A stretch of DNA of 64,000 nt from Dictyoglomus turgidum DSM 6724. Its GTDB lineage: Bacteria > Dictyoglomota > Dictyoglomia > Dictyoglomales > Dictyoglomaceae. Shown piece by piece: positions 1 through 64,000 of the stretch. The stretch covers positions 156,723-220,722 of the forward strand of contig NC_011661.1 in NCBI RefSeq assembly GCF_000021645.1, written 5' to 3'. A program made the translations under genes and the position numbers. Position 1 is the stretch's first letter, and each line of letters begins with the position of its first letter. The notes below the pieces were generated by a model. The model was not told where the DNA came from. It ran no database searches and saw nothing but the letters and a program-made list of their open reading frames with translations.

Positions 1-1206
1 TTGTATATGGAGAGAGTTTTCAATGGCAAAAAGATATTTTTCATTGTAAACAATGATAGAGAGAGAGGATATGAAATAGATCTTTATCTTCACGGGGAGG
101 GAAGAATTGAAGAATGGGATCTTTTCACAGGAGAAATAAAAAATGTATTCTCTATGCCTACTGAAGGATACCAACACCTAAGAGTAAAATTTGCACCTGC
201 AGATTCCAAGCTTTATGTAATGTATCCGGGAGAAATAGGAAAATTTGAAAAACCTAAAAGAATTCAAAAAGTCCTTTATATGGAACCTGTATTTGAAATA
301 GAGAGGTTAGATCCCAATGTTCTTACCTTGGATACTTGTCAATATAAGATAGAAGAAAATTGGTCAAGAGAAGTTCCTATATGGATAGCCCAAAGAGAGA
401 TAAGAAAGTACTTGGGCATGATAAATATTGATCACAATCATGGAATCCAAAGATGGAAATGGGTAAATACTCCTCATTCAAAGGACAACACAAAGATAGA
501 GTTAAAATTAAAATTCCAAGTTAAGAAAGTTCCTAAAAAAGAAATACTTCTTCTTACCGAAAACTTTGATGAGATAGAAAAAATCTTTGTAAATGAAATT
601 GAAATAGATAAAATTGATAGAGGGTGGTATTTAGATGAAAATTTCCGAAAAATACCACTTAAAAATATAAAAGAAGGAGAAAATGTTATACACATTATTC
701 TCACATACAAAAACAGCACCGAGCTTGAAGACTTTTACTTATTAGGTGATTTTGCTGTAAATCCTAAGAGAGAAATTATTGAGGAGGATAAAAGCTTATC
801 CTTAGGAGATTGGACACTCCAAGGATATCCACATTATGCTGGAAGAATGCTCTATAGACAAAATATAAATGTAGAAAAGCAAGAAAAAGAAGAAATATTC
901 TTATCCATAGACGATTTTTCAGCCACATTAATAAAAGTAGTAATAAATAATAAAGAATGTGGTCTTATACCCTGGAAATCTTATAAACTCGAAATAACTG
1001 ATTTTTTAAACAATGGCGAAAACAAAATAGAATTAATTCTTTACGGTAGTTTAAGAAACATGCTTGGCCCATTACACCATAGAGCTCAAAAAATTCCCTT
1101 TGTAAGTGCTCAGAGCTTTAGAGTTGAAAAAGAAGAGTATACTTCCCAATATGTATTTTATCCTTATGGATTATTCTCACCAGTAAAATTGGAGGTGATG
1201 TATTAA
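1..1206 (+). CDS. C-terminal part of a large sugar-active protein (5' end outside window)
   Basis: The reading frame is already open at base 1 and its first residues lie inside a beta-rich domain, so the real start is upstream of the window. The 401 visible residues are beta-sandwich-like: a C-terminal module around residues 275-400 (GDWTLQGYPHYAGRMLYRQ onwards) resembles the galactose-binding-like jelly rolls that end GH2- and GH106-type glycosidases. No catalytic motif is in the visible part, so the family cannot be assigned; an alpha-L-rhamnosidase-like or beta-galactosidase-like enzyme is a guess. It ends tail to tail with the next gene, overlapping by four bases. I am confident that it is coding and incomplete, and unsure of its substrate. 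Confidence 0.6.
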   Translation: MYMERVFNGKKIFFIVNNDRERGYEIDLYLHGEGRIEEWDLFTGEIKNVFSMPTEGYQHLRVKFAPADSKLYVMYPGEIGKFEKPKRIQKVLYMEPVFEIERLDPNVLTLDTCQYKIEENWSREVPIWIAQREIRKYLGMINIDHNHGIQRWKWVNTPHSKDNTKIELKLKFQVKKVPKKEILLLTENFDEIEKIFVNEIEIDKIDRGWYLDENFRKIPLKNIKEGENVIHIILTYKNSTELEDFYLLGDFAVNPKREIIEEDKSLSLGDWTLQGYPHYAGRMLYRQNINVEKQEKEEIFLSIDDFSATLIKVVINNKECGLIPWKSYKLEITDFLNNGENKIELILYGSLRNMLGPLHHRAQKIPFVSAQSFRVEKEEYTSQYVFYPYGLFSPVKLEVMY

Positions 1207-1964
1207 AACTCCTTTCTTTCGTCCCAACTTTTATAATAACCACAAAGCCAATTAAGGGTTAAATATCTCTCTATGATTATATTTGAAATATAAATGTAGT
1301 CTTCTTTTTCCAAGTGAGAAAAAGGTCTTCCTTTTATAGGAAAATCATTTTCTAAAATTTCTTTTATTGCCCCTAAGCTTAGAGCCTTCTCAGTCAAAAT
1401 TTTAATAGCTTCATCATAGGACTTCCCTTCTTCTAATTTATAATTTTCCTTCATCATTCTTCCCAATTTCCATCTAAAATACCAAAGTTCTGCAATCTCT
1501 CTTTCTTTCATAAGTTCCTTATAATTTCTTAATTTTGCCCTATTCTCAAATTCTTCTCTACTCTTCAAAACAGGAATTAAATCAATAACATCATTTAATT
1601 TAAAACCTTCCTCGTAAGGAGGTATTTTATCAATAAAAGAAAGAGCCCATAGAAGTATACCCAAATCTTCCAAATAGCTTAAAGAAAGAAAAATCTCCAT
1701 CTCTTCCCATTTCCCAATCTCTTTACCAAGGAGTAATTTTTCTCTTGTGCTTAAAATGTTTATTATATTTTCATCTTCCATCCAATCTTCAACTTCATCA
1801 AAAAAGTTTTTCTCAATTTTCAGGATCTCTTCATCTTTTGAGGAGGAATAAATAGCCTCTGCTTGTGCCCTCAAAAAGAACACAGCCACAGAGATAGCTC
1901 TATTTATTACCGTTTTCTCGTCGGGTGGATTTAATAAAATATCTTCCTCTTCCATTTTTACCAT
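1203..1964 (-). CDS. DUF4272 domain protein
   Basis: A 253-residue soluble, mostly helical protein. Residues about 20-60 (INRAISVAVFFLRAQAEA) and the segment LEDLGILLWALSFIDKIPPY near residue 95 match the layout of DUF4272 proteins, which carry a conserved 'LLWAL' helix and are of unknown function. It is preceded by a 35-codon membrane-peptide gene whose stop overlaps its start (ATGGTAA), so the two are probably translationally coupled. The start at 1964 is supported by this coupling. The 3' end overlaps the converging upstream gene by four bases. The family assignment is from motif memory; the biochemical role is unknown. Confidence 0.65.
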   Translation of the reverse strand: MVKMEEEDILLNPPDEKTVINRAISVAVFFLRAQAEAIYSSSKDEEILKIEKNFFDEVEDWMEDENIINILSTREKLLLGKEIGKWEEMEIFLSLSYLEDLGILLWALSFIDKIPPYEEGFKLNDVIDLIPVLKSREEFENRAKLRNYKELMKEREIAELWYFRWKLGRMMKENYKLEEGKSYDEAIKILTEKALSLGAIKEILENDFPIKGRPFSHLEKEDYIYISNIIIERYLTLNWLCGYYKSWDERKEF

Positions 1965-2065
1965 CTATAGTTTATAAAGAAAATTAATGCATATAAGAAT
2001 AGCCCAAAACTCATAAGAAGGCTTATAATTCCAAGTATTTCTACCACTTTACTTAAGCTCTTCAT
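1958..2065 (-). CDS. Small single-pass membrane peptide (35 aa)
   Basis: A 35-codon frame reads MKSLSKVVEILGII and continues into one hydrophobic helix of about 20 residues ending FFINYRW. It has a good ribosome site (AAAGGAGTG seven bases before the ATG), and its stop codon overlaps the start of the DUF4272 gene in an ATGGTAA arrangement. The short positively charged N terminus followed by a single helix suggests a membrane peptide. It was too short for ordinary gene calling. Function unknown; it may serve mainly to couple translation of the downstream gene, or be a membrane partner of it. Confidence 0.6.
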   Translation of the reverse strand: MKSLSKVVEILGIISLLMSFGLFLYALIFFINYRW

Positions 2066-2144
2066 TTTTCGCACTCCTTTAAGAATTTGTTAAAGTATAT
2101 TATAATATTGTTTGTATGAAATTAAAAGGAGGAAATAGCCTATA

Positions 2145-3254
2145 ATGGCAAATATCTTAGAAATTCCCAAAAAGGTTATATATGGCAGGGGGAGCATATC
2201 AGTTATAGGAAGTGAACTCAAAAAAATTGGAAACAAATTTTTATTTCTCACCGGCAAGTCTTCACTTAAAAAAAGTGGACACTTAGATAAAATTGTGGAA
2301 GAGGTTAAAAAATATGATCTTGAAGTAATAGTAATAACTGGCATACCTTCTGAGCCCAATGTAGATGTAGTTTATCAGATTTGTGACAAAATTACAGGAA
2401 ATAATTTTGATGGAATTGTGGGCATTGGGGGAGGAAGTGTAATGGATATGGCAAAAATTATTGCTTTTCGTCTAAAGACTAAGTTAAATCCTATAGATGC
2501 TAAAGGTAAAGAAGTAGAAGATGCCCTCCCTATAATTGCTATCCCAACTACTTCGGGTACTGGCAGTGAAGCCACAAAATTTGCGGTAATAACCGATGAT
2601 GTAGTAAAGGATAAATTCATAATTATGGGAAGCGCTTTAATACCAACCCTTACCATAATTGACCCAGAATTAACCTTTACCATGCCTCCCCTTGTAGCAG
2701 CATCAACAGGAATAGATGCTTTTTCACATGCCATAGAATCCTATTTATCAAGAAACTCAACCCCAATAGTAGAATATTTTTCAAAGTCTGCCATAGTAGA
2801 TATATATAACTTCTTACCAGAGGCAGTGTTAAACCAATTAGAAAGTGCAAAAGAAAGAATGGCTTACGCAGCTTTTTGGGCAGGTGTGGCTATAAACAAT
2901 ACAAAAACCACTTTAGTACATGCTATGTCCAGGCCCTTAGGAGGAATCTATAAGATTCCCCATGGTATAGCAAATGGAATCTTACTTCCAGCCTATTTAA
3001 GATTCAATGCTCCTTTTATCTCCGATGAAAAATATAAATTCTTAAAAAACACCTTAGGAGGAGATCCTCCAGAAAAAGTAGAAGAGTTACTTAAAAAATT
3101 AAATCTTCCCACTAAAATTTCTCAGGTAGTCAGAGAAAAAATAGATCTTGATCTTTTAGTAAAAAGAACTTTGGAAGCTAAATTCAATGTGGAAAACAAT
3201 ATAAGACCCGTAAAAGAAGAGGATGTATACAATCTATTTTATGAAGTAATGTAA
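2145..3254 (+). CDS. Iron-containing alcohol dehydrogenase
   Basis: A 369-residue group III (Fe-ADH) oxidoreductase that would interconvert alcohols or polyols and aldehydes/ketones with NAD(P)H. The nucleotide-binding motif GGGSVMDMAK is near residue 97, followed by PTTSGTGSEAT near 135. Metal ligands are expected in GIDAFSHAIESY (Asp, His) and in the later HAMSRPLGGIYKIPHG segment (His...His), all present. Length is normal for the short members (about 370-390). An AAGGAGG ribosome site lies 12 bases before the ATG. It is followed two bases later by the kinase-like fusion gene and then hpt, so the three probably share a transcript. Substrate cannot be read from sequence; butanol/propanediol-type activity is typical of the family. 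Confidence 0.88.
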   Translation: MANILEIPKKVIYGRGSISVIGSELKKIGNKFLFLTGKSSLKKSGHLDKIVEEVKKYDLEVIVITGIPSEPNVDVVYQICDKITGNNFDGIVGIGGGSVMDMAKIIAFRLKTKLNPIDAKGKEVEDALPIIAIPTTSGTGSEATKFAVITDDVVKDKFIIMGSALIPTLTIIDPELTFTMPPLVAASTGIDAFSHAIESYLSRNSTPIVEYFSKSAIVDIYNFLPEAVLNQLESAKERMAYAAFWAGVAINNTKTTLVHAMSRPLGGIYKIPHGIANGILLPAYLRFNAPFISDEKYKFLKNTLGGDPPEKVEELLKKLNLPTKISQVVREKIDLDLLVKRTLEAKFNVENNIRPVKEEDVYNLFYEVM

Positions 3255-3256
3255 AA

Positions 3257-4189
3257 ATGAGTAAGATAAAGCTTATTACTGTCTCAAGAGATTTTGGAAT
3301 TGACATTGACCATATAATAGAAAGGATATCAAGTAAAGTAAATGGAGAAATTATTGATAAGCAGAAGATTTTGAATTATCTAAAAGAGATAAATATAAAT
3401 GTAGAAGAATTCATTAAAAAAGAAAAAGAATTAATATATGGAAAAAAAGATAAAGAATTCATAGAAGACTACAAAAAATACATAAAAGAAGGAGTAAAAC
3501 TAATAATTGAAGAAAAAGATTCTATTTTATTCCTATTAGGAAGGGGAGGACAATTTATATTTAGAGATGAAGATTATGCTTTTCATTTAAATATTTTTGC
3601 ACCATTAAATTTTAGAATAAAGTACTTAACTCAAAAATATCTCCTTCCTGAAGAAAAAGCCCTGGAGATAATAAAAGAAAAAGATTTTGAGAGAGAAGCT
3701 TTTTACAGTATAATGTTCGGTACAGATTGGAAAAATCCATATCTGTACAATTTAGTTATTGACCGCTCAGTTTTTACCCCTGAAGAAATCGAAGACATGA
3801 TCTTAAAGATCATTGAGAAAAAAGAAATTTCAAAAATTCAACTCGAACAAATACCTCTTCCCACAAAACCTAATTTTGCCAACAAAAGCGAAGAAGAATT
3901 TGCAAAAATTTTATCTTTCTATCAAATAAGATGGGAATATGAACCAAGAACCTTTCCCTTAGAATGGGATAGTGAAGGAAATATTGTTGAATCTTTTACT
4001 CCCGATTTTTACCTTCCTGATTTTGATCTTTATATTGAGCTAACTTTACAAAAGCCAAGGGTTATGAGTGAAAAACTTAAAAAAATTAAAAAACTAAAAG
4101 AGCTATATCCTAATATTAAAATAAAACTTTTCTATGGAAAAGAATATGAAAAACTACTTGCTAAATTTGGTGTTATGGGAATAAGATAA
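3257..4189 (+). CDS. Cytidylate-kinase-like domain fused to a nuclease-like domain
   Basis: A 310-residue protein with two parts. Residues 1-195 follow the pattern of the cytidylate kinase-like family (start LITVSRDFG, later GRGGQF, LNIFAPLNFRIKYL, FYSIMFGTDW, LYNLVIDRS). The usual glycine-rich P-loop after 'SR-(E/D)-(Y/F)-G' is replaced by IDIDH, so phosphoryl transfer is doubtful. Residues 205-310 resemble a compact PD-(D/E)XK nuclease-like fold: FTPDFYLPDFDLYIELTLQK has the Asp and Glu positions, though the final Lys of the motif reads Thr. It sits two bases after the alcohol dehydrogenase and five before hpt. Function unknown; a nucleotide-sensing or nucleic-acid-processing role is a guess. 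Confidence 0.6.
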   Translation: MSKIKLITVSRDFGIDIDHIIERISSKVNGEIIDKQKILNYLKEININVEEFIKKEKELIYGKKDKEFIEDYKKYIKEGVKLIIEEKDSILFLLGRGGQFIFRDEDYAFHLNIFAPLNFRIKYLTQKYLLPEEKALEIIKEKDFEREAFYSIMFGTDWKNPYLYNLVIDRSVFTPEEIEDMILKIIEKKEISKIQLEQIPLPTKPNFANKSEEEFAKILSFYQIRWEYEPRTFPLEWDSEGNIVESFTPDFYLPDFDLYIELTLQKPRVMSEKLKKIKKLKELYPNIKIKLFYGKEYEKLLAKFGVMGIR

Positions 4190-4193
4190 AGCT

Positions 4194-4718
4194 ATGGAAA
4201 AGATTGGTAAAATCTTATTTACAAAAGAAGAAATAGAAAAGAGGATAAAAGAATTAGGAGAAGAAATAAGCAAAGATTATATATACAAAGATTTAGTCCT
4301 TGCTTGTGTTCTAAAAGGAGCAGTATATTTTACAGTGGATCTTACAAGAAATCTAAGTGTACCTTTTGTATTAGACTTTATCTCTATCTTAAGTTATGGA
4401 TCTTCAAGGGAGAGTCAAGGCATTGTCAGGATAATAAAAGATCTTGATGTGAATATATATAATAAAGATGTTTTAATAATTGAGGATATTGTGGACACAG
4501 GGTTAACTCTATCTTATTTAATAAGAAACCTTCAAGCCAAAAATCCATCCTCCATAAAAGTCTGTACTCTGCTTGACTGCCCCGGAAGAAGAATAATAGA
4601 TATAGATGTAGATTATAAGGGATTTGAAATACCAAATTATTACGTCATAGGATATGGCCTTGATTACAAAGAAAAATATAGAAATCTACCTTATATTGCA
4701 ATTCTTGAAGAGTTTTAG
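4194..4718 (+). CDS. hpt: Hypoxanthine phosphoribosyltransferase
   Basis: This 174-residue cytoplasmic enzyme would salvage hypoxanthine and guanine by joining them to PRPP to make IMP and GMP. The PRPP-binding loop is clear (VLIIEDIVDTGLTL, about residues 93-106), the N-terminal VLKGAVYF segment and the later base-binding region YVIGYGLDYKEKYRNLP are typical of bacterial HPRT, and length is normal. It is the third gene of a likely operon, starting four bases after the kinase-like fusion, with a weak ribosome site that suggests coupling. Its last four bases overlap the end of the converging padR-type gene. Family call is secure; purine preference is from family knowledge. Confidence 0.93.
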   Translation: MEKIGKILFTKEEIEKRIKELGEEISKDYIYKDLVLACVLKGAVYFTVDLTRNLSVPFVLDFISILSYGSSRESQGIVRIIKDLDVNIYNKDVLIIEDIVDTGLTLSYLIRNLQAKNPSSIKVCTLLDCPGRRIIDIDVDYKGFEIPNYYVIGYGLDYKEKYRNLPYIAILEEF

Positions 4719-5080
4719 AATTTCTTTGAACTTAATTCAAGAAACTTATTAATATAATCCTGCATCTCTTCAATATGCTTTATAATGTCCTCCCTTAATC
4801 TCTCACCTTCCGAAGTAAGTCTATACACTTTCTTGGCAGGACCCGTACCTTCCAAATCCCATCTACTCACAATAATTCCTTCCTCTTCAAGATCCTTCAA
4901 AATTCTATATCCTCTTCCCATACCACCTATCCCTGGAGAAAGAAGATTTGGAAAAATCTCACTTAAAGAAGAAATAAGTTCATATCCATGAAGCTCTCTC
5001 TCAGAAAGAGAGATTACTATCCATGCCCTTAACCAGAACGTGGGTGAAAGTCCTGTAATTCTTGTCCTGCACTTTTTCAC
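4715..5080 (-). CDS. PadR-family transcriptional regulator
   Basis: A small winged-helix DNA-binding protein of the PadR family, which usually represses nearby genes in response to small molecules. The family pattern is visible: LHGYELISSL (helix 2), GRGYRILKDLEEEGII (recognition helix and strand), YRLTSEGERL, then a C-terminal dimerisation helix ending KFLELSS. A longer start at 5086 exists, but its ATG nearly touches the AGGAGG box; the GTG at 5080 lies seven bases after that box and is preferred, giving 121 residues. It has its own promoter just upstream (TTGACA-17-TATATA). The target is unknown; padR-type regulators often control transporters, and none adjoins it here except the divergent or upstream glycan genes. 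Confidence 0.85.
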   Translation of the reverse strand: MKKCRTRITGLSPTFWLRAWIVISLSERELHGYELISSLSEIFPNLLSPGIGGMGRGYRILKDLEEEGIIVSRWDLEGTGPAKKVYRLTSEGERLREDIIKHIEEMQDYINKFLELSSKKF

Positions 5081-5107
5081 TTTCATCCCTCCTATATTCC
5101 ATTTTTA

Positions 5108-5136
5108 TATATATGATAAGTTTATTTATTTGTCAA
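5108..5136 (-). promoter_or_regulatory. Promoter of the PadR-type gene
   Basis: On the minus strand, a perfect -35 box TTGACA (5136-5131) is followed after exactly 17 bases by TATATA (5113-5108). The predicted transcript would start about 20-25 bases before the AGGAGG box of the regulator gene. This is the best sigma-70-type promoter in the first 10 kb. Confidence 0.75.
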
Positions 5137-5172
5137 GGGGGGAGAAGAGGATAAATAACTACTATAATTAAT

Positions 5173-5212
5173 AACTCAGGGAGAAGGCACCCTATTCCTT
5201 CCCCCTTGAGTA
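5173..5212 (-). terminator. Hairpin after the GH31 gene
   Basis: ACTCAGGGAGAAGG (5174-5187) pairs with CCTTCCCCCTTGAGT (5197-5211) with one bulged base and one mismatch. It lies a few bases after the GH31 stop, and on the minus strand is followed by an A/T-rich but imperfect U tract. It likely ends the glycan operon before the padR-type promoter. Confidence 0.6.
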
Positions 5213-5218
5213 ATTACC

Positions 5219-7552
5219 TTAAAGCTTTATCTTTATATGATCTTTATCCTCTATTACGAATTCTTTATCAAGGTATCTTACTTTAAACCATTTCCTATCT
5301 GAGTTATATTCTTTGTGAATATATTTTATCTCAAAACTTCTTTCATCTATCTTAAATTTTATCAAGTTATAGATTCCTTTTTCATAATCCCATGATATGC
5401 CATCATCCTCATAGTATGTGAATTCACCCTTGCCAGGATAAATAAGAATTTCTAAAGTTTCTTGTTTCTTCTCACCGATATAGTTTTGAGGTTCCCAAAG
5501 AGGAATTATACTTCCTTCTCTAATAAAGATTGGTATTTTATCAAGGGGAGCTTTTATTGAAATATAGTCAGGTCCTTTATATATTTTCCCCTCCCAGAAG
5601 TCATACCACAACCCCTCTGGAAGATAAACCACCCTTGCTCTTACTCCTTCCTGATAAATGGGCGCCACAAGAATAAAAGGTCCCAATAAGAATTCGTCAT
5701 AGTTATGAATAGCCTCTTTATCGTTAGGAAATTCAAGAATTAAAGACCTTATAAGGGGAATTCCTTTTTCCTTTGCCTCCCAAAACAGAGAATAAAAATA
5801 TGGGATAAGCCTATATCTCAGCTTAATATACTCTTTTGAGATCTCCTCAACTTCTTTTGAAAACGCCCATGGTTCTTGTGATCTTGTATTTAATTCGGAG
5901 TGATTTCTAAAAAAGGGATAAAAAATACCAAGTTCTATCCACCTTACAAAAAGCTCTGGAGAAGAATCAAGACCAAATCCTCCTACATCTGCCCCAATAA
6001 AAGGTACACCAGATATTCCCAGATTTTGAAGCATAGGGATACTTATATAAAGATGCTCCCACCAACTTTTATTGTCTCCTGTCCATACTGCCGAATATTT
6101 CTGCACACCTGAAAAACCTGCCCTTGTAATTATTAATGGTCTTACATTAGGATTTCCCCTTCTCCATCCTTCATAACTTGCTTTTGCCATTAAAAGTCCA
6201 TAAACATTGTGGATTTCATCATGAGTAAATTCTCCCTTTTCTCCATGCACCACATCCTTAGGAAAGGTCTTGTCATAAAAAATCTCATCATTATGATCAG
6301 AGAAAATTCCCCAAAAAGTATTGTGCCTCTCCCAAGACCTTGAGAAAATATCCATAGGATGAGAGAAAGAAGAAGGCTCATTCATATCATTCCATATCCC
6401 AGAAACCCCAGCCTCAGTAAGTCTCTTTTGCTTTTCCCCCCACCAATCTCTAACTTCCTTTTTTGTAAAATCAGGAAAAGCACATTCCCCAGGCCAAACA
6501 TATCCTACATATATTTCTCCAGTGGACCTCCTGCAAAAAAAGTCTTTTTCTACCCCTTCTCTATAAATCTCATAATTAATATCTTTTTTAACTCCTGGAT
6601 CCACAATAGGTACTATTTTAAAGCCCATATTATTCAAATCTTCTATCATATTCTTTATATTTGGAAATCTCTCCTCATCAAAGGTAAAAACCCTAAATCC
6701 ATCCATGTGATCAATATCCATATAAAGCACATCACAAGGAATATCTTTCTCTCTAAATTTTCTTGCAATATCCATAAGCATTTCCTTATTCTTATATCCC
6801 CATTTTGACTGCTGATATCCAAGAGCAAAAAGAGGAGGCATGTAATATCTTCCCGTAAGGAGAGTATAATTCTCAATTACCTCCTTAGGAGTAGGACCAT
6901 AAATAAAATAGTAATCAAGTTCTCCATTGTCGGCATAAAAATAGTAATATTTTGAGCTTTCTTCCCCTAAATTAAAGTAAGTCCTAAAAGTATTATCAAA
7001 GAAAATGCCATAAGAAAACTCACTATTCCAGGCAAGAAAGAAGGGATGAGATTGATAAAGAGGATCAGTATGAGGATAATGATGAGGATCATCAGTATTC
7101 CAATTGATGTATTTTTTCCCTTTTTTATTAAGTCCTCCCATCTTTTCTCCAAGTCCTAAAAAAGCCTCTTCTTTTTCAAAGTTCTTAAAGGAAAATACTT
7201 TATCTTTATACTTTGCATATCCATAGTTTTTATAATCTGAATGAATAAGCTCATCCTCTTTTGTATAGATCTTTATATTGGGAATATTTTTATTTATAAC
7301 TACCTTAAGAATTTCTGTGCTTAGTATTATATTTTCTTCTTTTTCCTCTACTGTAAAATCAATTTTAGGAAGATCTTTCTCTATGGCAAAGGAGTAGTTA
7401 TGCCTCCAAGCTTTATTTTTGGAAAAGTGAAATCTTATGATCTTTTCATTAATAACCTCTATCTTTAGATCTTCACTACCTATTAATAACAAACTTTTTC
7501 CCTTCTTTTCCCATGAAACTATCTTTGACCACGGCTTTGTTCTCTCCATCAT
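5219..7552 (-). CDS. GH31 alpha-glucosidase
   Basis: A 777-residue cytoplasmic retaining glycoside hydrolase (no signal peptide) that would release glucose, or possibly xylose, from the non-reducing end of alpha-linked oligosaccharides. The GH31 nucleophile motif GIWNDMNEPS places the catalytic Asp at residue 389; WTGDNKSWW places the acid/base Asp at 493; DVLYMDIDHMDGFRVF and GADVGGF are further family signatures. The N-terminal beta-sandwich (about 1-240) and C-terminal beta domains are in the normal order and length is typical. It is the last gene of the LacI-associated glycan operon, 25 bases after the secreted beta-helix enzyme, so it probably digests what the ABC transporter brings in. 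Alpha-glucosidase versus alpha-xylosidase cannot be decided here. Confidence 0.92.
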   Translation of the reverse strand: MMERTKPWSKIVSWEKKGKSLLLIGSEDLKIEVINEKIIRFHFSKNKAWRHNYSFAIEKDLPKIDFTVEEKEENIILSTEILKVVINKNIPNIKIYTKEDELIHSDYKNYGYAKYKDKVFSFKNFEKEEAFLGLGEKMGGLNKKGKKYINWNTDDPHHYPHTDPLYQSHPFFLAWNSEFSYGIFFDNTFRTYFNLGEESSKYYYFYADNGELDYYFIYGPTPKEVIENYTLLTGRYYMPPLFALGYQQSKWGYKNKEMLMDIARKFREKDIPCDVLYMDIDHMDGFRVFTFDEERFPNIKNMIEDLNNMGFKIVPIVDPGVKKDINYEIYREGVEKDFFCRRSTGEIYVGYVWPGECAFPDFTKKEVRDWWGEKQKRLTEAGVSGIWNDMNEPSSFSHPMDIFSRSWERHNTFWGIFSDHNDEIFYDKTFPKDVVHGEKGEFTHDEIHNVYGLLMAKASYEGWRRGNPNVRPLIITRAGFSGVQKYSAVWTGDNKSWWEHLYISIPMLQNLGISGVPFIGADVGGFGLDSSPELFVRWIELGIFYPFFRNHSELNTRSQEPWAFSKEVEEISKEYIKLRYRLIPYFYSLFWEAKEKGIPLIRSLILEFPNDKEAIHNYDEFLLGPFILVAPIYQEGVRARVVYLPEGLWYDFWEGKIYKGPDYISIKAPLDKIPIFIREGSIIPLWEPQNYIGEKKQETLEILIYPGKGEFTYYEDDGISWDYEKGIYNLIKFKIDERSFEIKYIHKEYNSDRKWFKVRYLDKEFVIEDKDHIKIKL

Positions 7553-7577
7553 ATTTCTTACTCTCCTTACTTAAATT

Positions 7578-9635
7578 TTATTCATTCACCTCATCAGAAT
7601 AAATTTCTAACTCCCCTATTTGTCCTCCTGTAGCCCCCGTATTCGCATAAAAAATGATCTGCACAAATCTTACTTCCGTAGGCTCTTTCAACTTGATATC
7701 TACAATATTACTTGTAAGAGGATCAAAGATATAGTCTGATTTAGGAACAAGAGTAAGATATTCATTTCCATCTAAGCTGTATTTAATCTCAAAACTTTGA
7801 ATTCTTTTACTCCATATCCTATCTGGATTTAAAGCAATCCGTATAGTATGTATTTTATATATCTTTTCAAGATCAATAGTTATTATGTTAGGATAGGAAT
7901 TAGCTTTTCCCTCCCAATAGCTTTTAATCTTTCCATCATTAGCATACCTTTCCCTATAAACATCTTGAAATCCATTAGCAGTAATAGGCTTCTTAAGAGC
8001 CACATTAACCCCAGAAGGTTTCTCAGGAACTATAGGCTGAAACCTCTTAAAGTTTTCTGGAACTTGAGCTTCTGTTTGTTCTGGGGTTTTAATCACTTTC
8101 ACAAATTCAGGCTTTATATTGGAAAGAGAACTTAACACTTTTGGATCATATTTTCTACCCGTAGTCTCACTTTCTCCCACAAAACTTATTTTCACATTTT
8201 TTACAAAAAGATTTATTTTAAACTTTCCTTCTTCAAGGGTTTTAATTTTCTTACCTAAAATTTCCAGATTTTTAATTGACACATTTTCTACAGTATGCTT
8301 CTCATCATATCCAATAATCCTTGAAGGAGGAAAATTACCCCTAAGAACCCTTACATTTTCCACATATACATCCCTTATATTTCCTCTTTCTTTTGTGGAA
8401 GACCATTGGCTCGCAAGTACTGCAAAATCAATCAATTGATTATTTTCTCCCGCATCTCCTTGTCCCATAAGAGCATTTTCTACTACTATATTCTCATAAT
8501 AGATATTCTTTACCAGAGCGTCATCACTATTGTGAATACTTATTACAGGTTTGTGAAAGTTATATAAAACTGTTATATTCCTAAAGCTAATATCAGAAAT
8601 CACAGCATTCTCTTTTTTCCCTTTGTTAGTCTCATAGCCTATTTCCATAGACTGGGCAAGATCGGTCCATATTTGGATGTTATTAAAATTTATAAATTTT
8701 GAATCCACAGAATAATTTTTAACCACAAGACTATCATCCCAACTTCTTACAAAAGAATCAGAAACATTAATATTTTTGGAAGATTGAATAGTTATACCAT
8801 CGCCATTTTGCCTTGCAGTAATTATTTTTACATTTTTGACTATAGTATTTTCACATTCAAACAAATTCAATGCCCAGGCATTTGGATTTGTAATAATAAT
8901 TCCCTCTATAGTGATTCCTTTACTATTCCTCAAGTTAATAGGAACCCTCGCCGTTTCTCCTGGAGTAAGCCAATTCTTCCATATACTTCCATCAATAATC
9001 CCTCTTCCTCTTATAGTCACATTATTTAAAAATATTCCATGAATAGTAGTATGAAGTACTGCTCCGCCAGCAATATATAGAGTTTGCCCACTTTGAAGAG
9101 GGATATCCTCTATAGTCCACTCTCCAGGTCCTATATAAACAACATTAGGATCACTCCTATCAGGTACATTTTCCTCAAGGGGATTTGCAAATATATGCAG
9201 AGCTCTATCTGGAGAGTTATTAAATATTACAGTGTAAAATCCGGGTTCTTCTATATAGAAACTTATAACTTTTCCCTGAATAGTAGGCTTAATATTATAT
9301 GAAGATGGTAAGACATTACAACTTTTTATATCTTTAGCAGTGGATATTTCAATTTTTAATTTTCCCCCTTCATAATCAAAATAACACATAGGAGTTGAAG
9401 AAAGCTTAATCTCTTCACTTCCCATCCATCTTCTGTTAGGATTTACAGGAATATCATACACAAAGACATCATGTCCTCCTACTTTAACTTTAATATCATT
9501 CGCAGGTTTCATAGTTTTAGGCGCCTCATAGATTACCAATTTAGGATTTGTTATGTTTTGGGCAAAATTCACTTTTATGCTTAAAGCCATAAACAAAAAC
9601 AATAACAAAAGAAAGAAGATTCTTAAAGGCTTCAT
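7578..9635 (-). CDS. Secreted beta-helix glycoside hydrolase (GH28/GH49-like) with C-terminal F5/8-type domain
   Basis: The ATG at 9635 is preferred over the in-frame GTG at 9644 because AGGAGG stands eight bases before it; the product has 685 residues. A signal peptide (about 1-26, ending FAQ) implies export. Residues 27-150 form a beta-sandwich, then a right-handed beta-helix follows with clan GH-N catalytic hallmarks: NGDGITI near residue 280 and SWDDSLVVKNYS near 300 supply the acidic residues. The last about 140 residues (KKPITANGFQDVYRER onwards) look like a discoidin/F5-8C or CBM32-type sugar-binding domain. Neighbouring GH31 favours an alpha-glucan (dextranase-like) substrate, whereas GH28 homology would favour a pectin; both remain open. 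Confidence 0.75.
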   Translation of the reverse strand: MKPLRIFFLLLLFLFMALSIKVNFAQNITNPKLVIYEAPKTMKPANDIKVKVGGHDVFVYDIPVNPNRRWMGSEEIKLSSTPMCYFDYEGGKLKIEISTAKDIKSCNVLPSSYNIKPTIQGKVISFYIEEPGFYTVIFNNSPDRALHIFANPLEENVPDRSDPNVVYIGPGEWTIEDIPLQSGQTLYIAGGAVLHTTIHGIFLNNVTIRGRGIIDGSIWKNWLTPGETARVPINLRNSKGITIEGIIITNPNAWALNLFECENTIVKNVKIITARQNGDGITIQSSKNINVSDSFVRSWDDSLVVKNYSVDSKFINFNNIQIWTDLAQSMEIGYETNKGKKENAVISDISFRNITVLYNFHKPVISIHNSDDALVKNIYYENIVVENALMGQGDAGENNQLIDFAVLASQWSSTKERGNIRDVYVENVRVLRGNFPPSRIIGYDEKHTVENVSIKNLEILGKKIKTLEEGKFKINLFVKNVKISFVGESETTGRKYDPKVLSSLSNIKPEFVKVIKTPEQTEAQVPENFKRFQPIVPEKPSGVNVALKKPITANGFQDVYRERYANDGKIKSYWEGKANSYPNIITIDLEKIYKIHTIRIALNPDRIWSKRIQSFEIKYSLDGNEYLTLVPKSDYIFDPLTSNIVDIKLKEPTEVRFVQIIFYANTGATGGQIGELEIYSDEVNE

Positions 9636-9651
9636 AGAGAACACCTCCTAT

Positions 9652-10530
9652 TTATCCTTTTATTCCTCCTCGGGTCATTCCCTCCATCATATATTTTTGG
9701 AAAAAGGCAAAAAGCAATATGGGAGGGATTATTGAAAAAGTAACTGCTCTTATAATATCCACATCAGTAGCAACACTGGTCCTAAATTGAAATAATCTTA
9801 CCATTACTGTTTCTTTTCCTGTGTTATTAAGAAGAAGATAAGGTAAAAGAAAATCTGACCAAGCACCATTTATGGTGAAGATTGTAATAACCGTATTTAT
9901 GGGATAACTCAAAGGAAAAACAACCTTAAAAAATATGGACCACTCTCCAGCACCATCTATTCTCGCAGCCTCTATTATGGATTGAGGTATAGAATCAAAA
10001 AAGTTTTTATAAAGTATTACAAAGAAGGCATTAGCTCCTGCAGAAAGCCAAAGGGGTATAAAACTTCCTTGCAATCCCAATCTCACTATGTTTATAAAAA
10101 GAGGAACAATACTTGTAGTGGTAGGAATCATTAAACTCCAAAGCAGAAGGTAATAAATAAGTTTATACCCTTTAGGTTTTATCTTAGAGAGAGCATAACC
10201 CAATAAGCCATTGCCAATAACAGCAAAAAATATGCTTCCAACCACAACTATAAAAGAATTTAAATAAAATCTTCCAAAATTTAAGATCTTCCAAGTCTCA
10301 ATAAATTTATTTATATCATAGGTCCTTGGGAAAATTTTAGGCTCATTAACAAATTCTCTTAAGTCCTTAAAACCTGAAAGTATGGTCCATAGGATAGGAA
10401 ATACTGCTATAAAGACTGCTATTAAACTTACTAAATACACCAAAATATATAAAAATCTTATCGCGTTCCTCTTAAAATCATAACTTCTCAATATTCCATA
10501 ATCCTTTTTTAAGGAGAATAACCTATTCAT
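9652..10530 (-). CDS. Sugar ABC transporter permease (MalG-like)
   Basis: A 292-residue inner-membrane permease with six predicted transmembrane segments, the first starting near residue 25. The EAA loop that contacts the ATPase is present as EAARIDGAGEWSIFFKVVFPLS near residue 190. The C terminus ends in GGIKG, as is common for CUT1-family MalG-type permeases. GGAGGT lies five bases before the ATG. It follows its MalF-like partner by 15 bases and precedes the secreted beta-helix gene by 16, so all belong to one operon. No ATPase gene is in the cluster, which implies a shared MsmK/MalK-type ATPase encoded elsewhere (known for CUT1 systems; inferred here). Confidence 0.9.
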   Translation of the reverse strand: MNRLFSLKKDYGILRSYDFKRNAIRFLYILVYLVSLIAVFIAVFPILWTILSGFKDLREFVNEPKIFPRTYDINKFIETWKILNFGRFYLNSFIVVVGSIFFAVIGNGLLGYALSKIKPKGYKLIYYLLLWSLMIPTTTSIVPLFINIVRLGLQGSFIPLWLSAGANAFFVILYKNFFDSIPQSIIEAARIDGAGEWSIFFKVVFPLSYPINTVITIFTINGAWSDFLLPYLLLNNTGKETVMVRLFQFRTSVATDVDIIRAVTFSIIPPILLFAFFQKYMMEGMTRGGIKG

Positions 10531-10545
10531 TGCCTACCTCCAATC

Positions 10546-11418
10546 TTACCCCTCGTTTTCCTTTACCAGCTTGTTATATACAGCAGTTAAGAGAACAAGT
10601 ATTAGTGCGATTATTACAGAGATGGACGCAGCCTTAGGATAGTCAAATTTCTCAAAGGCATATTTGTATACCAGAAGCATTAAAGTAGTAGAAGCATTAT
10701 TAGGACCCCCATTGGTAAGAACTAAAGGTTCATAAAGCACCTGGAAGACAAAAATTACTTGAAGTATCAAAAGGGTTCTCGCCAAATTATAAATTTGAGG
10801 AAGAGTAATATACCTTAATCTTTGCCATATACCTGCTCCGTCAATGGTGGCAGCCTCATAAAGCTCTGGATCTATCCCCTGTAACCTTGCTAAGTATATA
10901 AGGGTAGTTGCTCCCGCTGAACGCCACGTCATAAATAGAACAATAAGGGGAATAACTAAATGAGATTTGGTAAGCCATGCCTGAGGAGGAATTCCTAATT
11001 GTCCCAAAATTATGTTTAAAAGTCCTGTTTTACCAGCTTTATATATATAAAGCCACATTATTGCCACAGCAAGTCCAGGAATTACATTAGGTAAATAAAC
11101 CGATACTCTAAAAAAACCCTTAAAATGGATAATTTCGTTTATAATAATGGCAAGAATTATAGGAACCAAAAAGCCTATAACTAAGGACCAAAAGGTGTAG
11201 GAAAAAGTATTTAAAAAAGCAGCTTTAAAATCTGGATGTTGAATAACCTCTATATAATTTTGAAAACCTACAAATTTCTCAAGCCTTATGCCCTTTGCTG
11301 AATAAAAGGACATCACTATACTTGCCAAAAGTGGCTCCCATAGAAAGAAGATAAAAAGTATAATTGAAGGAAGCATTATTAACCATCCAGCTATATCTCT
11401 TCTATATTTTTTAAGCAT
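10546..11418 (-). CDS. Sugar ABC transporter permease (MalF-like)
   Basis: A 290-residue permease with six predicted membrane helices, lacking the long periplasmic loop of enteric MalF, like the short UgpA/LacF forms. The EAA motif reads YEAATIDGAGIWQRLRYITLPQ near residue 190, and the conserved GGP segment before the last helices reads LTNGGPNNAS. It is 48 bases downstream of the binding-protein gene, separated from it by a GC-rich hairpin, and is followed closely by the second permease. Together they would form the membrane channel for an oligosaccharide in the cytoplasmic membrane. Confidence 0.9.
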   Translation of the reverse strand: MLKKYRRDIAGWLIMLPSIILFIFFLWEPLLASIVMSFYSAKGIRLEKFVGFQNYIEVIQHPDFKAAFLNTFSYTFWSLVIGFLVPIILAIIINEIIHFKGFFRVSVYLPNVIPGLAVAIMWLYIYKAGKTGLLNIILGQLGIPPQAWLTKSHLVIPLIVLFMTWRSAGATTLIYLARLQGIDPELYEAATIDGAGIWQRLRYITLPQIYNLARTLLILQVIFVFQVLYEPLVLTNGGPNNASTTLMLLVYKYAFEKFDYPKAASISVIIALILVLLTAVYNKLVKENEG

Positions 11419-11442
11419 TCTATATTCCTCCTACAGCAATAT

Positions 11443-11462
11443 GGGGGCACATAAGTGCCCCC
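11443..11462 (-). terminator. Intercistronic hairpin after the binding-protein gene
   Basis: A perfect 8-bp stem, GGGGGCAC...GTGCCCCC, with a four-base loop lies four bases past the stop of the binding-protein gene and before the first permease. There is no U tract in the transcribed direction, so it probably protects the 3' end of a processed message or causes partial termination rather than ending transcription. Confidence 0.7.
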
Positions 11463-11466
11463 TTTA

Positions 11467-12843
11467 TTACTTTTTGTTTACGTACATATCTAACATCTTT
11501 TGTAGATTGTTATTTGCAATATCAAGAAGCTTTTTAACATCAGCATTTTTATCACTTACTACCGCTTGTAATACCTTAGTTAGTTCCGCATACATATCCT
11601 GGGTTAAATAAGGCTCCTCGGGTCGTAATACGTTAGGCTTCTTTATCCAATTGTAATAATCATTATATAATCTCATATCCACATTTCTATACTGTTTTAC
11701 TATTTCTTCTTGAGCTTTTAACCAATCCTTCGCTATCCATGCAGGAAAGGATGGAATTACGGGGACCCCATTTTTTACTCTATTTTCTGCATCTGCTCTC
11801 ATTCCTGCAAGAGACTCTGGTGTAACTATAGGCGCCTTACCCATTATCTCTAAGAAATTCAACGCAGCCATAACCTCGTCAGAACTTGCTTTAGCACTAA
11901 ACATATAAGGAGTACCCCCCATGAGAGAGTAATGATGACCTTTAGGTCCTGCTGGAACAGGAACAATAGCAAGTTTATCAATAGACATGCCATATACTTG
12001 GGTAGGCTGATTTACTGCATCTTGAGCCCCAAGATACATAGCAGCTCTTCCTGTAGCTATAGCCTCAAAGCCAGATCCCCAATCCTCGCTGGTAGGATCG
12101 TCAGTAAGGACATCATATTTCCATTTCAAATCTTTGACAAAATTCATTGCTGTAACAACTTCGGGAGAGTTTAAATTGGCATACCATTTACCATTTTTTT
12201 GTACCTCAAGCTTAGCCCCAAAATTCCATGCTATCTGTGTAAAATGCCATCCTCCAGCATTGTCTTTTGCAAGAAGACAAAAACCTGCTCTGCCTGTCTT
12301 GTCCTTTATAATCTTAGCAGCCTTTGCAAGCTCGTCCCATGTCTTTGGATATTTAGGGGTTCCATCAGGATTCATTAAACCAGCTTTTTCAAAAAGTTCT
12401 AGATTTAGATACATACCAAGGGCATAGGCGTCCCTTGGGACCCCATAGATCCTATTATTTTTAGAAAGTATCTGCTTTACTGATGGGTTCATTAAGGTAT
12501 CCCATCCTTTTTTCTTGAGCTCATTGGTTATATCTTTGACAAAACCACCTGCAATCAGTTTTTGAGGTTCTGTAAACCATGTTTCAAAAATAGTTGGTAA
12601 ATTTCCCGACTCTGCAAGGGGAACAAAAGTATCAGGAGAATACTTATAGGTTGCTGGCACCACTTGTACATTAGGATATTTTTTCTCAAACTCTTTTTTC
12701 CATTTCTCAAACATCTCTACATCACTCTTTAAAGTAGGCTCAGGCCACATTCCAAGCTTCAATATAATCTTTTTCTGAGCAAAAACTTCTGAGCCTAAAA
12801 AGACTAAGAGAAAAAGTAAGATAAATACAAAAATCTTTTTCAT
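11467..12843 (-). CDS. Extracellular sugar-binding protein (family 1)
   Basis: A 458-residue secreted solute-binding protein. The signal peptide is plain (KK, a hydrophobic run, cleavage after EVFAQ near residue 22), with no lipobox cysteine, so attachment must be by another means or the protein is periplasmic. The body has the family 1 pattern: VEMFEKWKKEFEKKYPNV near the N terminus, then the GIP/VPRDAYALGMYLN region and PKTWDELAKAAKII. It would capture an oligosaccharide for the two permeases that follow. It is translated from the second position of the operon, 34 bases after the small secreted protein, and is trailed by an RNA hairpin that should raise its expression above the permeases. 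Confidence 0.9.
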   Translation of the reverse strand: MKKIFVFILLFLLVFLGSEVFAQKKIILKLGMWPEPTLKSDVEMFEKWKKEFEKKYPNVQVVPATYKYSPDTFVPLAESGNLPTIFETWFTEPQKLIAGGFVKDITNELKKKGWDTLMNPSVKQILSKNNRIYGVPRDAYALGMYLNLELFEKAGLMNPDGTPKYPKTWDELAKAAKIIKDKTGRAGFCLLAKDNAGGWHFTQIAWNFGAKLEVQKNGKWYANLNSPEVVTAMNFVKDLKWKYDVLTDDPTSEDWGSGFEAIATGRAAMYLGAQDAVNQPTQVYGMSIDKLAIVPVPAGPKGHHYSLMGGTPYMFSAKASSDEVMAALNFLEIMGKAPIVTPESLAGMRADAENRVKNGVPVIPSFPAWIAKDWLKAQEEIVKQYRNVDMRLYNDYYNWIKKPNVLRPEEPYLTQDMYAELTKVLQAVVSDKNADVKKLLDIANNNLQKMLDMYVNKK

Positions 12844-12877
12844 TTTCTTTTCACTCCCCCCAATTTTTTCCCAAAAA

Positions 12878-13393
12878 CTACTTAGTGTATTTTGTAGGAT
12901 TGTTGGTTAATATCATACTTTTAACATATATCTTTGCTTTTATAGCTCCTGCCTTATTAAAAGCAAGGTCTGGCTCTGCCTTAGTCCCATCACCCCAATT
13001 TTTCAAACCATGAGCAAACAAATCAATTACATAAGTTTTAAAATCAGTAGTTAGTGTTATCCCCCAATCGGTAAAGGTCTTTTTCAAATTACCGAGGGTC
13101 ATAACTATATTTTGGGCATCCTTAGGATCATCAGCCTTAATTGTAATTACCACATACCTATAGTCTTCTGCTTCCATAAAATCATCTTTAAAATTTAAAG
13201 TCATCCATGCATTTTCAATACTTGAATCAAAAACTAATACTCCATTTTCTAGCTTATATGCTGGTCCATAGGGTCCCCAATAACCTTCCCCATTTTGTTC
13301 CTCAAATTTTGTAGCAACAATAAAATCGTCATCTGCGAAAGTAAAAGCTAAAAGAAGTACTAAGATTAAAAGCCCTAAAAGACATTTCTTCAT
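12878..13393 (-). CDS. Secreted beta-sandwich protein, first gene of the glycan operon
   Basis: I do not recognise this 171-residue protein. It begins with a clear signal peptide (MKKCLLGLLILVLLL, cleavage near FAD at about residue 20). The mature part is beta-rich and aromatic (NGEGYWGPYGPAYKLENG, then WMTLNFKDD, and KNWGDGTKAEPDLAFNKAGA), reminiscent of small carbohydrate-binding modules such as CBM4/9 or CBM11, including the ending 'IYVKSMILTN' that recalls 'fyiDDV' strands. It is the promoter-proximal gene, under the double LacI-type operator, and precedes the solute-binding protein. An extracellular sugar-capturing helper protein is the most natural reading, but this is inference. Confidence 0.6.
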   Translation of the reverse strand: MKKCLLGLLILVLLLAFTFADDDFIVATKFEEQNGEGYWGPYGPAYKLENGVLVFDSSIENAWMTLNFKDDFMEAEDYRYVVITIKADDPKDAQNIVMTLGNLKKTFTDWGITLTTDFKTYVIDLFAHGLKNWGDGTKAEPDLAFNKAGAIKAKIYVKSMILTNNPTKYTK

Positions 13394-13438
13394 TTTTAGA
13401 ATACCTCCTTTTAAAAATTAAACTTTAAACAAGGTTCT

Positions 13439-13464
13439 ATTATATTAAGTTAAACGTTAAACTT
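13439..13464 (-). promoter_or_regulatory. Operon promoter with overlapping LacI-type operator O1
   Basis: On the minus strand a perfect -10 box TATAAT lies at 13444-13439. Immediately upstream, in the spacer between -10 and the poor -35 region, is the near-palindrome AAGTTAAACGTTAAACTT (13447-13464) centred on AACGTT, the kind of site LacI-family proteins bind. Its place would let a bound repressor block RNA polymerase. Confidence 0.7.
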
Positions 13465-13512
13465 AAAACTAATATTTCAACCCCCCTTTCTTATTTAAAG
13501 TAAAACTTCATT

Positions 13513-13529
13513 ACTTTAACGTTAAACTT
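13513..13529. promoter_or_regulatory. Second LacI-type operator O2
   Basis: ACTTTAACGTTAAACTT contains a perfect 12-bp palindrome, TTTAACGTTAAA, sharing the AACGTT core and flanks with O1. The two centres are 65 bp apart, close to six helical turns, which would suit cooperative binding or a small DNA loop by a tetramer or paired dimers. Confidence 0.65.
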
Positions 13530-13637
13530 AACAAAGTTTAAAATCAATTTAATAAATCCTTCAAGCCATTTTAACAGGATAAAACCATTATTCTTCTCAA
13601 AAAAATATAAGCTTTTCTTCGATTTTTAAATTATTCC

Positions 13638-14669
13638 TCAATTTTTCTTAATATCTCTTACACTTTCTCTCTCAACAATCCTTACAGGAAGTATCACTGT
13701 TCTTTCTTTTATAACTTTTCCTTCAAGATAATCTATAAGCATTCTCGCTGCAATAGTCCCCTTAACTTCCACATCTTGATGAATAGTAGTAAGCCTTGGT
13801 GAAGTTATAAGACTTATATCAAGATCATCAAAACCTACAATTGATACCTCCTCGGGAATTTTCACCCCCATTTCAATAAGTCCACTCATAATGCCAGCAG
13901 CCATAATATCAGCAGTAACAAATATAGCTGTAAAATCTTTCCTTTTACTTAACTTTCTCCCCAATTCTATACATTCTTCTACCCTTGTCCCATGCTCGTA
14001 AATATGCTCAGATTTAAAAGGAATACCATAATCCTCTAATGCTCTTTTATATCCCTTCAACCTCTCTTCAAGCACACCCTTGGGTTTAATTTTGGGAGAC
14101 ACAAATAAAATCTCTCTATGTCCTTTTTCTATTAAATACCTTGTAGCCAAGTATCCTCCTTTAAAATCCTCAAGCCCAACCTTCAAAAATTTATCTCCAT
14201 CTACATAACTATCTATAAGTACTACAGGAATATCTGTATTTAGGAGTGCTTCGTAGAATTCATCCTCAAAAATTCCAGTTACTATAACTCCATCAAGATT
14301 CCATGTTTTTAAAAGAGAAATAAGCTCATCCTTATCGTTTACCGTACGAAGCATAATAAAATATCCCCTTTTACTTAATTCTTTCTCTACACCACCTAAA
14401 AAGACAGTATGAAAAGGATCTTGTATAAAACTTCCCCTTGCAGTAGGTATCAAACAATTAATAACTCCAATTATCTTTGAATTTCTTTTTACTAAGGATC
14501 GGGCAAGCATATTGGGTATATAGCCTTTTTCCTCTATAATCTTTTCAATCCTTTTTACCGTTTCTGGAGAAACATGTTCATATTTTTTATGGATAACATT
14601 GGAAACTGTCGTAGGACTTACCCCAGCCTCCTTTGCAATATCCTTTATAGTAATACCATTCTTCTTCAT
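13638..14669 (-). CDS. LacI-family transcriptional repressor
   Basis: A 343-residue regulator. The N-terminal helix-turn-helix (ITIKDIAKEAGVSPTTVSNV, residues 5-24) and hinge helix (PNMLARSLVKRNSK) are classical LacI/PurR. The remaining 280 residues are the periplasmic-binding-like sensor domain with the signature VSIVGFDDLDISLITSPRLTT. It lies directly upstream of the glycan operon on the same strand, and two AACGTT-centred palindromes stand between them, so it is very probably the repressor of that operon, released by a sugar from the imported glycan. A TATAAT box is present about 40 bases before its start, which has a GGGTG ribosome site. Confidence 0.92.
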   Translation of the reverse strand: MKKNGITIKDIAKEAGVSPTTVSNVIHKKYEHVSPETVKRIEKIIEEKGYIPNMLARSLVKRNSKIIGVINCLIPTARGSFIQDPFHTVFLGGVEKELSKRGYFIMLRTVNDKDELISLLKTWNLDGVIVTGIFEDEFYEALLNTDIPVVLIDSYVDGDKFLKVGLEDFKGGYLATRYLIEKGHREILFVSPKIKPKGVLEERLKGYKRALEDYGIPFKSEHIYEHGTRVEECIELGRKLSKRKDFTAIFVTADIMAAGIMSGLIEMGVKIPEEVSIVGFDDLDISLITSPRLTTIHQDVEVKGTIAARMLIDYLEGKVIKERTVILPVRIVERESVRDIKKN

Positions 14670-14716
14670 GCTTTCACCCTAACTAAAAAAATTTTTAAGT
14701 ATATTATACATGTACT

Positions 14717-15272
14717 ATGAAAGTAGCAGTTGCCCAAATAAATCTTACTATAGGAGAATTATATAGAAAGGGCTATTTCACAACAGGCTGAAATTATTAT
14801 TTTCCCAGAACTTGCTATTCTTGGTTATCTTCTTTGAAAACTCTCTCAACAAACCATATAACATAGATCCAGTTAAGAACTTAGTCAAAAAAGGAATAGA
14901 CCTTATGGTTAATATCTCTGCTTCTCCTTACCACTTTGGGGAAAAGAAGCTAAGATATGACATACTAAAACATATTGCTAAAAAGTATGGCAAAAAAATT
15001 ATATAAGTTAGTCAGGAGGATGGACTATTTTAATAAAATCAGTAGTGTCTTGTAGTAAGTGCTTTAGGAAATAATAACGTTTCAGGAATATTAATTTCCT
15101 CAGGGTATTCTTCTCTAAAAATACTTGACAAACTTAATAAACCTATTATGGATCTTGCAGAAGAAAATCTTCAAGCAAGGTTATATGGTGCTTTTCAATG
15201 GGCAATGAGTCTGAGCTTGCGTTAGATTATAGTACTATTTACAAGGGAGTAAAAATTTTCTTCAGGGGTTGA
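14717..15272 (+). pseudogene. Decayed second NAD synthetase gene
   Basis: Translating all three forward frames gives an ordered series of NadE pieces separated by stops and frameshifts. The start MKVAVAQINLTIGE and AEIIIFPELAILGYL match the amidohydrolase N terminus; DLMVNISASPYHFGEKKLRY and HIAKKYGKKII match its later part; MDLAEENLQARLYGAFQ and GNESELALDYSTIYKG match the synthetase C-terminal half. At about 550 bases against a normal 1,600, most of the gene is deleted. The sequence is more like a standard NadE than the intact copy 3 kb downstream, so it is a paralogue and not a recent duplicate. It cannot make a working enzyme. Confidence 0.85.
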
Positions 15273-15282
15273 TAAGTGAAAA

Positions 15283-15486
15283 ATGAAAAATATGGAGAGG
15301 AGAAAATACAGAATTGAGCTATTGCCCAAAATAAAAATAGAGATAGTAGTAAAAGATTCTGACAGTGAAGTCATTATTAAGGCGATAATAGAAAGTGCAA
15401 AAACTAAAGAGGTAGGAGATGGTAAGATATTTGTCTTAGATATAAAGGAGGCCATAAGGATAAGAACAGGAGAAAGAAGAGAATAA
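15283..15486 (+). pseudogene. Truncated PII nitrogen-regulatory protein gene
   Basis: The 67-codon frame encodes only the C-terminal half of a GlnB/GlnK protein: LLPKIKIEIVVKD matches the strand after the T-loop and VGDGKIFVLDIKEAIRIRTGE the signature C-terminal region. The first about 50 residues, including the first beta-alpha unit and the T-loop with its modification site, are missing, and an in-frame stop stands directly before the ATG. There is no convincing ribosome site. It sits between the decayed nadE and glnA, where an intact glnB would be expected. Most likely a relic; translation of a short PII-like peptide cannot be excluded. Confidence 0.75.
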
Positions 15487-15548
15487 GCAATCTAAAATGA
15501 TTTTCATATCGGTAATATATTGCCGTATACCTTTATAAAAATTATATC

Positions 15549-15579
15549 TTGACAAAAAACTAATTCACAATAATATAAT
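15549..15579 (+). promoter_or_regulatory. Probable glnA promoter
   Basis: A perfect TTGACA (15549-15554) is followed by TATAAT (15574-15579) with a long 19-base spacer, or by AATATA with a 17-base spacer. It would give a leader of about 150 bases before glnA. In that leader an AAGGAGGTGAG box at 15659-15669 has no good start codon after it, and I see no riboswitch fold I can name. Confidence 0.5.
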
Positions 15580-15739
15580 TAAAAGTTTTAAACAAAGACG
15601 TTTAAAGAGCAATGGCGCTTCAATTTTAGTAATCCTCTAAATTACAAAATCAAATTCCCAAGGAGGTGAGAATAAGGTAAAATATTCTTAATATTGAAAA
15701 TTATTTTGTAAAAAAGAATTAAGAAGGAGGAGAAAAATT

Positions 15740-17080
15740 ATGGCTAACAGTTTTCCAAAAACAAAAGAAGAAATTCTAAAATATGTTAAAGAAAATAATG
15801 TCTACTTTATAGAAATCTGGTTTGCAGATATTTTAGGTTATTTGAAAAGCTTCACTATTACAGCTCATGAATTAGAAAAAGCCTTTGAGGAAGGATTAGG
15901 ATTTGATGGCTCATCAGTAAGAGGATTCACAAGAATTGAGGAAAGCGATATGATCGCATTTCCAGAACCAGAAACCTTCACTATCTTGCCTTGGAGACCC
16001 CAGGACAAAAAAGTAGCAAGAATGTTTGCAACTATTGTAGAACCAAGTGGAAAACCCTTTGAAGGAGATCCAAGAAATGTTTTAAGAAGAGTACTTTCAA
16101 GGGCGAAAGAGATGGGATTTACCTACTATGTAGGACCTGAATTAGAATATTTCTATTTTAAATCCCCAAGCCCTAATCTAGAGGTCTTAGACTGGGGAGG
16201 GTATTTTGATTTAATTCCAAGGGATGAAGCTATAGATTTAAGACACCAGACAGTATCAATGTTAGAAGAAATGGGAATTGAAGTAGAGTTTACCCACCAT
16301 GAGGTAGCCCCCTCTCAACATGAGATAGATTTTCGCTATGCCGAGGCTTTAACTATGGCAGATACTGTTATGACTGCAAGGTTAGCCATAAAGGAAGTAG
16401 CATATCTTAACGGAGTATATGCTACCTTTATGCCAAAGCCTTTATTTGGACAAAATGGTTCTGGGATGCACGTTCACATGAGTTTATTCAAAGATGGTAA
16501 AAATGCTTTCTTTGATCCTCATGATAAATATCATCTCTCTGATACTGCAAAACACTTTATTGCGGGCCTCTTAAAACATGCAAAGGAAATAACTCTTATC
16601 ACTAATCAATGGGTAAATTCTTATAAGAGATTAGTTCCTGGATATGAGGCTCCTGTTTACATATCTTGGGCTATGAGAAATAGATCTGATCTAATAAGAG
16701 TTCCTATGTATAAGCCAGGAAAAGAAGAAGCTACAAGAATTGAGTATAGAGCACCTGATCCTGCATGTAATCCGTATTTAGCCTTTGCTGTAATGCTTGC
16801 TGCAGGTCTTGAAGGAATAGAAAAGAAATATCCTCTCCCAGAGCCAGTAGAAGAAAATGTCTATCATATGACGGAGGAAGAAAGAAAGAAAAAGGGAATT
16901 GAAAGTCTTCCTGGAAGCCTAATTGAAGCTATAGAAATTACTGAAAAAAGCGAAGTAGTGAAAAAAGCCCTAGGAGAGCATGTTTTTACAAATTTCATAG
17001 AGAATAAGAAGATTGAGTGGGACAATTATAGAAGGCAGGTGACTACTTACGAGTTAGAGACCTATTTACCTGTCCTATAA
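15740..17080 (+). CDS. glnA: Glutamine synthetase, type I
   Basis: A 446-residue cytoplasmic enzyme that makes glutamine from glutamate, ammonia and ATP. GSI landmarks are all in place: GLGFDGSSVRGF near residue 50, YYVGPELEYFYF (metal-binding Glu), NGSGMHVHMSLF (ATP site), and RIEYRAPDPACNPYLAFAVM. The region corresponding to the adenylylation loop reads ENVYHMTEEERKKKGIESLP, the GSI-alpha form, so control by adenylylation is not expected. A GGAGGAG ribosome site precedes the ATG. It stands alone with its own terminator, downstream of relics of nadE and a PII gene that probably once shared its locus. Regulation by PII from this locus is now impossible; other control is unknown. Confidence 0.95.
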   Translation: MANSFPKTKEEILKYVKENNVYFIEIWFADILGYLKSFTITAHELEKAFEEGLGFDGSSVRGFTRIEESDMIAFPEPETFTILPWRPQDKKVARMFATIVEPSGKPFEGDPRNVLRRVLSRAKEMGFTYYVGPELEYFYFKSPSPNLEVLDWGGYFDLIPRDEAIDLRHQTVSMLEEMGIEVEFTHHEVAPSQHEIDFRYAEALTMADTVMTARLAIKEVAYLNGVYATFMPKPLFGQNGSGMHVHMSLFKDGKNAFFDPHDKYHLSDTAKHFIAGLLKHAKEITLITNQWVNSYKRLVPGYEAPVYISWAMRNRSDLIRVPMYKPGKEEATRIEYRAPDPACNPYLAFAVMLAAGLEGIEKKYPLPEPVEENVYHMTEEERKKKGIESLPGSLIEAIEITEKSEVVKKALGEHVFTNFIENKKIEWDNYRRQVTTYELETYLPVL

Positions 17081-17082
17081 AA

Positions 17083-17110
17083 AAGAGGGGGACCATATAG
17101 TCTCCCTCTT
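17083..17110 (+). terminator. Rho-independent terminator of glnA
   Basis: AAGAGGGGGAC pairs with GTCTCCCTCTT around a six-base CATATA loop. It is followed by ATCCTCTTTTT. It begins three bases after the glnA stop codon. Confidence 0.8.
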
Positions 17111-17119
17111 ATCCTCTTT

Positions 17120-17149
17120 TTGAAAAAATAGCTATCTGTGAAGTATAAT
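17120..17149 (+). promoter_or_regulatory. Promoter for the M48 protease / nadE pair
   Basis: TTGAAA (17120-17125) is separated by 18 bases from a perfect TATAAT (17144-17149), just after the glnA terminator and about 40 bases before the protease start. Confidence 0.6.
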
Positions 17150-17188
17150 ATAATCGTTTTTCGCCAAGCTTAACAATAGGAGGACAGC

Positions 17189-18415
17189 ATGTTTTTAGGG
17201 ATATTCTTAATATTTATTATTGGCAAAGTCTTAATCCATGCTTACCTTAATCTGAGAAACTTAAAACACTCTCTTTCTCACAAAGAAGTTCCAGAAGTGC
17301 TCAAAGATATAATAACCAACGAAGAACTAAAAAAAGCTCAAGAGTATTTAAAAGACAATACTGTTTTGGGCTTAATTAGTCAGGCTTTTGATCTAATCTT
17401 TACATTAATTTTCTTGTTTTTATTTTATCCCTACATTGAAAAAATTGTATCCTCAATCACCTCATCCTTTATTATGCAAGGATTATTATTTTTTGGTATT
17501 TCCGGACTTATAAATCTAATCTTATCTCTTCCTTTTGAGGTTTATGATATCTTTGTTATAGAACAAAAATATGGCTTTAATACAATGACTCCAAAGATAT
17601 TTATTCTTGACATTATAAAATCAATAATACTCTCTATAATATTAGGAGTTCCTATACTCTCTCTTTTACTTTACATAATTAAAACAGATCCAAACTTCTG
17701 GTGGAAATTTGCTCTCGTAATAGTCTTATTTGAAATCTTTGTGTATTATATATATCCTATACTTATAGCTCCTCTTTTTAATAAATTTACTCCCTTAGAA
17801 GAAGGAGATTTAAAAAATAGAATTATTGAAATAGTAAATAAAGCTGGATTCAAAGTGAATAATATTTTTGTTATGGATGCCTCTCGTAGAACTAAAAAAC
17901 AAAATGCCTATCTTACCGGTTTTGGAAAAACAAGAAGAGTAGTACTATTTGATACTATGCTTTCTTATCCTCAAGAAGAAATACTTGCTGTCCTTGCCCA
18001 CGAATTAGGTCATCATAAAAAGAAACATATTCCCAAATTATTAATTTTATCCATAGTTTTTTACCTACTATACATCTATCTAACATTTTTTGTATATAAG
18101 AATGCTCCTTTTAGTAAATATTTTGGAATTACTAAAGAGTTTAGCATTCTTCTATATTCCTTCTTATTTGTCTCTTCCATATTTTATTTTATAAATCCCT
18201 TAGTAAATGCCTTATCGAGAAAATTTGAATATGAAGCCGATAAATTCTCAGCCGAGGTTTTTGGGAATCCTTTTCCTTTAACTAATGCCCTTAAGAGATT
18301 AATAAAAGAAAATCTCTCCAACATTTATCCTGATCCTATATTTCGTACCTGGTATTACTCCCATCCAGCCCCCGTAGAAAGGATATATAACTTATTAACC
18401 TTTCAAGAGAAATGA
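17189..18415 (+). CDS. M48 family membrane metalloprotease (Ste24/CaaX-protease-like)
   Basis: A 408-residue integral membrane zinc protease. The zinc motif HELGH gives His271, Glu272 and His275, and the third ligand is in FEYEADKFSAEVFG further on. Seven or so hydrophobic segments surround it, and the ending FRTWYYSHPAPVERIYNL is the conserved Ste24 C-terminal signature. In bacteria, where there is no CaaX farnesylation, such proteins probably serve membrane-protein quality control (family knowledge). AGGAGG lies five bases before the ATG. Its stop overlaps a potential upstream start of nadE, so the pair is likely co-transcribed. Confidence 0.9.
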   Translation: MFLGIFLIFIIGKVLIHAYLNLRNLKHSLSHKEVPEVLKDIITNEELKKAQEYLKDNTVLGLISQAFDLIFTLIFLFLFYPYIEKIVSSITSSFIMQGLLFFGISGLINLILSLPFEVYDIFVIEQKYGFNTMTPKIFILDIIKSIILSIILGVPILSLLLYIIKTDPNFWWKFALVIVLFEIFVYYIYPILIAPLFNKFTPLEEGDLKNRIIEIVNKAGFKVNNIFVMDASRRTKKQNAYLTGFGKTRRVVLFDTMLSYPQEEILAVLAHELGHHKKKHIPKLLILSIVFYLLYIYLTFFVYKNAPFSKYFGITKEFSILLYSFLFVSSIFYFINPLVNALSRKFEYEADKFSAEVFGNPFPLTNALKRLIKENLSNIYPDPIFRTWYYSHPAPVERIYNLLTFQEK

Positions 18416-18423
18416 GGAACCAT

Positions 18424-20004
18424 ATGAAAATCACTATAGCTCAGATAAATCCTATCATTGGAGATATAGAAGGAAATTTCATAAAAATAAAAGATGCTAT
18501 ATTAAAAGCTCTATCAGATAAAAGTGATATCGTCGTTTTCTCAGAGCTTTCCCTTTTAGGCTATCCTCCTTTTGATCTTTTAAAGAATAATATTATTAAG
18601 AATAAGATAGAGGAAGGTGTAAAAAGAATTTTACAAGAAAATTTTCCCATAAATATCCTTTTAGGTGCGCCTTATTTTGAAGATAACAGAATTTATAACA
18701 GCATATATTGGATAAAGGAGAATAAAATAATAAAAAGAATTGATAAATTCTACTTTTCTAATGACCCAATAGGACAAGGGAATTATTTCTCTTATGGAAC
18801 TCCTGATTTTCTTGAGATAGACAACAAAAAAATTGGTTTATTTATTGGTGATGACTTTATTTTTTCTTCAGACCATTCAAATTACAAGGATTACTTAAAA
18901 ACTTCTGATCTAATTCTCATAATATCGTCTTCTTTTTACTACTTTGGAAAAAGACAGGAAAGGATAGAAAAAATATCCCAATTAGCTAAAGGAATTGAGA
19001 AAGAAGTTATTTATGTAAATCAGGTAGGAGGAAATGGGGAATTAATCTTTGAAGGGGGAAGTTTAGCAATCTCTAAAAAGGGAGAACTACTCTTTGAGGG
19101 AGAAATTTTTAAAGAAGATATTAAAACAATAGATCTAAAAAATCTTTACCCCACATCCTCTAAAGGAGAGGATATTTCCTTTTTATACGATGGACTCGTC
19201 TTAGGAGTTAGGGACTTTATAAAAAAATCAGGTTTTCAAAAGGCCGTAATAGGACTTTCGGGAGGAATAGATTCAGCCCTTGTGGCATGTATAGCTAGAG
19301 AAGCCTTAGGAGAGGAGAATGTCCTTGGTGTTAGTCTTCCCTCTATCTACACATCAAGAGAGAGTATTGAAGATGCCGAAAAACTTTCTAAAAATTTAGG
19401 AATTGAATTCAGAATAATCCCAATAAGTGATATCTTCTATTCTTATTTAAAAGAATTAAATCCATCAGGAAATCCTATAATGGATGTGGCTGAAGAAAAT
19501 TTACAATCAAGAATAAGAGGAAATCTTTTAATGTTCATATCAAACCGAGAAGAATATATTCTTCTTGCAACAGGAAATAGATCTGAAGCCCTTACAGGAT
19601 ACTGCACTTTATATGGAGATACTGCAGGAGCATTAGAGGTTATAGGAGACATATATAAAACCACTGTTTATGAACTTGCAAATTATGTAAATAAAAATAA
19701 TGAAATCATTCCTCAAAATATACTTGCAAAAGCTCCTTCAGCTGAATTAAGACCAGGCCAAAAAGATGAAGATTCTCTTCCCCCCTACTCTATTCTTGAT
19801 CCTATACTAAAGGCCTATGTAGACGAAAATAAGTCTTTAGAAGAAATAGTTCAAATGGGATATAAAAGGGAAATTGTTAAAACTGTAATTGAGAAGGTAG
19901 AAAGGAGTGAGTATAAGAGAAGACAAATTCCCCCTGTTTTAAGAATAAGATCAAAGAACCCCTTAAAGGAACGAATTTTTCCATTGGTTTACAAAATCAT
20001 ATGA
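18424..20004 (+). CDS. nadE: NAD synthetase with a degenerate glutaminase domain
   Basis: Makes NAD from nicotinic acid adenine dinucleotide. The ATG at 18424 is chosen over 18412 because GAGGAA is six bases before it and MKITIAQINPIIGD is the usual N terminus; this gives 526 residues. Residues 1-250 are the nitrilase-type glutaminase domain, and 260-526 the synthetase with the ATP loop GLSGGIDSALVA. In the glutaminase triad Glu41 (FSELSLLGY) and Lys108 (IDKFYF) are kept, but the expected Cys, normally in an 'ICED' motif, is Gly142 in GLFIGDDFIF. Glutamine hydrolysis is therefore unlikely and free ammonia may be the donor. A normal-looking paralogue 3 kb upstream is a pseudogene. Confidence 0.9.
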   Translation: MKITIAQINPIIGDIEGNFIKIKDAILKALSDKSDIVVFSELSLLGYPPFDLLKNNIIKNKIEEGVKRILQENFPINILLGAPYFEDNRIYNSIYWIKENKIIKRIDKFYFSNDPIGQGNYFSYGTPDFLEIDNKKIGLFIGDDFIFSSDHSNYKDYLKTSDLILIISSSFYYFGKRQERIEKISQLAKGIEKEVIYVNQVGGNGELIFEGGSLAISKKGELLFEGEIFKEDIKTIDLKNLYPTSSKGEDISFLYDGLVLGVRDFIKKSGFQKAVIGLSGGIDSALVACIAREALGEENVLGVSLPSIYTSRESIEDAEKLSKNLGIEFRIIPISDIFYSYLKELNPSGNPIMDVAEENLQSRIRGNLLMFISNREEYILLATGNRSEALTGYCTLYGDTAGALEVIGDIYKTTVYELANYVNKNNEIIPQNILAKAPSAELRPGQKDEDSLPPYSILDPILKAYVDENKSLEEIVQMGYKREIVKTVIEKVERSEYKRRQIPPVLRIRSKNPLKERIFPLVYKII

Positions 20005-20049
20005 TATAATTCTTTAGATTAAGTTTCAGAAATAGGAGGTGTAAGTTTC

Positions 20050-21972
20050 ATGAGAAGAAATCGTTTTACAGCTGAGCAAATAGATGAAAAGGATATGGAG
20101 TACCTGAAAACCCTTGCCCATAAGTGTAGAGGTGATATCCTAAAAATGACAACCCTTGCTGGTTCAGGACATCCAGGTGGATCCATGTCCTCCATTGAAA
20201 TGTACTTAACTTTATACTACTTTGCCAATGTAGATCCCAAAGATCCTAAAAACCCCGATAGGGATAGGATTATTATCAGCCATGGACATACTTCTCCAGG
20301 AGTATATTCTGCCCTTGGAAACTTAGGTTTCTTCAATATTGATGAGGCTATAGCCTATTTTAGGCTCGCAGGAAGTATCTTTGAAGGTCACGTAGAAAGA
20401 TATGTCCCTGGAGTTGAATGGAGCACTGGAAATTTAGGACAAGGACTTTCTGCAGGATGTGGAATGGCTCTTTCTGCAAAACTTCTTAAAAAAGATTTTC
20501 ATGTTTTTGTAGTTATGGGAGATGGAGAACAACAAAAGGGCCAGATCTCTGAGGCAAGAAGGTTTGCTAAGAAATATAATCTCTCTAATTTGACAGTACT
20601 TATAGATTATAACAAGCTACAACTTTCGGGACCTCTTTCGGAAATAATGCCTCAGAATATTAAAGAAAATTATCTTTCAGATGGTTGGGAAGTAATAGAG
20701 GTAGATGGACATGATTTTGAAGCATTGTATAAAGCCATAAGAGAAGCAATCTATGATAACAAACCCACTGCTATTCTTGCCCATACTATTATGGGCAAAG
20801 GCGTATCTTTTATGGAAAATAAATTTGAATTTCATGGAAGAGCATTAAAACCCGACGAATATAAAAGAGCTTTAGAAGAGTTGGGAATTGAAGATGACTT
20901 AGAAAAGTATAAAAAAATGAGAGAAGAATTTAAACCTTCTGGAAAACATGTAATAGAGCCTTATCCTATAAACATTGAAACAGGTACCCCTATAACTTAT
21001 GAAAAAGATGCAAAGATTGACAATAGAGGCGCCTTTGGAAAAGCTCTCACAGATCTTGGAAGGTTAAATGTAGGAAAAGAAGATAAAACTCCTATAGCAG
21101 TGGTAGACTGCGACTTGATGGAATCAGTAAGAACTCATGAGTTTAGTAAAATAGCTCCTGAAAACTTCTTTGAAGTAGGTATCCAGGAACACAATGCAGC
21201 AACCCTTGCAGGAGCTCTTTCTTCTCAAGGAGTTATCACCTTTTTTGCAGATTTTGGAGTCTTTGGAGTTGACGAAACCTATAATCAACACAGATTAAAT
21301 GATATCAACTTTACAAATTTAAAAGTTATTGTAACCCACTGTGGTCTTGATGTGGGAGAAGATGGCAAAACCCATCAGTGTATTGACTATATAGGAGCTT
21401 TTAGAAATTTATTTGGCTTTAAGATTATTGTACCTGCAGATGGAAACCAAACCGATAGAGTAATAAGATATGTGGCAAAAGAATTTGGAAACTTCTTAGT
21501 TGCCATGGGAAGATCAGTAGCTCCAATAATCACCGATGAAAATGGAAATCCTCTCTTTGGAGGAAATTATGAATTCATTTATGGAAAGATGGACAAGGTA
21601 AGAGATGGAGACAAAGCTACCATTATAGCTTGTGGTCCTATGGTGGCAAAAGCGGTTCAGGTATGGGAAAAACTAAAAGAAAAAGGAATAAAGATTAAAG
21701 TATTTAATTTCACCTCTCCTAAAGAAATTGATTGGAACGCCCTATCTGAAGCTGCAAAAACAGGATTCATATTAACCTATGAAGATCATAATGTACATAC
21801 GGGTATAGGAAATGTAATAGCAGAAGCCCTCTTAGAAGGAGGATATAAGGTAAAATTTAAGAAATTGGGAGTAAAAGAATACGGTCTTTCTGGAAAACCT
21901 GATGCTCTATATAAATTCCAAGGATTAGATGTGGACTCTGTGGTAGACTTGATACTTAGAGAACTCAAATAA
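20050..21972 (+). CDS. tkt: Transketolase
   Basis: A single-chain 640-residue thiamin-diphosphate enzyme moving two-carbon units between sugar phosphates in the pentose phosphate pathway. The N-terminal part has LAGSGHPGGSMSSIEMYLT and the ThDP motif MGDGEQQKGQISEA with the later Asn (DYNKLQLSG); the central pyrimidine-binding part reads FFEVGIQEHNAATLAGAL with the catalytic-site Glu; the C-terminal domain follows from about residue 510. Length is near the usual 620-660. AGGAGG lies nine bases before the ATG. It stands alone, 45 bases after nadE, with a strong terminator. It would complement 6-phosphogluconate dehydrogenase in the uronate operon at 36 kb. Confidence 0.93.
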   Translation: MRRNRFTAEQIDEKDMEYLKTLAHKCRGDILKMTTLAGSGHPGGSMSSIEMYLTLYYFANVDPKDPKNPDRDRIIISHGHTSPGVYSALGNLGFFNIDEAIAYFRLAGSIFEGHVERYVPGVEWSTGNLGQGLSAGCGMALSAKLLKKDFHVFVVMGDGEQQKGQISEARRFAKKYNLSNLTVLIDYNKLQLSGPLSEIMPQNIKENYLSDGWEVIEVDGHDFEALYKAIREAIYDNKPTAILAHTIMGKGVSFMENKFEFHGRALKPDEYKRALEELGIEDDLEKYKKMREEFKPSGKHVIEPYPINIETGTPITYEKDAKIDNRGAFGKALTDLGRLNVGKEDKTPIAVVDCDLMESVRTHEFSKIAPENFFEVGIQEHNAATLAGALSSQGVITFFADFGVFGVDETYNQHRLNDINFTNLKVIVTHCGLDVGEDGKTHQCIDYIGAFRNLFGFKIIVPADGNQTDRVIRYVAKEFGNFLVAMGRSVAPIITDENGNPLFGGNYEFIYGKMDKVRDGDKATIIACGPMVAKAVQVWEKLKEKGIKIKVFNFTSPKEIDWNALSEAAKTGFILTYEDHNVHTGIGNVIAEALLEGGYKVKFKKLGVKEYGLSGKPDALYKFQGLDVDSVVDLILRELK

Positions 21973-21977
21973 ACTCA

Positions 21978-22003
21978 AAAGGGGAGGTATAAATCCTCCC
22001 CTT
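21978..22003. terminator. Bidirectional terminator between tkt and the converging orphan gene
   Basis: AAGGGGAGG and CCTCCCCTT form a nine-base-pair stem with a seven-base loop, six bases after the tkt stop. It is followed by GTTAAGTTTTCT on the plus strand and by TTTGAGTTT on the minus strand, so it can serve both genes. Confidence 0.75.
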
Positions 22004-22019
22004 GTTAAGTTTTCTACTA

Positions 22020-22946
22020 TTAATCTCTCCTAAATACATTCTCTTCTGTTGGGGGCCAAAGAACATTTTCTTCCTGCATAAGATTAAAAGTATAAAGTTC
22101 CACATTCTCTGCCACAATCTCTTCTCTTTCCCTGATTGCTCTAAGAAGTCTTGCATAAAGCCTCTCTATCTCCTTAGCTAAATAATAAAGCTCTTCGTTA
22201 GACTCAATTTTACAACTCCAAGTCTTTTTATCAAATTTTATATTTATAGGTCCCTGATAACTCTCTAAAGGAAGCAACATTAACTCGGTAGTATTTTGTC
22301 CCCATTTTTCCACCAAGGTTCTTGCAATAGCTGAAAGGAGCTTTTCAGAAAATTCTATAATCTTCCTCCTTGCTTCTTGCTCCCAAAGTTCAAGATAATC
22401 TTTTACTTCTATAGTATCAAGGGCATATACACTAATAAATCCATAAGGGGGAAGTATAACAGGAGGAGGATTAGTAGATTTGCCTTTCTTAAAAATCCAA
22501 AACTTAACATCTTCGGCACTTCTATACAAAACTACACCACTGAACTCTCTATTTTGCAGAGCTGTAAAAAATTTGGTTGGTATTATAGTATTGGCATCTA
22601 AATCCACATAAAGGGGAGTTCCTACATAAATGGCAGAAAGTACAAGAATAAGAACCATATCGGTAGGATAGTAAGTAATCTTTCCATATCCCTGTTGGAT
22701 TTGCCTCATTATAAAATCAACCGCCTCTGTTCTCTCAAGAACCTTATTATTCTCTACCTTTGCAAAAAAGGCTTTACCTTCAAAAACAAATATGGCACCA
22801 CGCCCATTATCCGAATTATAAACAATAACACCTGTAGCTTTTTCATTTCTTAATTTCTTAATAAACCTTTCTGCATTAAGCAAAGCAGCAGGGAGATTTT
22901 CAAATTCAGGTTTTACCCTTTCTAAAAGATACATAAACTCTTTCAT
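22020..22946 (-). CDS. Orphan protein with two DUF4388/DUF2226-like modules
   Basis: This 308-residue soluble protein is not one I can name. It appears to contain an internal duplication: FIKKLRNEKATGVIVYNSDN...GAIFVFEGKAFFA near residues 28-62 and FFTALQNREFSGVVLYRSAED...FWIFKKGKS near residues 124-155 share the layout 'effect-on-x-GVVxY...g.i.f..gk'. This is the pattern of the DUF4388/DUF2226-type domains found in some signalling proteins. The C-terminal half has long helices rich in Glu and Lys. The gene has no operon partner; it ends at the shared terminator with tkt. A similar module occurs in the gene at 29486-30511. Confidence 0.55.
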   Translation of the reverse strand: MKEFMYLLERVKPEFENLPAALLNAERFIKKLRNEKATGVIVYNSDNGRGAIFVFEGKAFFAKVENNKVLERTEAVDFIMRQIQQGYGKITYYPTDMVLILVLSAIYVGTPLYVDLDANTIIPTKFFTALQNREFSGVVLYRSAEDVKFWIFKKGKSTNPPPVILPPYGFISVYALDTIEVKDYLELWEQEARRKIIEFSEKLLSAIARTLVEKWGQNTTELMLLPLESYQGPINIKFDKKTWSCKIESNEELYYLAKEIERLYARLLRAIREREEIVAENVELYTFNLMQEENVLWPPTEENVFRRD

Positions 22947-23044
22947 AACATTTCCCCCATAATAAAAATTCCCTGTAAAAGTTTAACATAAAATAAGATA
23001 AAATAAAAGATATTAATTAAGAAAGAACTATGGAGGTAAAAAAT

Positions 23045-23854
23045 ATGCTAATAGACTATCATATGCACTTAGAAAGAGGACCCTTTGAGGAAAATTGGTG
23101 GCTCAAATTTTATGAAAAAGCAAAAGAAAGGAACATTAAAGAATTAGGTATTTCTGAGCATGGACATCGCTTTAAAGAATTTAGACCCATTTACAATCAT
23201 CTCCCCATAACTGAATCCTGGTGTGATAGTAATCTTTACGAATATAAAGAATTTACTATGTTCTTGAAGAAAAAATACAACCTAAAAATTGGGCTTGAAA
23301 TGGACTACTTTCCTGAAAAAGAAAAAGAGATAAAAGAACTTTTACAAGAATACAATTTCTTTGATTATGTTTTAGGTTCGGTGCATTTTATAGACCAGGG
23401 ATTTGGATTTGATATAGATCCTAATGATCCTCGTTGGACTGAAAGGGATATTGAGGAAATATTTGAGGATTACTTTGATAAAGTAGAAAAACTTATAAAA
23501 AGCAACCTGTTTGACGTGATAGCTCATCTTGATGTGGTCAAACTTTGGGGTGTAAGAAAACCTAAGAACCTCAATAATTTATACGAAAAGATAGCTAAGG
23601 TTATCATAAATTCTAACATATCCTTAGAATTAAATACCGCCGGTTGGAGAAAACCTGTAAACGAAGTCTACCCATCTCCTGAATTTCTAAGAATATTAGC
23701 CCCTTATGATGTTCCTTTAACTTTTGGAGCAGACGCCCATACTCCAGAAGATGTGGGAAGAGATATTCAGAAAGCATATAATTTAGCAAAAGAATTAGGA
23801 TTTAAGAAGTTATCAATTTTCAACAAAAGAGATAAAATTGTAGTAGACCTTTGA
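23045..23854 (+). CDS. PHP-family phosphatase (histidinol-phosphatase-like)
   Basis: A 269-residue metal-dependent phosphoesterase of the PHP superfamily, which includes histidinol phosphatase HisK. The metal ligands are all visible: DYHMHLE (first His pair), ISEHGHRF, GLEMDYFP, GSVHFID, VIAHLDVVK, and GADAHTPEDVG. An upstream in-frame ATG at 23030 lies inside the GGAGGT box, so the start at 23045, seven bases after the box, is used. No other his gene is nearby, so a role in histidine synthesis is uncertain. It overlaps or abuts the TldD gene, suggesting co-transcription with tldD-tldE. Confidence 0.85.
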   Translation: MLIDYHMHLERGPFEENWWLKFYEKAKERNIKELGISEHGHRFKEFRPIYNHLPITESWCDSNLYEYKEFTMFLKKKYNLKIGLEMDYFPEKEKEIKELLQEYNFFDYVLGSVHFIDQGFGFDIDPNDPRWTERDIEEIFEDYFDKVEKLIKSNLFDVIAHLDVVKLWGVRKPKNLNNLYEKIAKVIINSNISLELNTAGWRKPVNEVYPSPEFLRILAPYDVPLTFGADAHTPEDVGRDIQKAYNLAKELGFKKLSIFNKRDKIVVDL

Positions 23855-23871
23855 AGAAAGGAGTGAGGAAT

Positions 23872-25305
23872 TTGTTAGAGATAGGTAGAGAAATCCTTAA
23901 TTATGCATCAAGATTAGGTGGAGATTATGTGGATGTAAGAATTGTAAGAAGAAAGCAAGAAGAAATAGAGGTTAAAAATGGAGTTTTAGAAAATGCAAGC
24001 AAAAATGAAACTTATGGCTTTGGAGTGAGAGTACTTTATAATGGGGCTTGGGGATTTGCTTCTTCTTTTAACCTATCTGATTACAGAAAAATTGTGGAAA
24101 AAGCCTTTCAAATAGCTAAGGCAAGTGCGTCAGTAAATAAGAAAAAAGTGGTTTTAGCCCCCGAAGAAGTTTATAAAGCAAAATGGGAGAGCCAATATAA
24201 AATTGACCCCTTTTCTGTTCCTTTTGAAAAAAAACTTGATTTACTTTTTACTGCCGACAAGATAATGAGAGAGGTAAAAGGAATAAGTCTTACAGAAGCA
24301 TCTTTATCTTTTTTTAAAGAAGATAAAGTATTTTTAAGCAGTGAGGGTTCTGAGATTGAACAAAGTATTCTTGAAAGTGGGGGAGGCATAACCGCATACG
24401 CTATAGAAGGCGCTGATGTTCAAAGAAGATCCTATCCTAATTCCTTTGGAGGAGATTTCAGAAAAGGAGGATGGGAATTCATTGAAGAATTGGATCTTAT
24501 AGGAAATGCAGAAAAAATAGCAAAAGAGGCAGTTTTACTTCTTTCTGCAGAACCATTACCCGAAATGGTCACTACTCTTATTCTTGATGGAACTCAGCTT
24601 GCTTTACAAGTCCATGAATCCTGTGGACATCCCACAGAACTAGATAGGGTATTGGGAATGGAAGCAAGTTTTGCAGGAACAAGTTTTTTAACCATTGATA
24701 AAAGAAATAACTTCCAATATGGCTCGGAGATAGTCAATATTGTTGCTGATGCAACTCATCTTTATGGACTTGGAAGTTTTGGTTTTGATGACGAAGGAGT
24801 ACCTGCTCAAAAGAATTATCTTGTAAAAAACGGACTTTTCGTAGGTTATTTAACATCCAGAGAAACTGCAGCACTCTTTGGAGAAAAATCTAATGGTACT
24901 ATGAGAGCTGATGGATGGAACCGAATTCCTTTAATAAGAATGACCAACATAAACCTTCTTCCAGGAGATATGCCTTATGAAGATCTTATTGCCTCTACCG
25001 ATGAAGGAGTATACATGGCTGTAAACAGAAATTGGTCTATTGATGATAAAAGATTAAATTTTCACTTTGGCTGTGAAATAGCTTACGAGATAAAAGATGG
25101 AAAACTTGGAAAAATTTATAAAAATCCATATTATACAGGGATAACCTATGAGTTTTGGAGAAGTTGTGATGCTATAGCCGATGAAAAATCTTGGAGAGTA
25201 TGGGGAGTACCTAATTGTGGTAAGGGAGAGCCAATGCAAGTTGCAAGAGTAGGTCATGGGGTTGCTCCTGCAAGATTTAAAAAAGTAAAGGTAGGTGGTA
25301 AATAA
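23872..25305 (+). CDS. tldD: TldD-type metalloprotease subunit
   Basis: The larger partner of the TldD/TldE(PmbA) heterodimeric zinc protease, which degrades unfolded peptides and trims some modified peptides. The zinc motif is intact in LALQVHESCGHPTELDRVLG near residue 250, with the following C-terminal regions (GTMRADGWNRIPLIRMTNI, WRVWGVPNCGKGEP) typical of TldD. The start is debatable: TTG at 23851 overlaps the previous stop, but TTG at 23872 lies eight bases after AAAGGAG and is preferred, giving 477 residues. The next gene starts in its stop codon (TAATG), the usual tight coupling of this pair. Confidence 0.93.
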   Translation: MLEIGREILNYASRLGGDYVDVRIVRRKQEEIEVKNGVLENASKNETYGFGVRVLYNGAWGFASSFNLSDYRKIVEKAFQIAKASASVNKKKVVLAPEEVYKAKWESQYKIDPFSVPFEKKLDLLFTADKIMREVKGISLTEASLSFFKEDKVFLSSEGSEIEQSILESGGGITAYAIEGADVQRRSYPNSFGGDFRKGGWEFIEELDLIGNAEKIAKEAVLLLSAEPLPEMVTTLILDGTQLALQVHESCGHPTELDRVLGMEASFAGTSFLTIDKRNNFQYGSEIVNIVADATHLYGLGSFGFDDEGVPAQKNYLVKNGLFVGYLTSRETAALFGEKSNGTMRADGWNRIPLIRMTNINLLPGDMPYEDLIASTDEGVYMAVNRNWSIDDKRLNFHFGCEIAYEIKDGKLGKIYKNPYYTGITYEFWRSCDAIADEKSWRVWGVPNCGKGEPMQVARVGHGVAPARFKKVKVGGK

Positions 25306-26624
25306 TGTGGGGAGAAGATAAAATTTTAAGCTTTTTAAAAAATATTCTTGATAAAATACCCTTTGAGAGGAAAGAAGTAAGTTTGGCTATTAATAATCAA
25401 GAACTAACAAGATTTGCCAATAATATTATCCATCAAAATGTAGCCGAAGAGAACCTATCTCTTACTATAAGAGCTGGTGAGGGAAAAAGAAAAATCATAA
25501 TAAACACCAGTGATCTTGATATAGAGAAAATAGATAAATTAATCAAAGACTTAGATGAGCTTTTAAAAGCCCAACCCGAAACAGAAGAGTTATATCTCCC
25601 AGAACCAGAACCCATTCCAAGCCATGAAAAAAAACTCATCAACCCATCTCCTGAATTAAGAGCAAATCTTGTAAAAATTTTCACAGAAAAGGGGGAAAAA
25701 CACAACTTAGAAACCTTTGGAGCTTTATCAGAAAATATAAGTGAATTTGGAATTATGAACTCAAAAGGAGTAAAAGCTTATACTGTTTATTCCTATGCTC
25801 ATGGTAAAGTTATGTATATGGGAGATGGTTCAGGATATCAGGAAGAAATAGGAAAAAATCTTAATAATATTAACTTTGAAGAACTTTCTGAAAGAGCCTT
25901 ACAGAAATGTATAGATAGTAAAAATCCTGAAGAAATTGATCCTGGAAGTTATACAGTGATTCTTGAGCCCCTTGCGGTAGGAGAACTTCTTGAGATGCTT
26001 TCTTATTTTGGATTTTCGGCAAAAGCAGTCCAAGAAAAAAGATCTTTTTTAAATCTCTACATGGGACAAAAAATATTTAAAGATTTTATAAATATTTTTG
26101 ACGATGGGTTAAATCCAGAAGGCATTGTAATTCCCATAGACTTTGAAGGAGTGCCCAAAAAGAGGGTAGACCTTATTAAAAACGGTATTCCTATGGGACC
26201 AGTATATGACACTGCAACCGCAGTAAAAGAGGAAAAAAAATCCACTGGACATGCTCTTCCACCCCCTTCCTGGGGTCCTGCTCCTCTAAATCTTTTCTTT
26301 GCTCCTGGGGAAAAATCCCTTGAGGAGATAATTAGTGAAACAGAAAGAGGAATCTTAGTCACAAGATTTCATTATGTAAATGCCTTCCTCGATCCTATAA
26401 GAGTCCTCGCTACAGGCATGACCAGAGACGGAACCTTCTTAATTGAAAACGGAAAAATTAAAAAGCCATTAAAGAATTTAAGATTTACTCAAAGCTTTGT
26501 AGAAGCCCTTACAAATGTGGTGGAAATATCTAAGGAAGCAATTCTTGTTCCAAGTATGGGATTTTCTAAAGTACCAGCTATAAAAGTAGAAAATTTCAAC
26601 TTTACAGGGAAAACAGAATTTTAA
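25305..26624 (+). CDS. tldE: TldE/PmbA-type metalloprotease subunit
   Basis: A 439-residue partner of TldD. It lacks the HExxxH zinc site and carries the family's C-terminal pattern instead (HALPPPSWGPAPLNLFFAPGEKSL, then GILVTRFHYVNAFLDPIRVLATGMTRDGTF), as expected for the non-catalytic PmbA subunit that shapes the active site. The start ATG overlaps the TldD stop. A strong bidirectional terminator follows at once. What peptide the pair acts on here cannot be told from context; no peptide-modification (lasso, microcin or RiPP) gene was seen nearby. Confidence 0.92.
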   Translation: MWGEDKILSFLKNILDKIPFERKEVSLAINNQELTRFANNIIHQNVAEENLSLTIRAGEGKRKIIINTSDLDIEKIDKLIKDLDELLKAQPETEELYLPEPEPIPSHEKKLINPSPELRANLVKIFTEKGEKHNLETFGALSENISEFGIMNSKGVKAYTVYSYAHGKVMYMGDGSGYQEEIGKNLNNINFEELSERALQKCIDSKNPEEIDPGSYTVILEPLAVGELLEMLSYFGFSAKAVQEKRSFLNLYMGQKIFKDFINIFDDGLNPEGIVIPIDFEGVPKKRVDLIKNGIPMGPVYDTATAVKEEKKSTGHALPPPSWGPAPLNLFFAPGEKSLEEIISETERGILVTRFHYVNAFLDPIRVLATGMTRDGTFLIENGKIKKPLKNLRFTQSFVEALTNVVEISKEAILVPSMGFSKVPAIKVENFNFTGKTEF

Positions 26625-26656
26625 AAAGAAGGCGGGAAGAGACCCCGCCTTCTTTT
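26624..26656. terminator. Bidirectional terminator between tldE and hsp20
   Basis: AAGAAGGCGGG and CCCGCCTTCTT form an 11-bp stem with a seven-base loop, followed on the plus strand by TTTATTTCTC and flanked by A-rich sequence on the other side. It lies between the two converging stops. Confidence 0.85.
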
Positions 26657-27108
26657 TATTTCTCTTCTTTGATCTTTATTTTGATCCCTTCAAGTTTTTC
26701 AGGTTTCGCCTTAGGCAATGTCAAAGTCAGTATTCCATTCTTGTATACAGCCTCGCTCTTGTCAGGTACTACAGGCTTTGGTAAGTCTATTCTTCTATAG
26801 ATTCTACCTATTCTTCTTTCCTTTCTATAGAAGTTTTCCCTTTTTACTTCTTCCTCTTCTTTAGTTTCGCCTTGGATAATTACGCTATCTTCTGTTACAC
26901 TTATATCTACATCTTCAGGCTTGAAGCCTGGAAGTTCAGCTTTTACCACAATATTCTCATCAGTCTCATACATATCTATGGCAGGAGCATAAGCCCCTCT
27001 TCTTTCCTCAATTGCTGTAGTTTCACCAAAGAAATCAGCAAATAATCTATCCATTTCTCTTTGTAAATGTCTTATTTCCTCAAAGGGATCCCAATATCTT
27101 CTTAACAT
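26656..27108 (-). CDS. Small heat-shock protein (Hsp20/alpha-crystallin)
   Basis: A 150-residue ATP-independent chaperone that holds unfolding proteins. The N-terminal arm (RRYWDPFEEIRHLQREMDRL) is followed by the alpha-crystallin domain from about residue 42 (APAIDMYETDENIVVKAELPGFK, then the NGILTLTLPKA motif near 125). The C-terminal tail IKIKIKEEK provides the I-x-I element used in oligomer assembly. It is a single-gene unit with a strong consensus promoter (TTGACA-16-TATAAT), and no CIRCE inverted repeat is visible, so HrcA control is not indicated. Confidence 0.95.
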   Translation of the reverse strand: MLRRYWDPFEEIRHLQREMDRLFADFFGETTAIEERRGAYAPAIDMYETDENIVVKAELPGFKPEDVDISVTEDSVIIQGETKEEEEVKRENFYRKERRIGRIYRRIDLPKPVVPDKSEAVYKNGILTLTLPKAKPEKLEGIKIKIKEEK

Positions 27109-27158
27109 ACTTTCACCTCCCCATTGAGATTTTAGATATATTAATTTTGTCTATATAT

Positions 27159-27186
27159 ATTATATATCCCTATATACCTCTGTCAA
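27159..27186 (-). promoter_or_regulatory. hsp20 promoter
   Basis: On the minus strand TTGACA (27186-27181) is followed after 16 bases by TATAAT (27164-27159), both perfect consensus hexamers. The predicted leader before the ATG is about 45 bases with a GGGGAGGTG ribosome site. Confidence 0.85.
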
Positions 27187-27233
27187 GTTTAAAAACTCTC
27201 TCCCCCTATGAGAAATAAGTAAAAATCTTATCT

Positions 27234-28580
27234 TTAAATTTTACTTATTGCCTCTTGAGCTGCCATTACTACATGATAAACTGTAGGTGCACAGGTCAAA
27301 TAGGGATGAGTTGCCATCTGAAGAGTTTCAAGTTCTGAAGCGGTCATTCTCTGTTGAATAGCAACCCCAATCAAATTAATAAGCTCTGCAAAAGACATTC
27401 CACCTGCAATTTGCCCCCCAAGTAAAACTCCAGAATGTTTTGAGAAAATAAGTTTTACTTTTGTTTTATTTACTCCAGGAAGAGTTCCAGGATGTTTATC
27501 AATTCCTTCAAAAGTTCCTGTTACTATTTCGAAACCTTCCCTCACAGCATTACTCTCTGTAAGTCCAGCTGAAGCAAGAACAAGCCCATCTACATAAGTA
27601 GAATAAACAGCAATAGTACCTTTATTTTCTCTTATCAATTTAATCTTATATAGATTAGCTCCAGCTATCCTTGCTTCAGCAGTGGCAGTAGAAGCAAGCA
27701 TTACAGCCGTATTTCTTCTGGTATAAAAATCTCTCTTTAAGGCACAATCTCCAATGGCAAAAATATCAGGATCAGATGTTCTCATATATTCATCAACCCA
27801 TATAGCCCCTGTACTTATAACTTCAAGCCCTGTATTTTTTGCTAATTCAGAATTTGGTCTTGCTCCTATTCCCAAAAGAACTACATCCACATCTATTTCT
27901 CTTCCATCCTCAAGTTTCACCCTTCTAACTTTTTCATCTCCAATAAATTCAATCACTTTAGCATTGGTAAGAACATTAACCCCTTTGGATCTTAATTTTT
28001 CTTCTACAAGTACAGAAAATTCTTTATCAAAAGACTGAGCAAGGAGGTGAGGAAGCATCTCTACAAGATAAACGTTTATTCCTTCTAATTTAGAGATCTC
28101 ATCTGCTATCTCTACTCCAATAAATCCTCCTCCAAGAATAAGTACATTTTTAGATTCTTTTACCTTTTCAACTACATCCTTTAAATAATCAAGATTCTTA
28201 TAAATGGAGAAGATATTCTTTTTTTCTATTCCTGTAATTTTAGGGATAATAGGTAGAGATCCTGTAGCAAGGACTAATTTTTCATAATAATACTTAGTTC
28301 CACTTTTTGTCTCCACATATTTTTCCTTTCTATTTATACTTACTGCCTCATCCACCAATACTTCTATTCCTGCACTCTCAAGTCCTGCATAACCCATTTT
28401 ATTATCCTCAGGCTTCTTAAGACTGTAAAACATATAAGGAATACCACAAGGAACCACGCTATTTTGAACACTTCTAAGAACAGTAATTTTTTTATCAGGA
28501 TAGTAGTTTTTAGCAGTTGAAGCACAAACAATCCCTGCGGGTCCACCGCCTATGATTAGTACATCAGTTCTTTTCTCCAT
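27234..28580 (-). CDS. FAD-dependent disulfide reductase (NADH oxidase / CoA-disulfide reductase type)
   Basis: A 448-residue flavoprotein of the single-cysteine pyridine-nucleotide-disulfide oxidoreductase group. The FAD-binding GGGPAG is at residues 11-16, and the redox-active Cys45 lies in VVPCGIPY, the motif shared by NADH oxidase (Nox), NADH peroxidase and CoA-disulfide reductase. A second Rossmann motif, ILGGGFIGVEIADEI, binds NAD(P)H, and GIGARPN and the C-terminal dimerisation domain follow. It would help detoxify oxygen or keep CoA and other thiols reduced in an anaerobe. It is a single-gene unit; a TATAAT box stands about 40 bases before the start. Which thiol or oxygen species is reduced cannot be decided. 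Confidence 0.88.
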   Translation of the reverse strand: MEKRTDVLIIGGGPAGIVCASTAKNYYPDKKITVLRSVQNSVVPCGIPYMFYSLKKPEDNKMGYAGLESAGIEVLVDEAVSINRKEKYVETKSGTKYYYEKLVLATGSLPIIPKITGIEKKNIFSIYKNLDYLKDVVEKVKESKNVLILGGGFIGVEIADEISKLEGINVYLVEMLPHLLAQSFDKEFSVLVEEKLRSKGVNVLTNAKVIEFIGDEKVRRVKLEDGREIDVDVVLLGIGARPNSELAKNTGLEVISTGAIWVDEYMRTSDPDIFAIGDCALKRDFYTRRNTAVMLASTATAEARIAGANLYKIKLIRENKGTIAVYSTYVDGLVLASAGLTESNAVREGFEIVTGTFEGIDKHPGTLPGVNKTKVKLIFSKHSGVLLGGQIAGGMSFAELINLIGVAIQQRMTASELETLQMATHPYLTCAPTVYHVVMAAQEAISKI

Positions 28581-28717
28581 ATGTCTACCTCCATTATGTG
28601 AAATTTTTTATAACAAATATTATAGCACTATTTGAGGAGGTTATTTTACTTTCTCAAAAGATAATATTTCATCATTTTTTATTAGGAGATCCAAAATTTA
28701 CTCCATAATCCCAAACA

Positions 28718-29476
28718 TTAAACCGCATGCATTAATCCCTCTTTCACTATGGCATAGACAATTACAAGATAAGCGCCAAGGTATATTATTTTATCAAGTT
28801 TTAGTAACTCATAACTTCCTAATACATATGAAAATATAATACTTGCAACAGATAAAAGGGCTATTCCAAGAGCAAGAAGATAATAATTTCTCGCTATTTC
28901 ACCACCCCAAAAGTTAGTTGTAACGGTAAGAAATAAAATCATGAATACTACAAGAATAAAATAATTTCCAAGAAGATAAATTACACTTATTACTTTATCC
29001 CACAGGGGATCTTTACTTAAAAGGGTAGGAAGAAGTCCTACCTGCAAAATCAATATGAAGAGTAAAATAGCATTTATAACAAGTAGGAAATTTTCATTAA
29101 AAGTCAATCTTAATCTTAAAGAATTACTAATAAATATTATAAATATAAGAATTCCTACAAAGATTAATATAAAAGACAGTATTCCCAAAATACCCGAAAG
29201 ATTTTGTTGATCTAAAAAATTTAAAAGATCCTTTAGGAAATACGCCCCCAAACCAAGGAGAATGAAAAACCATCCCAACCACAGCTTTTGATTTTTATCT
29301 ATCTTTAATGCATAGATTAAAGCAAACAAAAGGCCTATTATTTCTGCTAAAAGGTATACAAAATCGTAAATTTGATTAGAAATAGATACATTGAGCAAAG
29401 GTAAAAAAGAAAGAAGAATCACCACAAAGAGACTTAAAAAGAGGCTTACCTCCACCACCCTAAGCCCTTTCTCCAT
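28718..29476 (-). CDS. Orphan polytopic membrane protein
   Basis: A 252-residue very hydrophobic protein with about seven or eight transmembrane segments, short loops, and few charged residues other than in KDLLNFLDQQN and similar turns. No family motif was recognised. It follows the DUF2226-like gene by nine bases on the same strand, so the two are probably co-expressed. Its topology resembles the 7TM sensor domains found in some bacterial signalling proteins, but there is no output domain attached. Role unknown. Confidence 0.55.
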   Translation of the reverse strand: MEKGLRVVEVSLFLSLFVVILLSFLPLLNVSISNQIYDFVYLLAEIIGLLFALIYALKIDKNQKLWLGWFFILLGLGAYFLKDLLNFLDQQNLSGILGILSFILIFVGILIFIIFISNSLRLRLTFNENFLLVINAILLFILILQVGLLPTLLSKDPLWDKVISVIYLLGNYFILVVFMILFLTVTTNFWGGEIARNYYLLALGIALLSVASIIFSYVLGSYELLKLDKIIYLGAYLVIVYAIVKEGLMHAV

Positions 29477-29485
29477 ATTCCCCTC

Positions 29486-30511
29486 CTAAGAGTTAATATT
29501 TTCTGGACTCAAATAGGAAAAAAGATTGGAAAGTTCAGGATGGTTTTTTATCTTTTCATAATAGTTCTTATAAACCTCCGTATATTTTTCATTCAAAAGT
29601 TTCTTTCCCCAAAGTTTGACAAGTTCACCGTTTAAGTTCTTTATAAAGTCAGAGAAAAGATTTACCGCCTCATACCAACTACTTATAACATTCTGTCTTA
29701 TCATGAATTGATCTTCTACAAGAATAAAAGAGTCCTTCATTAAGCCATTTTGACTGGAAAAAATTTTTTCTACAATTTTCCTTACCCTATCAGGATAAAT
29801 TCCTATATTTACATAAGTTGTTATTAATTGATTCAAAAATTCTATAAGTGTTTCTATTAAAAAATCTACGTTCTTTTCTATTTCTCCAAATTTCAAGGAT
29901 GGAAATTTTAATTTCTCAAAGTCCTTTATAGGCATATTATAAAAATATAGATATCCCATTTTAGAATTCAAATTTTGGATGAGTCCAATTTTCTCCTCAT
30001 CTTCAATAAATTCTCCATCTTTTTCATTATAATATCCCAAATATTTTCCGTTATAAAATAAAAAATGAAAGTTATTTACATCTAAAATCAGATTAAGATG
30101 AGAAATATTTGATTTTTCCAAACATTTATCAATAATACCTGAAGGGTCAAAGATTTTAAGATCTCCATTTAGTACCGGATTAGAGAAAAGTTTTAAAAGA
30201 ATACTTTTTATAATCCTCTCTTCAAGATTATATAAAGATATGCAAGAGACCCTCATCATAGCATCTGTAACAAAAGAATCAATAGCTTCATCATCTTGAA
30301 GAAGAAGTTCACTATCTTTATAAGTAAAAGCTTTTCGGGGCTCTCCTTCGGTAATTAGTATCTGAGTTCTAATATCTGAAATCTTTCCCTCTAAAACCCC
30401 ATCAAACTTTTCCATTCTTATCCATGCCACAAGCTCCTTTAAATTAATTAGTCCTGAAGGGGTATCTTCATATATGGGCTTCCCCTTAGGAAATTTCATT
30501 ATTTCTATCAC
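29486..30511 (-). CDS. DUF2226/DUF4388-like orphan protein
   Basis: A 341-residue soluble protein. The N-terminal 100 residues (DTPSGLINLKELVAWIRMEKFDG, then QILITEGEPRKAF and DEAIDSFVTDAMM) resemble DUF2226-type modules, in which an 'MeGvl' strand is followed by a short beta unit. The rest is helical and unrecognised. A related module pattern occurs twice in the protein encoded at 22020-22946, so this organism appears to have a small family of such proteins. It is the first gene of a two-gene unit with the polytopic membrane protein, divergent from the chromate transporter pair. Confidence 0.5.
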   Translation of the reverse strand: MIEIMKFPKGKPIYEDTPSGLINLKELVAWIRMEKFDGVLEGKISDIRTQILITEGEPRKAFTYKDSELLLQDDEAIDSFVTDAMMRVSCISLYNLEERIIKSILLKLFSNPVLNGDLKIFDPSGIIDKCLEKSNISHLNLILDVNNFHFLFYNGKYLGYYNEKDGEFIEDEEKIGLIQNLNSKMGYLYFYNMPIKDFEKLKFPSLKFGEIEKNVDFLIETLIEFLNQLITTYVNIGIYPDRVRKIVEKIFSSQNGLMKDSFILVEDQFMIRQNVISSWYEAVNLFSDFIKNLNGELVKLWGKKLLNEKYTEVYKNYYEKIKNHPELSNLFSYLSPENINS

Positions 30512-30612
30512 CTCTTCTATTTTAACATTTTTTTAATAATTGTATTTTTATTTTACCACAAGAATAATAAGAATATTCCTAAATTCATCTTTTAACTCAA
30601 AAGCAATATTGC

Positions 30613-30618
30613 TATAAT
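30613..30618 (+). promoter_or_regulatory. -10 box of a probable leaderless transcript
   Basis: A perfect TATAAT ends only seven bases before the ATG of the first chromate-transporter gene, so transcription should begin at or next to the start codon. No ribosome-binding sequence exists in that interval. Confidence 0.55.
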
Positions 30619-30625
30619 AAACTCT

Positions 30626-31156
30626 ATGAGTCTATGGGATTTATTTTTAGTGTTTTTAAAGATTGGGTGGCTTACTCTTGGCGGGGGCTACGTAATGGTT
30701 CCCCTCTTTTTAGAAGAAATTGTAAAAAAAAGAAGCTGGATGAATGAAGATACTTTTTTACAAACTTTAACCCTTGCTCAACTTTTTCCAGGTCCTATCG
30801 CTTTTAATCTTGCGGTAGCTGTAGGGTATAAACTGAAGAAAATAAAAGGAGCTATAATGTGTGGGCTTGCGGTAGTCCTTCCCTCTTTTGTTTCAATTCT
30901 TGTTATTGCCATATTTTTCCTAAGTTTTGAAAAATTAAAAATAGTTCAAGGATTTTTTTATGGGATAAGACCTGCTATAGCATCCGCTATGGTGGTTGCA
31001 GTTTTAGAACTTATTAAGAAAAGAAAATGGTCTAAATTAAATATCCTTTCTTTTACGGTGTTATCCATTCTTTTAATATTCTTTAAAATTAACCCTATTT
31101 ATATAATCTTAATATCCTTAGGAGTAGTGATTTTATGGGTATATATGGGGCATTAA
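30626..31156 (+). CDS. chrA: Chromate transporter, first half-size subunit
   Basis: A 176-residue membrane protein equal to one half of a full-length ChrA. The CHR signature is clear: LKIGWLTLGGGYVMVPLF, then ESFL-like EDTFLQTLTLAQLFPGPIAFNLAVAVGYKLKK. About five or six membrane segments follow. In short-chain CHR systems two such genes make a heterodimer that exports chromate or transports a related oxyanion or sulfate. It overlaps its partner by 22 bases. The -10 box lies so close to the ATG that the mRNA may be leaderless. Confidence 0.9.
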   Translation: MSLWDLFLVFLKIGWLTLGGGYVMVPLFLEEIVKKRSWMNEDTFLQTLTLAQLFPGPIAFNLAVAVGYKLKKIKGAIMCGLAVVLPSFVSILVIAIFFLSFEKLKIVQGFFYGIRPAIASAMVVAVLELIKKRKWSKLNILSFTVLSILLIFFKINPIYIILISLGVVILWVYMGH

Positions 31157-31665
31157 TTAGGGTATTTTTCAAAATAGGGCTTTTTGGTTTCGGCGGTGGA
31201 TATGCTATTATTGCTCTCATAAGACATTTAGTTGTGATTCAAGAGAAATGGGTTAATGATCTTCAATTTATTGATATAGTTGCCATATCTCAAGTCACGC
31301 CAGGCCCTATCGCTATTAACGCAGCAACCTTTCTAGGGTATAAGATGGGAGGGATATTAGGAAGTTTATTGGCAACCTTGAGTTCTGTCCTTGCTCCCTT
31401 TATCTTAGTATTTTTTGCCTCCTATTTTGTACATAATACAAATCAAGAAAAATATCAGAAGTATCTAAACCTCCTCTCTCCTGTAACTTTTTCTTTAATC
31501 CTTGCAGGAACATATGGCATTTTGAAAAGTTCTATCTCAGACCTTTGGAGCACTATTATATTTATTGGGGCTTTCATTCTGGGTTATAAGTATAAACTAA
31601 GCCTTACAAAAACCCTAATTCTTTCAGGACTTTTAGGAGAAATAATCTATTTTTTAATCAAATAG
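31135..31665 (+). CDS. chrA: Chromate transporter, second half-size subunit
   Basis: A 176-residue partner of the preceding gene, with the same CHR-domain layout: FFKIGLFGFGGGYAIIALI, VAISQVTPGPIAINAATFLGYKMGG, and five or six membrane helices. The start lies inside the 3' end of the first gene, so translation is coupled. Short-chain CHR pairs have opposite membrane topologies and act together (family knowledge). In an anaerobic thermophile the natural substrate may well not be chromate. Confidence 0.9.
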   Translation: MGIYGALIRVFFKIGLFGFGGGYAIIALIRHLVVIQEKWVNDLQFIDIVAISQVTPGPIAINAATFLGYKMGGILGSLLATLSSVLAPFILVFFASYFVHNTNQEKYQKYLNLLSPVTFSLILAGTYGILKSSISDLWSTIIFIGAFILGYKYKLSLTKTLILSGLLGEIIYFLIK

Positions 31666-31670
31666 AATTA

Positions 31671-31699
31671 TTGCGTAGCATGTAAAAATATGTTAAAAT
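31671..31699 (+). promoter_or_regulatory. Promoter of the uronate/gluconate operon
   Basis: TTGCGT (31671-31676), a 17-base spacer and TAAAAT (31694-31699) lie about 60 bases before uxaE. The 5' leader includes a GGAGGG ribosome site. I see no clear palindromic operator in it. Confidence 0.6.
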
Positions 31700-31756
31700 C
31701 TTCTTGTCTTAAAGTTTAATTTTTATTAAGAATGAAAAATTGGAGGGTACAAAAAT

Positions 31757-33214
31757 ATGTTAAAATTGTTAAACGAATCCTTAAAACCTCTATCAATCTT
31801 CATATATTCAGAATCCTTAAGAAAAATTAATGATGATTTATATATTTTTGTAGCTAAAATAAAAGATCTCAAAAAAATAGGAATAGTTAAGCAAAACCAG
31901 ATCCTTTACTTCTCAAGTCCATATTTTTCTGAAGATAAAAAGATAGAAGGAACAAACTTTTTAGTAAATCTTTATCCTCTAAATTTTGAAAACTACCAAA
32001 AATTAAAAGAGATAATTCCTATTTCGCCAAAAGTATGCGATAAAAAGATATCCTTTGGAACAGGAGACAGATTAGGATTAATAACATCAGCCCAGCTTTC
32101 TGCCCTTAAAGAATATGATCTCTTCCCAATTCTTGCTCAGCAATCTCCAAGAGAACTCATAAAAACTAAAAGAGATTTCAAAGATGTACTACTAAAAAGT
32201 GCTATGGGAGTTTTGGAAACAGGATATACAGGCAAATATGGAGCTGACGCAGATCATATTAAAGATGAAAAATATCTCATGGAAGCTATAGATGCAGGAT
32301 ATACCATGTATACCCTTGATATAAGTGATTTTATTGAAAAGATAAAAGATCTCTCTGAGAAAGCACTCAAAGAAAAATATGAGAAAGTTTCCTCTTTTTC
32401 TAAAAAAATTATTGATAAATATGCAGGGAAAAGGGTTAAAATCTCTGACGAGGAATATTTTGAATTATCCTATAATGAGCTTTGCAAATCTGCCATTGTT
32501 TATGAGAAAGCCCTTTCCTTTGTAGAGATGGTATACGAAATATTAAAAAGTAAACTTTCTGAATTCGACATAGAAGTATCTATTGATGAGGGAGAAAGAG
32601 ATACTACTCCTGAAGATCATTTCTTCGTAGCTCAGTTTTTGCATGATAAAGGAATTGACTTTAAGAGTTTAGCTCCTAAGTTTCCAGGAGAATTTCAAAA
32701 AGGAATAGATTATATAGGTGATATTAAAGAATTTGAAAGAGCTCTCAAAAAACATTATGCCTTAACAAAAGCTTTAGAAGGTTACAGGTTAAGCCTACAT
32801 TCAGGAAGCGATAAATTCAGTATCTACAAGATTTTCTATAAAATTACCGAAGGTAATTTCCATATAAAAACATCGGGTACCAGTTGGCTTGAAGCAGTAA
32901 AAGTAATAGCTAAATTCTTTCCTGACCTTTTTGTAGAGCTATATCAAATTGCTTTGGAAAACTTAGAAGAGAGTAAAAAGGCATATAAAGTAAACATTAC
33001 AAAAGAGGAATTTCCAAAAGAAATAAAAGAGGATTATATGGAATTTCTACACAAAGATAATGTAAGACAACTGTTTCATATATCTTATGGGGTTCTTTTG
33101 GATGAAAAAAGAAAGGAGATTTATGACCTATTAAACCAGAAGGAGAAGGAACATTACCAATATGTATCTGAAAATATTAAAAAACATCTAAAGAACTTAT
33201 TCGAGGAGGAATAA
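31757..33214 (+). CDS. uxaE: Tagaturonate epimerase
   Basis: A 485-residue enzyme resembling UxaE of Thermotoga, which converts D-tagaturonate to D-fructuronate and so joins galacturonate breakdown to the glucuronate branch. Recognisable segments are SFGTGDRLGLITSAQL near residue 100, KSAMGVLETGYTGKYGADADHIKDE near 155, and LSLHSGSDKFSIYK with the following LHIKTSGTSWLEA. Acidic and histidine residues in these motifs probably bind a divalent metal. It is the first gene of a five-gene operon with sugar-acid dehydrogenases and a kinase, matching the Thermotoga galacturonate cluster in content. The function is from family recognition; not proven here. Confidence 0.85.
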   Translation: MLKLLNESLKPLSIFIYSESLRKINDDLYIFVAKIKDLKKIGIVKQNQILYFSSPYFSEDKKIEGTNFLVNLYPLNFENYQKLKEIIPISPKVCDKKISFGTGDRLGLITSAQLSALKEYDLFPILAQQSPRELIKTKRDFKDVLLKSAMGVLETGYTGKYGADADHIKDEKYLMEAIDAGYTMYTLDISDFIEKIKDLSEKALKEKYEKVSSFSKKIIDKYAGKRVKISDEEYFELSYNELCKSAIVYEKALSFVEMVYEILKSKLSEFDIEVSIDEGERDTTPEDHFFVAQFLHDKGIDFKSLAPKFPGEFQKGIDYIGDIKEFERALKKHYALTKALEGYRLSLHSGSDKFSIYKIFYKITEGNFHIKTSGTSWLEAVKVIAKFFPDLFVELYQIALENLEESKKAYKVNITKEEFPKEIKEDYMEFLHKDNVRQLFHISYGVLLDEKRKEIYDLLNQKEKEHYQYVSENIKKHLKNLFEEE

Positions 33215-33216
33215 TT

Positions 33217-34227
33217 ATGTATCGCATTGCTGTTGTAAATTCTAGCAGTTTTGGAAAATATTTTCCAGAACATATGGAAAAACTTAAAAAAATTGGAGAA
33301 GTAGAAAGATTTTCTCTTCCTGGAGATCTGCACGGAAGAGAATTAGCAGAGAAACTTATGGGATTTAATATTATTGTTGCCAGTGTTACACCTTTTTATG
33401 ATGAGGAATTCTTTGAATACAAAGATGAAACCCTATTAATTACAAGACATGGCATTGGATATAACAATATTGATATTAACTCGGCAACAGAAAAAGGAAC
33501 CATAGTAACAAAAGTTCCAGGTGTAGTAGAAAGAGAAGCGGTAGCCGAAACAGCAGTAGCCCTTCTTATGACAGTAATCAGAAAAATAAGAGAGGCTTCT
33601 TTAAAGGCAAGAGAGGGAAAATGGGAAGAAAGAGCTCAGTTTATAGGTTGGGAAGTGAAGGACAAAGTAGTAGGAATAATAGGCTATGGCAATATTGGAA
33701 GTAGGGTAGGAGAGATCTTAAAAAATGGATTTAATGCAAAAGTAATAGCCTACGACCCTAATATACCAGCAGAAGTATTGAGAGAAAAAGGTGCAGAACC
33801 TGTATCCTTTGAAGAACTGTTAAAAATTTCTGATATTATATCCCTTAATGCCTCTCTGAACGAAAAGAGCAGACATATGATTTCAGAGAGAGAGTTCTCC
33901 ATGATGAAAGATAATGTAATCATCATAAATACAGCAAGAGGAGAACTTATGGATGAGGAGGCTTTAATAAGAGCCATAAAATCAGGTAAGGTTGCAGGGG
34001 TAGGGCTCGATGTGATGAAGGATGAACCACCTGATCCCCAAAACCCTCTTCTTCATATGGAAAATGTAGTAGTAACACCCCATATTGCAGCCTATACCTA
34101 TGAGTGCCTAAAGGGAATGGGAGATAAGGTGGTCTCTGATATAGAAAAGGTAGTAAATAAAGAGATTCCTGATGAGATAATCAATAAAGAAGTATTGGAG
34201 AGATTACCATGGACAAAGAAAAGCTAG
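33217..34227 (+). CDS. D-isomer-specific 2-hydroxyacid dehydrogenase
   Basis: A 336-residue NAD-dependent reductase of the phosphoglycerate/2-ketogluconate reductase superfamily. The Rossmann loop GIIGYGNIGSRVGEI is near residue 150; catalytic Arg is in NTARGELMDE, Glu in DVMKDEPPD and His in VVTPHIAAYTYECLKG. It begins two bases after uxaE and its end overlaps the next kinase gene by 19 bases. The operon context suggests a 2-keto sugar acid, such as 2-keto-gluconate or a keto-uronate product, as substrate, but that is inference. Confidence 0.85.
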   Translation: MYRIAVVNSSSFGKYFPEHMEKLKKIGEVERFSLPGDLHGRELAEKLMGFNIIVASVTPFYDEEFFEYKDETLLITRHGIGYNNIDINSATEKGTIVTKVPGVVEREAVAETAVALLMTVIRKIREASLKAREGKWEERAQFIGWEVKDKVVGIIGYGNIGSRVGEILKNGFNAKVIAYDPNIPAEVLREKGAEPVSFEELLKISDIISLNASLNEKSRHMISEREFSMMKDNVIIINTARGELMDEEALIRAIKSGKVAGVGLDVMKDEPPDPQNPLLHMENVVVTPHIAAYTYECLKGMGDKVVSDIEKVVNKEIPDEIINKEVLERLPWTKKS

Positions 34228-35699
34228 TATTAGCAGTTGATCTTGGAACTACTAATATAAAAAGTGGAATAATCAATAAAAAGGGTAAAATATTATCCCT
34301 TATCCAAAAAGAATTACCCCTTGAAAAAGACAATACGGGAAAAGCAGAACATGCGCCTGAAGTAATTTTTAACATATTTGTAGAGACTATCAGAGAGACC
34401 ACAAAAGGATATGAAGATAAAATTGGTATTCTGATAACCTCATCTTACATGTTTGGAGTTTTACCATTAGATAAAAATATGAAGCCTTTAACAGGCATTA
34501 TAACCCTTCTTGATACTCGCACTAAAGAGATATTTAATGAGCTTCTAAAAGAAGTAGATTTTAAAGAGGTTTATAAAAGAACAGGCTGTCCTCCCCTTCT
34601 TTATTATCCCTTTGTAAGAATTTATTGGCTAAAGAAAAAACATAAGGAAATATTTGACTCAGCCAAATTTTATCTTGGATCTAAATCCTTCCTTATATAT
34701 AAATTAATGGGAGAATTATATACTGAACCAAGTATTGATTCTTCAACACAACTCTTAAACATACACACCTTAAATTGGGATCCTTATGTCCTTGATTTTC
34801 TTGGTATATCATATGAGAATCTTCCCCAGGTAGTTTCCGCAGACAAAATTTTAGGGAAGCTACCAAAAAGTACCCTTAACCTTTTAGGATTAAAGGGGGA
34901 AGTACTTTTAGGGGTAGGACTTTATGATGGTGGAGCAGTAGGGAGTGGAATTGGAGCCTTAGGAGGAGATGGTATAGGAGTAATTAATATAGGTACTACT
35001 GCCATGTTTAGAGTACCTTATCCTAAGGTAGTATTTGATGACCCTCAAAAAATGAGAATTCAAGTGCCATACTTTTTTGATGGGAAGTGGTTTCCAGGTG
35101 GTGGTATAAATAATGCAGGAATTATACTTAAATGGTATAGAGATAATTTATTTAATTTAAGCTATGAAGAGCAAAGCAAAATAGCAAAAGACATAGAGTC
35201 GGATAATTTATTCTTTCTTCCCTATCTTACAGGAGAAAGAAATCCTGACATAGGAAGCATTGCTTCGGGAGTTTTATTTGGTTTAAGACCTCACCATACT
35301 AAAGCCCATATAGTAAGAGCAGGAATGGAAGGAGTTTCATATATTATAAGAATGCTTTACGAAACTCTAAGAGAATTAGGAATTGAAGTAAAAGAAGTTA
35401 GAGCAGGAGGCGGAGGAACAAAATCTGACACATGGATGCAGATTCTTGCAGATATTATGGGATTAGAAGTGGCAGTAACAAGAGTAGAAGAGCCTGCTCT
35501 CCTTGGATCTGCAGTTCTTGGATTTACTATGTTGGGAGAATTTTCATCCTACAAAGAAGCTACAGAAAAACTTGTAAAAATCGAAAAAGTATATAGCCCA
35601 AATAAAGAAAAAAAAGAATACTACAATAAAAAATTTGAATTTTTTGTCCAACTAACCCATAATTTAAAAGAAGCTTTTTCCATGCATAACCAACTATAA
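34209..35699 (+). CDS. FGGY-family carbohydrate kinase (probable gluconokinase)
   Basis: A 496-residue sugar kinase. The N-terminal phosphate-binding loop LAVDLGTTNIKSGIINKKG, the glycine-rich GVINIGTTAMFR segment near residue 265 and the ATP-binding VRAGGGGTKSDTWMQILADIMG near 395 are FGGY hallmarks. The next gene is 6-phosphogluconate dehydrogenase, so gluconate phosphorylation to 6-phosphogluconate is the most likely reaction; xylulokinase- or glycerokinase-type activity is less likely. It starts inside the preceding gene, showing tight translational coupling. Confidence 0.85.
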   Translation: MDKEKLVLAVDLGTTNIKSGIINKKGKILSLIQKELPLEKDNTGKAEHAPEVIFNIFVETIRETTKGYEDKIGILITSSYMFGVLPLDKNMKPLTGIITLLDTRTKEIFNELLKEVDFKEVYKRTGCPPLLYYPFVRIYWLKKKHKEIFDSAKFYLGSKSFLIYKLMGELYTEPSIDSSTQLLNIHTLNWDPYVLDFLGISYENLPQVVSADKILGKLPKSTLNLLGLKGEVLLGVGLYDGGAVGSGIGALGGDGIGVINIGTTAMFRVPYPKVVFDDPQKMRIQVPYFFDGKWFPGGGINNAGIILKWYRDNLFNLSYEEQSKIAKDIESDNLFFLPYLTGERNPDIGSIASGVLFGLRPHHTKAHIVRAGMEGVSYIIRMLYETLRELGIEVKEVRAGGGGTKSDTWMQILADIMGLEVAVTRVEEPALLGSAVLGFTMLGEFSSYKEATEKLVKIEKVYSPNKEKKEYYNKKFEFFVQLTHNLKEAFSMHNQL

Positions 35700-35714
35700 A
35701 AGGAGGTTATAGAT

Positions 35715-37127
35715 ATGAAAAATTATATAGGCTTAATAGGTTTGGCTGTGATGGGACAAAATTTAGCGTTAAATATTGCAAGGAATGGATTCTCAGTTTC
35801 AGTCTATAATAGAACTCCTGAAAGAACTAAAGAGTTTATAGAAAAAAGGGTAAAAGAAGAAAAAATTGATCCCTATTATGATTTAAAGTCCTTCGTAGAA
35901 AGCCTTGAAAAACCCAGAAAGATAATCCTCATGGTCAAGGCAGGACAGCCTGTAGATGAGATGATCCAAGAGCTTTTACCCTATTTAGAGCCTGGAGATT
36001 TAATTATTGATGGAGGTAATTCTTACTTTAGAGATACTTCAAGAAGAATCAGAGAATTGAAAGACAAGGGAATTCTTTATCTTGGAATGGGAGTTTCTGG
36101 AGGAGAATATGGAGCCCTTCATGGACCGTCTTTAATGCCTGGTGGTACAAAAGAGGCTTATAAACTTGTAGAAGAAATGCTTCTTAAGATTGCAGCCAAA
36201 ACCGAAGATGGTCCCTGTTGTACTTATGTGGGAGATGATTCCGCAGGACATTTTGTAAAAATGGTGCATAACGGAATTGAGTATGCCATAATGGAGCTTA
36301 TTGCAGAAATCTATGATATTATGAGGAAAGTACTAAATATGCCCTCAGAAGAAATAGGTAAAGTGTTCGAAAGCTGGAATAATGGAGAGCTTAATTCCTT
36401 TCTAATGGAAATATCCTATAAGATAATGAGGGTAAAAGATGAAGAAACAGGGAAACCCCTTGTAGAACTTATATTAGACAAGGCAGAGCAAAAAGGTACA
36501 GGAAAATGGACTGCTCAAACTGCCCTTGATCTTGGAATTCCAACCCCCACTTTAAATATGGCAGTAGAAGCAAGAATTATATCCCATTTCAAAGATTTAA
36601 GAGTAGAACTTTCTAAAACACTTCCAGTATCAAAAGAAAGTATATCCTTAAATCGAGAGGAAATCCTTAAAGATCTTGAAAAGGCATTACTTTTTGGTGT
36701 ATTTATATCTTTCTCTCAAGGACTTTGGCTTATAGACGAAGCCTCAAAAGTCCTTAATTACAATATAGATCTTTCGGAAGTATTAAGAATCTGGAAAGGT
36801 GGATGCATTATAAGGGCTAAAATTCTAAACTTCTTAAGGGAAATTATAAAAGAAAATCCTCAGAATGCTAATCTTCTTGCCTCAGAAAAAACAGTAAATT
36901 TCCTAAAAGACAAAATAGAATCTGTAAAGAAAATTTCAGATATAGGCAAAAGATCCGGAATTTCTCTTCTCTGCTTAAATTCTGCCCTTGACTACTATTT
37001 TGCCCTTGCTACTGAAAATCTTCCCGCCAACCTAATTCAAGCTCAAAGAGATTTCTTTGGAGCCCATACTTATGAAAGGATAGATAAAGAAGGAATCTTT
37101 CATACTGAATGGGAAAAACTAGAATAG
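35715..37127 (+). CDS. gnd: 6-phosphogluconate dehydrogenase (decarboxylating)
   Basis: A 470-residue enzyme oxidising 6-phosphogluconate to ribulose 5-phosphate with release of CO2 and NAD(P)H. The N-terminal Rossmann loop GLAVMGQNLALNIARNG, the VSGGEYGALHGPSLMPGG substrate motif, HFVKMVHNGIEYAIMELIAE and LDKAEQKGTGKWTA are all standard. The length matches the long homodimeric form. A clear GGAGGT ribosome site lies nine bases before the ATG. It directly follows the gluconokinase-like gene, and its product feeds transketolase (20.0 kb). Confidence 0.94.
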   Translation: MKNYIGLIGLAVMGQNLALNIARNGFSVSVYNRTPERTKEFIEKRVKEEKIDPYYDLKSFVESLEKPRKIILMVKAGQPVDEMIQELLPYLEPGDLIIDGGNSYFRDTSRRIRELKDKGILYLGMGVSGGEYGALHGPSLMPGGTKEAYKLVEEMLLKIAAKTEDGPCCTYVGDDSAGHFVKMVHNGIEYAIMELIAEIYDIMRKVLNMPSEEIGKVFESWNNGELNSFLMEISYKIMRVKDEETGKPLVELILDKAEQKGTGKWTAQTALDLGIPTPTLNMAVEARIISHFKDLRVELSKTLPVSKESISLNREEILKDLEKALLFGVFISFSQGLWLIDEASKVLNYNIDLSEVLRIWKGGCIIRAKILNFLREIIKENPQNANLLASEKTVNFLKDKIESVKKISDIGKRSGISLLCLNSALDYYFALATENLPANLIQAQRDFFGAHTYERIDKEGIFHTEWEKLE

Positions 37128-37139
37128 GAGGTGTTAATA

Positions 37140-37970
37140 ATGAGTTATATTGAGGAACTTTTTTCAGTAAAAGACAAAGTAGCCTTTTTTACTGGCGGAG
37201 GAGGAATATTAGCTTCTGCCATATCAGAGGGATTGGGAAAGGCAGGAGCAAAAATAGTTCTAACAGATATAAATGAAAAGGCTTTAATGGCTCAAGTAGA
37301 GAAATTAAAGAGTATGGGAATAACTGCAGAAGGTTTTGTAATGAATGCCTTAGAAAAGGAAAACGTAAAAGAAGTAGCAGAAAAAGTTAAGAATATGTTT
37401 GGAAAGATTGATATCCTCCTCAATGCAGCAGGAGGAAATATCCCTGAAGCAGTGACATCAGATAAAGTAACTTTCTGGGATCTTCCTGTAGAATCTATTC
37501 AAAAAGTAGTAAACATAAATCTTTTTGCGGGAGCCATTATTCCAAGCCAGATAATCGGAAAGATGATGGTGGAAAATCCCGATGGAGGAGTAATTATAAA
37601 CTTTGCTTCTATGTCCTCCTTTAGACCTTTAACAAGAGTAGTAGGATATTCCGCAGCAAAGGCTGCGGTAGCTAACTTTACTCAATGGCTTGCAGTATAC
37701 GTAGCAAAAGAGTTCTCCCCTAAGGTAAGGGTAAATGCCATTGCCCCTGGATTCCTTATAACTAACCAAAACAGGTATCTCCTTTTAAATGAAGACGGAT
37801 CTCTCACACCAAGGGGTAAAGCGGTAATCGAACATACCCCCATGGGAAGATTTGGAGAGCCAGAAGAGCTTATAGGAACTATCATATGGCTTGCATCTCC
37901 AGCAAGCTCCTTTGTGACTGGAGCGGTAATACCTATTGATGGTGGATTTAACGCCTTTTCAGGAGTATAA
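37140..37970 (+). CDS. SDR-family fructuronate/mannonate-type reductase (UxaD-like)
   Basis: A 276-residue short-chain dehydrogenase. The cofactor loop TGGGGILASAISEGLGKAGA is at the N terminus, NAAGGNIPEA near residue 95 and the catalytic Ser, Tyr and Lys in NFASMSSFRPLTRVVGYSAAKAA; the ending TGAVIPIDGGFNAFSGV is typical of D-mannonate/fructuronate oxidoreductase SDRs. The frame opens with a GTG at 37131 inside the AGGAGG box; the ATG at 37140, eight bases after the box, is preferred. In Thermotoga an SDR of this type (UxaD) reduces fructuronate to mannonate; operon position beside uxaE supports the same here. Confidence 0.85.
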   Translation: MSYIEELFSVKDKVAFFTGGGGILASAISEGLGKAGAKIVLTDINEKALMAQVEKLKSMGITAEGFVMNALEKENVKEVAEKVKNMFGKIDILLNAAGGNIPEAVTSDKVTFWDLPVESIQKVVNINLFAGAIIPSQIIGKMMVENPDGGVIINFASMSSFRPLTRVVGYSAAKAAVANFTQWLAVYVAKEFSPKVRVNAIAPGFLITNQNRYLLLNEDGSLTPRGKAVIEHTPMGRFGEPEELIGTIIWLASPASSFVTGAVIPIDGGFNAFSGV

Positions 37971-37973
37971 AAT

Positions 37974-37999
37974 TAGGAGGGGCAATGGCGCCCCTCCTA
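37974..37999. terminator. Bidirectional terminator ending the uronate operon
   Basis: AGGAGGGGC (37975-37983), loop AATG, and GCGCCCCTCCT (37988-37998) form a GC-rich stem. It separates the converging SDR and PHP-protein genes and covers the last base of the minus-strand stop codon; the U tract is poor in both directions. Confidence 0.65.
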
Positions 38000-39439
38000 T
38001 GCTAAATAGATGGGATTAGTAAAAGCAATGAGTTTTTTTCCTTCCCAAAACTCTAAATAAACATAGCCAGGGTCTTTAAGCTTTAGATGAAAAGCCCCTT
38101 TTTTAGTGCCTGGTATTTTTATGTACTCATCCCCATTGTATATGATCTTAAGTTCACTTTCCTTCTCACAAGAGTATTTAAGAATTAAATCCTCTTTAAA
38201 ATCTACATTTTCTCCTATAGAATGGCCATTTATATAAAACTCTACTTGGGGACCTGTGGTAATATAAACCCTACCTTCTCTGATAGCCTTTAAAATACTT
38301 TCTTCACTTAAATCTTCTACATACGCATAAACTAGGGGTACATCCTCCTTTATATCCTCAATCTTATGCATATCAGAGCCTCCCAGAGCAGTTATTCTGT
38401 ATCCATTTTTCAAAAGCTCTCTCCATTTTTTCAAAGCTTCGGTAATCTCAAATCTTCTCATTTCAAAAGATCCTGTCCACACCTCCATAGCATCTACAAA
38501 ATTATAATCAAGATAAAGTTCACACCTACATCCAGGACATACAGGGGCGGAGATAGTATATGGATGGGCTACACAAAAAACTCCTCCCTGAGATCGCACC
38601 CTTTCACTTAACTTTCTTATTCCTACCTCAGGATTTGCCAGATCCCAGGGAATATATTCCTTAATCCCTAAGCCCAGAAAATGCCCCCAAAAGGTAGTAA
38701 ATTCAATACCTCCATAAATAGGATAAAATTCCCACTCAATAGTATGAAAACCTGAAATTTTATTATGATCAGTAAGAAATATGAAATCAAGTCCCCTTTT
38801 TATACTAAACTTTATAAGCTCTTCTATAGAGAGCTCTCCATCACTATGATAGGAATGAAGATGAACATCTCCCTTTACCCACCCACTTTTATCATAAGGC
38901 TCTCTCACAACAGGATTATAGGAAAGTATAATATCCTTCACCTTAGTGATCTCTTCCCGATGAAGATAAACCACTATGTTCAAGATACATTTTTTTAAAA
39001 TTTGCTTTATTTCAAGAATCAGCTTCCAAATTCCAGCTTTTATCTCACCTGATACACAACCAACAGTACTATCACAAACCCCAATCTTTATAGGAATCCC
39101 TTTGGTAAACCTTTGATCCCCTGTTCCCCTAAAATTTCCTTCAGCATCCAATACCCTTATATTCACCACATTTTTCAGTGGAGAAAATCCTCTTATTATC
39201 TTCTCCAAGATATCATTAGGCACCTGTTTTATATCTAAAGGGTCAAATCCTTGAGAAATATAAGTTTTTATAGCTTCTTTAATCAATCTTTTAGATTCCT
39301 CATGGGACAAGTATTCAGGTTCAAGAGTAGCTTTAATAATTATTTCTTTAATTCCTTCGGGAACCTCCAATTCCAAAAGAAGAAGCTTTTTGGAATCTTC
39401 AGGATATAACTCTATGTTATAATGAAACTCCCCACTCAT
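37997..39439 (-). CDS. PHP metallohydrolase (CehA/McbA type)
   Basis: A 480-residue protein with a C-terminal PHP phosphoesterase domain of the CehA/McbA kind. The first 165 residues form a beta-rich N-terminal domain; the catalytic domain begins near residue 165 with GWVKGDVHLHSYHSDGELS (His-x-His metal site), then FIFLTDHNKISGF, GVFCVAHPYT, and ALGGSDMHKIED. The cluster PVCPGCRCELYLD is a short Cys-rich loop inside the domain and is unusual. Members hydrolyse esters or phosphodiesters; the substrate here is unknown. It is a single-gene unit converging on the uronate operon. Confidence 0.8.
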   Translation of the reverse strand: MSGEFHYNIELYPEDSKKLLLLELEVPEGIKEIIIKATLEPEYLSHEESKRLIKEAIKTYISQGFDPLDIKQVPNDILEKIIRGFSPLKNVVNIRVLDAEGNFRGTGDQRFTKGIPIKIGVCDSTVGCVSGEIKAGIWKLILEIKQILKKCILNIVVYLHREEITKVKDIILSYNPVVREPYDKSGWVKGDVHLHSYHSDGELSIEELIKFSIKRGLDFIFLTDHNKISGFHTIEWEFYPIYGGIEFTTFWGHFLGLGIKEYIPWDLANPEVGIRKLSERVRSQGGVFCVAHPYTISAPVCPGCRCELYLDYNFVDAMEVWTGSFEMRRFEITEALKKWRELLKNGYRITALGGSDMHKIEDIKEDVPLVYAYVEDLSEESILKAIREGRVYITTGPQVEFYINGHSIGENVDFKEDLILKYSCEKESELKIIYNGDEYIKIPGTKKGAFHLKLKDPGYVYLEFWEGKKLIAFTNPIYLA

Positions 39440-39523
39440 TATTTAAATCTCCCTTAATAGATGTATTATAACCTAACTTATGTTTATGTTAAAATATATC
39501 CTAAAAGAGATGGGGAGGTATAA

Positions 39524-40771
39524 ATGAATAGAGGCTTTAATTTTTTTAAAATCTTCTTATTAGGCTTTGGCTTTCTATCTATATCTCTCCTGTGGTCCAT
39601 ATATAATACCGATATTCCTATAATACTCCAAAAAACTTATAAAATATCAAGCTTTGCTGTAGGATGGGTAATGAATTTAGATAATATCCTTGCCATCTTT
39701 CTTATTCCCTTAATTGGTGTCCTTTCAGACCGTACCTTAACCAAAATAGGAAAAAGAATGCCCTATATTATAACTTCACTTCCTATAGGTGCCATTTTAT
39801 TTTCTCTGATACCTTGGATTCCCATTTTCTTTGGCATAAATACCCCCTCTCTTATCCTTCTTGTTTTGATAATCCTTCTCATGAATATTGCCCAAGCAGT
39901 AGGAAGAGGACCTGTAATATCTCTTATGCCCGATCTTGTCGCTCCAGAACACCGATCTCCCGCTAATGGCATTATAAATTTCATGGGAGGATTGGGATCT
40001 CTTCTTGCCTATTTCTTTGTGGGAAGAATATCAGTAGTAAACAGACCCTTAGGATTTGCCATTGCAGGAATTATTCAATTAATTTCTGTGTTAGTAATAT
40101 TTTTAGCTATAAAGGAAACTAAGGACTCTATTATAATGACAAAAATGGAAGAAGAAACTGAGCTTTCTTTTAAAAAACTTATAAATATTAAAGACAAGAA
40201 CCTAATATTCTTGCTTCTTGCTATATTCTTTTGGTTTATAGGATTTAATGCAGTAGAGACCTTTTATTCTGTATACATGGCTTTAGAGAAGGGAATAGAT
40301 CCTACCCTTGGAGAAAGTATTTCAAAAATTAATCTTGGAATTCTTGCTTTAACTTTCATGATCTTTTCTATTCCCTCAGGATTCATTGCTAAAAAAATAG
40401 GAAGAAAAAGAACCATAATGATAGGACTCTTAGGAATGATTCTTGCCTTTATAGGATTAATTATTTTTGAAAGTCTTTTCATCACAAGAATTATTTTTAT
40501 ATTAGGCGGAATTTCTTGGGCTTTAATCAATATTAATTCTCTTCCTATGGTGCTTGATCTTGGAAACCTTAAAAGTCAAGGAACCCATACAGGCTTCTAT
40601 TACTTTTCCTCCCAGCTTGCCAGTATTGTAGCACCTCCTTTTGCTGGATTTCTTGCGGATTTATTAAAAACCCGTTTTGTAATATTTCCCTTAGGAGGAG
40701 TATTCTTTACTTTATCTCTTTTAATGCTTCTTCAGGTTCAAGGAGGAGAACCTAAAAAAGAGGAGGAATAA
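39524..40771 (+). CDS. MFS transporter (sugar or glycerophosphodiester type)
   Basis: A 415-residue, 12-helix major facilitator. The family loop between helices 2 and 3 is IGVLSDRTLTKIGKRMPYI, the layout of the SLC45/GPH-like sugar carriers, and the second half has GFIAKKIGRKRTIM. It starts the two-gene unit with a glycerophosphodiester phosphodiesterase, two bases apart, which suggests it may import a glycerophosphodiester or export its product. GGGGAGG lies six bases before the ATG. Substrate is inferred from context only. Confidence 0.8.
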   Translation: MNRGFNFFKIFLLGFGFLSISLLWSIYNTDIPIILQKTYKISSFAVGWVMNLDNILAIFLIPLIGVLSDRTLTKIGKRMPYIITSLPIGAILFSLIPWIPIFFGINTPSLILLVLIILLMNIAQAVGRGPVISLMPDLVAPEHRSPANGIINFMGGLGSLLAYFFVGRISVVNRPLGFAIAGIIQLISVLVIFLAIKETKDSIIMTKMEEETELSFKKLINIKDKNLIFLLLAIFFWFIGFNAVETFYSVYMALEKGIDPTLGESISKINLGILALTFMIFSIPSGFIAKKIGRKRTIMIGLLGMILAFIGLIIFESLFITRIIFILGGISWALININSLPMVLDLGNLKSQGTHTGFYYFSSQLASIVAPPFAGFLADLLKTRFVIFPLGGVFFTLSLLMLLQVQGGEPKKEEE

Positions 40772-40773
40772 AC

Positions 40774-41745
40774 ATGCTTATTCTTGGACATAGGGGATGT
40801 GCTTATTTCCCAGAAAACACCCTCAAAAGTTTTGAAGAAGCATTAAAAACTTCTGATGGAATTGAACTTGATGTCCAAAAAACAAAAGATGGCGTTTTAA
40901 CATTATCCCACGATGAAAGCTTGTTAAGACTTACTGGCATAGACAAAAATATAAGAGAATCCAAATTTGATGAGATAAAGGATATAAAAATTCAAGGAGA
41001 AAAGATTGCTAAATTGGAGGAAGCTCTTGCCTTAGTAAAAAATATGAAAAAATTTGTGGACATAGAAGTAAAGAATCCAGAAGATTTTAGAGAAGTATAT
41101 GAGGTAGTAAAAAAATTTGATCTAAAAGAATACATTATTTCATCCTTTTGGCATGATGGACTTTATCGTTTGAAAAAGGAGGATTCAAAGATAAAAATTG
41201 CTTTTCTTTACGTTCACCAGCCCACCAAATCGGAGCTTGAAAATTATTTAGCAAAATCTGATTTCTTAAAGCCAAATTTTAATTATGTCCATGAAATATA
41301 TGAAGGATATTACCATCGCCTTATACCCTGGACTGTAAATGATGTGGAAAAAGCAAAGTTTTTCAAAAGTATAAATGTGTTTGCAATAATTTCTGACTTT
41401 CCTGATAAAATCCATGAAGGCATAAAGGAGGAGAAAAACATGTTCTTTTCAAATCCCTATTTATCTTATTTTATTCAAATGATAGACAGAAATTCTATAA
41501 AAAGAGACAATAAAACTTTCTCCTTTGAGGCTGTAAATTATATTATGCCCCTTCACATTGAAGAGATAAATATAGAAGGAGGAAAAATTGAGGTAAATAA
41601 AGAAACACCCTTTTCATGGAATCAGGGAGAAAGGATTAGATTTACCATAACCATAGAAGAAGAAGATCCTAAGATAAAAATAAGAGTAAGAGAAATTGGC
41701 GAAGTTATCTTCTCCTTGAAAGATATTCAAAAAGCCCTTGTTTAA
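40774..41745 (+). CDS. Glycerophosphodiester phosphodiesterase with extra C-terminal domain
   Basis: A 323-residue enzyme whose first 220 residues are a GDPD TIM barrel. The catalytic His pair and metal ligands appear in LGHRGCAYFPENTLKSFEEA, IELDVQKTKDG and LTLSHDESL, with WTVNDVEKAKFF near residue 190. It would split glycerophosphodiesters into glycerol 3-phosphate and an alcohol. There is no signal peptide, so it acts in the cytoplasm. Residues 225-323 (from MFFSNPYLSYF) form a beta-rich domain not usual in this family. It is paired with an MFS transporter. Confidence 0.88.
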   Translation: MLILGHRGCAYFPENTLKSFEEALKTSDGIELDVQKTKDGVLTLSHDESLLRLTGIDKNIRESKFDEIKDIKIQGEKIAKLEEALALVKNMKKFVDIEVKNPEDFREVYEVVKKFDLKEYIISSFWHDGLYRLKKEDSKIKIAFLYVHQPTKSELENYLAKSDFLKPNFNYVHEIYEGYYHRLIPWTVNDVEKAKFFKSINVFAIISDFPDKIHEGIKEEKNMFFSNPYLSYFIQMIDRNSIKRDNKTFSFEAVNYIMPLHIEEINIEGGKIEVNKETPFSWNQGERIRFTITIEEEDPKIKIRVREIGEVIFSLKDIQKALV

Positions 41746-41748
41746 AAA

Positions 41749-42384
41749 CTATTTTTCAACTTTACCTTTTAATAAATACCATATATAAAGATCGGTCTCA
41801 CCAGGAGTCTTTCCTAAAAGAGAAGAAAGCTCAGTAAATTCTTTCTCGATATTTTCATACTTTTTCCAGGTCCAGCTCTTAGGTATTTCATTAATTATTC
41901 CTTCGTTAAAAAGAAATCTTAATATATGCTTATCCAGAATAGCTACATCCAATTTCCCTGTATTCCTTAAAAAATGGCTTGCCTCCTTCCACCCTATACC
42001 CTTTGCCTCTCTTATCAATATCTCTCTCGCCTCTATACTTGGCTTTCTCCATATGTTTCTTAAACTACCAATAAGCTTTCTATTTTCCACAATAAATTTT
42101 GCCCTAGTAATAGGATATCTATGCCCCACTTCTTTTAACTTTTCTACTAACTTTTCTAAGGATAATTGGGCAAAATTTACCTTGCCTATAATATTTTGAG
42201 CCTTGATTCCTCCTTGAGCAGACCAGTTAGCTGTAAGAACACAAAAAGAAAGCTCCGAGAAAAGATCCAACTCGTCCCCATACTTTCCAAGTGCCTCAAA
42301 CTCTCTTATTCTTTTCTCTACAACAGGATAAGCAATTTCCTCTATACTTTTTATCTTCTCCAAAGCAGATTTATATTTGGACAT
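41749..42384 (-). CDS. ogg: 8-oxoguanine DNA glycosylase/lyase (Ogg2 type)
   Basis: A 211-residue base-excision repair enzyme of the archaeal-type OGG2 family that removes oxidised guanine and nicks the strand. The helix-hairpin-helix carries the catalytic Lys in REAKGIGWKEASHFLRN, and the catalytic Asp is in KLDVAILDKHILRFLF near residue 150. It lacks an iron-sulfur cluster motif. Its start lies 14 bases inside the preceding sfsA gene, so the two are co-translated. Enzymes of this type are common in hyperthermophiles, fitting the apparent lifestyle. Confidence 0.9.
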   Translation of the reverse strand: MSKYKSALEKIKSIEEIAYPVVEKRIREFEALGKYGDELDLFSELSFCVLTANWSAQGGIKAQNIIGKVNFAQLSLEKLVEKLKEVGHRYPITRAKFIVENRKLIGSLRNIWRKPSIEAREILIREAKGIGWKEASHFLRNTGKLDVAILDKHILRFLFNEGIINEIPKSWTWKKYENIEKEFTELSSLLGKTPGETDLYIWYLLKGKVEK

Positions 42385-43027
42385 CTACAAACTCCTTAAA
42401 ATCTATACCAAATTCACTCACATAACAGGTAAAGGCAAAAAACACTCCACCACTTCTCTTAAGAACCTGAGTGGCCTGATAAAACCTCTCATCAAGATCT
42501 TTATTAGGCTTAAACAATCTTACATCCTCTCTTTGGATCACAAATATCACCCATTTCTCAAAGATCCAATCTTTCATAAATTCTAAATGTTCTGAGCCTC
42601 TTTTTGTGGGAGCATCAGGAAACATTCCTACTCCATTCTTGACTAAGGTAACTGATTTTACTTCCACAAGGATTTTACTATTTATTAAAAAATCATATCT
42701 TTTCCCATGATAATTAAATTCTCTTTTCAACTCTTTTACTTTTACAGGAAAACGAAAAAGATTCTCTTCAAAAATTTTATTAGCAAGACTTGCATTCAAA
42801 GAAACCAGTACTCCATTTTGGACTCCTAATACTGCTTCATAAAGGGTTTTTCTTTTCTTATCCTCTCTCCTCTTTACATACACTGTAGCAGAAGGATATA
42901 CGATATCCTGAAGCCTTCCTGAATTGGGAAGATATGTGAGTAATTCTTTTCCCTGATAATCTACATATAATCTAAATCTTTTCTCCCTTTTTATAACCTT
43001 CGCTTTTTCTAACCTCTCAAAAATCAT
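42371..43027 (-). CDS. sfsA: DNA/RNA nuclease SfsA
   Basis: A 218-residue protein of the SfsA family, once thought to be a sugar-fermentation regulator and now known to have nuclease activity. Typical segments are LTYLPNSGRLQDIVYPSA near residue 28, NYHGKRYDFLI, VEVKSVTLVKNGVGMFPDAPTKRGSEHLEFM (PD-(D/E)XK-type acidic and Lys residues), and VIFVIQREDVRLFKPN. It is the first gene of a two-gene unit with ogg and overlaps it by 14 bases, pointing to a shared DNA-maintenance role. Confidence 0.92.
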   Translation of the reverse strand: MIFERLEKAKVIKREKRFRLYVDYQGKELLTYLPNSGRLQDIVYPSATVYVKRREDKKRKTLYEAVLGVQNGVLVSLNASLANKIFEENLFRFPVKVKELKREFNYHGKRYDFLINSKILVEVKSVTLVKNGVGMFPDAPTKRGSEHLEFMKDWIFEKWVIFVIQREDVRLFKPNKDLDERFYQATQVLKRSGGVFFAFTCYVSEFGIDFKEFVDVQI

Positions 43028-43046
43028 AGTAAAAAATTATATCAAA

Positions 43047-43072
43047 AATAAAAGGGAGGGACATACCCTCCC
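43047..43072 (-). terminator. Terminator of pstS
   Basis: On the minus strand GGGAGGG, loop TATGT and CCCTCCC form a perfect 7-bp stem followed by TTTTATTTTTG, a proper U tract. It ends the pstS transcript; a TATAAT just after it may serve the sfsA-ogg unit. Confidence 0.8.
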
Positions 43073-43102
43073 AAAGAAGATTCTAAACCTATTGCAATTC
43101 AA

Positions 43103-44131
43103 CTATTTCAAAAGATCTACCACTTTTTTACCTTTATAGGTTATAAGCTCTAACTTCTTTAGAGCCAATTTTTTCACATTATCAGGAAGAGGAACATAAA
43201 GGAGCTCCTCAGCATATTTATCACCTTTCTCATAAGCCCATGTGATAAACTTTATAATTGCCTTTGCTTTTTCTAAATCTTGATACTCTCTCTTAAGGAG
43301 TAAAAAGGTATATCCTGCTATAGGATAGCTATTCTTGCCTGGCGCATCCACTATATAAACTGCAAAATCTTCGGGTAATTTAAAGAAAGATGCTGCATAT
43401 TTAACAGTCTCTATGGATGGATAGACAAAGGTTCCATATTTATTCTTTATTTGAGCATAGTTTAAATTGTTTTGAACAGCATAAGCAAACTCTACATAAC
43501 CTATGGCTCCAATAGTATTCTTAACTATTCCAGCAACTCCTTCATTACCCTTTCCCCCGATTCCTACAGGCCAGTTTACCGAGGTACCAGCTCCTACCTT
43601 TTCTTTCCATTCAGGGCTTACTGCAGATAAAAAGTTGGTAAAAATAGCGGTAGTTCCACTTCCATCGGACCTTCTTGCCACCACTATAGGAATATTAGGA
43701 AGATTAATATCTTTGTTAAAAGCCTTTATCTTTGGATCATCCCATCTTTTAACTTTTCCAAGATATATATCTGCAATAAGCTCCCTTGTTAACTTTAAAC
43801 CCTTTTCCACGTTAGGTAGATTATATACAATGGCAATACTCCCTGCTACAGTTGGTATCATAACAAGTTTTGATTCCTCTTGTTCTTTTCCAGGAAGAGG
43901 AGCATCACTGGCTCCAAAATCCACAGTACCAGCTTTTGCCTGTTGAATTCCAGCCCCACTACCCACCGACTGATAATTTATCTTTATACCTGTCTCTTTT
44001 TCAAATTCGTAAAACCATCGAGAATAAAGAGGATATGGAAAAGTAGCACCAGCGCCATTAATGACTACCTGTTGTCCAAAGGCTCCCGATGAGATAAGAA
44101 GGATCATAAGGATTAAGAACCATTTTTTCAT
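43103..44131 (-). CDS. pstS: Phosphate-binding protein
   Basis: A 342-residue secreted phosphate-binding protein of the high-affinity Pst transporter. A signal peptide runs to about residue 20 (SSGAFGQ). The phosphate-binding segments are complete: GAGATFPYPLYSRWFYEFEK, SVGSGAGIQQAKAGTVDFGASDAPL, RRSDGSGTTAIFTNFL and the GIVKNTIGAIGYVEF region. The rest of the pst system (pstC, pstA, pstB, phoU) is not in the window, and the gene has its own terminator. It must work with permease genes elsewhere in the chromosome. Confidence 0.93.
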   Translation of the reverse strand: MKKWFLILMILLISSGAFGQQVVINGAGATFPYPLYSRWFYEFEKETGIKINYQSVGSGAGIQQAKAGTVDFGASDAPLPGKEQEESKLVMIPTVAGSIAIVYNLPNVEKGLKLTRELIADIYLGKVKRWDDPKIKAFNKDINLPNIPIVVARRSDGSGTTAIFTNFLSAVSPEWKEKVGAGTSVNWPVGIGGKGNEGVAGIVKNTIGAIGYVEFAYAVQNNLNYAQIKNKYGTFVYPSIETVKYAASFFKLPEDFAVYIVDAPGKNSYPIAGYTFLLLKREYQDLEKAKAIIKFITWAYEKGDKYAEELLYVPLPDNVKKLALKKLELITYKGKKVVDLLK

Positions 44132-44192
44132 GATTTACACCTCCTGAATTTTTTTTCATTCTAAATCATAAAACACAAATCTTAAAGGACAT

Positions 44193-44736
44193 TTAATGTA
44201 TGATTAAATTGCTATAAGAATAGGTTAAGGGAAAATTAAAATTTTCCCTTATATTGGTTAAAAGATAACTTATTCTTTCTGGGATTTCTTTCTTAAACTC
44301 TTCATCTCCTCTTTTCAATTCTATATTGTATCCTTTTTGTAGAATCCCACTCTTCCCTGCAAAAAATTTACAAGAAATTATGGTTCTCAAGTAATTAAAT
44401 AAATCTCCGTTAAAATATTCTTTTACAGAAGCAAAACTATGCTTTCCTGGCTGAGCATAAATTACAGGATGTCCATCAATTACTTGAAACTCTTCAAAAT
44501 TTCTATACTTTCCATGCCAATTTCCTTTTATATAAACCCAGACATGCTCTAAATCATACATATGCTCAATGTCAAAGTCCCAAAACACAGCATAAAAAAA
44601 TCGCTCATAGAATTTTCTTTAAAAATCATAAAACCAACCTTATATTGAGGGCTAATTCTTTTTCATCAAAAGAAAGAATATAGTTTCCAAGAAATAAGAA
44701 AACAATCAAAAAGCTAAAAAGTTTTACGAACCTCAT
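44193..44736 (-). pseudogene. Broken gene for a secreted protein
   Basis: A signal-peptide-bearing N terminus starts at 44736 (MRFVKLFSFLIVFLFLGNY onward) inside the 3' end of the MFS gene and stops after 36 codons at IRLVL. A second frame, open from near 44625 (YERFFYAVFWDFDIEHMYDLEH) to 44193, carries the remaining about 140 residues, including HVWVYIKGNWHGKYRNFEEF. In the frame matching this second part the junction holds stop codons, so one frameshift plus at least one stop separates the pieces. The simplest reading is a single secreted protein of about 180 residues that has decayed. I do not recognise the family. Internal translation of the 131-residue C-terminal part is possible. Confidence 0.6.
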
Positions 44737-46054
44737 GTCTCTTTATAGATAGAAAAACCCCTACAAAACACAAAATTCCATATATTATCATAAGAGTCCC
44801 ATAAGAATTCATCAAGTCATTATTTAAAGAAAAAATTAAACTCACCATAACCATACTTAAACTTTGTCCTATAACCCTCATAGTGGCAAGAAAAGAAGAA
44901 GCAAAACCATAATCTTTCTTATCTACAGACCCCATAACGATATTAGTATTAGGAGATGAAAATAAAGCAAAACCAAAGCCTAAAAATGTACCATAAATAG
45001 GTATTAAGAAAATAGGACTCCGAGGACTAAGTTTTGAAAGAAGAAAAAGAAAAATACCAATAATAAACATTCCTGTAGAAGCTAAAATCTCTGGTCTCTT
45101 CTTATCAGAAAGTCTTCCAGCCCAGGAAGAAAATAAGGCTTGAGTCAAAGGTTGAAATATAAGAAACAATCCTGCATCCCTTGGAGAAATCCCCTTTATA
45201 TTCTGAAGATAAAGACTCAAAAGAAAAGAAACCCCGAAAGTAGAGGCATAATTTATAAGAGCAGTAATATTGGCAAAAGTAAAATTTTTATTATTTATAA
45301 GAAGCTCTACATCAATTAAAGGATCTTTGACTTTTCTTTCTAAAAAATAAAACAAAAGGAGAATAATAATTCCAGCTATAGTACTAATGATCCCCATAGG
45401 TTTTAAAATTTGCGCTGTTCCAAAAAGAAATAAAAAAACAAAAGAGGAAAAGAGGATTGTCCCCCATATATCTAACTTTTCTTCCCTTTTTGACTCCCTT
45501 TCCCTATAAAACAATCCTAAAATCATACTAAGTATACTTAATATCAAAGTAAAAACAAAAATACCTTTCCAACCTACGTACTGGGTTAGAAAACCTCCTA
45601 AAATAGGTCCAAAGGATAATCCTAAGTAAACTAATGTGGTATATATCCCAAGGATATAGCCCCTTCTTTGAGGATAAAGAGAAGTTAATATAGCTGAAGA
45701 TGTGGCAAATATAATAGAACTGCCTATACCTTGAATAATCCTGGACAAAAGTAAAAAGGAGTAACTCATAGAAAAAATAGAGAGAAAAACCCCAAAAGCA
45801 AAGATGAAAATTCCTAAATAATATAATTCTCTTCTACCTTTTATATCAGCAAGTTTCCCAAAAGTAAGAAGAAAAGTTGCAGCAGAAAGTTGAAAAGAAG
45901 TGTTTAACCAGGTAAGAGCCACATTGTTAAGCTTAAATTCCTTTCCCATCACAGGGATGGCTATGTTTATAGCAGAGCCTATAAAACTTGTCAAAAAAGA
46001 TGCTATTAATACAGATATGACAATTTCTCTTTTGCTTTCTGAATTCCCAATCAT
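44714..46054 (-). CDS. MFS drug-type transporter (14-helix DHA2 group)
   Basis: A 446-residue transporter with 13-14 hydrophobic helices. TFLLTFGKLADIKGRRELYYLG gives the loop 2-3 motif and YTTLVYLGLSFGPILGGFLTQYVGWKGIF the antiporter-type helix-5 motif of drug:proton exporters. The C-terminal half contains SWAGRLSDKKRPEILA. It is likely an exporter of toxic small molecules or lipophilic compounds. Its 3' end overlaps the start of the broken secreted-protein gene by 23 bases. A divergent promoter region separates it from the ferritin-like gene. Confidence 0.85.
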   Translation of the reverse strand: MIGNSESKREIVISVLIASFLTSFIGSAINIAIPVMGKEFKLNNVALTWLNTSFQLSAATFLLTFGKLADIKGRRELYYLGIFIFAFGVFLSIFSMSYSFLLLSRIIQGIGSSIIFATSSAILTSLYPQRRGYILGIYTTLVYLGLSFGPILGGFLTQYVGWKGIFVFTLILSILSMILGLFYRERESKREEKLDIWGTILFSSFVFLFLFGTAQILKPMGIISTIAGIIILLLFYFLERKVKDPLIDVELLINNKNFTFANITALINYASTFGVSFLLSLYLQNIKGISPRDAGLFLIFQPLTQALFSSWAGRLSDKKRPEILASTGMFIIGIFLFLLSKLSPRSPIFLIPIYGTFLGFGFALFSSPNTNIVMGSVDKKDYGFASSFLATMRVIGQSLSMVMVSLIFSLNNDLMNSYGTLMIIYGILCFVGVFLSIKRHEVRKTF

Positions 46055-46105
46055 AGCTTTATATGCTATAATAAGAACTAAAATTTTTCAAGGGGAGGTT
46101 TAAGA

Positions 46106-46405
46106 ATGCCTGAATTTGGTACTCCTTATTCGGTTTTAGGTGTGGGAAGAAAGATTAGTAAAGAGGAATTAATAAGAGCTATAAGATTATTTGTTGCTGC
46201 AGAATATGAAGCTATCCAATTATATGAAGAGATAGCGGAAGCCACTAACGATCCCCTTGCCAAGAAAGTGCTCTATGATATTGCTAATGAAGAAAAAGTA
46301 CACGCCGGAGAATTCTTAACTTTATTAAAAGAGCTTGATAAGGAAGAGGAAAACTTCTATAAAAAGGGCGAAAAAGAAGTAGAGGAGATGAAAAAAGAAC
46401 TTTAA
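46106..46405 (+). CDS. Ferritin-like two-helix protein (encapsulated-ferritin type)
   Basis: A 99-residue protein with only two long helices, the encapsulated-ferritin plan in which two chains form one four-helix ferroxidase unit. Probable iron ligands are Glu33 (FVAAEYEAIQLYEEI) and Glu63/His66 (NEEKVHAGEFL). The N-terminal MPEFGTPYSVLGVGRK lead is shared with a widespread rubrerythrin-like family. The charged C terminus has no visible encapsulin-targeting peptide and no shell gene is in the window. Its role is probably iron oxidation or protection from peroxide. GGGGAGG stands seven bases before the ATG, and parS begins five bases after its stop. Confidence 0.82.
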   Translation: MPEFGTPYSVLGVGRKISKEELIRAIRLFVAAEYEAIQLYEEIAEATNDPLAKKVLYDIANEEKVHAGEFLTLLKELDKEEENFYKKGEKEVEEMKKEL

Positions 46406-46409
46406 AAAT

Positions 46410-46425
46410 TGTTTCACGTGAAACA
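46410..46425. promoter_or_regulatory. Perfect parS centromere site
   Basis: TGTTTCACGTGAAACA is a 16 of 16 match to the bacterial parS consensus bound by ParB/Spo0J. It lies 15 bases before the parA start, in the gap after the ferritin-like gene. Such sites cluster around the chromosome origin in most bacteria, so this window is probably in the origin-proximal region. Confidence 0.95.
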
Positions 46426-46440
46426 TTACAAAAGAGAGCA

Positions 46441-47235
46441 ATGAGTAAAATAATAAGCGTAGCCAATCAAAAGGGTGGTGTAGGTAAGACTACTACAGTA
46501 ATAAATTTAGGTTACTCTTTAGCTGAACAGGGGATGAAAATTCTTTTGGTAGATGCTGATCCTCAAGGGAATACTACGAGTGGTATATCTAATCTTAAAA
46601 ATCAAAAGCCTAATCTTTATTCAGCTCTTATTGAAGAGGTTTCTATAGAAAAAGTAATTTATTCCTTAGGAGATGGAAAAAATAAGGTAAGGGAAAATTT
46701 ATTTATTATTCCTTCAAATATAGACCTTGCAGGTGCAGAGATTGAATTAGTATCTATGCTTTTTAGAGAATTAAAACTGAAAGAAATCCTAGATAAAATA
46801 AAAGAAAATTTTGACATAATACTTATTGACTCTCCCCCATCCTTAGGACTCTTAACAGTTAATTCCTTAGTTGCTTCAGACTATGTCCTTATTCCTCTTC
46901 AATGTGAATATTATGCCTTAGAAGGAATCAGTCAACTATTAAAAACCATAAACTTGATAAGGAAAAATTTAAATCAAAACTTAGAAATCCTTGGCGTTCT
47001 TCTTACCATGTATAGCCGTACCACCCTTGCCCAACAAGTTATAGAAGAAGCACAGAAATACTTTAAAGATAAAGTTTTTAAAACTCTTATTCCTAGAAAT
47101 GTAAGATTGAGTGAGGCTCCAAGTTACTCCCAATCTATTTTTGAATATGCTCCAGATTCCTCAGGAGCAGAAGCTTATAGAGAAATCACAAAAGAGGTGA
47201 TACAACGTGTCTTCTCAAAAGAAGGGCTTAGGTAG
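46441..47235 (+). CDS. parA: Chromosome-partitioning ATPase ParA (Soj)
   Basis: A 264-residue deviant Walker-A ATPase that moves ParB-parS complexes and helps segregate chromosomes. The P-loop ANQKGGVGKTTTVINLG has the signature Lys at residues 11 and 16, DADPQGNTTSGIS follows, and DIILIDSPPSLGLLTVNSL is the Walker B region. Length fits chromosomal Soj proteins without an N-terminal DNA-binding extension. It starts 15 bases after the parS site and overlaps parB by 29 bases. Confidence 0.95.
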   Translation: MSKIISVANQKGGVGKTTTVINLGYSLAEQGMKILLVDADPQGNTTSGISNLKNQKPNLYSALIEEVSIEKVIYSLGDGKNKVRENLFIIPSNIDLAGAEIELVSMLFRELKLKEILDKIKENFDIILIDSPPSLGLLTVNSLVASDYVLIPLQCEYYALEGISQLLKTINLIRKNLNQNLEILGVLLTMYSRTTLAQQVIEEAQKYFKDKVFKTLIPRNVRLSEAPSYSQSIFEYAPDSSGAEAYREITKEVIQRVFSKEGLR

Positions 47236-48025
47236 AGGACTTGAAGCCCTAATAGGAGAGGAAGAAAAACTTATAGAAAAAATACCTATAGATAAAATAG
47301 TTCCCAATCCAAACCAACCAAGAGAAACTTTAAATCCAGAAACCCTTCAGGAGTTAGTAGAATCAATAAAACAGTTAGGGCTTCTACAACCCATATTAGT
47401 AAGACCTAAAGGAGATTATTACGAAATAGTAGCTGGAGAACGTAGATACCATGCTGCAAAAACTGCAGGATTAAAGGAAATCCCTGTAATCATTAAAGAA
47501 ATAGATGATCAATCAGCCTGGGACATAGCTCTTACTGAAAATCTCCAAAGAGAAGATTTAAATCCCATTGAAAAAGCAAAAGCATTCCAATACTATATTG
47601 AGACCTTTAATGTAACTCAAGAAGAGCTTGCCCAAAGACTTTCTATAAGTAGGTCTGAAGTAGCAAATTTTTTAAGACTCCTTCAGCTTCCCCCTGAAAT
47701 ACAAGAAGAGGTAAGAAGAGGCAATTTAACCTATGGTCACGCAAGAACTCTACTTGGAATAGAAGACCCTAATATGCAAAAACTTTTAGCCCAAAAAATA
47801 ATAAGGGAAAAACTATCTGTAAGAGAAATCGAAGACCTTGTAAAAAAAAGAAAAATTAGGAATGAAATAGAAATTCCTGAGATAAGATCTCTTGAGGAAA
47901 AACTGGAGCAATATTTAGGCACCAGAGTAAAAATTCAGCCTAAAAGCCCTAATAAAGGTAAAATTACTATAGAGTATAAAAGTTTAGAGCACTTAGAAGA
48001 GATTATTAGGAAATTTTTGGAGTGA
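47207..48025 (+). CDS. parB: Chromosome-partitioning protein ParB (Spo0J)
   Basis: A 272-residue CTPase and DNA-clamp protein that loads at parS. The N-terminal lead RGLEALIG, the CTP-binding motifs GLLQPILVRPKGDYYEIVAGERRYHAAK (GxxRxxA-like GERR box) and ALTENLQREDLNPIEKAKAF, and the helix-turn-helix TQEELAQRLSISRSEVANFLRLLQLP are all present; the C-terminal dimer domain ends the chain. The GTG start at 47207 has GAGGTGA six bases before it. Its parS target is in the same locus. Confidence 0.95.
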   Translation: MSSQKKGLGRGLEALIGEEEKLIEKIPIDKIVPNPNQPRETLNPETLQELVESIKQLGLLQPILVRPKGDYYEIVAGERRYHAAKTAGLKEIPVIIKEIDDQSAWDIALTENLQREDLNPIEKAKAFQYYIETFNVTQEELAQRLSISRSEVANFLRLLQLPPEIQEEVRRGNLTYGHARTLLGIEDPNMQKLLAQKIIREKLSVREIEDLVKKRKIRNEIEIPEIRSLEEKLEQYLGTRVKIQPKSPNKGKITIEYKSLEHLEEIIRKFLE

Positions 48026-48032
48026 TAAAAGT

Positions 48033-49430
48033 ATGAAAGAATTAAATGAAAAATTAATTGAAACATTAATTCTTGATACCTTAAAAGAAATGGTTATAGT
48101 ATTGGATAAAGACATGAATATAGTCTATGCTAATAAATCAGCCCAAATCTCCCTAGACTTAGATCTCAAAAACATTACAGATAAAAAATGCTATAAGCTC
48201 TGGCACTATAGAGACACTCCATGTATAAACTGCCCCGTAATAAGATCTATGGAGACCAAAGAAGTCTCTGAAGGAGAAGTCACTACTCCCGACGGAAGGG
48301 TATGGCATATAAAGTCTTATCCCATTTTAAATGAGAAAAACAAGGTTATTGGTGCTATAGAAATAACACAAGAAATTACAGAAAAGAAAATCTTTGAAGC
48401 AGAAATTCAATATCTTACCTTTCATGATAAACTTACAGGGCTTTACAATAGAGCCTTCTTTGAGGAAGAACTAAAAAGGCTTGATACTCAAAGACAACTT
48501 CCTATAAGTATTGTAATGGGAGATCTTAATGGCTTAAAGCTCGTAAATGACGCCTTTGGACACGAGGAGGGAGACAAACTATTAAAATCAGTGGCAGAGA
48601 TCTTGAAAAAATCTTGTAGAAAAGAAGACATTATCGCAAGATGGGGAGGAGATGAATTTGTCATAATCTTTCCTAAAACTCCTAGAGATGTCGTAGAAAG
48701 AATTTGTGAAAGGATAAAAGAAAACTGTGAAAAATATAATCAAGAAATAGATAAAAAACATCCTATACCTCTAAGTATTGCCCTTGGACATGCTACCAAG
48801 GAAGAAAAAGACGAGAAAATGTTAGAAGTACTTAAAAGAGCCGAAGATAGAATGTACAGAAACAAATTAATAGAAGGAAAAACCTTTAGAGATTCTGTCC
48901 TCAAATCCCTCAAAAATCTCTTATGGGAAAATACCTTTGAAAGTGAAAGTCATGAAAACAAAATAAAAGAATTGGTCTCCAAAATGGCAGACATCCTTAC
49001 CCTATCCGATATAGAAAGAGAAGCTCTAATATTTCTTTCCTACTTTCATGATATAGGAGAAATAGCAATTCCAAAAGAAATTATGAGAAAACCAGAAAAA
49101 CTCACTGAGGATGAATTTAAAAAAGTAAAAACCCATCCTGAAGTGGGCTATAGAATTGCTGAAACCTCTTATGAACTTGCTCCTATTGCAGAATACATTC
49201 TTACTCACCATGAATGGTGGAATGGAGAAGGATATCCAAGAGGTTTAAAGAAAGAAGAGATACCTCTGGTCTCAAGAATCTTTGCCATAGTCGACGCTTA
49301 TGAAGTGATGATCTCGGGAAGACCATATAAAAGAGCAAAAACAAAAGAAGAAACCATTGAGGAACTAAAAAAATTTGCTGGTATACAGTTCGATCCAAAT
49401 TTAGTGGAAGTTTTTGCAAATATAATATAA
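48033..49430 (+). CDS. PAS-GGDEF-HD-GYP signalling protein
   Basis: A 465-residue cytoplasmic regulator. Residues 15-120 are a PAS domain with a cysteine set (DKKCYKLWHYRDTPCINCPV) known from PAS domains proposed to sense redox or bind metal. Residues 135-285 are a GGDEF diguanylate cyclase with an intact active site (RWGGDEFVII); the inhibitory RxxD site is not evident. Residues 310-465 form an HD-GYP phosphodiesterase with HHEWWNGEGYPRG and an HD box reading FHDIGEIAIP, where the usual HDIGK Lys is Glu. It starts seven bases after parB, so it may belong to the parAB transcript. It would make and break cyclic di-GMP. Confidence 0.88.
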   Translation: MKELNEKLIETLILDTLKEMVIVLDKDMNIVYANKSAQISLDLDLKNITDKKCYKLWHYRDTPCINCPVIRSMETKEVSEGEVTTPDGRVWHIKSYPILNEKNKVIGAIEITQEITEKKIFEAEIQYLTFHDKLTGLYNRAFFEEELKRLDTQRQLPISIVMGDLNGLKLVNDAFGHEEGDKLLKSVAEILKKSCRKEDIIARWGGDEFVIIFPKTPRDVVERICERIKENCEKYNQEIDKKHPIPLSIALGHATKEEKDEKMLEVLKRAEDRMYRNKLIEGKTFRDSVLKSLKNLLWENTFESESHENKIKELVSKMADILTLSDIEREALIFLSYFHDIGEIAIPKEIMRKPEKLTEDEFKKVKTHPEVGYRIAETSYELAPIAEYILTHHEWWNGEGYPRGLKKEEIPLVSRIFAIVDAYEVMISGRPYKRAKTKEETIEELKKFAGIQFDPNLVEVFANII

Positions 49431-49434
49431 AAAC

Positions 49435-50076
49435 ATGGAACTTAAAGGTATAATTTTTGATTGGGATGGAACTCTTGTAGACTCATTTCCAGCTTGTATA
49501 AAGGCCACAAAAGAAATTTTTAAAAAATTCGGGTTTATCATATCCGAAGAGGAGTATAGAGAGAAATTTTCTCCAAACTGGTATGATATATACAGAAAAC
49601 ATAATATTCCAGAGAAATATTGGAAAGAAATAGATCTACTATGGAAGGATTATTTTGATTATTCTCTGGTAAAGTGGAGAGAAGGAGCGGTAGAAAATTT
49701 AACCTTTTTAAAAAAACTGAACCTTAAAATAGGAGTGGTCACCGCAAGTACTAAAGAAGATATAGAGAGAGAAAAACCTTATCTCAATCCTGAAGAATAT
49801 ATAGATGGGTGGATTACTTGGGAAGATTCCGAAAAGCCAAAACCAGATCCCTTACCTCTTCTAAAAATACTAAAAAAATTAAGCCTTTCACCTTTGGAAG
49901 TAATATATGTAGGAGATACAAAAGAGGATATAGAGATGAGTAAAAAACTCAACATTCTAACCATTGGAGTTCTCTCCCCCTTCACCCAAAAAGAAAAACT
50001 TGTCTCTTCTAATCCAAACTTTCTCTTTAACAATCTCTTTGAATTATTAAAGTTTTGGAAAGATTTATTCCTTTAA
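49435..50076 (+). CDS. HAD-superfamily phosphatase
   Basis: A 213-residue HAD hydrolase of the phosphoglycolate phosphatase/beta-phosphoglucomutase-like group. The nucleophile motif [12 protein letters not shown] is at the N terminus, [11 protein letters not shown] supplies the motif II Thr/Ser, [13 protein letters not shown] the Lys, and [16 protein letters not shown] the motif IV acids. The substrate cannot be read; a small phosphorylated metabolite is usual. It follows the PAS-GGDEF-HD-GYP gene by four bases and overlaps the converging icd gene by 12 bases at the 3' ends. Confidence 0.85.
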
Positions 50077-51270
50077 TAAAAATTCCAATCTTTCTTTTAC
50101 TGCCTTAATAAAATCCTCGGTATAATAGTATCTATCTACAGGAGGATATGCTTGAGGTTGTAGATCCTTAGTCATAATACCACTTTCTATGGTTTTAATA
50201 GTTGCTTCTTCCAATTTATTTGCAAAATTGACTACTTCAGGAGTACCGTCTAATTCTCCTCTCTTCCTTATACCTCCTGTCCAAGCAAATATGGATGCGG
50301 TAGGATTTGTAGAAGTTTTGTTTCCCTTTAAGTATTCGTAGTAATGTCTTCTTACAGTGCCATGGGCAGCCTCAAACTCATATTCTCCCTCAGGAGAGAC
50401 TAATACAGAAGTCATAAGTCCAAGACTTCCAAACCCTGCAGCAATCATATCGGACATTACGTCTCCCTCGTAATTCATACATGCCCAGAGCATCCCACCT
50501 TCTGATTTCAATATCTGAGCCACAGCATCATCAATAAGGAAATATCTATAATTTATTCCAGCCTTTTCAAAATCTTCTTTTCTTCTTTCTACTTCTTCTT
50601 GGAATATTTCTTTAAAATATCCATGATAAATCTTTGATATAGTATCCTTGGCAGAAAACCAGAGATCTACTTTTTCAGAAAGAGCATAATTTATGCAGGA
50701 TTTTGCAAAACTCCTTATAGACTTTTCAGTATTATGAAGAACCATAAATATTCCTTTCCCATCAAAGGTATGAACCTTAAATTCTTTAACTTCAGAATTT
50801 TTAACAATAACTTCAATTTCTGCAGGCTCTTCAACCCTATATTCAAAAGCATTGTATATATCTCCATAAGCATGCCTTCCTATTATTACCGGCTTCTTCC
50901 ATGTCTTCACATAAGGAGGAATATTTTTCACAATAATAGGTTTTCTAAATACCGTTCCATCTAAATACGCTCTTATAGTAGCATTAGGACTTTTCCATGC
51001 TTTTTTTAAGTTATACTCTTTTACCCTTTCCTGATCTGGCGTAATGGTAGCACACTTTACCCCTACTTTGTACTCTTTTATGGCTTTTGCCGCTTCAAGG
51101 GTTACCATGTCAGAAGTGGCATCTCGGTTTTGGATTCCCAAATCAAAATATTTAATAGGAATGTCTAAATAAGGAAAAATGAGCTCTTCTTTAATCCATT
51201 TCCACATTACTCTTGCCATTTCATCCCCATCAAGTTCTACAATAGGATTTTTTACTTTAATCTTTCCCAC
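50065..51270 (-). CDS. icd: NADP-dependent isocitrate dehydrogenase (eukaryote-like subfamily)
   Basis: A 401-residue enzyme oxidising isocitrate to 2-oxoglutarate with CO2 release. The start [64 protein letters not shown] and [16 protein letters not shown] are the signature of the homodimeric IDH subfamily shared with eukaryotic cytosolic and mitochondrial enzymes, not the E. coli type. NRDATSD and [17 protein letters not shown] complete the substrate and metal sites. It would supply 2-oxoglutarate for ammonia assimilation through glutamine synthetase. A GAGGGA ribosome site precedes it; it is a single-gene unit. Confidence 0.93.
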
Positions 51271-51372
51271 ATTTATCCCTCCCTTTCTCTTTCTAACTTT
51301 TTAAATAATAACCTAATAAATAACTTAAGACAACGTATTATAATAAATTAAAAAATGTGAGGGAGGAAGAAA

Positions 51373-52815
51373 ATGAAGAAAGAATTCTGGTGGCTTAAAT
51401 ACCCTACTTTAATACTCTTAAAAGAAATTCAAAAGGTTAACAAAAATATGGACAAATCTATTGAAAACTTAAAAGATTATATTTATGAAATTTTGGTTCA
51501 AGAATTTAAAGAGCATAATTGTGAGGTAATCCTGTGGAAAAAAGAGCAAGATAAGAAAGTAAAAAACAATTATGCGATAATAATAAATCCAGTGTTTTTA
51601 GGAAAATTAGATTCTAAGATAGAAGAGGTATTAAAAAACAACAAGCTTCCTGAAGATAATGAAATCCTAAAAGAATCCCTTCCAGAAGTAAATCCTCCCT
51701 TTGCTATTAGTATTGGAAGGAAGGTATGCAAAAATTTAGAGATATACCCTGAACTTCATCCCAATTTTATTAATCTTGTATTTATTGAGGACAATATAAA
51801 TATCCATAGTCTATCTTCAAATACAAAAGTTCAACTTATAAGATTTCTCATGGCAAAATTAGGAGCTTTTAAAAATATTATTGTTCCATATAAAGGGGAA
51901 AATATATCTGAGAATAAAGTTATATTAGGAACCTTAGAGGGAGGACATCCATCCTTAAGGATAGAAGATCTGGCAAAAAGACTTATGGTTTTTGGATCTT
52001 GTAAAGAAGTAGGGGGTTATGAGGAAATAGATTGGGAAATAAAGGAAGATGTATGGAAAAAATCTAAAATTGTAAATAGCATGATAAATCTTGGTAAATT
52101 TCTGGGTGAAAAGAAATTACTTTCTGAACCTGTAGAAATAAGAAATTTAGTAAAAGATGAAAATCTTGCAAAACTCATCGTTAGGCTTGTGAATTATTCA
52201 AGACAAGCAGAAGGAGCCTTTATGGCTTTTGAGCCCGAAATAAAACCTCCTAAAGAGTTAAACTTCATGAATGGGATATTTATAGTCACCTGCTCTGGAA
52301 AATACGGTACAGTAAAAAGTAACTTATCCTATAAAGATTTAGCACCTATCATTCCCTTAAAAAACGGTAAGGTTGGAGTATTTAAAAAAGAAAAGGAAGA
52401 AACCATTGGTCCATCTGTAGAAGCAGAGGAATTTACTCTGCCCCTTTTGGAGATGAAAGAAAAACTTGATTACCTACCCATAATAGGAGTGGTTCATTTA
52501 CATAGAGGATATAAGATTTTAAATCCTTCCTCAAAATTTTTTTATATACCTATAGATATAAGAGAGTATCCTCCTGTGGGATGTGGTGTAGATCTCATGC
52601 AAGAAATGAGTAAGTATGCCATGAAAAAAGCAGTGGAAATCTGGGAAGAAAGAAAAAAATTACCTTATTTTGCCCTCTTTTATGTACCTAATCATGGAAC
52701 AAATATATTTATTTTTCCTAAGGACAACTTCAATATTTATGAAGATCCTTTTTACTACTTTAAAGAAAGTGTGGATTTAAAGGAACTCATTTTCACAGAT
52801 GTTCCTCAGGTGTAG
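51373..52815 (+). CDS. Unrecognised conserved-looking 480-residue protein
   Basis: I do not recognise this gene. It is a 480-residue soluble protein with no signal peptide or membrane segment and a good GGGAGG ribosome site. The codon use is the same as in its neighbours. Points that look like active-site motifs are LGTLEGGHPSLRIEDLAKRL near residue 185, VVHLHRGYKILNPSSK near 375, PVGCGVDLMQEMSKYAMKK near 400 and FYVPNHGTNIFIFP near 440: several His with neighbouring Gly in turn-like contexts. A metal-dependent hydrolase or peptidase is one guess. Transcription is divergent from icd; a long run of low complexity A/T follows its stop. Confidence 0.5.
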   Translation: MKKEFWWLKYPTLILLKEIQKVNKNMDKSIENLKDYIYEILVQEFKEHNCEVILWKKEQDKKVKNNYAIIINPVFLGKLDSKIEEVLKNNKLPEDNEILKESLPEVNPPFAISIGRKVCKNLEIYPELHPNFINLVFIEDNINIHSLSSNTKVQLIRFLMAKLGAFKNIIVPYKGENISENKVILGTLEGGHPSLRIEDLAKRLMVFGSCKEVGGYEEIDWEIKEDVWKKSKIVNSMINLGKFLGEKKLLSEPVEIRNLVKDENLAKLIVRLVNYSRQAEGAFMAFEPEIKPPKELNFMNGIFIVTCSGKYGTVKSNLSYKDLAPIIPLKNGKVGVFKKEKEETIGPSVEAEEFTLPLLEMKEKLDYLPIIGVVHLHRGYKILNPSSKFFYIPIDIREYPPVGCGVDLMQEMSKYAMKKAVEIWEERKKLPYFALFYVPNHGTNIFIFPKDNFNIYEDPFYYFKESVDLKELIFTDVPQV

Positions 52816-52885
52816 CCAATATTTTAATAATTTTTTGCATAAAGTTATTAAAAAATTTTAATAATTTCAAAATGAAATTACCCCC

Positions 52886-52914
52886 TTTACAAAATTGTTT
52901 CCTTATGATATTAT
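52886..52914 (+). promoter_or_regulatory. Promoter of the oligosaccharide-transport operon
   Basis: TTTACA (52886-52891), a 17-base spacer and TATTAT (52909-52914) place the transcription start near 52921, only about seven bases before the 5' stem-loop described next. Confidence 0.7.
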
Positions 52915-52927
52915 TTTTTACACGAAA

Positions 52928-52945
52928 GGACCTGGAGCATGGTCC
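52928..52945 (+). promoter_or_regulatory. 5' UTR stem-loop with a loop complementary to a 3' stem-loop
   Basis: GGACC pairs with GGTCC around the eight-base loop TGGAGCAT, at the very 5' end of the predicted message. The loop is fully complementary (seven Watson-Crick pairs and one G-U) to the loop of the hairpin at 54830-54848 after the same gene. Confidence 0.65.
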
Positions 52946-52980
52946 AGATATAAATTTACCCCAAAATAGGAGGTGTAAAA

Positions 52981-54810
52981 ATGAGGGGTAAAGTTTTAGG
53001 GGTGTTTTTAACAGTTTTACTTTTGACCCTTCTACTTGTACCTTCCACATTAGGTCAGGTTTCTTTACCACGTAATGAAACAGTTTATACCGTTGGAGCA
53101 CTTTGGTCTGCAACCACCTACAGTTTATATGCACCTTCTTCCACCTATGGTACTGAGCATTTCTTGTACATGCCACTTTTCATCTACAGCAATATGAAAG
53201 ATGGATGGCTACCAGTACTTGCCGAATCCTTCACAGCAGTGAATAAGAGAACACTAAGAGTAAAAATCAGAGATATTGCAAAATGGAGCGATGGTACTCC
53301 AATTACTGCTGATGATGTAGTGTTCACCTTCAACTGCACAAAAGAGGTAGGATTTGGACCTGGTAATGGATGGTGGGATTACATCCAAACAGTAAGAGCA
53401 GTAGACAATAAGACAGTAGAATTTGTAATGAGACCAGATGCACAAAACTATGCCTCTTTCTTAGGATATGCCTTCACTACAAGGATTGTTCCAAAACATG
53501 TTTATGAGCCTCTATTAAAGCAAGGCGTACAAGCAGTAAAAGATTTCCAGAACAATGATCCTGCAAAACAGGTAGTTTCTGGACCATATAAACTCTACTA
53601 CACAGATCCCAACATTGTAGTATATGGAAGAATTGATGATTGGTGGGGCAAAGCAGTATTTGGGCTTCCTGTTCCTAAATACATTGCTAATGTAATTTAT
53701 AGAGATAATGCTGTAGCAAACTTAGACTTTGAGAAAGGAAATGCTGACTGGGCAGGAGTCTTTATACCCGATGTAAGTTCCCTCTGGACTCAGAAGAAGC
53801 TCCCCATTGGAACTTGGTTCAAGAACAAACCATACTACATGCCAGATGGTCTTGATCTTCTCTACATCAGCTACTACAATCCATTACTCAAGGATCCTGC
53901 AGTGAGAAAAGCTATAGCTTATGCAATACCATATAAAGAGATGCTTGATAAAGCATACTTTGGCTATGGTAACCAAGCTCATCCATCAATGGTAATAGAC
54001 GACTTTGAAGCATACAGAGAATACATTGATCAAGCTTATGCAAAATATGTATGGGGTTCTCCCGATGGAAAACCTAAGACAGATCTTAAGAAAGCAAATG
54101 AAATACTTGACAAGGCTGGATATAAGAGAGGAAAAGATGGTATAAGAATCAGTCCAGATGGAAAGAGAATGGGTACTTTCACTATTCAAGTTCCAAATGG
54201 ATGGACCGACTGGATGATGATGTGTGAAATGATGGCAGCAAACATGAGAGAAATTGGGCTCGACGTAAAGACCGAATTCCCAGACTTCTCTGTATGGTGG
54301 ACCAGATGGACTCAAGGAACCTTTGACTTCATCCTTGGATGGTCTGCAGGCCCTGGTTTTGATCATCCATGGAACGTCTACAGATTAGTATTAGATCCAG
54401 CCCTTTACAAACCATTTGGTCAAGATCAGTATGGTAACTTTGAAAGATATAACAATCCAGAGGTTGGCAAACTCTTAGATAAGATTGCTGCAACCCTTGA
54501 TCCAAAGGTCAAGAAGACATTATTCTATCAATTACAAAGAATAATCTACAGAGATCTCCCAGCAATTCCACTCTTCTATGGAGCTCACTGGTATGAATAC
54601 AACGAAACTGTATGGACTGGATGGCCCAACGAAAGCAGACCATGGTGGTACCCAGCTGCTCCTTGGAGCAACATGGCACTACCAATACTCTTTGGCATAG
54701 CTCCAAAAGGACAAACACCTAAGGTGCCAGCTTGGGTAGAGTTCAAAGCAAAAGGCGGTCTCCTTATACCAACCAACGACGTCCTCAATGCATTAGCAAA
54801 GGCAAAATAA
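52981..54810 (+). CDS. Family 5 solute-binding protein (oligosaccharide/peptide)
   Basis: A 609-residue secreted binding protein of the OppA/DppA kind. The signal peptide ends near STLGQ at residue 26. Family features include DGWLPVLAESFTAVNKRTLRVKIRD, WSDGTPITADDVVFTF near residue 105 and the repeated helix-strand motifs to the end. It is the first gene of an Opp-type ABC operon that ends in a GH3 beta-glucosidase; in Thermotoga-like thermophiles this group often imports beta-glucan or xylo-oligosaccharides instead of peptides, so the substrate is probably a sugar. Hairpins before and after it have complementary loops, and a strong terminator lies between it and the permease. Confidence 0.88.
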   Translation: MRGKVLGVFLTVLLLTLLLVPSTLGQVSLPRNETVYTVGALWSATTYSLYAPSSTYGTEHFLYMPLFIYSNMKDGWLPVLAESFTAVNKRTLRVKIRDIAKWSDGTPITADDVVFTFNCTKEVGFGPGNGWWDYIQTVRAVDNKTVEFVMRPDAQNYASFLGYAFTTRIVPKHVYEPLLKQGVQAVKDFQNNDPAKQVVSGPYKLYYTDPNIVVYGRIDDWWGKAVFGLPVPKYIANVIYRDNAVANLDFEKGNADWAGVFIPDVSSLWTQKKLPIGTWFKNKPYYMPDGLDLLYISYYNPLLKDPAVRKAIAYAIPYKEMLDKAYFGYGNQAHPSMVIDDFEAYREYIDQAYAKYVWGSPDGKPKTDLKKANEILDKAGYKRGKDGIRISPDGKRMGTFTIQVPNGWTDWMMMCEMMAANMREIGLDVKTEFPDFSVWWTRWTQGTFDFILGWSAGPGFDHPWNVYRLVLDPALYKPFGQDQYGNFERYNNPEVGKLLDKIAATLDPKVKKTLFYQLQRIIYRDLPAIPLFYGAHWYEYNETVWTGWPNESRPWWYPAAPWSNMALPILFGIAPKGQTPKVPAWVEFKAKGGLLIPTNDVLNALAKAK

Positions 54811-54829
54811 ATTTAAAGGAGAACTTTAT

Positions 54830-54848
54830 GGGCCATGCTCTAAGGTCC
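54830..54848 (+). promoter_or_regulatory. 3' stem-loop, complementary to the 5' UTR stem-loop
   Basis: GGGCC pairs with GGTCC (one G-U pair) around ATGCTCTAA, 20 bases after the binding-protein stop codon. Its loop complements the TGGAGCAT loop of the hairpin at 52928-52945; taken whole, the two sequences are an 18-base imperfect inverted repeat flanking the gene. Confidence 0.6.
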
Positions 54849-54868
54849 TAACCGAGAATCAGAATATA

Positions 54869-54900
54869 AACCCCCCGGAAAAATCCGGGGGGTTATTTAG
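54869..54900 (+). terminator. Terminator-like hairpin between binding protein and permease
   Basis: AACCCCCCGGA and TCCGGGGGGTT form a perfect 11-bp stem with an AAAA loop, followed by ATTTAGTTA. It should cause strong but probably partial termination, allowing reduced read-through to the permeases, or may protect the binding-protein mRNA. Confidence 0.85.
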
Positions 54901-54938
54901 TTAAAATATAAAGCAAGATAAAGGAGGCTTAAGAGTAA

Positions 54939-55970
54939 ATGCCGAAAACAGCTATGAAACCTTTTTTAAAGTACATAGGACGAAGGCTCTTCTTCCTAAT
55001 ACTCACATACTTTGTGGCAATTACCATAATATTTATCTTGCCAAGAGCCATTCCAGGAAATCCATTAGCGGTTATCCTCCAGCGTATAGCAGTACAGGGA
55101 GCAAGTAATCCAGAGACCATGTCAAATGTACAAAAAACTATGATGGAAGAATTTGGTTTTAACAAACCCATTCATATTCAATATCTAAATTTTTTAGGAC
55201 GTCTTTTTAAGGGAGATCTAGGAACGTCTATTCACTATTATCCTAAAAAGTGTATTGATGTCTTAGCTCCCTTTATTCCATGGACCTTATTTTTATTAAT
55301 ACCCGCCACATTAACCGCTTGGATTATTGGGAATACCCTTGGTGCTATTGCTGGAAACAAGAGAGGAACCTGGATTGACAATATTGTGCTTAATTCTTCC
55401 CTTGTTATAAGTCAAATTCCTTATTACTGGTTAGGAATGCTCTTAATTTATACCCTTGCTGTTAAGCTAAAGATTTTCCCCAATCAAGGGGGATACTCTC
55501 AAGGACTAATACCAAATCTTTCTCTAACTTTTATCTTAGATGTGCTTTATCATTACATTCTCCCCTTTCTTTCCATAGTGATTGCAGCTATTGGGGGCTG
55601 GGCGATTGGAACAAGACTTTTGGTTATATACGAATTAGATGCGGATTATACGGTGTTTGCAGTAAATTTAGGAATGAGGGATAACACTGTATTCAAATAT
55701 GTCTTTAGAAATATATTACTACCTCAAATTACTGGTTTAGCTCTAAATTTAGGATCTGCTCTTGGTGGTGCCCTGATAACTGAACTTATTTTTAACTATC
55801 CCGGAACAGGATATATCCTTTTTAGAGCATTAAGTACCCTTGATTACACGTTAATTCAAGCGATTTTTGTAATCTTAATTGTAGCTATATACTTGGCTAA
55901 CTTTATTGTGGACTTTGTGTATGCCATTGTGGATCCAAGAATAAGATTAGGACAAGGAGAGGGAAGCTAA
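54939..55970 (+). CDS. Opp/Dpp-type ABC permease (DppB-like)
   Basis: A 343-residue permease with six membrane helices, the first at residues 13-35. The conserved lead RAIPGNPLAVILQRIA, the short helical periplasmic part and the EAA-type loop (VYELDADYTVFAVNLGMRDNTVFKYVF) match DppB/OppB. GGAGG lies before the ATG with about 12 bases between, a slightly long spacing. It is followed after one base by its DppC-like partner. Together they form the membrane channel of the oligosaccharide importer. Confidence 0.88.
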   Translation: MPKTAMKPFLKYIGRRLFFLILTYFVAITIIFILPRAIPGNPLAVILQRIAVQGASNPETMSNVQKTMMEEFGFNKPIHIQYLNFLGRLFKGDLGTSIHYYPKKCIDVLAPFIPWTLFLLIPATLTAWIIGNTLGAIAGNKRGTWIDNIVLNSSLVISQIPYYWLGMLLIYTLAVKLKIFPNQGGYSQGLIPNLSLTFILDVLYHYILPFLSIVIAAIGGWAIGTRLLVIYELDADYTVFAVNLGMRDNTVFKYVFRNILLPQITGLALNLGSALGGALITELIFNYPGTGYILFRALSTLDYTLIQAIFVILIVAIYLANFIVDFVYAIVDPRIRLGQGEGS

Positions 55971-55971
55971 A

Positions 55972-56814
55972 ATGTGGAAACAAATGATAAGACCATTATT
56001 TAAAAGTCCAAAATTTATTGTGGGAGCGACTATTTTCTTATTAATTGTTTTAATGGCTATATTAGGTCCAATTGTTTACCCAAAAGATCCAACATCCTTT
56101 GCAGGAATACCAGAACAACCTCCAAGTAAGCAGTACCCCTTAGGAACCGATACCTATGGTGGAGATCTATTAGCAAAGGTTCTAAATGGAACTAGATCAT
56201 CCCTATACATAGGATTTTTAGTAGCTATAATTTCTATGAGTATAGGACTTCTTGTAGGAACATTCTCTGCTATTAAAGGCGGTATTATTGATGATATTTT
56301 AATGGGTTTAACAAATATAGTTTTAACAATACCAAGTATTCTCCTTGCTATTTTAATTGCAAGTTATTTAAACATAAGAAGTTTAGAAGTTATTGCTGTC
56401 ATACTGGGAATACTCTCTTGGCCTTGGTTTGCAAGAGCCATACGTGCCCAACTTATGAGTTTAATAAATAGAGAGTATGTCTATCTCTCAAGACTTGCAG
56501 GGTATGGAGACTTTAGACTCGCAATAGAGGATTTGATTCCTGCAATTGCAACCTATACCTTTATGGCATTTATTCTCTTTATCAATGGTGGGATTTTGGG
56601 AGAAGCAGGATTAAGCCTTATTGGATTAGGTCCTACAAAGGGAGTAACCCTTGGTATAGTTCTCCAATGGGCTGTCCTAATGGAAGCAATAAGGAGAGGA
56701 CTTTGGTGGTGGTTTATCCCACCAGGAGTTATCATAGTTGCTCTCACTTCCTCTCTTCTAATCATTACCACAGCAATGGATGAAGTATTCAATCCAAAAC
56801 TGAGAGAGAGGTGA
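55972..56814 (+). CDS. Opp/Dpp-type ABC permease (DppC-like)
   Basis: A 280-residue permease with six predicted membrane helices. It has the DppC N-terminal signature PLGTDTYGGDLLAKVLNGTR near residue 57 and the EAA loop RLAGYGDFRLAIEDLIPAIATY. The short C terminus NPKLRER follows LTSSLLIITTAMDEV, as in other DppC proteins. It begins one base after the DppB-like gene and precedes the ATPases by seven bases. Confidence 0.9.
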   Translation: MWKQMIRPLFKSPKFIVGATIFLLIVLMAILGPIVYPKDPTSFAGIPEQPPSKQYPLGTDTYGGDLLAKVLNGTRSSLYIGFLVAIISMSIGLLVGTFSAIKGGIIDDILMGLTNIVLTIPSILLAILIASYLNIRSLEVIAVILGILSWPWFARAIRAQLMSLINREYVYLSRLAGYGDFRLAIEDLIPAIATYTFMAFILFINGGILGEAGLSLIGLGPTKGVTLGIVLQWAVLMEAIRRGLWWWFIPPGVIIVALTSSLLIITTAMDEVFNPKLRER

Positions 56815-56821
56815 TAAAAAT

Positions 56822-57817
56822 ATGAAAGGCACTTTAATAATCAATTTAGACAATGTAAAAGCCTATTATGCAAGAGGAGATACCTATGTAAAAGCGGTAG
56901 ATGGGGTCACATTAAACGTATATAAAGGGGAAGTGGTGGGCATTGTAGGGGAAAGTGGTTCTGGAAAATCCACCCTTTCTAATGTTATGATCATGAACAT
57001 AAAAAAACCATTAACTTTTATTGATGGAAAAGTCACCTTAAATGCAGGAGCAGATTTCTTAGAGCTAAACAAAATGCCAAGACAAGAACTTCAAAAAATC
57101 GTCTGGGGAAGAGAGACCTCCATAGTTCCCCAAGCTGCAATGAATGCCCTTATGCCAACTAAAAAGATAAGAGATTTTATATCGGACTTAGTTAAAGACC
57201 ATTTTGAAAGAGCCCTTAACGAGGAGGAGATTGTAGAAAGAGCAAAACAAAGATTTACCGATGTAGGAATAAGCCCTAATGACATATATAGATACCCCTT
57301 TGAGCTTTCGGGGGGAATGAGACAGAGAGCAGTAATAGCCATTGCAACATTACTAAACCCAAGACTTTTAATATGTGACGAGCCTACTTCAGCCTTAGAT
57401 GTGGCAAACCAAAAACTGGTTCTAAAAACATTGGAACAATTAAGAAAAAGAGAAATTGTAGAATCCATTGTCTTTATTACCCATGATATTGCCACGGTAA
57501 GACAGATTGCCACAAGAATGGTAGTTATGTATGCTGGAAAAATTGTTGAAAATAGCTCAGTAGATGATATCATAAAAGATCCATTACATCCCTACACAAA
57601 AGGATTACTACTTTCGGTAGTAACTCCTGAGCCTGAAGTAAAAAAACGTGGAATATCGTATATTCCTGGAACACCACCAGACCTTGCCAATCCTCCTCAT
57701 GGATGTAGATTCCATACCAGATGTCCATATAAGATGCCTATTTGTGAAGAGCAGGAACCTGCTCTTAAGAAGATAGATACCAATAGAGAAGTAGCATGTT
57801 TCTTATTTAATAAATGA
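56822..57817 (+). CDS. Opp/Dpp-type ABC ATPase (DppD-like) with Cys-rich C terminus
   Basis: A 331-residue ATP-hydrolysing subunit. Walker A is GIVGESGSGKSTLSNV near residue 40; the ABC signature is LSGGMRQRAVIAIATLL; Walker B LLICDEPTSALD and the switch His (FITHDIATV) follow. The C-terminal oligopeptide extension ends with a four-cysteine pattern, GCRFHTRCPYKMPICEEQ...VACFLF, a motif that in one DppD holds an iron-sulfur cluster (family knowledge). It is followed 12 bases later by the second ATPase, which lacks this extension. Confidence 0.92.
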   Translation: MKGTLIINLDNVKAYYARGDTYVKAVDGVTLNVYKGEVVGIVGESGSGKSTLSNVMIMNIKKPLTFIDGKVTLNAGADFLELNKMPRQELQKIVWGRETSIVPQAAMNALMPTKKIRDFISDLVKDHFERALNEEEIVERAKQRFTDVGISPNDIYRYPFELSGGMRQRAVIAIATLLNPRLLICDEPTSALDVANQKLVLKTLEQLRKREIVESIVFITHDIATVRQIATRMVVMYAGKIVENSSVDDIIKDPLHPYTKGLLLSVVTPEPEVKKRGISYIPGTPPDLANPPHGCRFHTRCPYKMPICEEQEPALKKIDTNREVACFLFNK

Positions 57818-57829
57818 GGTGAGAAAAAG

Positions 57830-58654
57830 ATGGCACTTTTAGAGGTCAAAAACTTAAACAAAATATATGAAGTTGGTTTATTTGTAAGAAGACAAATTCA
57901 CGCTGTAAAAAGTATAAACTTCTCTGTAGAAAGGGGAGAAATTGTATCCCTTGTAGGAGAAAGTGGTTCTGGAAAAACTACCACTGCTAAAATGATACTA
58001 AGACTTGAAAAACCAACATCAGGAGACATTATTGTAGAAGGTATAAACGTATGGAAAGACATAAAAACAGTAGAAGATAAGAAAAATTACTACAGAAAAG
58101 TACACGCAGTATTCCAAGATCCCTTTGCAAGTTATAATCAATTTTATCCCATTGATAGAATACTACACCAAGCTTTAAGACTTATAGACGTAGATCCTAA
58201 CAATCCAAAATCAAAAGAACTAATTGAAGAAGCCTTAATCCATGTAGGATTAGAACCTAAAAATATCCTTGGAAAATATCCCCATCAACTTTCCGGTGGA
58301 GAAAAACAGAGAATAATGATTGCAAGATGTTGGCTCTTAAAACCATCTCTAATCATAGCAGACGAGCCTGTATCTATGATAGATGCATCCACTCGTGGTG
58401 GTATAATAAAACTATTTGAAAATCTAAGAGATGAGACAGGAACTTCCATTATATTCATCACCCACGATATGGGACTTGCCTACTATATTTCAAACAGAAT
58501 ATTCATAATGTATAAAGGAGAAATTGTAGAAGAAGGAACTCCTGATGATATAATATCTAATCCTAAACACGATTACACAAAAAATCTCATTGGAAGTATT
58601 CCAACCCTCTACAAAAAATGGGAAGATATTGGAGAACTTGAAACAAGAGTATAA
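57830..58654 (+). CDS. Opp/Dpp-type ABC ATPase (DppF-like)
   Basis: A 274-residue second ATPase subunit. Walker A is SLVGESGSGKTTTAKMIL near residue 43, the signature loop YPHQLSGGEKQRIMIARC, Walker B SLIIADEPVSMIDAS and the H-loop FITHDMGLAYY. The chain ends at ELETRV, without the C-terminal oligo-peptide/Cys extension common in OppF, so only its DppD-like partner carries that domain. A strong terminator follows, then the GH3 gene. Confidence 0.92.
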   Translation: MALLEVKNLNKIYEVGLFVRRQIHAVKSINFSVERGEIVSLVGESGSGKTTTAKMILRLEKPTSGDIIVEGINVWKDIKTVEDKKNYYRKVHAVFQDPFASYNQFYPIDRILHQALRLIDVDPNNPKSKELIEEALIHVGLEPKNILGKYPHQLSGGEKQRIMIARCWLLKPSLIIADEPVSMIDASTRGGIIKLFENLRDETGTSIIFITHDMGLAYYISNRIFIMYKGEIVEEGTPDDIISNPKHDYTKNLIGSIPTLYKKWEDIGELETRV

Positions 58655-58669
58655 AATCTCTAAGAATTT

Positions 58670-58709
58670 AAAAAGGGGAGAGATCAATAAAAATTCTCTC
58701 CCCTTTTTA
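58670..58709 (+). terminator. Terminator after the DppF-like gene
   Basis: AAAAAGGGGAGAGA and TCTCTCCCCTTTTT form a stem of about 14 bp with an 11-base A/T loop, followed by ATTACAATT. It would end most transcripts before the GH3 gene, though some read-through is likely. Confidence 0.85.
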
Positions 58710-58738
58710 TTACAATTATTAGTTAAGGAGGTAAACTA

Positions 58739-60988
58739 ATGAGTGTGGATATAAAAAAGCTCATATCTCAAATGACCCTTGAGGAAAAGGCAAGCCTTTG
58801 TTCTGGGCTTGACTTTTGGCATACAAAACCCATTGAAAGACTTGGAATACCATCTATAAGAATGTCGGATGGTCCTCATGGACTTAGAAAAGAAGAAACC
58901 ATGTTTAGTAAGACTGTTCCTGCTACATGCTTCCCTACTGCTGTAACTATTGCAGCATCCTGGGATAAATCCCTTGCTGAGAAGATGGGAAAGGCTATTG
59001 GCGAAGAATGCCAGGCTGAAAATGTACAAATACTCCTTGGACCTGGAGTTAACATAAAAAGATCTCCCCTTTGTGGAAGAAACTTTGAATACTACTCTGA
59101 AGATCCACTCCTTGCAGGAGAACTTGCAGCCCATTTTATTAAGGGAGTACAAAGTGAGGGAGTAGGAACTTCTCTTAAACATTTTGCAGCAAACAACCAA
59201 GAACATAGAAGGCTTACTGTAAATGCCATCATTGACGAGAGAACCTTGAGAGAGATTTATCTTTCTGCCTTTGAGAGGGCAGTAAAAGAGGCAAAACCAT
59301 GGACCGTTATGTGCTCATACAATAGAGTAAATGGGACTTATGCATCAGAGAATGAATTTCTTCTCACAAAGGTATTGAAAGAAGAATGGGGATTTGAAGG
59401 ATTTGTAGTATCCGATTGGGGAGCAGTAAATGATAGGGTAATGGGACTTTCTGCAGGACTTGATCTTCAAATGCCTTATGATGGTGGATATGGAGACAAA
59501 AAGATCATTGAGGCAGTAAAAAGTGGAAAAATTCCTGAGGAGGTTCTTGATAGGGCTGTAGAAAGAATTCTTAGGATTGTATTCAAGGCAATAGAAAACA
59601 AAAAAGAAAATGCCACCTATGACAAGGAAACTCATCATAAAATTGCAAGAGAGATTGCAAGGGAATGTTTTGTGCTTCTCAAAAATGAAGGGGACATTCT
59701 TCCACTGAAAAAAGAAGGAAAGATTGCATTAATAGGAGCCTTTGCTAAGAACCCTCAAATACAAGGAGGAGGAAGTGCCCATGTAAATCCAACCATGGTA
59801 GATGATGCAGTAGAAGAGATAAGAAAGATGGTAGAAGGAAAGGCAGAGATTCTTTATGCCGATGGATATCATATAGAAAAGGATGAGGTAGATGAAAGAC
59901 TTATAGAGGAGGCAAAAGAGGTTGCAAAGGTAGCGGATGTGGTGGTAATTTTTGCAGGACTTCCCGAAAGATACGAATCGGAAGGCTTTGACAGGCCTCA
60001 CATGAAGATGCCTGAAAGCCACAATAGGCTAATAGAAGAAATCTCAAAGGTAAATGAAAATCTTGTGGTGGTACTTAGCAATGGAGCACCTATAGAGATG
60101 CCATGGTTAGAGAAGCCAAAGGCAATCCTTGAGACCTACAGAGGAGGACAAGCCTGGGGAGGAGCAGTTGCAGATGTTCTTTTTGGAGTAGTAAGTCCTT
60201 CTGGAAAGCTTCCAGAGACCTTTCCAAAGAAGCTAAGTGATAATCCGTCTTACTTATTCTTCCCAGGGGAGGATGACCGAGTAGAGTACAGGGAAGGGAT
60301 ATTTGTAGGATATAGGTATTATGATAAGAAGGAGATGGAAGTATTGTTTCCCTTTGGATATGGTCTTTCCTATACTACCTTTGAGTATTCAGACTTAAAG
60401 CTTGACAAGAAAGAGATGAGAGATGATGAAGTACTTAAGGTAAGTGTGAAGGTAAAGAATACGGGGAAGGTAAAAGGTAAAGAAGTAGTGCAGTTATATG
60501 TGAGGGATGTGGAAAGTAGCTATATAAGGCCTGAGAAGGAGCTAAAGGGATTTGAGAAGGTAGAGCTTGAGCCAGGAGAAGAAAAGGAAGTAGTGTTTTA
60601 TCTTGATAAGAGGGCTTTTGCCTTCTATAACATAGACATAAAGGATTGGTATGTGGAGGATGGAGATTTTGAGATATTAATTGGGAAGTCATCAAGGGAT
60701 ATTGTGCTAAGGGATAAAGTATTTGTTAAGTCTACCACAAAGATAAAGAGAACTTACCATATTAATTCTACTATTGGGGATATTATGAGGGACCCTATAG
60801 CATGGGAGAAGTTTAAGGATATACTACAGCAGTTTGCAAGTGCCTTTCCTGCCTTTTCATCGGAAGAAGCAATCATGAACTTTGCAGAGATGATGAAATA
60901 CATGCCTCTTCGAAGCCTTATTCACTTTGGTCAAGGAAAAATCACACCAGAAATAGTAGAAAACCTACTGAGAGAACTTAATAGCTAA
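58739..60988 (+). CDS. GH3 beta-glucosidase
   Basis: A 749-residue retaining exo-glycosidase, without a signal peptide, hence cytoplasmic. The catalytic TIM barrel (1-320) carries [22 protein letters not shown] and the nucleophile Asp226 in [13 protein letters not shown]; the second domain has [25 protein letters not shown] with the likely acid/base Glu nearby; a fibronectin-like domain begins near 560 ([19 protein letters not shown]). It would cleave beta-glucosides or xylosides brought in by the Opp-type transporter directly upstream. AAGGAGG lies eight bases before the ATG. The last about 60 residues form a small helical tail, a feature of some thermophilic members. Confidence 0.93.
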
Positions 60989-61021
60989 AATTAAGCCTTA
61001 ATTTAAAATTGATATAATAAG

Positions 61022-61059
61022 GGAGGAGGAGTATTAAAAACTTCTCCTCCTTTTTTATT
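61022..61059 (+). terminator. Rho-independent terminator of the GH3 gene
   Basis: GGAGGAGGAGT and ACTTCTCCTCC form an 11-bp stem (one mismatch) with a seven-base loop, followed by TTTTTTATT. It ends the oligosaccharide locus. Confidence 0.85.
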
Positions 61060-61084
61060 AAATTTCCAAGTAGGGGGTATAAAA

Positions 61085-61483
61085 ATGAAAGTTATAGGAA
61101 GACCTGCAACAGTTTGGTTATCTCTCCCATCGGACCTTCTCATAGGAGAAAGCACCTTAGAAATAGAAGGAGACGTCCTTGTAGAGAAAAGAAAAGTCTT
61201 TTTTGAGGAAAGAAAAACTTACCTTCTTCTTAGAGAAATAGAGGGTATAGAAATCACCCAAAAGGGCGATAAAATCTTCTCTTTTCTTTTCCTTGCCTTC
61301 CTTATGGGAAGACTTTATCTCCTTTCCTTTATCTCTCTTCTCATATATCTTCTCTGGAGACCTACCTTTCTCATAATACATGGGAAAAATTTACAGATTG
61401 GAATCTCTATAAACAGCAAAGATATAAAACCTTATGAGGAATTTGCAGAGTTCTTATTAAAAAAAGTAAAAGAGGGGGGATAA
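61085..61483 (+). CDS. Small membrane protein with PH-like beta domain
   Basis: A 132-residue protein. Residues 20-60 form beta strands (TLEIEGDVLVEKRKVFFEER) with the look of bacterial PH-type domains; residues 70-95 form a hydrophobic hairpin of two short helices; strands continue after it (TFLIIHGKNLQIGISIN). This split-by-membrane layout occurs in small DUF304/bPH-like proteins, but the assignment is tentative. It precedes a DUF362 gene by seven bases and probably shares its message. A GGGGG ribosome site is upstream. Confidence 0.55.
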   Translation: MKVIGRPATVWLSLPSDLLIGESTLEIEGDVLVEKRKVFFEERKTYLLLREIEGIEITQKGDKIFSFLFLAFLMGRLYLLSFISLLIYLLWRPTFLIIHGKNLQIGISINSKDIKPYEEFAEFLLKKVKEGG

Positions 61484-61490
61484 ATTTTTT

Positions 61491-62534
61491 ATGGGAAATA
61501 GAAAGAAATACCTCACTATAGGTTTAGGTACTCTTTTTTTACTTTCCCAGAGCCTGTCAAAACAAGAAAACTTAAAACAAGAATCCATATTTAAAATCCC
61601 TAATAATCCAATTTATGTAGCCCAAAATAGCATTGAAGTTATAAATCAAGAGAGAAAGATACCCCAAATTGTGGATGTGGGAGTTGCTAAGGAGGAGAAT
61701 ATAAGAAAATCAGTTAAGAAAGCAATAGAGCTTTGTGGAGGAATGAATTTTATAAAACCAGGAGACACTGTTTTAATTAAACCAAATGTAAATTCCAATG
61801 ATCCATATCCAGGGACTACAAATCCGGAAGTTTTGGCAGAAGTAATTGAAATGGTAAAAGAAAAAGGAGCAAAAAGGATCATTGTTGCAGACTCATCAGG
61901 CATTCCCTGGCCCAACACTTTGAAAAATATGGAAGCCACAGGAATACTTAAAGTAGCCCAAAGAGCAGGAGTAGAAGTTTATGCTTTGGATAATATGGAA
62001 TGGATTTGGGTAAAACCTGAGGTATTAAAATACTGGGATAGAGGTTTCAGAATACCTAAGATTGTGAAAGAAGTAGATCATATCATAAATGTAGCAGTAG
62101 TAAAGACTCATTCTATAGCAGATTTTACCATGTCCTTAAAAAACTTCGTGGGTTTCATACATAGACAAGATAGGGTAATAATGCACAGTTCAAGATACCT
62201 AAAAGAGATGATTGGAGAATTAAATATTGCCTTTAGTCCCTCCCTAAATATACTTGATGCCTCCAAGGTATTTGTAAGAGGAGGACCTGCAAAAGGAGAA
62301 GAAAGGGAATTAGGAATGGTTATAGCATCCACTGATAGAATTGCTTGTGATATTACAGGCTTATCCCTATTGAAACTTCTTGGTACTACCCAAGAAATTC
62401 AGAATAAAAATATGTGGGAACATCCTCAGATAAAAAGAGCCATAGAACTCGGTATAGGAATAAACAATCCTGATTTAATCAATTTGAAGACTTCTAATGT
62501 GGATAGAGAAAAATTACTGATAAGAATAAAATAA
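61491..62534 (+). CDS. DUF362-family protein
   Basis: A 347-residue protein. The N-terminal KKYLTIGLGTLFLLSQSL is a signal peptide or membrane anchor, followed by a linker to about residue 60. The main domain matches DUF362: GDTVLIKPNVNSNDPYPGTTNPEVL near residue 97, KRIIVADSSGIPWPNT, INVAVVKTHSIADFTMSLKNFVGF and LGTTQEIQNKNM. Some DUF362 proteins carry ferredoxin domains; this one does not. Function unknown. It follows the small membrane protein gene by seven bases. Confidence 0.8.
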   Translation: MGNRKKYLTIGLGTLFLLSQSLSKQENLKQESIFKIPNNPIYVAQNSIEVINQERKIPQIVDVGVAKEENIRKSVKKAIELCGGMNFIKPGDTVLIKPNVNSNDPYPGTTNPEVLAEVIEMVKEKGAKRIIVADSSGIPWPNTLKNMEATGILKVAQRAGVEVYALDNMEWIWVKPEVLKYWDRGFRIPKIVKEVDHIINVAVVKTHSIADFTMSLKNFVGFIHRQDRVIMHSSRYLKEMIGELNIAFSPSLNILDASKVFVRGGPAKGEERELGMVIASTDRIACDITGLSLLKLLGTTQEIQNKNMWEHPQIKRAIELGIGINNPDLINLKTSNVDREKLLIRIK

Positions 62535-62587
62535 CATGCTATAATAGTAAACTAAGATTACTATTTAAAGGGGGTCTATGGCAGATT

Positions 62588-64000
62588 ATGGAAAAAATAT
62601 TTATTGTTCCGGAGCCAAAAAGGTTAGAATTTATGGGAAAATGGCTTGAGTTTAAGGGCTTTGAAAACTTTCCAGAATTTTTATCTCAAGAATTTCACAT
62701 CCCTAAAGGAAGCTTAAGAATAAGAAAAATTGAAAAAAAAGGAAATGGAATAGAAATCAAAGAAGATGAGGTAATAATATGGGGAGACGAAAATATAGCT
62801 TATGCTACTATTCTTCAACTTCTAATGCAAAATCCCAACAAGCTTCCTAAGGTAATAATAGAAGAAGAATTTTCCTTTAAATTTCGTGGCTATCATTTAG
62901 ATATTGCCAGGGGTGGAGTTCCTCACTTAAGAGAATTCAAAAGAATCTTAAAGTGGCTTTTTATTCTAAAATACAACTACTTCGCCATTTATTTTGAAGA
63001 TCTCTTTCCTTGGAAAAAATATCCTGAGATAGGGGCCCTAAGGGGAAGACTTACAGAAGAGGAAATAAGAGAAATCATTAACTATGGAAGAAGGTTAAAC
63101 ATAGAAGTATTTCCTTCCCTTGAGCTCTGTGGACATATGGAAAATATATTAGTACTCCCTAATTTTATGAAATTTAGTGAATGGCACAGACCCGATGAAG
63201 GCTGTATAGATGTATCCAATGATGAGGCAAGAAAATTTACCTATGAACTCTTAGAAGAAGTAATAAACTTTTTCCCATCAAAATATGTCCATATAGGTGG
63301 CGATGAAACCTGGGCACTTGGAAGAGGAAGAAGTCTTGACAAAGAAGGAATATTCAAGGGACCAGAGCTTTTTGAGATGTATCACAGAAATTTAATCTAT
63401 AAGGTGAAAGAGAGTGGAAAAATCCCTATGGTATGGGGAGATATGCTAACAGGTATGTATTTAAGAGAAGAGGAAAAAGAAAGATGGAGAATTGTTTTAG
63501 AAAGTAATATTTGGGATGAAACGGTAATAGCAAATTGGGATTATACTCACCTTCCTCAAGACCATTTCCAAAATAAAATAAATATGTTTGGAAAGAGAAA
63601 AGAAAAAGAGCTTGCATGTCCAGGACTTTCCAATTGGAATAGATTTTATCCTAACTTTGACATTGCTCTTACCAATATTACTAACTTCTTGATCCCTGCA
63701 AGAAAAGAGAAACTTCTTGGTTTTCTACTTACTTCTTGGGGAGATGATGGAGCAGAATGTTTATACTCCTTCTTAGATCCTCTTATCCTTGCCACCATGG
63801 AGATCGCAGAGGGTAATGGAAATTGGGAAGAAAAATGGCTTGCACTGAAAAGAGAAGATAAAGAAGTTCTTGAAGTAAGAAAAACTTTAGGGCAAAATGA
63901 TATAGCAGAAACCATTAAGCATGTGTTTCTTGGAGATCAAATATATAGATATGCTACTGAAATATTAAAAGACAAAGAAAGAAAATCCACTGGAGATTTT
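62588..64000 (+). CDS. GH20 beta-N-acetylhexosaminidase, 3' end outside window
   Basis: An open frame of 471 codons runs from this ATG off the end of the window with no stop. The GH20 catalytic pair is present as Asp239-Glu240 in YVHIGGDETWALG, preceded by the family features FRGYHLDIARGG (barrel start, near residue 100) and EVFPSLELCGHMENIL. It would remove terminal N-acetylglucosamine or related beta-linked sugars. There is no signal peptide. The start has an unusually long gap (13 bases) from the AAAGGGGG box; an ATG at 62578 nearer to it only opens a 23-codon frame. A TATAAT stands at 62540. Identity as GH20 is firm; the substrate is not. Confidence 0.88.
   Translation, partial: MEKIFIVPEPKRLEFMGKWLEFKGFENFPEFLSQEFHIPKGSLRIRKIEKKGNGIEIKEDEVIIWGDENIAYATILQLLMQNPNKLPKVIIEEEFSFKFRGYHLDIARGGVPHLREFKRILKWLFILKYNYFAIYFEDLFPWKKYPEIGALRGRLTEEEIREIINYGRRLNIEVFPSLELCGHMENILVLPNFMKFSEWHRPDEGCIDVSNDEARKFTYELLEEVINFFPSKYVHIGGDETWALGRGRSLDKEGIFKGPELFEMYHRNLIYKVKESGKIPMVWGDMLTGMYLREEEKERWRIVLESNIWDETVIANWDYTHLPQDHFQNKINMFGKRKEKELACPGLSNWNRFYPNFDIALTNITNFLIPARKEKLLGFLLTSWGDDGAECLYSFLDPLILATMEIAEGNGNWEEKWLALKREDKEVLEVRKTLGQNDIAETIKHVFLGDQIYRYATEILKDKERKSTGDF

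Follow-up and report, generated by a model that had tools for sequence, protein, structure and literature searches.

A conserved long-range RNA duplex proposed at the binding-protein/permease boundary of an ABC transporter operon in Dictyoglomus and its sister genus

The locus was read in Dictyoglomus turgidum DSM 6724 (NC_011661.1), the genome of which is a single contig of 1,855,560 bases; the window, that is, the whole stretch of DNA that was analyzed, comprises 64,000 nucleotides, and coordinates refer to it unless another locus is named. The operon under study encodes an oligopeptide/oligosaccharide-type ABC transporter composed of a binding protein, two permeases, and two ATPases, and a gene for a family 3 glycoside hydrolase comes after it. 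Its parts are arranged as follows:

52886–52914, + strand: predicted promoter, TTTACA-17-TATTAT with a TG upstream of the −10 element (10 of 12 consensus positions)
52927–52946, + strand: 5′ arm of the proposed long-range duplex, holding a GGACC/GGTCC hairpin at 52928–52945
52981–54810, + strand: gene for a solute-binding protein of 609 amino acids (SBP_bac_5, Pfam PF00496, E 5.8e-67)
54828–54851, + strand: putative mini-ORF of 7 codons, ATG GGC CAT GCT CTA AGG TCC TAA (MGHALRS), with AAAGGAG upstream
54829–54849, + strand: 3′ arm of the proposed duplex, pairing with 52927–52946 (two G-U pairs, one bulged A)
54869–54894, + strand: intrinsic terminator-like hairpin of 11 pairs, 19 nt past the duplex
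54939–55970, + strand: first permease gene (BPD_transp_1), N-terminus MPKTAMKPF
55972–58654, + strand: second permease and two ATPases, the rest of the operon

The promoter block is conserved in all seven Dictyoglomota genomes compared, and from its position we infer that the mRNA starts near 52920–52922. Because the promoter-like TTTACA-17-TATTAT ends at 52914, only about 6–8 nt are predicted to separate the mRNA 5′ end from the 5′ arm. Both arms together enclose the binding-protein gene (stop codon 54808–54810), whose own Shine–Dalgarno (SD) sequence, AGGAGGTG near 52970, is located downstream of the 5′ arm and outside the duplex. The terminator-like hairpin occurs in each of the three Dictyoglomus genomes whose 3′ side can be read and is absent from the sister genus. 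The genes upstream of the operon differ between both genera, while promoter, leader, and operon are kept together. In D. turgidum, the upstream neighbor codes for 480 amino acids (window 51373–52815) and has no Pfam match at E 0.001; a homologue occupies the equivalent place in a D. thermophilum-like genome (L051 3668–5131).

The first-pass annotation of this DNA had described a hairpin on either side of the binding-protein gene, and both hairpin-forming elements are indeed present: GGACC-TGGAGCAT-GGTCC at 52928–52945 and GGGCC-ATGCTCTAA-GGTCC at 54830–54848, 19 bases past the stop codon. It had also counted eight base pairs between the two loops. This complementarity is confirmed but longer than was thought, as it extends beyond the loops over the full arms listed above, interrupted by a single bulged base. 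Scanning the leader of each gene against the 60 nt after its stop codon for 405 genes in 464 kb of D. turgidum (the window and a further 400 kb), we obtained the strongest duplex at this locus, with −38.4 kcal/mol compared to a mean of −17.3 (sd 5.2); a second clear leader/post-stop duplex was not found among these genes. The next-best genes, which resemble palindromic terminators, come close to this value (−37.4 and −36.2 kcal/mol), so that the case from the single genome is suggestive only and not conclusive. The element occurs only at this locus, and a genome search returned no further copy belonging to a candidate regulon; the sole near-match (G000:C1:1041087) lies on the minus strand and does not coincide with an evident gene start. 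An Rfam search of 52700–55000 gave nothing near gathering score, even with E up to 10.

All seven Dictyoglomota genomes carry the binding-protein gene, and six of them, from two closely related genera (Dictyoglomus and its sister genus), have both flanks readable and both arms known. The leader arm and the downstream arm read GGACCTGGAGCATGGTCC and GGGCCATGCTCTAAGGTCC in the D. turgidum-like genome, GGACCTGGAGCATGGTCC and GGACCATGCTCTAAGGTCC in the D. thermophilum-like genome, GGACCAAGAGCGTGGTCC and GGACCACGCTCTTGGTCTC in G003, AAGGGTTTAGTGCATGGTCC and GGACCATGCACTAAATCCTT in G004, and AAGGATTTAGTGTATGGTCC and GGACCATACACTAAATCCTT in G005 and G006; in G001 the leader arm is GGACCTTAGAGCATGGTCC and the contig ends before the other arm. 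In the sister-genus genomes G005 and G006 the arms are exactly complementary over 21 nt, for which our own arithmetic gives a chance expectation in the order of 1e-7 for the stretches compared. Covariation in sister species had been set beforehand as the test on which the idea should stand or fall, and the arms do covary: Changes on both sides are found in 7 of 20 pairs (12 cells), as opposed to 3.4 ± 1.2 in shuffles, 0 of 500 of which reach the observed number, and to just 1–2 pairs in controls with one arm slid. Likewise, 95% of the alignment cells of the six genomes are paired, compared to 24–50% when one arm is slid by 1–3 columns. The one-sided substitutions within the helix are equally regular. 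Five such events were inferred (the sister-genus alignment is ungapped), two in D. turgidum (one of them common to D. thermophilum), two in G003, and one in G004, and all five leave a G-U pair on + strand RNA; according to our own arithmetic, the chance of this outcome is 1/32 for five independent transitions and lower with transversions. No mismatch occurs within the helix, and the only other departure is the one bulged base common to turgidum- and thermophilum-like genomes. Compensatory changes on several pairs, combined with one-sided differences that are G-U-compatible on the transcribed strand, are what is expected of a conserved RNA helix. Since all one-sided substitutions are G-U on the mRNA strand, the pattern is better explained by RNA pairing on the + strand than by repeats in the DNA or by sites for a protein. 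We consider it very probable that the two arms pair with each other as a long-range RNA duplex; the comparative evidence supports this pairing well, and its effect, to which we return below, we infer.

The thermodynamics of the arms further specify which structure is conserved. Cognate arms form duplexes of −38 to −44 kcal/mol, whereas arms paired across genera reach just −17 to −33 kcal/mol. At 75 °C, which is near the growth temperature of these organisms, the duplex retains −15 to −19 kcal/mol and the isolated hairpins 0 to −2.3 kcal/mol. Only Dictyoglomus retains the GGACC/GGUCC stem. The single-arm hairpins of the sister genus amount to −4.5 (5′ arm) and −2.3 kcal/mol (3′ arm) at 37 °C and to 0.0 for both at 75 °C, and the full 21-bp complementarity is perfect despite these unstable hairpins. 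The conserved unit is the full duplex rather than the hairpins. The suggestion that kissing loops close the message has to be divided accordingly: An end-to-end interaction closing a loop is borne out by the covariation, but kissing hairpins as the conserved unit are rejected, since their stems are missing or worth about 0 kcal/mol in the sister genus and no genome has more than weak ones at 75 °C. In partition functions computed at 75 °C for transcripts of ~2 kb from five genomes, the mean pairing probability of the arms is 0.95–0.98; by the same kind of measure, 21 of 22 control genes lie at 0.07–0.36 and one (dnaX) at 0.79, and a reversed 3′ arm yields 0.34. Because the folding model contains no ribosomes and underestimates the cost of a 1.9-kb loop, these values speak for the feasibility of the duplex and not for its occurrence in cells. 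At the dnaX locus (L063 3522–5243, G000:C1), a coding stretch just before dnaX is predicted to pair with the start of the gene that follows dnaX over 17 bp and across ~1.6 kb; this pairing between coding stretches is taken as chance.

A point absent from the first-pass annotation is that the 3′ arm overlaps a translation start and is coding in both genera. In all six genomes with both arms, the 3′ arm follows an SD sequence and an ATG. In the sister genus it reads ATG-(A/C)GG-GAC-CAT-RCA-CTA-AAT-CCT and lies inside codons 2–9 of the first permease gene, the N-terminus of which is MRDHTLNPF or MRDHALNPF; this permease start is located ~20–30 nt past the binding-protein stop codon, with no terminator between. 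In Dictyoglomus the permease begins farther downstream, and the arm appears to constitute a separate mini-ORF with its own SD sequence. The putative peptides are MGHALRS in D. turgidum and MDHALRS and MDHALGL in two Dictyoglomus relatives, all of them 7 codons long and followed by TAA. Several arm changes are silent in the mini-ORF frame (CAT/CAC, CTA/CTT, GCT/GCA), and the leader changed along with them; moreover, an indel within the arm of G003 is balanced, leaving the length of the mini-ORF unchanged. Put most simply, and as read from the sequence, the mRNA would begin with an antisense copy, ~25 bases in length, of a second translation start that follows almost 2,000 bases further on.

Our interpretation starts from the observed complementarity, the covariation, the G-U pairs on the mRNA strand, the feasibility of the duplex at 75 °C, and the overlap with a translation start in both genera; we presume where the transcript begins and ends, that the duplex forms in cells, that the mini-ORF is translated, and that effects (a) and (b) described here follow. 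The 5′ end of the operon mRNA would act as an antisense copy of the start after the binding-protein gene. Whenever ribosomes are not holding this site open, a duplex of ~20 bp would form across ~1.9 kb, thereby masking either the second start codon or the codons that immediately follow and tying the ends of the binding-protein cistron together. This would (a) repress initiation at the second reading frame, namely the permease in the sister genus and the mini-ORF before the terminator in Dictyoglomus, and (b) shield the message for the binding protein from exonucleases attacking at its 5′ and 3′ ends. Jointly, (a) and (b) would provide more binding protein than permease; in ABC transporter operons, the binding protein is required in excess over the membrane parts. 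In Dictyoglomus, with a terminator lying between arm and permease, the more direct effect would be to protect the ends of a monocistronic message, and the repression step would act just indirectly, as there the arm has ceased to overlap the start of the permease. The mini-ORF equals the duplex in length, and a ribosome translating it would presumably open the duplex. An RNase III gene is present in the three genomes tested and RNase J is encoded as well, while a gene search of these genomes did not detect Hfq. On balance, we favor a conserved cis-acting duplex at the binding-protein/permease boundary that combines repression with a clamp. More tentatively, and with somewhat less than even confidence, one may go further and regard the locus as a self-antisense operon: The first ~25 nt of the leader would be a built-in antisense against the start of the second cistron, ~1.9 kb away on the same molecule, leader and second-ORF codons would coevolve, and ribosome traffic from gene one across the second start (in Dictyoglomus, the 7-codon mini-ORF) would decide between the closed and the open state. 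If true, this would be a switch that sets the ratio of ABC transporter subunits at ~75 °C.

The main rival to this combined reading retains the clamp and discards the repression: The arms would form a closing stem comparable to those flanking precursor 16S rRNA, and cleavage of this stem by RNase III and/or a barrier to exonucleases would release and stabilize the binding-protein mRNA; the overlap with the start codon would be incidental. The 5′ arm close to the predicted 5′ end and the Dictyoglomus 3′ arm just before the terminator are ideally placed for end protection, the genes for RNase III and RNase J are available, and the 5′–3′ pairing of icaR mRNA is a substrate of RNase III (PMC3868564). 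A mere clamp, however, leaves unexplained why the arm stays on an SD sequence and ATG in both genera and why the 7-codon mini-ORF is kept in Dictyoglomus despite the internal indel, and we rate this rival as rather unlikely. Pairing in trans, in which a released short leader RNA or the 3′ arm would pair with another molecule of the operon mRNA, predicts the same covariation as pairing in cis, and an antisense to a translation start would hit the usual target of small RNAs. Yet the leader contains no + strand terminator or small-RNA boundary, Hfq was not detected in these genomes, and the search turned up no further near-match target where a gene begins; its chances are slim.

The remaining two explanations place the function, or the lack of it, at the level of DNA. 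A transcription factor might bind both sites as a pair of operators and loop the DNA, in which case the sites would track the specificity of the factor. The palindromic ends GGACC/GGTCC of the Dictyoglomus elements and the position of the 5′ element at about +6 to +26, which is classical for an operator, would suit this assumption. In the sister genus, however, the palindrome is lost and only the outer three bases per end match, the covarying positions include the center of the element, and the end spacing differs between two copies of one genome (8 vs. 9); furthermore, the one-sided substitutions are all G-U-compatible on one RNA strand, and no other genomic copy lies in a candidate regulon. 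We judge an operator pair to be a slight possibility, and the protein-binding site considered in the first-pass annotation, although possible, fits worse as a DNA site, with palindromic ends kept only in Dictyoglomus. Finally, the arms might be a functionless inverted repeat kept alike by recombination, template switching, or recent duplication, and possibly invertible, given that a repeat of ~20 bp does flank the gene. Inversion of the segment, which had also been raised, is not supported: The orientation of the gene relative to the permeases is identical in every assembled genome and no recombinase is nearby. Homogenization, in turn, would account neither for differences that are all G-U-compatible nor for an arm that stays on the start codon across genera, which makes a functionless repeat barely credible.

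The arrangement was not found in related operons. The proposal to seek paired elements at other Dictyoglomus binding-protein genes led to a negative answer, as the arrangement is absent from the paralogous operons, and in these genomes no other gene for a binding protein has a comparable leader/post-stop duplex; on these grounds we rejected the idea that binding-protein operons follow it as a general rule. A match of 17 nt between an SD sequence and a terminator arm at L041, which ranks higher by count, shrinks in relatives without compensating changes, and we read it as a chance match between a G-rich SD sequence and a terminator. For now, the arrangement counts as a feature of one locus in one family. 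Homologues of the binding protein with 55–56% identity are found on Thermotogaceae and Thermosipho MAG contigs (L035, L036), which suggests that the transporter was transferred between thermophiles; the duplex elements were not found in the Thermotogota homologue L035, where both flanks are readable, and L036 is without the 3′ side. The leaders of the family-5 binding proteins show further features of their own: Several of them (L040, L045, L039, L044, L047, L053, L055, L056) contain a second strong SD-like sequence (AAAGGAGGTGA or similar) ~75–100 nt upstream of the start codon and without an obvious reading frame, which we take to resemble the 'STAB-SD' mRNA stabilizers of Bacillus. The leader of one binding-protein gene (L041, L077, L078) carries a long, perfectly conserved operator-like palindrome, GCAAACGTTTATATTAGCGTTTGC, between promoter and SD sequence, and other binding-protein promoters have LacI-type sites (AAAGCGCTTACAC, AACGATTTCGTAA).

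Only few cases of functional end-to-end pairing in bacterial mRNA are known to us, mostly in short toxin mRNAs or single regulators. Here, comparative evidence from two genera argues for a duplex of ~20 bp spanning almost 2 kb in an ordinary metabolic operon of a thermophile, at the very place where transporter operons must separate the output of binding protein from that of permease. This suggests that further operons, too, may hold an antisense copy of the second start at the 5′ terminus of their mRNA, a pattern open to searches that match leaders against downstream start sites and then check for covariation. Temperature moreover distinguishes the duplex from the local hairpins, which makes the locus a clean system for asking whether very long-range pairing works in a translated mRNA. 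Our literature search, which is no proof of absence, brought up no paper on a leader that is antisense to the second start of its own operon, and nothing on RNA regulation in Dictyoglomus.

Among known systems, the processing stems of precursor 16S and 23S rRNA likewise consist of complementary flanks, 1.5–3 kb apart, that pair and enclose a gene; they belong to rRNA and involve no start codon, whereas the present duplex would lie in an mRNA and include one. In the icaR mRNA of Staphylococcus aureus, pairing of the 5′-UTR with the 3′-UTR covers the ribosome-binding site and creates a duplex open to RNase III (PMC3868564). Like icaR, the proposed duplex would join both termini of a bacterial message across a gene and cover a ribosome-binding site, but icaR employs a 7-nt UCCCCUG motif against the SD sequence of its own gene, while here the leader matches the beginning of the following reading frame in antisense over ~20 bp, within a polycistronic transporter operon and with covariation across two genera. 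In the hok and aapA3 toxin mRNAs, pairing of the 5′ and 3′ ends yields a closed, stable, and translationally inert message (PMC6733600). There, too, the transcript ends interact, but these are short toxin mRNAs under antitoxin RNA control in which the enclosed gene is silenced, whereas here its SD sequence remains outside the duplex. The coupling of MS2 coat and replicase relies on a long-distance pairing that hides a downstream start until translation of the upstream gene opens it (PMC9894550). Hiding the start of a downstream gene by distant pairing is shared with our locus, yet the MS2 partner lies inside the upstream coding region and ours at the extreme 5′ end of the mRNA; because this partner is outside any coding region, it is not displaced directly by ribosomes that translate the first gene. 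Since the ribosome-binding site of the enclosed gene is left uncovered and the covered start is that of the next reading frame, the long-range duplex is not of the icaR type by definition, though it would work like the icaR, hok/aapA3, and MS2 pairings, the nearest cases known. A precedent for differential mRNA decay is found between malE and malFG in E. coli, where an intercistronic stabilizer brings it about (PMC5927463): The place in the ABC transporter operon, between binding protein and permease, is the same, and so is the presumed end, an excess of binding protein, but malE uses a local 3′ hairpin, whereas the structure proposed here would be made with the 5′ end of the message itself.
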